From: Paracoccaceae bacterium
GTDB taxonomy: Bacteria > Pseudomonadota > Alphaproteobacteria > Rhodobacterales > Rhodobacteraceae
NCBI GenBank assembly: GCA_029881635.1
Contig: JAOUMG010000010.1
Location: forward strand, 1-13,792
Length of the DNA: 13,792 bases
Direction: 5' to 3'
The notes under the pieces are model-generated. The model was given only the letters and a program-made list of their open reading frames with translations, searched no databases and was not told the origin of the DNA. Position 1 is the first letter of the stretch, and every line of letters begins with the position of its first letter. A program made the translations under genes and the position numbers. Shown here one piece after another: positions 1-13,792 of the stretch.

Positions 1-1
1 G

Positions 2-736
2 GTGGAGACGCATTTTACGCTGGCCAGCTATACCCGTTTTTTCGGTGAAAGCATCTTTTGGATGCCGTTCTTCCGGACATTGGGCTTCGCCACGGTTCTG
101 ACATTTGTCACCTTGGTTCTCACATTTCCAATTGCGTATTTTCTTGCCCGTCATGTCAGCCGCAAGAACCGCCTGCTTCTTTTGTTGCTGCTTTTGATAC
201 CCTTCTGGGTGGGTGAAATTGTCCGCACCTATGCGATCATGATCTTGCTGGGCAACAACGGTGCAGTGAACATTGTGCTGAAAACGCTCGGCCTGATCGA
301 TCGCCCAATTCCGTTCATGTACACCGGGTTTTCGCTTAGCGTCGGTATAATCTATCTCACGGCGCTCTACATGCTGCTGCCCCTGTATTCTGCTCTGGAA
401 AAGCTGCCTGCAAGCTATACGGAGGCAGCGGCGGATCTCGGGGCAGGGGCCTGGACGAGGTTTCGCAGAATTACTCTGCCCTTGTCGCTTGAGGGCATAT
501 CCTCGGGGTGTACGCTGGTCTTTCTGATCTCTACCGGTTTTTACGCGACGCCCGTTTTGTTGGGCGGACCATCGACTACAGTTTTCGCCGAAACCATCGC
601 TGGCTTTTTCCATGTGGCCGGTGATCAGTGGCCGACCGGTGCGGCCTTTGCGACCATAATGTTTCTGGCCGCGCTTCTGATAACAGGGGCATTCCAGAAA
701 CTGATGAAGGCGCTCCGCAAAGGAGACACCAAATGA
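2..736 (+). CDS. Spermidine/putrescine-type ABC transporter permease, PotB-like (5' end cut by window)
   Basis: Inner-membrane permease of a polyamine-type ABC importer (binding-protein-dependent permease family, PotB/PotH branch). The visible 244 residues hold about five hydrophobic helices. The family EAA loop is at residues 141-162 (EAAADLGAG, then ITLP), which contacts the ATPase subunit. The reading frame is open to the window edge. The text begins at the FTLASYTRFF segment that normally follows the first transmembrane helix, so roughly the first 40-60 residues, including TM1, probably lie upstream. The GTG at position 2 is therefore unlikely to be the true start. The stop overlaps the ATG of the next permease (ATGA at 733-736), indicating translational coupling. 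A PotD/PotF-type binding protein would be expected upstream, outside the window. The transported solute could be a polyamine or another small cationic or amide compound; the sequence does not settle it. Confidence 0.9.
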   Translation: METHFTLASYTRFFGESIFWMPFFRTLGFATVLTFVTLVLTFPIAYFLARHVSRKNRLLLLLLLLIPFWVGEIVRTYAIMILLGNNGAVNIVLKTLGLIDRPIPFMYTGFSLSVGIIYLTALYMLLPLYSALEKLPASYTEAAADLGAGAWTRFRRITLPLSLEGISSGCTLVFLISTGFYATPVLLGGPSTTVFAETIAGFFHVAGDQWPTGAAFATIMFLAALLITGAFQKLMKALRKGDTK

Positions 737-1521
737 CGCGTGGTTCGCGAATTTTGCTGAGCTGCATTTACTGGGCCTTTGTCGTCTATGTGTTTGTGCC
801 TCTTTTCCTGATGATCCTCATGGGGTTCAAAGATTCAAAATTCATCGGCTTTCCGATCAAGTCATGGACATTGAACTGGTATCTGGACGTTTTCAAAAGC
901 TCCGAAATGCTGTCGGTCATGGGCTATTCTGTGGCTATCGCCGTCCTGTCCACGATCATTTCGGTGTTTATCGGCACCTGGATCGCAGTGCTGCTTGAGG
1001 GTCGCAAGTTCTTTGGGCGGGCAGCCATTTTTGGCCTGACCATCCTGCCTGCGCTTGTGCCGGGTATAATCTCGGCCATCTCGTTCCGCATCTATGCCCG
1101 TCTGCTTGGGATCGAGCCGGGGATGTTCGCGATTATCTGGGCGCATGCGGTACACAATGTACCCTTTGTTGCACTGGTCGTCATGGCGCGACTGTCCACT
1201 TTGCCGAAAAGCCAGAGCGAGGCTGCAAGGGATCTGGGCGCCGATCCCCTTGTTGCGTTCTGGCGCATCACGCTTCCCTATCTGGCACCTGCGATCATGG
1301 GGGCAAGTATCTTTTGCTTGCTGCTTAGTTTTGACGATTTTGTGCGGTCCTTTTTCCTGGGCAGCTACGACCCGACATTGCCGGTCCTGATCTTCGCAAA
1401 ACTGCGTTCGGGAATGTCTCCGGAAATCAATGCCATCGCTACGGTCGCTTTGGTTTTGACGGCCATTTTGGGTGTATGGGCAGAACGCTACACGCGAAAA
1501 TCAAGCAAGGATTCCCAATGA
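733..1521 (+). CDS. Spermidine/putrescine-type ABC transporter permease, PotC-like
   Basis: Second inner-membrane permease of the same importer (PotC/PotI branch), 262 aa, the usual size. There is a hydrophobic TM1 at about residues 8-30, several further helices, and the EAA coupling loop at 163-184 (EAARDLGAD, then WRITLP). The segment LLSFDDFVRSFFLG at about 197-210 matches the conserved 'SFDDFV' stretch of PotC proteins. The ATG at 733 was chosen because it overlaps the upstream stop as ATGA and has an AGGAG Shine-Dalgarno at about 721-725. An open frame further upstream is only a shadow of potB. The stop overlaps the start of the ATPase gene (ATGA at 1518-1521). It works with the upstream permease as a heterodimeric membrane channel energised by the downstream ATPase. 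Confidence 0.93.
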   Translation: MTRGSRILLSCIYWAFVVYVFVPLFLMILMGFKDSKFIGFPIKSWTLNWYLDVFKSSEMLSVMGYSVAIAVLSTIISVFIGTWIAVLLEGRKFFGRAAIFGLTILPALVPGIISAISFRIYARLLGIEPGMFAIIWAHAVHNVPFVALVVMARLSTLPKSQSEAARDLGADPLVAFWRITLPYLAPAIMGASIFCLLLSFDDFVRSFFLGSYDPTLPVLIFAKLRSGMSPEINAIATVALVLTAILGVWAERYTRKSSKDSQ

Positions 1522-2606
1522 TGAACGCCATAGCCCCCGTTGCGCGTATTGAGGGCATATCCAAACGCTTCGGCAAGACGGTTGCAATTGAGCATCTCGA
1601 ACTGGATATCGCACCCGGAGAATTCGTGACCTTCCTCGGCCCGTCAGGCTGCGGCAAATCCACGACGCTGCGTATACTTGGGGGATTCGAAACCCCGGAT
1701 CAGGGCCGCATTATCCTGAATGGGCAGGATGTAACCGCGCTTCCGCCGAACCGGCGCAACGTCAATATGGTTTTCCAGGACTATGCGCTGTTTCCGCATA
1801 TGACCGTCCAGCAGAACATGCGGTTCGGGCTGGAACTCAAAGGGCTGGATCATGCAGGGATCAAGCGGCGGATCGATGAGATAACGGCATTCCTCGAACT
1901 TTCGGACTATGTCGACCGGTATCCGGGGCAGTTGTCCGGTGGCCAGCGGCAGCGCGTGGCCTTGGCGCGTGCCCTTGCGCCTGATCCTGCGTTGCTCTTG
2001 CTCGACGAACCATTGGGCGCGCTCGACGCAAAGTTGCGCGGACAGGTCCAGCAGGAGCTGAAATCGATCCAGCGGCGTTCCGAGAAAACCTTTTTCTTCG
2101 TGACCCATGATCAGGAAGAAGCCCTGACCATGTCCGACAGGATTGTGGTTATGAACAATGGCCGTGTCGAACAGGACGGCACCCCGGAGGAGCTTTATTT
2201 TCACCCGACAAGCCGATTTGTCGCTGAGTTCATAGGTGAGACCAACCTGCTTGATGGCAAGGTCAAGGGTGTCGAAGGCAAGGATGTCATCATGGATTGG
2301 CACGGGAATACCTTGCGCGGTCACGCACCTGGCGGCGCGCCCCGGTCAGGCGATATGGTTACGGCTTCGGTCCGGCTGGAAAAGCTGGTTCTTCACCCAA
2401 AACAGCCTGCCGAGGTAAATGCTGTTCTGGGCCGCGTGGTGGGCAAAACCTTCCTTGGAAGCCGCATGGCGGTCGATCTTCGCGTCGAAGACGCCAATGG
2501 TGCGATGCTCAAGGCATATGTGGACAACGAAACCGGTCGGGCAATCGGTGAGGAGCCGGTCTGGTTGGGGTGGGATTCTGAAAGCCTGTCAGTCTTGCGT
2601 GCCTGA
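1518..2606 (+). CDS. Spermidine/putrescine-type ABC transporter ATP-binding protein, PotA-like
   Basis: Cytoplasmic ATPase driving the importer, 362 aa. In order there are Walker A GPSGCGKST at 41-49, the Q-loop in VFQDYALFPHMT near 85-95, the ABC signature LSGGQ at 139-143, Walker B LLLLDEP at 159-165, the D-loop GALD, and the switch histidine at 197 (FVTHDQEEA). A TOBE-type regulatory domain covers roughly residues 250-360. All catalytic motifs are intact. Two ATG codons lie in tandem (1518 and 1521). The first overlaps the potC-like stop and lies 7 nt after AAGG at 1507-1510, so it is preferred. The alternative removes one methionine only. It is the last gene of the plus-strand operon and converges on the formamidase gene 78 nt away. 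The PotA/UgpC/CysA subfamily is clear; the exact substrate is not. Confidence 0.94.
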   Translation: MMNAIAPVARIEGISKRFGKTVAIEHLELDIAPGEFVTFLGPSGCGKSTTLRILGGFETPDQGRIILNGQDVTALPPNRRNVNMVFQDYALFPHMTVQQNMRFGLELKGLDHAGIKRRIDEITAFLELSDYVDRYPGQLSGGQRQRVALARALAPDPALLLLDEPLGALDAKLRGQVQQELKSIQRRSEKTFFFVTHDQEEALTMSDRIVVMNNGRVEQDGTPEELYFHPTSRFVAEFIGETNLLDGKVKGVEGKDVIMDWHGNTLRGHAPGGAPRSGDMVTASVRLEKLVLHPKQPAEVNAVLGRVVGKTFLGSRMAVDLRVEDANGAMLKAYVDNETGRAIGEEPVWLGWDSESLSVLRA

Positions 2607-2624
2607 AACGCACAGAGGCAAATC

Positions 2625-2685
2625 GGTCGCCAAAAAGCTTTTGTTCTGGTCAGATCGCTGATCTGCGCCCAGATGCCTAGCGACC
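2625..2685. terminator. Possible bidirectional terminator region between convergent operons
   Basis: The 78-nt space between two convergent genes contains a perfect 6-3-6 hairpin (CAGATC GCT GATCTG, 2651-2665). A longer-range inverted pair GGTCGC/GCGACC (2625-2630 and 2680-2685) surrounds it. There is also a self-complementary AAAAGCTTTT next to TTTTGTTCT near 2632-2647. None of these forms a classical GC stem followed directly by a T-tract. The call rests mainly on position, since two operons must end here. Confidence 0.3.
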
Positions 2686-3623
2686 TAGCCAAGTACGGAT
2701 TTGGGAAAGTAAAAGCTTACGACCCAATTGGGCATGTCGACGATCTCCGATATTCTCAGGTCCCCGGACACGCTGCAAAGCATATAGGCTTCAACCGCTG
2801 ACATCTGGGTGGTCGCACAGATCCAGTCGATCATTTGCCTGACGGCGTCGCGCGCCGATTGCATCAGATCCGGTCCGATCCCGGTCGTGACCCTATATCC
2901 TTGCTGATCGATATGGCGCGTCACCGGGCCGTTGGTTTCCAAACGTGGAAACCGGAAATCTGCACCTTTGATCAGATCGACTCTGATCTCAACATCCATC
3001 GGGCTTTCGATTGCTGTGCCGCAGATTTCACCGTCCCCTTGTGCTGCATGGGTATCGCCCAATGACAAAAGACCGCCTGCCACTTCGACAGGCAGATAAA
3101 GTGTCGTGCCCTTGCAATTGTCGCGGATGTCGAGATTGCCGCCCACGCGGCGGGGGGGCACCACGCTGTGATGCCCCGCTTCGGCCAATGCAAGGCCGAT
3201 TGTCCCCACAAAAGGCTTTAGTGCGACGTGACCAAAGGGGGCAAAAGCCGCCGGGTGCTTCAGACCTGTATCATAGTTCCAAATGTGCAGCGCCGGATCG
3301 GCAAAATCATCGGCCAACAGTCCAAATCCGGGGATGTTGGCTGTCCAGCCCCAACCAGAGGCGTGAAAGTCCAAAAAGGTGATCGCAACCGCATCCCCGG
3401 GTTCAGCGCCGTCCACATGAACAGGACCGGTTACCGGGTTCACATTATCGAAACTGAGGGCTTTGAGATCTTTCAGCGTGGATTTTGCGTCAAGCTGCCC
3501 ACCCGAGGCATCGATGGTTTCAATGGCAATGGTTTGTCCGGGGGTCACACTTAGAACGGGTTCGATCGAATTGTCCCAGCCAAGGTGATGGTTGTGTTTG
3601 TGGATGGTGTGATTGCAACCCAT
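2685..3623 (-). CDS. Acetamidase/formamidase family amidohydrolase
   Basis: Cytoplasmic hydrolase that cleaves short-chain amides such as formamide or acetamide to carboxylate plus ammonia (FmdA_AmdA family), 312 aa, normal length. Family landmarks are NPVTGPVHVDGAEPGD at about 62-77, VPPRRVGGNLDIRDN at 155-169, LPVEVAGGLLSLGDTHAAQG around 177-196 followed by DGEICGTAIE, and the C-terminal SVSGDLRISEIVD near 284-296. The acidic and histidine residues around GGNLD and GDTHAAQGDGE fit the family's metal site. The start lies 1 nt after the livM-like stop, with AAGGGGGA as a good Shine-Dalgarno 5-6 nt upstream. It is the last gene of the minus-strand operon, behind a Liv-type amide/amino-acid importer. 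This recalls the Methylophilus fmd arrangement of formamidase with an FmdDEF importer. The true substrate could be another primary amide released by the upstream enzymes. Confidence 0.93.
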   Translation of the reverse strand: MGCNHTIHKHNHHLGWDNSIEPVLSVTPGQTIAIETIDASGGQLDAKSTLKDLKALSFDNVNPVTGPVHVDGAEPGDAVAITFLDFHASGWGWTANIPGFGLLADDFADPALHIWNYDTGLKHPAAFAPFGHVALKPFVGTIGLALAEAGHHSVVPPRRVGGNLDIRDNCKGTTLYLPVEVAGGLLSLGDTHAAQGDGEICGTAIESPMDVEIRVDLIKGADFRFPRLETNGPVTRHIDQQGYRVTTGIGPDLMQSARDAVRQMIDWICATTQMSAVEAYMLCSVSGDLRISEIVDMPNWVVSFYFPKSVLG

Positions 3624-3624
3624 G

Positions 3625-4665
3625 TTAATCCCCCTTTGTTTTGCGCCGAAACAGGTCCTCGATTTCGCGATTGCCCATTATGCCATTGGGTAGAAATGCC
3701 ATGACAGCAACGATAACGACACCCAGCAACAATCCCGACAGACCCAACATCTGCGGCAGTTTCAAACCTGCCAGAGTCGGCCCTGTTTCGAGCCAGCGTA
3801 CCACCTCTAGCCCGATTGAGATCAAGAGTGTTCCGAACACTGCGCCAGACACGCTGCGCAGCCCACCCAAAATCAGCATCGCAACGGTCAGAAAGACGAA
3901 ATTGAAGTAGAAGGGCCGTGCTGAAATAGTGCCCAGGAAGAATGCATAAGCAATCCCAGCTGTGGCAAAGAACATCGTCCCAAGCACCCAGGCGATCAGT
4001 CGGACACGGTAGACGTCAACACCCATAGATCGTGCGCCGGCCTCATCATCAGCGCAGGCACGTAGCTGCAGGCCAATGGCGCTTTCGCGGAAAAGCCGGG
4101 CGGCAAAAATCGCGATGATTACCAGCCCGGTAATGTGCGGCAGGCCGAAAACTTTTGGAATGCCAAACAGTGCCTGATTGCCTTTGAAGATGTCCGTGCG
4201 GTGCAGGAATATTGAATGCACGATAACCAGGATCGCGATACTGACAATGGTCACGCCGACACCGCTAAGACGTACGACAATCAGCCCGGTCAAAAGACCC
4301 AGTACCCCGGTTATCGCCAAGGCGATCATCGCCGAAACGATGGGAGACAGGTCAAAGGCGTTCAGCCCCCATGGCGCATCCGGCAGCGAAATAAGCTTCA
4401 TGGCTGCCGGAGTGACGCAGATCGCGGCAGCATAGGCCGCGATGCCCATGAAGGCCGCGTGTGAAAACCCGGTGATATTTGCGTTGCCTGTGAAGACCTG
4501 CAGACCCACAACCACCAGCAAGTTGACAAAAGTGGCATAGAGAATACGCGCCTGATAGCTTTCCCCCCAAAGCGCGTAGGTGCCGACAATTGCCAAAACG
4601 ATGACGCTGAGCAATGCGGCCCCAACCAAGCCCTTGCGCTGATCCTGGTTCAACGGGAGCCGCAT
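3625..4665 (-). CDS. Branched-chain amino acid/amide-type ABC transporter permease, LivM-like
   Basis: Inner-membrane permease of the HAAT (hydrophobic amino acid and amide) importer family, 346 aa. It is very hydrophobic with eight or more predicted helices. The conserved LivM segment GNANITGFSHAAFMGIAAYA lies near residues 60-79. The ATPase-contact region (ACADDEAGARSMGVDV) is near 200-220, followed by FLTVAMLILGGLRSVSGAVFG near 258-280. It ends in the charged tail FLPNGIMGNREIEDLFRRK typical of LivM. The ATG at 4665 shares its first base with the livH-like stop (TGATG), and a GGGAGA Shine-Dalgarno lies inside the end of the preceding gene. It pairs with the LivH-like permease. Homologues in this family carry amino acids, urea or short amides; the sequence alone does not choose between them. 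Confidence 0.93.
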   Translation of the reverse strand: MRLPLNQDQRKGLVGAALLSVIVLAIVGTYALWGESYQARILYATFVNLLVVVGLQVFTGNANITGFSHAAFMGIAAYAAAICVTPAAMKLISLPDAPWGLNAFDLSPIVSAMIALAITGVLGLLTGLIVVRLSGVGVTIVSIAILVIVHSIFLHRTDIFKGNQALFGIPKVFGLPHITGLVIIAIFAARLFRESAIGLQLRACADDEAGARSMGVDVYRVRLIAWVLGTMFFATAGIAYAFFLGTISARPFYFNFVFLTVAMLILGGLRSVSGAVFGTLLISIGLEVVRWLETGPTLAGLKLPQMLGLSGLLLGVVIVAVMAFLPNGIMGNREIEDLFRRKTKGD

Positions 4666-5561
4666 CAGATCTTGTCTCCCTTTTCGCGGGCAGGCGACAA
4701 GATGCCATCCGGCCGCCAGATCAGGACAAGCGCCACCATCGTGAAGACGGCCGCCTGCGCCATCCCCCCCGCACTTTGTGGCAGCAAGACCAGCACAACG
4801 ACCTCCGCAATGCCCAGCAGGAAGCCACCAAGGACCGCACCGGGCAGGCTGCCAAAACCACCGATAACGCAGGCAACAAAGGCAACGAGAACCGGATCAA
4901 AACCCATATGCGGCTGAACAGAACCACGCCGCGCCATGATGAAGATGCAAGCCAGCCCCGCCAGCAGGCCGGATATGGCAAAGGCCCCCGCGATCACCCG
5001 GTTTGCACGGATCCCACATAAGCGCACCATCTCAAAATCAAGCGACGCCGCACGCATCGCCATGCCCAGCGTCGTCTTGCGCAAAAAGGTCATCAATATG
5101 CCGATCGCCACAAAGGTTGCGAGCGTTTCATAGATTTGCAGCGATGAAACCCGGACGGAGCCGAAAGTTAATGTTTTGTCGAGAAAAATGAATTGCGTCG
5201 CGGCCATTGGCCGTGGCGACCCGAGCAGCAAGAACAGGTTTTGCAATATGATGCTGACGCCAAATGCGGTCAGCAACCCCGTTGTCAGATCCGCGCCGCG
5301 CACGGTGCGAAAGGCCACACGTTCAAGGGCGACCGAGGCTACCACGCAGGCGATTAGGACACCAGCCATCAGTATCCAGGGGCTATTGGTCAGCAAGGTG
5401 GATACGATAACCATCGAATAGCCGCCAAAGGCTACGACTTCGCCATGGGCAAAGTTCACAAGCCCCATGATCGAAAAGACAATCGCCAAGCCGAGGGCGA
5501 TCAGGGCATACTCAGCCCCGAAGCTCAGGGCGTTCAGCGTTTGTTGAATTGCATAATCCAT
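4665..5561 (-). CDS. Branched-chain amino acid/amide-type ABC transporter permease, LivH-like
   Basis: Inner-membrane permease partner of the LivM-like protein, 298 aa, standard length. Family marks are GLAIVFSIMGLVNFAHGEVVAFGGY near residues 24-48, the coupling region AMRAASLDFEMVRLCGI around 170-190, and VAFVACVIGGFGSLPGAVLGG near 230-250. The usual C-terminal LIWRPDGIL closes the protein. The start codon overlaps the stop of the livF-like gene by one base (TGATG at 5559-5563), so the two genes are probably translationally coupled. The next gene follows with the same type of overlap. No truncation or unusual residue is evident. Confidence 0.93.
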   Translation of the reverse strand: MDYAIQQTLNALSFGAEYALIALGLAIVFSIMGLVNFAHGEVVAFGGYSMVIVSTLLTNSPWILMAGVLIACVVASVALERVAFRTVRGADLTTGLLTAFGVSIILQNLFLLLGSPRPMAATQFIFLDKTLTFGSVRVSSLQIYETLATFVAIGILMTFLRKTTLGMAMRAASLDFEMVRLCGIRANRVIAGAFAISGLLAGLACIFIMARRGSVQPHMGFDPVLVAFVACVIGGFGSLPGAVLGGFLLGIAEVVVLVLLPQSAGGMAQAAVFTMVALVLIWRPDGILSPAREKGDKI

Positions 5562-6268
5562 CAGACATGTACCCCGGTAAGCTCGCCCATCAAATCGCTG
5601 CCGTCACCGAAATTGGCCGCCGCACCGTGGCTTGAAATCAGGCCGTTGTTCAGAACATAGACATAGTCCGACACGCGAATGGCGGCGCTGGCGTTTTGTT
5701 CGACCAGTAATATCGTTGTGCCACGGGCCTTGAGATCCCTTACAATCTCAAAGATCTTGGCGACGATCATCGGGGCGAGGCCCAGTGACGGTTCATCCAG
5801 CAGCAAGATGCGCGGCTTTGATAAAAGCGCACGCGCGATGGCCAACATCTGCTGTTCACCCCCTGACAATGTGCCAGCCGGCTGGGCGTGTCTTTCGCCC
5901 AGGACCGGGAAATGCGTGAACCAATCTTCAATCTCGCGGTTCAGTTGTGCTTTGTCAGGCTGCAGCGCACCGCCCATAATGAGGTTGTCGCGGACAGAGA
6001 GGTTCGCGAAAACCCGCCGACCTTCGGGCGAGATGGCGATGCCGCGCCTGCATCTGTCTTCGACGGGAAGGCGGCTGATATCTTCGCCGCCAAGCCGGAT
6101 TGTGCCCGTTGCGCGCACCGTGCCGGTGATTGCTGAAAGGGTTGATGTCTTGCCAGCCCCGTTGGGGCCCAAAAGGGTAACGCATTGCCCTTCGGCGACA
6201 GAGATATCAATGCCGTGGACCGCTTCGATGGGCCCATGGAATGCCTTGAGAGAGCTGGTCTGGAGCAT
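5561..6268 (-). CDS. Branched-chain amino acid/amide-type ABC transporter ATP-binding protein, LivF-like
   Basis: Cytoplasmic ATPase of the Liv-type importer, 235 aa. Walker A is GPNGAGKTS at 34-42, the signature LSGGE at 134-138, and Walker B RILLLDEP at 153-160. The switch position reads LLVEQNA, with Gln in place of the usual His. That replacement, and PEGRRVF at the Q-loop, are normal hallmarks of LivF. It forms the ATPase pair with the LivG-like protein. Unusually, the two ATPase genes are not adjacent: livG lies upstream of the binding-protein gene and livF downstream. A strong hairpin separates livK from livF, so expression of livF and the genes behind it probably depends on read-through. 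A weak GGGA Shine-Dalgarno lies just upstream of the start. Confidence 0.93.
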   Translation of the reverse strand: MLQTSSLKAFHGPIEAVHGIDISVAEGQCVTLLGPNGAGKTSTLSAITGTVRATGTIRLGGEDISRLPVEDRCRRGIAISPEGRRVFANLSVRDNLIMGGALQPDKAQLNREIEDWFTHFPVLGERHAQPAGTLSGGEQQMLAIARALLSKPRILLLDEPSLGLAPMIVAKIFEIVRDLKARGTTILLVEQNASAAIRVSDYVYVLNNGLISSHGAAANFGDGSDLMGELTGVHV

Positions 6269-6285
6269 GCTGGTCCCGGATTAGG

Positions 6286-6320
6286 AAAATGCCTTTCCGG
6301 AGGAGTCCCCCGGAAAGGCA
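6286..6320 (-). terminator. Intercistronic hairpin with short T-tract between livK-like and livF-like genes
   Basis: A perfect 11-bp inverted repeat (TGCCTTTCCGG at 6290-6300 and CCGGAAAGGCA at 6310-6320, 9-nt loop) lies in the 59-nt gap. Read on the minus strand it is followed by TTTTCC, so it resembles a leaky Rho-independent terminator or an mRNA-stabilising stem at the 3' end of the binding-protein message. This would give the binding protein more transcript than the downstream permeases. The structure is directly visible; the function is inferred. Confidence 0.7.
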
Positions 6321-6327
6321 GGAGCCA

Positions 6328-7491
6328 TTATGGCCAGGAAGGAACGTTTGCGGGTATTTCCTGCGAAAGGATCACGCGCTTGCCGTCTTTGAACCCGATC
6401 ACCGGGATATCGCGCAAGGCATAGCTGTTGGTGTCCTTGAACGAGATCGCCTCAACCGACATCACCGGAATGCTGTCGGCAGCCCGGATCGCGTCACGGA
6501 TTGCGCTGGGTTCAGTGGACCCGGCTGCATTAATCCCGTGCTCGATAATCTTGATCATGTCGCCACCAAGTGCCGGGAAAAGCCCATTCACTTCGACGCC
6601 AATCTCGGCACAGGCCTTTTGAAACGCGTCGATGCGGCTATCAGGGACAGCCGGGGCCAGTGTGCCGAAAAAGACTTTGTCCAGCACGCTCGGGTCATCG
6701 CCTGCCAAAGCGTCAAGCGAGGGGTCATCAAACCCATCTGATCCGACAACCCAGGCATCAAGCCCGGCCGAGCGCATCTGGCGAACCAGGATGCCAATAT
6801 CGGGCATCGCCCAAGAGATATAAACCGCGTCAGGTGCCGGATCGAGCGCTTTGAGTTCGGCGATCTGCGGGCTCCAGTCGGTGGTACCGGAACTGTAGTT
6901 CAGTCTGGTCTGAAGCGTACCACCATTGGCCTCGATCACCTCTGCGAACCATTCGGGTGTGCGCGCCGACCATGACCCGCCTTCATCCGATGTGAAGATG
7001 ACCACGTTTTTTACACCCTGCGACAGCGCGTAGTTTGCCGCTGCGGCAGCCGTGTAGGGATCGGGCGCCACGTTGGTGAGGAAGTTGTCCACCACGCCGG
7101 TATGCATCTCGACTTGCGTACTTTGTGACTGGATCAGCGTCACCCCGTTGGCAGCGGCAATCTGGGCAACAGGGATCATCGTATCTGAAAAAGGGATCGT
7201 TGACATGGCCACGATGCCTTCGCTGACGAACCGTTCAGTCAACGAAATGGCAGTTTGGGTGTCAGAGCCTGTATCCTGGATCAACAGTTCAATTTCCTGG
7301 CCGTTGATGCCACCCGCAGAGTTGATCATCTTGGCCATACATTGCGCACCTGCAACTTCGTTATAGGGTGCGAAATCGCCTGTCAGGGGTACCGCCAGCC
7401 CGATCTTGATCGTCTCTGCAGCCTGAGCCGCCGATGCGGCAAGCCCGAGGCTCATCGCCGTTGTGATCAGCATAGGTTTAATTCTGTTCAT
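6328..7491 (-). CDS. Periplasmic substrate-binding protein of the Liv/amide-type importer, LivK/LivJ-like
   Basis: Periplasmic type-1 solute-binding protein (Peripla_BP_6-like), 387 aa from the chosen start. A clear Sec signal peptide (basic MNRIK, hydrophobic core, ASAAQA) should be cleaved after about residue 24. The mature protein opens with AETIKIGLAVPLTGDFA, the standard first strand, followed by a GINGQEIELLIQDTGSD segment. It captures the solute for the LivHM permeases. Three in-frame ATGs compete: 7509 (overlaps the livG stop), 7497 and 7491. The AGGAG at 7505-7501 sits about 8 nt before 7491 but only 2 nt before 7497 and downstream of 7509, so 7491 is preferred. The ligand cannot be read from sequence; amides, urea and amino acids are all carried by relatives. 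Confidence 0.92.
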   Translation of the reverse strand: MNRIKPMLITTAMSLGLAASAAQAAETIKIGLAVPLTGDFAPYNEVAGAQCMAKMINSAGGINGQEIELLIQDTGSDTQTAISLTERFVSEGIVAMSTIPFSDTMIPVAQIAAANGVTLIQSQSTQVEMHTGVVDNFLTNVAPDPYTAAAAANYALSQGVKNVVIFTSDEGGSWSARTPEWFAEVIEANGGTLQTRLNYSSGTTDWSPQIAELKALDPAPDAVYISWAMPDIGILVRQMRSAGLDAWVVGSDGFDDPSLDALAGDDPSVLDKVFFGTLAPAVPDSRIDAFQKACAEIGVEVNGLFPALGGDMIKIIEHGINAAGSTEPSAIRDAIRAADSIPVMSVEAISFKDTNSYALRDIPVIGFKDGKRVILSQEIPANVPSWP

Positions 7492-7505
7492 TTTCATCTC
7501 TCCTG

Positions 7506-8225
7506 TCATATGTTGTCGCCTTGTCCGAGATAGGCGCTGATAACCTCTTTGTTTGTGGTGACTTCCTGGGGCAGTCCAGAGGCTAGTAAGCTGCCCATAT
7601 TCATGACGGTCAGCCGTTCACATGCTGACATGATGAATTTCAAATCGTGATCAATCAGCAAGATGGCACAAGGGTGCCGGTTCCTGAGCCACGTGATATT
7701 GCGAAAAAGCGCGTCGGTTTCTTCAGGGTTCATCCCGGCGGCGGGTTCGTCAAGCATCAGCACCCTTGGCCTCAACGCCAAGGCGCGCACAATCTCCAAG
7801 CGCCGCATCTGTCCGTAGGGCAGGCTGTCGGGCGCTTCGCCAAGAACATCGCGCAAGCCAAACCGGTCAATCGCGTCTTCGACCAGTCCCGGGTCGGCGG
7901 TCGCCATCCCGCGAACCTGAAGCTCGGCCACCTCAATGTTGCGCCGGACGGTAAGGTTGCGAAACAGGCGAAGATTCTGAAAGGTGCGCGCCACACCTTT
8001 GCGAGCCCGCTTTTCGGCCGGCAAGTTGTCGATGCGTTCGCCTTCAACGGTGATCTCGCCGCTGGTAACGCTCAGCAATCCGGAGATCAGATTGATCATC
8101 GTCGTCTTGCCGGCGCCGTTTGGACCGATCAGGCCGTGGACCTCATTGGCCCCGACAGAAAAACTGACATCGTTCACGGCTTGTACGCCGCCAAAGTTCT
8201 TTGAAATGCCCCTGACTTGCAGCAT
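7506..8225 (-). CDS. Branched-chain amino acid/amide-type ABC transporter ATP-binding protein, LivG-like
   Basis: Cytoplasmic ATPase, 239 aa. It has Walker A GPNGAGKTT at 34-42, Q-loop TFQNLRLF near 81-88, a LivG-type signature LPYGQ at 135-139 followed by MRRLEIVRALA, Walker B RVLMLDEP at 154-161, and the switch histidine in LIDHDLKFI (His193). The C-terminal tail (EVISAYLGQG) is the typical LivG ending. The start lies 1 nt beyond the stop of the glutamine-synthetase-like gene, with AAGGAAG as Shine-Dalgarno inside that gene's end. The stop overlaps a possible upstream ATG of the binding-protein gene. It partners LivF, which is encoded beyond livK. The genetic fusion of importer and ligase into one transcript suggests that the imported solute, or a product of it, is the ligase substrate. 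Confidence 0.93.
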   Translation of the reverse strand: MLQVRGISKNFGGVQAVNDVSFSVGANEVHGLIGPNGAGKTTMINLISGLLSVTSGEITVEGERIDNLPAEKRARKGVARTFQNLRLFRNLTVRRNIEVAELQVRGMATADPGLVEDAIDRFGLRDVLGEAPDSLPYGQMRRLEIVRALALRPRVLMLDEPAAGMNPEETDALFRNITWLRNRHPCAILLIDHDLKFIMSACERLTVMNMGSLLASGLPQEVTTNKEVISAYLGQGDNI

Positions 8226-8226
8226 T

Positions 8227-9540
8227 TCAGTACACTTCCTTGTAGCGGCTGCACTTTTCCGGCCAGCCGAGGCCGGCTAGCTGCGCCATTTCCCCGCGCT
8301 TATGCGCAAGATACAGATCGACAAACTCATCACCGAACCATTGGCGAACGGCTTTGGATCCGCCGAGTTTTCCAAGCGCCTCGTCCAAGGTCTGCGGTAA
8401 GCGTTTGAAACCCTTTGCAGCCAGTTCCGATGCCGACAAAAGCGACAGATCCTCATTTACCGGTGCGGGTGGTTCTATCTGATCCTTGACCCCTTGGGTT
8501 CCGGCAAACAGCAATGCCGCAAATGCCAGATGCGGACTGGCGGCGGCATCAATCGCGCGCACTTCGAAATTATACTGTCGCGCGACAGCCTCTTCGTCTT
8601 GGGTCGAGACCGGGCAGATCCGGACCGCTGCCTCGCGGTCCCGGTAGCCCAGATTATTGAACGCCGCACTCCATCTATGCGGTGTCAGGCGCAGATAGCT
8701 GATTTCCGAAGGCGCAAGAATCGCCAGAATTTGATCGAGGTGATGCAGGATGCCCCCGATGAAATGCCGGGTCAGGCGGCTCATGCCATGTGGTGCCTTT
8801 GGGTCATAGGTAAGCGGCGCGCCATCATCATCGACAAAGCTGAAATGGATATGCACCCCGTTGCCGACACTGTCGGGATCAAGGATCGGCGAAAAACTGG
8901 GGGAGGCGCCATGGCGGCGGATCACGTCATCGGCCAATAGCCTCAGGATCGCTGCATTGTCCGGCGTCACAATGCCCAGCGTTGGTTTGATCGTGATCTC
9001 GTATTGCGACGGCCCGTATTCCTTCATGAATGTGTCGGGTTGACATGAAGTCTGGGCAAGAGATGCCAGGAAAGCACCGCTCCAGTTCCGTGCATCGCGA
9101 AATCCTTTCAGACCGAAACCGTCGCCTGGGCGTGGGGGCATGTCTTTGATCTGAAACTCATGCTCGAATGCCGACAGCAACCGCGCGCCGCTTGCCTGAT
9201 GCAGTTCCTCCAAACTCCGGCGCGCCAGAGATCGCGTACAAAAGGCCCATGGTTCGCCTTCCAGGCTGCGAATATCGCCCAGCGCGAAGTCGAAAACATC
9301 GTCGCCGTCTTTCAACGTGATGCGGGTGTCGGGGTCAGGGACCAGAGCCAGATCGCCGAAAGAACCAAAGGGGCTTTCGGATATCGTGTCAAAACAGGTT
9401 ATCTGAACATTGGTCGGTGTCCATCCAACACCGCGCTGCAACCGTTTCTCCCAATCCGCGGCGGGAAAGGATTTGCCGCGCAAGATACCGGCAATATCCG
9501 AGGTGCCAACGAAAACCAGCCTGTCTTCTGATGCGATCAC
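8227..9540 (-). CDS. Glutamine synthetase family protein (probable gamma-glutamyl-amine ligase)
   Basis: ATP-dependent ligase of the glutamine synthetase fold, 437 aa. Beta-grasp part is about 1-100 and catalytic barrel about 105-437. Metal/ATP residues align with EHE at 126-128, EYGPSQYE at 174-181, NGVHIHFS at 227-234, RLTPHRW at 284-290, YRDREAAVRI at 299-308 and FEVRAIDAAASPHLAFAA at 325-342. The fold's core acidic, histidine and arginine positions therefore look intact. The spot that carries the adenylylated Tyr in housekeeping GlnA (NLYxLPPEE) reads DLSLLSASE with Ser366, so GlnE control is unlikely. These features, and its place next to an importer and amidohydrolases, argue for a PuuA-like or other gamma-glutamylamine ligase rather than ammonia assimilation. 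GTG at 9540 overlaps the regulator stop (GTGA), with GAGG 5 nt upstream. The amine substrate is unknown. Confidence 0.88.
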   Translation of the reverse strand: MIASEDRLVFVGTSDIAGILRGKSFPAADWEKRLQRGVGWTPTNVQITCFDTISESPFGSFGDLALVPDPDTRITLKDGDDVFDFALGDIRSLEGEPWAFCTRSLARRSLEELHQASGARLLSAFEHEFQIKDMPPRPGDGFGLKGFRDARNWSGAFLASLAQTSCQPDTFMKEYGPSQYEITIKPTLGIVTPDNAAILRLLADDVIRRHGASPSFSPILDPDSVGNGVHIHFSFVDDDGAPLTYDPKAPHGMSRLTRHFIGGILHHLDQILAILAPSEISYLRLTPHRWSAAFNNLGYRDREAAVRICPVSTQDEEAVARQYNFEVRAIDAAASPHLAFAALLFAGTQGVKDQIEPPAPVNEDLSLLSASELAAKGFKRLPQTLDEALGKLGGSKAVRQWFGDEFVDLYLAHKRGEMAQLAGLGWPEKCSRYKEVY

Positions 9541-10394
9541 GACTGCCTCGCCAATTCGGACTCAGGTTCGGATCGCAGAGCATCCCATGCGGCAATCCGG
9601 GATTTTGTGGCGTTCCAATTGCGCTCGGCCAGAGGAACCAGCAGCGCCTCGATCATCGCAAAAGCCGGGGCGTAACTGTCCCACAGCGTTCCCGATTCAA
9701 TCGGAACAGCGACAAGCTCATTCGCCCCTTTTGCAGCAGGGCTGACCCACTGGTCTGTGATTACAATCGTTTGCGCCTTTCGGGCCCGCGCGGCGGCAGA
9801 AAGCCCGGCAAGGCTAGTCTGATAACGCCTGAAATCGACCAGCAGAAGAACATCGCGCGGTCGCATGCGCAAAAGGTATTCCGGCCAGGCTTCCGGATCG
9901 GAAGGAATGTGAAAAACGTCCTTGCGGATCTGGCGAAGGTGACGGGCAAAGAAATCGGCGATGCTGTCGCTCATCCTTCCCCCGATCAGATAGATCCGTC
10001 TTTTCGGATCGCTCAGCATGTCGCAAAGCCGTTCGAACTGGGCGGGCGATACGCGTTCCGTCAATTCTGCATTCAGCGCGCCGACCCGTTCAAGATAGGA
10101 GGCCAGCGGGGCAGATCGGTCGATGCTGCTGTCACGGCGTTCAAGATCAATGGGCGACTGACGACTTTCCTCCAGTTCCTGAACCAGCCTTTGCTGGAAT
10201 TCATGAAACCCGCCAAAACCAAGTTTGGTCACGAATCGTGAAATCGACGGCGCCGATATATGGGCGCGTTGTGAGAGTTCCTGAATGGGCTTGAGACCGG
10301 CAAAGGGATAGTCGGCCAAAAGAACTGACGCCAACTGCCTTTCGGCTGCCGTGAACGCATCGACCTTTTGTTCCATCAGCTGCCGGATATGCAC
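9537..10394 (-). CDS. RpiR/MurR-family transcriptional regulator (HTH + SIS domains)
   Basis: DNA-binding regulator, 285 aa. The N-terminal HTH_6 domain spans about 1-77; recognition region QELSQRAHISAPSISRFVTKLGF is around 38-60. A SIS domain spans about 130-255, with IYLIGGRMSDSIADFFARHL, DVLLLVDFRRY and VITDQ strands. SIS domains of this family usually bind phosphosugars or related effectors; the effector here is unknown. The long open frame starts at 10511 but would run through the promoter region. GTG at 10394 gives the family-typical start VHIRQLMEQKVDAFTAAERQLA and has a G-rich GGTGGGGGG just upstream. A second option is ATG at 10376. It is first in the operon, its stop overlaps the next start (GTGA), and a palindrome sits over its own promoter, so autoregulation and control of the divergent hydrolase genes are likely. 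Confidence 0.9.
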   Translation of the reverse strand: MHIRQLMEQKVDAFTAAERQLASVLLADYPFAGLKPIQELSQRAHISAPSISRFVTKLGFGGFHEFQQRLVQELEESRQSPIDLERRDSSIDRSAPLASYLERVGALNAELTERVSPAQFERLCDMLSDPKRRIYLIGGRMSDSIADFFARHLRQIRKDVFHIPSDPEAWPEYLLRMRPRDVLLLVDFRRYQTSLAGLSAAARARKAQTIVITDQWVSPAAKGANELVAVPIESGTLWDSYAPAFAMIEALLVPLAERNWNATKSRIAAWDALRSEPESELARQS

Positions 10395-10423
10395 GTGCCC
10401 CCCACCATGTAACCCATGCTTCG

Positions 10424-10453
10424 AGAATAGGATGTATGAAAAAAGATTGTCAA
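10424..10453 (-). promoter_or_regulatory. Sigma-70-type promoter of the minus-strand rpiR-GS-liv-formamidase operon
   Basis: Read on the minus strand there is a perfect -35 hexamer TTGACA (10453-10448), an 18-nt spacer, and a -10 hexamer TATTCT (10429-10424, four of six matches). The expected transcription start near 10417 gives a short leader of about 22 nt to the GTG at 10394. The palindrome at 10444-10456 overlaps the -35 box. Confidence 0.65.
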
Positions 10454-10456
10454 TCT
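10444..10456. promoter_or_regulatory. Candidate regulator operator: perfect 6-1-6 palindrome
   Basis: AGATTG T CAATCT is an exact inverted repeat in the divergent intergenic region. It covers the -35 of the minus-strand promoter and lies just upstream of the TATAAT box of the plus-strand promoter. One bound dimer could therefore affect both directions. The link to the neighbouring RpiR-type regulator is inferred from position. Confidence 0.5.
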
Positions 10457-10459
10457 GTA

Positions 10460-10465
10460 TATAAT
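10460..10465 (+). promoter_or_regulatory. -10 box of the divergent plus-strand promoter
   Basis: A perfect TATAAT lies between the palindrome and the plus-strand genes. The -35 position (about 10436-10442) holds only an A-rich ATGAAAA-like sequence, so the promoter may need activation. The predicted start of transcription, about 10472, is only a base or two before an ATG at 10474 and about 65 nt before the TTG at 10537. Confidence 0.45.
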
Positions 10466-10536
10466 CGGTCCAAATGATGAATAATTTGCGGACTCGCACA
10501 CGCTCTGGCATTCAGAGCAGGTCTACGGAGATCAGT

Positions 10537-11334
10537 TTGACAAACGCGCAAGCCGACACGGTTGGGGATATCTTGCTTACCAACGGTATTGACCCCGACC
10601 CAGTCCGTGTCACCAATCCGCATGCCACAGCGCCGCTTTTGCTTGTCTGCGATCATGCCGGGCGGGAAATCCCGGAAAAGCTTGGTGGCCTGGGTTTGTC
10701 ATCAACCGAACTTGGCCTTCATATCGCTTATGATATCGGTGCGGAAACGGTCGCAAACGGGTTGGCCGACCGCTTCGGCTGTACACTCATCGCCCAGCGC
10801 TACAGCCGGTTGGTAATTGATTGCAACCGTCCGCCAGGAACCGCCCAATCGATCCCCGAGATCAGCGATGGCGTCATGGTTCCGGGGAATGCCAATCTAC
10901 TGCCTGCGGATCGTGTGCTGCGCGAAAGGGCAATCTTCGCCCCGTTTGCCAGACAATGCGAGATGGAGATGCAGCGTTCAAATCATCGCTTCGCGTTCGC
11001 CATCCACAGCTTCACGCCCCGGTTGGGCGGAAATTCGCGACCTTGGGACATAGGGTTTCTCTATCGGCATCCCTGTAGCCAGGGCGACCGGCTGGTGGCT
11101 CTTTGTCAGGAATTGTGGCCTGATCTGAAAATAGGAAAGAACCAGCCCTACCAGATCGAAGATGCAACGGATTGGTTCATCCCGGTCTGCGCGGAAACCC
11201 GTGGAATCCCCCATTGCCTGATCGAAGTCAGAAATGACCACTTGCTGACAACGGCAGGGTGCGAGCTCTGGGTTGAGCGCCTTTACCGACTGCTATCGAC
11301 ATTTATGGAGCAAGCCAATGCAACTCACGCGTGA
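10537..11334 (+). CDS. N-formylglutamate amidohydrolase (FGase) family protein
   Basis: Predicted metal-dependent amidohydrolase of the FGase family (PF05013), 265 aa from the chosen start. Members hydrolyse N-formylglutamate to formate and glutamate, but many paralogues have unknown substrates. Visible motifs are LLVCDHAGREIP at 35-46, HIAYDIGA at 62-69, RYSRLVIDCNRP at 88-99, ISDGVMVPGN near 109-118, AIHSFTP at 155-161, RPWDIG at 168-173 and CLIEVRND at 227-234. The TTG start is supported by GGAG at 10527-10530, 6 nt upstream, and by a homologue-like N-terminus before DPDPVRVTNP. The alternative ATG at 10474 lacks a Shine-Dalgarno but would be almost leaderless. A Cys at 218 (PVCAETRG) sits where I recall relatives often having His. 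It opens the plus-strand operon and overlaps the cysteine hydrolase gene by 17 nt. No other histidine-utilisation genes are present, so a HutG role is not assumed. Confidence 0.82.
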   Translation: MTNAQADTVGDILLTNGIDPDPVRVTNPHATAPLLLVCDHAGREIPEKLGGLGLSSTELGLHIAYDIGAETVANGLADRFGCTLIAQRYSRLVIDCNRPPGTAQSIPEISDGVMVPGNANLLPADRVLRERAIFAPFARQCEMEMQRSNHRFAFAIHSFTPRLGGNSRPWDIGFLYRHPCSQGDRLVALCQELWPDLKIGKNQPYQIEDATDWFIPVCAETRGIPHCLIEVRNDHLLTTAGCELWVERLYRLLSTFMEQANATHA

Positions 11335-11974
11335 TGTCCCCTTGGTGCCTGCAAAATCGGCGCTTTTGTTCATTGACGTTCAGAATTTCAGTGCGCACCG
11401 CCAAGGCGCGGAGTTCAAGGATCTGCCAGAGGCCGAGTTTGCCGCGAAATACGGCTGGTATTTTGACCAGTTGGAAGCCCGGGTCATACCGAATATGCAG
11501 GCTATCCAGACCGCCTGCAGGCAGGCTGGCGTCGAGGTTATGTATACGACCATCGAAAGCCTGACACTGGATGGGCGCGACCGCTCGCTCGACTACAAGA
11601 TCACCGGGTTTCATGTTCCCAAGGGTTCGTGGGATGGGAAAGTCATTGATGAGATAGCACCGCAGGGCGACGAGATTGTTTTACCCAAGACGTCGTCCTC
11701 TGTATTCGTGTCGACCCATATTGATTACATCTTGCGCAATCTGGGTGTGACCCAGCTGGTGATCAGCGGCCTGATCACTGATCAATGCGTCGAAAGTGCC
11801 ATCCGCGACGCCTGCGATCTGGGGTATCTGGTCACCGAAGTGACTGACGCCTGCCTGACCTACAGCCAGGAACGCCACGATCACTCCTTACGGACGATCA
11901 AGGGATACTGTCGGCAGGTGACCACTGATGACCTCGTTCGGGAACTGAGCGCGGCGGGGAAGGCGCAAGGTTAG
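11318..11974 (+). CDS. Isochorismatase-family cysteine hydrolase (RutB/amidase-like)
   Basis: Cytoplasmic hydrolase of the isochorismatase-like fold, 218 aa. The catalytic triad of the amidase branch is present: Asp20 (LLFIDVQN), Lys124 (VLPKTSSSVF) and Cys157 (LITDQCVESAIRDA). With this triad, relatives hydrolyse ureidoacrylate, N-carbamoylsarcosine, biuret, nicotinamide or maleamate, releasing ammonia or carbamate. True isochorismatases lack the Cys, so an amide or ureide substrate is more likely. The ATG at 11318 is preceded by GGAG at 11307-11310 with 7-nt spacing and overlaps the end of the FGase-family gene. The longer open frame from 11273 is not supported. The overlap implies coupled expression of the two hydrolases, perhaps for successive steps. 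No terminator is obvious after the stop. Confidence 0.88.
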   Translation: MQLTRDVPLVPAKSALLFIDVQNFSAHRQGAEFKDLPEAEFAAKYGWYFDQLEARVIPNMQAIQTACRQAGVEVMYTTIESLTLDGRDRSLDYKITGFHVPKGSWDGKVIDEIAPQGDEIVLPKTSSSVFVSTHIDYILRNLGVTQLVISGLITDQCVESAIRDACDLGYLVTEVTDACLTYSQERHDHSLRTIKGYCRQVTTDDLVRELSAAGKAQG

Positions 11975-12219
11975 ATGGGTTGGAAAACTTGTACCGGTGA
12001 GGCCGACTGATTGATCTTCATATAATGCCAGCTCATGCAATGCGTTGCAGTGCTTCTGATCGATAGGTCCGCGCCCCTTTGGAAAACGGGATTGGCCCGG
12101 TGCAGCCCGCTTGCCCATATTTTCGCCAGATTATCTTGCTATCCCAGTTTGTCCTCAATTTTGAACAGGAAAGAGGGCGATGCGACACGGGAAGGGTTGG
12201 AAGAAGGCATTTCCATAGC

Positions 12220-13194
12220 ATGGCGAAGCGTTCTGCGGTAAAAATGGCCGAGCGGATAGGGCGGTTTTGGCGGGCATTGCCGGAATGGTTGCGCTGGGCA
12301 GCTTTGGCTGCGGCATTCATGGTTGGCTTTGAATTTCTTGGCCACCTGCCCATGACTGGCGCTGGCCTCATTCCTTCGGCGATCCTGCTTTCAATAGTGT
12401 CATTGACCGGCTTTGCTGTGGCGGCGCGGTCGTTTGCAGCCGAAACGTCGCCCGCAGATATTGTAGCCCAAAGCGAGATTGAGGATGACGGGCGGTTCCC
12501 TCGCCTGAAGCTCATGCTCTCGATCCTTTTGTTGGGCGTTACGGCGGTGGTTGTCTGGGCAATTGCGGAAACTGCCTCTCGGTTTTCTGATCTGCCCGTG
12601 CCCGATATTTTTCTGGCGATATCCACGTATCTCTTGGCGGGTTTGGCGGGGCCCTTCCTGCTTGGGCCGGTCTTATGGCTTGTGGGTCATATGCTGCCGC
12701 CTGTTGCGATAAACGTAGGATACCTATTGCGAATCGCAGGGCCAGTGGCAGACCCGATGACGGCGCGGGCCGCAATTGACAGTGTTCAGGTCTATGCCAA
12801 AGGTCTGGGGCGGGCCAAACGCATCAAAGACGCTGATCTGCGCCAATATCAACTGCGACCGGTCGGTCTGACAGAGTGGCTGACGCAGATGGGCCAGACC
12901 GTCACGGTCGAAAGACTGACGGCAGGCCGCGATCTGGTTCTGACCAGCCTGACGCGCGGTGGCGATTGGGAAAAGACTGCTTATGTCATGGTAGGAACCG
13001 ACAAGGAGGCTGTGTCAGATACCGTCATCTGCGAAAGCGCGGCGCGGCTCGCCTCGCCCTTCATGCGCGGTTTTGTTCGGCTCGTGGGCATTGCCAATCT
13101 GGCGCAGGGTGCCGCCGAGGTTGAAGCGATGCGGTTTTCACGTTTGACCGGTGTGCCGGTTTCAGTGACCGATTACCGCATGATCGAGGATTGA
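12220..13194 (+). CDS. Hypothetical membrane protein with four predicted helices and a C-terminal soluble domain
   Basis: I do not recognise this family. From ATG 12220 it has 324 residues. Hydrophobic segments lie at about 24-42, 48-70, 97-118 and 128-160, followed by a roughly 160-residue soluble region. The start is basic ([23 protein letters not shown]), and the soluble tail is probably cytoplasmic. The tail contains [31 protein letters not shown] and a conserved-looking end [22 protein letters not shown] lies about 12 nt before the chosen start, rather far; ATG 12244 (MAERIG) is the next option and an in-frame ATG at 12079 has no support. It is preceded by a 245-nt gap with no gene and no convincing promoter, then followed by zinc-finger and polA genes on the same strand. 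No catalytic motif was found. Confidence 0.75.
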
Positions 13195-13279
13195 AGTGGT
13201 TGTAGGCCCGGCCCAGATCGCTATCATGCGGCCAAACGGGGTTTTACCCCCGGCACGGACAATCAACGGAGCCCAGACA

Positions 13280-13462
13280 ATGCCCATCCCCGCCCCAGAA
13301 ACCGAAGTTGTTTCCCAATGGAAAGTGGCCTGTGATGGCGGCGAGGCAGCACTTGGGCACCCGCGCGTCTGGCTGACAATTCCGCATGAATCAGGCTTTG
13401 TCGAATGCGGATACTGCGACAAGAAATTTGTACATGAGAGCTTTGCCGAAAAGGCAAAGTAG
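13280..13462 (+). CDS. Zinc-finger domain-containing protein (zf-CHCC, NDUFS6-like)
   Basis: Small protein of 60 aa matching the zf-CHCC family, related to the zinc-binding accessory subunit of mitochondrial complex I. The expected ligands are Cys18, His27, Cys43 and Cys46, in [17 protein letters not shown] and [12 protein letters not shown]. The alphaproteobacterial relatives are typically this short. The ATG at 13280 has GGAG at 13268-13271, 8 nt upstream; the open frame continues upstream to 13196 but that part has no family match. It probably binds one zinc ion; a role in respiratory complex assembly is inferred from the eukaryotic relative. It lies between the membrane protein and polA on the same strand. 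The last codons form a perfect hairpin. Confidence 0.88.
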
Positions 13463-13505
13463 ACCTGACCTGGCCTGCCCCTCAGGCAAGCTGGTTCCGG
13501 CCAGC
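13441..13505 (+). terminator. Cluster of three small hairpins between the zinc-finger gene and polA
   Basis: Three inverted repeats follow one another: CTTTGCC-GAAAA-GGCAAAG (13441-13459, over the last codons of the zinc-finger gene), GCCTG-CCCCT-CAGGC (13473-13487), and GCTGG-TTCCGG-CCAGC (13490-13505). None is followed by a T-tract, so this is at best a weak or Rho-assisted end, or an mRNA 3' stabiliser. Confidence 0.3.
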
Positions 13506-13543
13506 CGTGGTCAGCCAACCCGGTCGAAAAAGGAGATTTCCCC

Positions 13544-13792
13544 ATGGCTTTCGGCAAGGGTTGCCATCTGCATCTGATCGACGCATCTGCCTTTATCTTC
13601 CGGGCCTATCACGCGTTGCCGCCGCTCACGCGGAAATCGGACGGGCTGCCGATTGGGGCGGTGGCTGGGTTTTGCAACCTTCTCTGGGCGCAGATAGCGG
13701 CGAATAAAGGCAAAGACGGCCCAACCCATATCGCCTGCATATTCGACTATTCCTCAAAAACCTTCCGCGACGAAATCTATCCGCTTTACAAG
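13544..13792 (+). CDS. polA: DNA polymerase I, N-terminal 5'-nuclease domain (3' end beyond window)
   Basis: Start of DNA polymerase I, which fills gaps and removes RNA primers and damaged strands during replication and repair. Only the first 83 codons are visible, all in the 5'-3' exonuclease (FEN-like) domain. They show LHLIDASAFIFRAYHALPPLT near residues 9-29, carrying the first catalytic Asp13, then GLPIGAVAGFCNLL and the strand ACIFDYSSKTFRDEIYPLYK, which contains the next conserved Asp and the family's TFR-E-YP-YK element. The ATG at 13544 has an excellent AGGAG at 13531-13535, 8 nt upstream. The frame is open to the window edge, so this is a truncation by the window and not by mutation. 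The family assignment is firm. That the full protein also has polymerase domains is an assumption, since a stand-alone nuclease cannot be excluded from this fragment. Confidence 0.9.
   Translation, partial: MAFGKGCHLHLIDASAFIFRAYHALPPLTRKSDGLPIGAVAGFCNLLWAQIAANKGKDGPTHIACIFDYSSKTFRDEIYPLYK

What the first reader, a model, noticed from the sequence alone, without database searches (positions are those of the whole stretch)
2685..11974. Unusual assembly: RpiR regulator, GS-like ligase, Liv/Fmd-type importer and three unrelated C-N hydrolases
Seen: eight packed minus-strand genes and a divergent hydrolase pair share one control region. Known: formamidases, FGases and triad-Cys isochorismatase-like enzymes all cleave C-N bonds, and GS-fold ligases can gamma-glutamylate amines. 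Inference: this is a dedicated pathway that imports a nitrogenous solute, activates it by glutamylation and strips it to ammonia and formate or carboxylate. No dehydrogenase or aminotransferase expected for the classical Puu putrescine route is present, and no hut gene besides the FGase paralogue, so neither standard pathway explains the set.
Basis: partly seen in the sequence, partly recalled or inferred. Interest (0 to 1): 0.75.

Follow-up and report, generated by a model that had tools for sequence, protein, structure and literature searches.

The report
Predicted amino-acid-amide breakdown operon
A conserved set of bacterial genes probably imports amino acids whose acid end is blocked as an amide, tags them with glutamate, removes the block and takes the tag off again, which would give a natural job to two industrially used enzyme families whose role in nature is unclear.

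Summary
In detail: eight tightly packed minus-strand genes (RpiR, GS-like ligase, LivGKFHM importer, FmdA) face a divergent, overlapping pair (FGase, isochorismatase-like) across one control region. It is not a chance assembly: the exact layout recurs in four named Rhizobiaceae/Rhodobacterales loci, and the core (ligase + FGase + Cys hydrolase + RpiR) recurs widely with interchangeable importers and accessory enzymes. Two leads point to the function. (1) GS-like ligase + FGase family is the gamma-glutamylation logic proposed for ethanolamine catabolism, where PF05013 is assigned (predicted) as gamma-glutamyl-glycine amidohydrolase; a parallel operon of that kind lies in many relatives. FGase here is therefore probably a deglutamylase, not a deformylase. 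(2) The accessory 'class III aminotransferase' of many sister loci is an alpha-amino-epsilon-caprolactam / amino-acid-amide racemase homologue, and FmdA belongs to a family said to include a broad L-amino-acid amidase. Best reading: glutamylate the amine of an alpha-amino acid amide, hydrolyse the carboxamide with the Cys hydrolase, remove glutamate with FGase. New variant of a known kind. Pathway logic is moderately supported; the substrate is inferred, and lactams or lactones remain possible. My searches of an open-licence library listed no paper describing the set. Nothing has been assayed.

The parts
2685..3623 (-). FmdA/AmdA-family amidase (312 aa); proposed amino-acid-amide amidase
   Evidence: PF03069, 194.7 bits; below the formamidase equivalog cut-off, 128.9 vs 500; linked relatives at 63-86% identity
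3625..4665 (-). LivM-like permease
   Evidence: PF02653; 62-84% identical in the loci with this importer type
4665..5561 (-). LivH-like permease
   Evidence: LivH 160.6 bits, UrtB 144.3 bits, both under cut-off
5561..6268 (-). LivF-like ATPase
   Evidence: LivF 219.7 bits, under cut-off
6328..7509 (-). LivK-like solute-binding protein
   Evidence: PF13458, 147.9 bits; urea and branched-chain models under cut-off
7506..8225 (-). LivG-like ATPase
   Evidence: LivG 233 bits, under cut-off
8227..9540 (-). GS-like ligase of the PA5508 type (437 aa); proposed gamma-glutamyl-amine ligase
   Evidence: PF00120 + PF16952; 4hpp 351 bits, next solved structure 120 bits; DGSS of 8oow (glutamine synthetase) aligns with TPTN here and VPAN in 4hpp
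9537..10394 (-). MurR/RpiR-family regulator, HTH_6 + SIS (285 aa)
   Evidence: GTG start inferred
10395..10536 (.). shared divergent control region
   Evidence: opposed promoter-like sites; TGTCAA in the window and 6 aligned relatives
10537..11334 (+). FGase-family (PF05013) hydrolase; proposed gamma-glutamyl-amino-acid amidohydrolase
   Evidence: model resembles 2odf strongly and zinc carboxypeptidases weakly; D/E63, H64, H181, R192, E254 (stop-to-stop frame numbering) in 87-88 of 88 sequences; TTG start inferred from GGAG at 10527
11318..11974 (+). isochorismatase-like cysteine hydrolase; proposed amidase for the glutamylated amide; D20, K124, C157
   Evidence: PF00857; Asp, Lys and Cys each in 108 of 108 aligned sequences, window included

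Best explanation
A catabolic operon for alpha-amino acid amides (amino acids with a blocked carboxyl end), built on gamma-glutamylation. (1) The Liv-type ABC importer, controlled through RpiR, brings in a cationic amino acid amide. (2) The GS-like ligase joins L-glutamate to its amine with ATP. (3) The isochorismatase-like cysteine hydrolase converts the carboxamide of the gamma-glutamyl-aminoacyl amide to the acid, releasing ammonia. (4) The FGase-family hydrolase splits gamma-glutamyl-amino acid to glutamate and the amino acid. (5) FmdA is a parallel amidase acting directly on the free amide; in sister operons a racemase homologue equilibrates D and L amides. Shown here: gene content, linkage, family assignments, catalytic residues, and the racemase signature in sister loci. 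Inferred: the substrate, the order of steps and every reaction.
For: The ligase groups with PA5508 (351 vs 120 bits) and lacks the DGSS motif; one held paper describes PA5508 as a gamma-glutamyl ligase preferring bulky amines over polyamines (PMC6478659, passages). GS-like ligase + PF05013 has a precedent in print: ethanolamine gamma-glutamylation with PF00120, PF00465, PF00171 and PF05013, the last assigned as gamma-glutamyl-glycine amidohydrolase (PMC9397018, passages). Such an operon (RpiR, FGase, TRAP, GS, ALDH, Fe-ADH) is complete in 7 of 8 fetched relatives, and its GS is found in 116 of 198 family genomes; the window's ligase shares only 25% with that GS, its FGase 37%. In the window the two oxidoreductases are absent and an amidase-type Cys hydrolase is present instead. 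The FGase model matches 2odf and, weakly (TM 0.4-0.5), zinc carboxypeptidases, YndL with a PGA peptide (5onj) and Csd4. The linked 'aminotransferase' of sister loci (L038) scores 541 bits to ACL racemase (2zuk), 510 to amino acid amide racemase (6gio) and 541-545 to the 5m46 series, deposited as class III aminotransferase but recalled by me as an ACL racemase; the next named class scores 273. The Asp of (S/A)DGG is in 23 of 23 of these rows and 0 of 19 other class III rows. In 387 class-wide genomes, 12 of 14 with this racemase also have the Cys hydrolase, which 33 of 387 have (p 1.5e-12, not corrected for kinship); 10 of 15 racemase loci have core genes in the fetched stretch of 10-20 kb (about 0.8 expected on rough assumptions). 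ACL racemases act on amino acid amides, and an L-amidase belongs to the formamidase family (PMC7431475, passages).
Against: No reaction or ligand is measured here, and the PF05013 step of the ethanolamine route is called predicted in the passages I saw. The window's own genome (89.6% complete) has no close ACL racemase (best 33-35%). In the 46 full-length named loci, 20 have neither FmdA, racemase nor the M20 hydrolase, and 12 lack the ligase or FGase. FmdA and racemase seldom co-occur (1 of 75 loci), but the avoidance is not significant (p 0.17 and 0.09). The racemase lies within 20 kb of the Cys hydrolase in 6 of 14 genomes; 5 of 15 racemase loci show no core gene, and one of the 10 positive ones shows only a 40%-identical FGase. 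Another paper says PA5508 uses spermidine and putrescine (PMC11335346, passage). Why an amide should be glutamylated before hydrolysis is not obvious. The window's FmdA was not compared with the L-amidase, whose paper is not held.
Confidence: 0.47

Rival explanations
1. Same glutamylate-hydrolyse-deglutamylate logic, but the natural substrate is a cyclic carboxyl-blocked amino acid: an alpha-amino lactam, homoserine lactone or homocysteine thiolactone. The Cys hydrolase or FmdA would open the ring.
For: The linked racemase homologues are nearest to alpha-amino-epsilon-caprolactam racemase; the A. obae enzyme also exchanges the alpha proton of homocysteine thiolactone (PMC11391342, passage).
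Against: No lactonase or lactamase family among the ten window proteins scanned with Pfam; that FmdA and isochorismatase-like families act on open amides is general knowledge, not tested here.
Confidence: 0.21
2. A Puu/Pau-like route for a primary monoamine or polyamine; oxidation steps are encoded elsewhere, and FGase or the Cys hydrolase replaces PuuD.
For: Relatives of the ligase act on putrescine or bulky amines (passages); some sister loci carry PotD-type or APC importers.
Against: No oxidase, dehydrogenase or PuuD family among the scanned window proteins; GGputSyn model 255 vs cut-off 650; PA5508 was not induced by polyamines (PMC6478659, passage); the linked PLP enzyme has the racemase signature.
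Confidence: 0.14
3. One reading: deformylation by FGase and formamide hydrolysis by FmdA, giving ammonia and formate.
For: Family names only.
Against: Both fail the equivalog cut-offs; a GS-like ligase has no place in a formamide route (inference); PF05013 beside a GS-like ligase is assigned in print as a deglutamylase.
Confidence: 0.08

Closest known systems
Ethanolamine gamma-glutamylation pathway (Chromohalobacter salexigens; Streptomyces coelicolor GlnA4)
   Same: GS-like ligase plus a PF05013 hydrolase assigned as gamma-glutamyl-glycine amidohydrolase; amine glutamylated first, deglutamylated last (passages)
   Different: Window lacks Fe-ADH and ALDH and has a Cys hydrolase and FmdA; ligase only 25% identical to the ligase of the parallel Rhodobacteraceae operon
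PA5508 (PauA7) of Pseudomonas aeruginosa
   Same: Nearest solved relative of the ligase (4hpp, 351 bits)
   Different: Natural substrate unsettled; the neighbourhood of PA5508 was not examined here
ACL / amino acid amide racemases (2zuk, 3dxv, 6gio)
   Same: Homologues with the signature Asp are encoded in many sister operons
   Different: Absent from the window; no close homologue in its incomplete genome
L-selective amidase of Ochrobactrum anthropi (Sonke 2005)
   Same: Said to be of the formamidase family, like FmdA here, and to hydrolyse amino acid amides (PMC7431475, passage)
   Different: Sequence not compared; operon setting not known to me
Puu putrescine pathway
   Same: ATP-dependent gamma-glutamylation of an amine and later removal of glutamate (recalled)
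   Different: No PuuB, PuuC, PuuD or PuuE family among the scanned window proteins

Membership tests
Gamma-glutamylation amine catabolism (general) | GS-like ligase without the ammonia-site motif | tested here: met
   TPTN in place of DGSS; 4hpp is the nearest solved relative. That the Asp of DGSS binds ammonia is recalled
Gamma-glutamylation amine catabolism (general) | dedicated hydrolase that removes glutamate | tested here: inconclusive
   PF05013 protein linked to the ligase and conserved; activity not tested
Ethanolamine gamma-glutamylation pathway | Fe-ADH and ALDH beside ligase and hydrolase | tested here: not met
   none among the ten window proteins scanned; present in 7 of 8 fetched parallel loci
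Puu putrescine pathway | PuuA-type ligase with oxidase, dehydrogenase, PuuD, PuuE | tested here: not met
   GGputSyn 255 vs cut-off 650; other families not found among the ten proteins scanned
Histidine utilisation (hutG) | N-formylglutamate deformylase equivalog | tested here: not met
   24 bits vs 278.75
Formamidase FmdA | NF045496 equivalog | tested here: not met
   128.9 bits vs 500; family PF03069 itself is met
RutB / biuret hydrolase / nicotinamidase | equivalog cut-offs | tested here: not met
   81.7 vs 377.95, 61.2 vs 370, 36.6 vs 174
Isochorismatase-like cysteine hydrolases | Asp-Lys-Cys triad | tested here: met
   D20, K124, C157; 108 of 108 aligned sequences. A looser pattern count before alignment gave 99, 107 and 108 of 108
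ACL / amino acid amide racemase (sister loci) | close sequence match and the Asp of (S/A)DGG with the PLP lysine | tested here: met
   541 bits to 2zuk; 23 of 23 rows over 150 bits vs 0 of 19 other class III rows, one row without letters left out. Rows were sorted by best BLAST hit. Role of this Asp is recalled
Urea / branched-chain amino acid importer | equivalog cut-offs of Urt or Liv subunits | tested here: not met
   all under cut-off; ligand unknown

The most novel reading that the evidence does not exclude
A widespread, modular, undescribed pathway for amino acid amides, with a fixed glutamylate-deamidate-deglutamylate core and swappable importers and entry enzymes, is the natural home of ACL/amino-acid-amide racemases and of formamidase-family L-amidases, and has spread on plasmids as far as enterobacteria.
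Probability: 0.4. Interest if true: 0.75.

Novelty: new variant of a known kind. Interest (0 to 1): 0.6.

Why it matters
ACL racemases and amino acid amidases have long been used to make amino acids, yet the passages I saw on them name no cellular pathway for them. The linkage found here gives a testable pathway and predicts functions for several proteins now annotated misleadingly (class III aminotransferase, N-formylglutamate amidohydrolase, acetamidase, glutamine synthetase). It also suggests that the gamma-glutamylation logic proposed for ethanolamine has a second version in which a hydrolase replaces two oxidoreductases.

Tried and rejected
Rejected: formamide/Hut reading (equivalog scores); Puu reading (no partner families among scanned window proteins); aminotransferase reading of the linked PLP enzyme; mutual exclusion of FmdA and racemase as a statistical claim (p 0.17 and 0.09). 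Led nowhere: literature searches for the gene set (47, 53 and 71 held no paper; two listed one unrelated-looking paper each, not opened; one listed 15 of 36, seen as a listing only); (12 of 5,545 listed, uninformative), which tie PA5506-PA5509 to over-expression in plasmid-carrying PAO1 and nothing more; the FmdA protein search (best 120 of 7,932 listed), which gave family names only; the 14 named control genomes, of which only Caulobacter vibrioides matched PF05013; an M20 (ArgE/DapE) accessory variant that I did not resolve (searches scanned the L043 protein only). The chance estimate assumes 4-Mb genomes and about 11 candidate genes per genome, which are my figures. Not done: the neighbourhoods of PA5508, of the A. 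obae and R. freirei racemases and of the O. anthropi amidase; a kinship-corrected co-occurrence test; a second structure prediction.
Full report
What is there. The window is the whole of contig C141 in a fragmented genome (682 contigs, 89.6% complete). Between RpiR and FGase lie two opposed promoter-like sites, and TGTCAA, which starts TTGACA on the minus strand, is shared by the window and the 6 relatives aligned with it.

Is it a real unit? Yes. In 198 genomes of the same family, the window's own included, 15 have the ligase at E <= 1e-80 and 15 have the Cys hydrolase at 67% identity or more; 13 are the same genomes (Fisher p 1.4e-16, not corrected for kinship). FGase as a family is common (175 of 198 at E <= 1e-15), but 14 of its 15 best-matching genomes are ones with the ligase; one ligase genome (G118) is not among them. 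Of these 80 loci 66 have the ligase, 60 FGase and 46 RpiR; of the 46 with at least 20 kb, 39, 38 and 33, and 31 have all four, while 12 lack the ligase or FGase. The window's order is repeated in a Rhizobiaceae MAG (L071), Oceanicola granulosus (L078), a Rhodobacteraceae MAG (L086) and an uncultured Rhizobiaceae-group bacterium (L121); L063 and L072 agree as far as their contigs reach; L128, L085, L110, L127, L101, L022 and L025 hold the same genes rearranged.

The unit is modular. The core stays while the importer varies: Liv of the window's type, Liv with a fused permease-ATPase, PotD-type, or an APC permease. Accessory enzymes vary too. In the 46 loci: FmdA alone 9, racemase homologue alone 8, M20 hydrolase alone 7, racemase plus M20 2, none of the three 20. 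FmdA and racemase are seldom together (one locus of 75, L028), but this is not significant.

What the ligase and FGase do. The ligase is nearest to PA5508 (4hpp; 351 bits, next 120), and the DGSS of the synthetase 8oow reads TPTN here and VPAN in PA5508. PA5508 is described as a gamma-glutamyl ligase that prefers bulky amines and is not induced by polyamines (PMC6478659, passages), though another paper gives spermidine and putrescine as its substrates (PMC11335346, passage). In many relatives a second, only distantly related operon joins RpiR, an FGase, a TRAP importer, another GS-like ligase, an aldehyde dehydrogenase and an Fe-alcohol dehydrogenase: the ligase is in 116 of 198 family genomes and the full set in 7 of 8 fetched loci. 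That is the family set listed for ethanolamine gamma-glutamylation, where PF05013 is assigned as gamma-glutamyl-glycine amidohydrolase (PMC9397018, passages); PMC6529630 shows the ligase GlnA4 and calls the later steps predicted (passages). Two distant ligases paired with FGase-family proteins argue that FGase removes glutamate. Its predicted fold (mean pLDDT 86) matches 2odf and, weakly, zinc carboxypeptidases, YndL with a PGA peptide, and Csd4.

What the substrate may be. The PLP enzyme annotated as a class III aminotransferase in relatives scores, for L038, 541 bits to ACL racemase 2zuk and 510 to an amino acid amide racemase, the next named class 273; for L040, 441 and 394. The Asp of (S/A)DGG is in 23 of 23 of these rows and 0 of 19 other class III rows. 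Starting from the racemase instead of the hydrolase: of 387 class-wide genomes 14 carry it, 12 of them with the Cys hydrolase, which 33 of the 387 have (p 1.5e-12); within 20 kb in 6 of 14. Of 15 racemase loci fetched (10-20 kb each), 10 have one or more core genes and 5 none; one of the 10 has only an FGase at 40%. On plasmids the racemase is in 85 records at E <= 1e-60, 44 of them Klebsiella; in the two enterobacterial regions read (L034, L045) it sits with ligase, RpiR, FGase, Cys hydrolase and an APC permease. ACL racemases act on amino acid amides, and an L-amidase whose title claims extremely broad specificity belongs to the formamidase family (PMC7431475, passages and a reference title). 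Racemase homologue and FmdA thus both point to alpha-amino acid amides. These are amines without a free carboxylate, which fits a bulky-amine ligase and importers for amides, polyamines or amino acids (inference).

Proposed mechanism. Import; gamma-glutamylation of the amine; hydrolysis of the carboxamide by the Cys hydrolase (Asp, Lys, Cys in 108 of 108 sequences); release of glutamate by FGase; FmdA or racemase to serve free amides. In the ethanolamine route two oxidoreductases turn the far end of the glutamylated amine into a carboxylate; here a hydrolase would do the same. The reactions and their order are inference.

Limits. Nothing is assayed. The window's genome lacks a close racemase. 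Twenty of 46 loci carry none of the three accessory enzymes, so the core may accept other amides, lactams or lactones; A. obae ACL racemase also works on homocysteine thiolactone (PMC11391342, passage). The original papers on PA5508 and on the L-amidase were not read. Statements that the set is undescribed rest in an open-licence library only.

Noticed in passing
window 2-2606 +: PotB (cut by the contig end), PotC and PotA-type importer genes, convergent with FmdA; below the polyamine equivalog cut-offs. Pot-type importers accompany the core in some sister loci, but those copies are only about 29-52% like these.
   Followed up: partly
window 12079-13194 +: Open frame of 371 aa downstream of the hydrolase pair with no Pfam match.
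   Followed up: partly
L047, L177-L179, L181-L184: Ethanolamine-type gamma-glutamylation operon (RpiR, FGase, TRAP, GS-like, ALDH, Fe-ADH); its ligase is in 116 of 198 family genomes at E <= 1e-100 and has no such match in the window's own genome.
   Followed up: yes
L034, L045 and other plasmid records: The core with racemase and APC permease on enterobacterial plasmids; the racemase search met 44 Klebsiella records.
   Followed up: partly
L077, L081, L083, L084, L091, L096, L100, L102, L106, L109, L113, L130: Cys-hydrolase loci with an M20 ArgE/DapE-type hydrolase, most with a different Liv importer beside it.
   Followed up: no
L024, L039, L056, L064, L115: Second isochorismatase-like gene in the same locus.
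   Followed up: no
L036, L188, L198, L199: FAD-dependent oxidoreductase near core genes or the racemase in some loci.
   Followed up: no
L035 4588-7617 and G000:C263 (L050): Long class III PLP proteins of about 1,000 aa (probably with an extra domain); one lies inside a core locus between ligase and RpiR.
   Followed up: no
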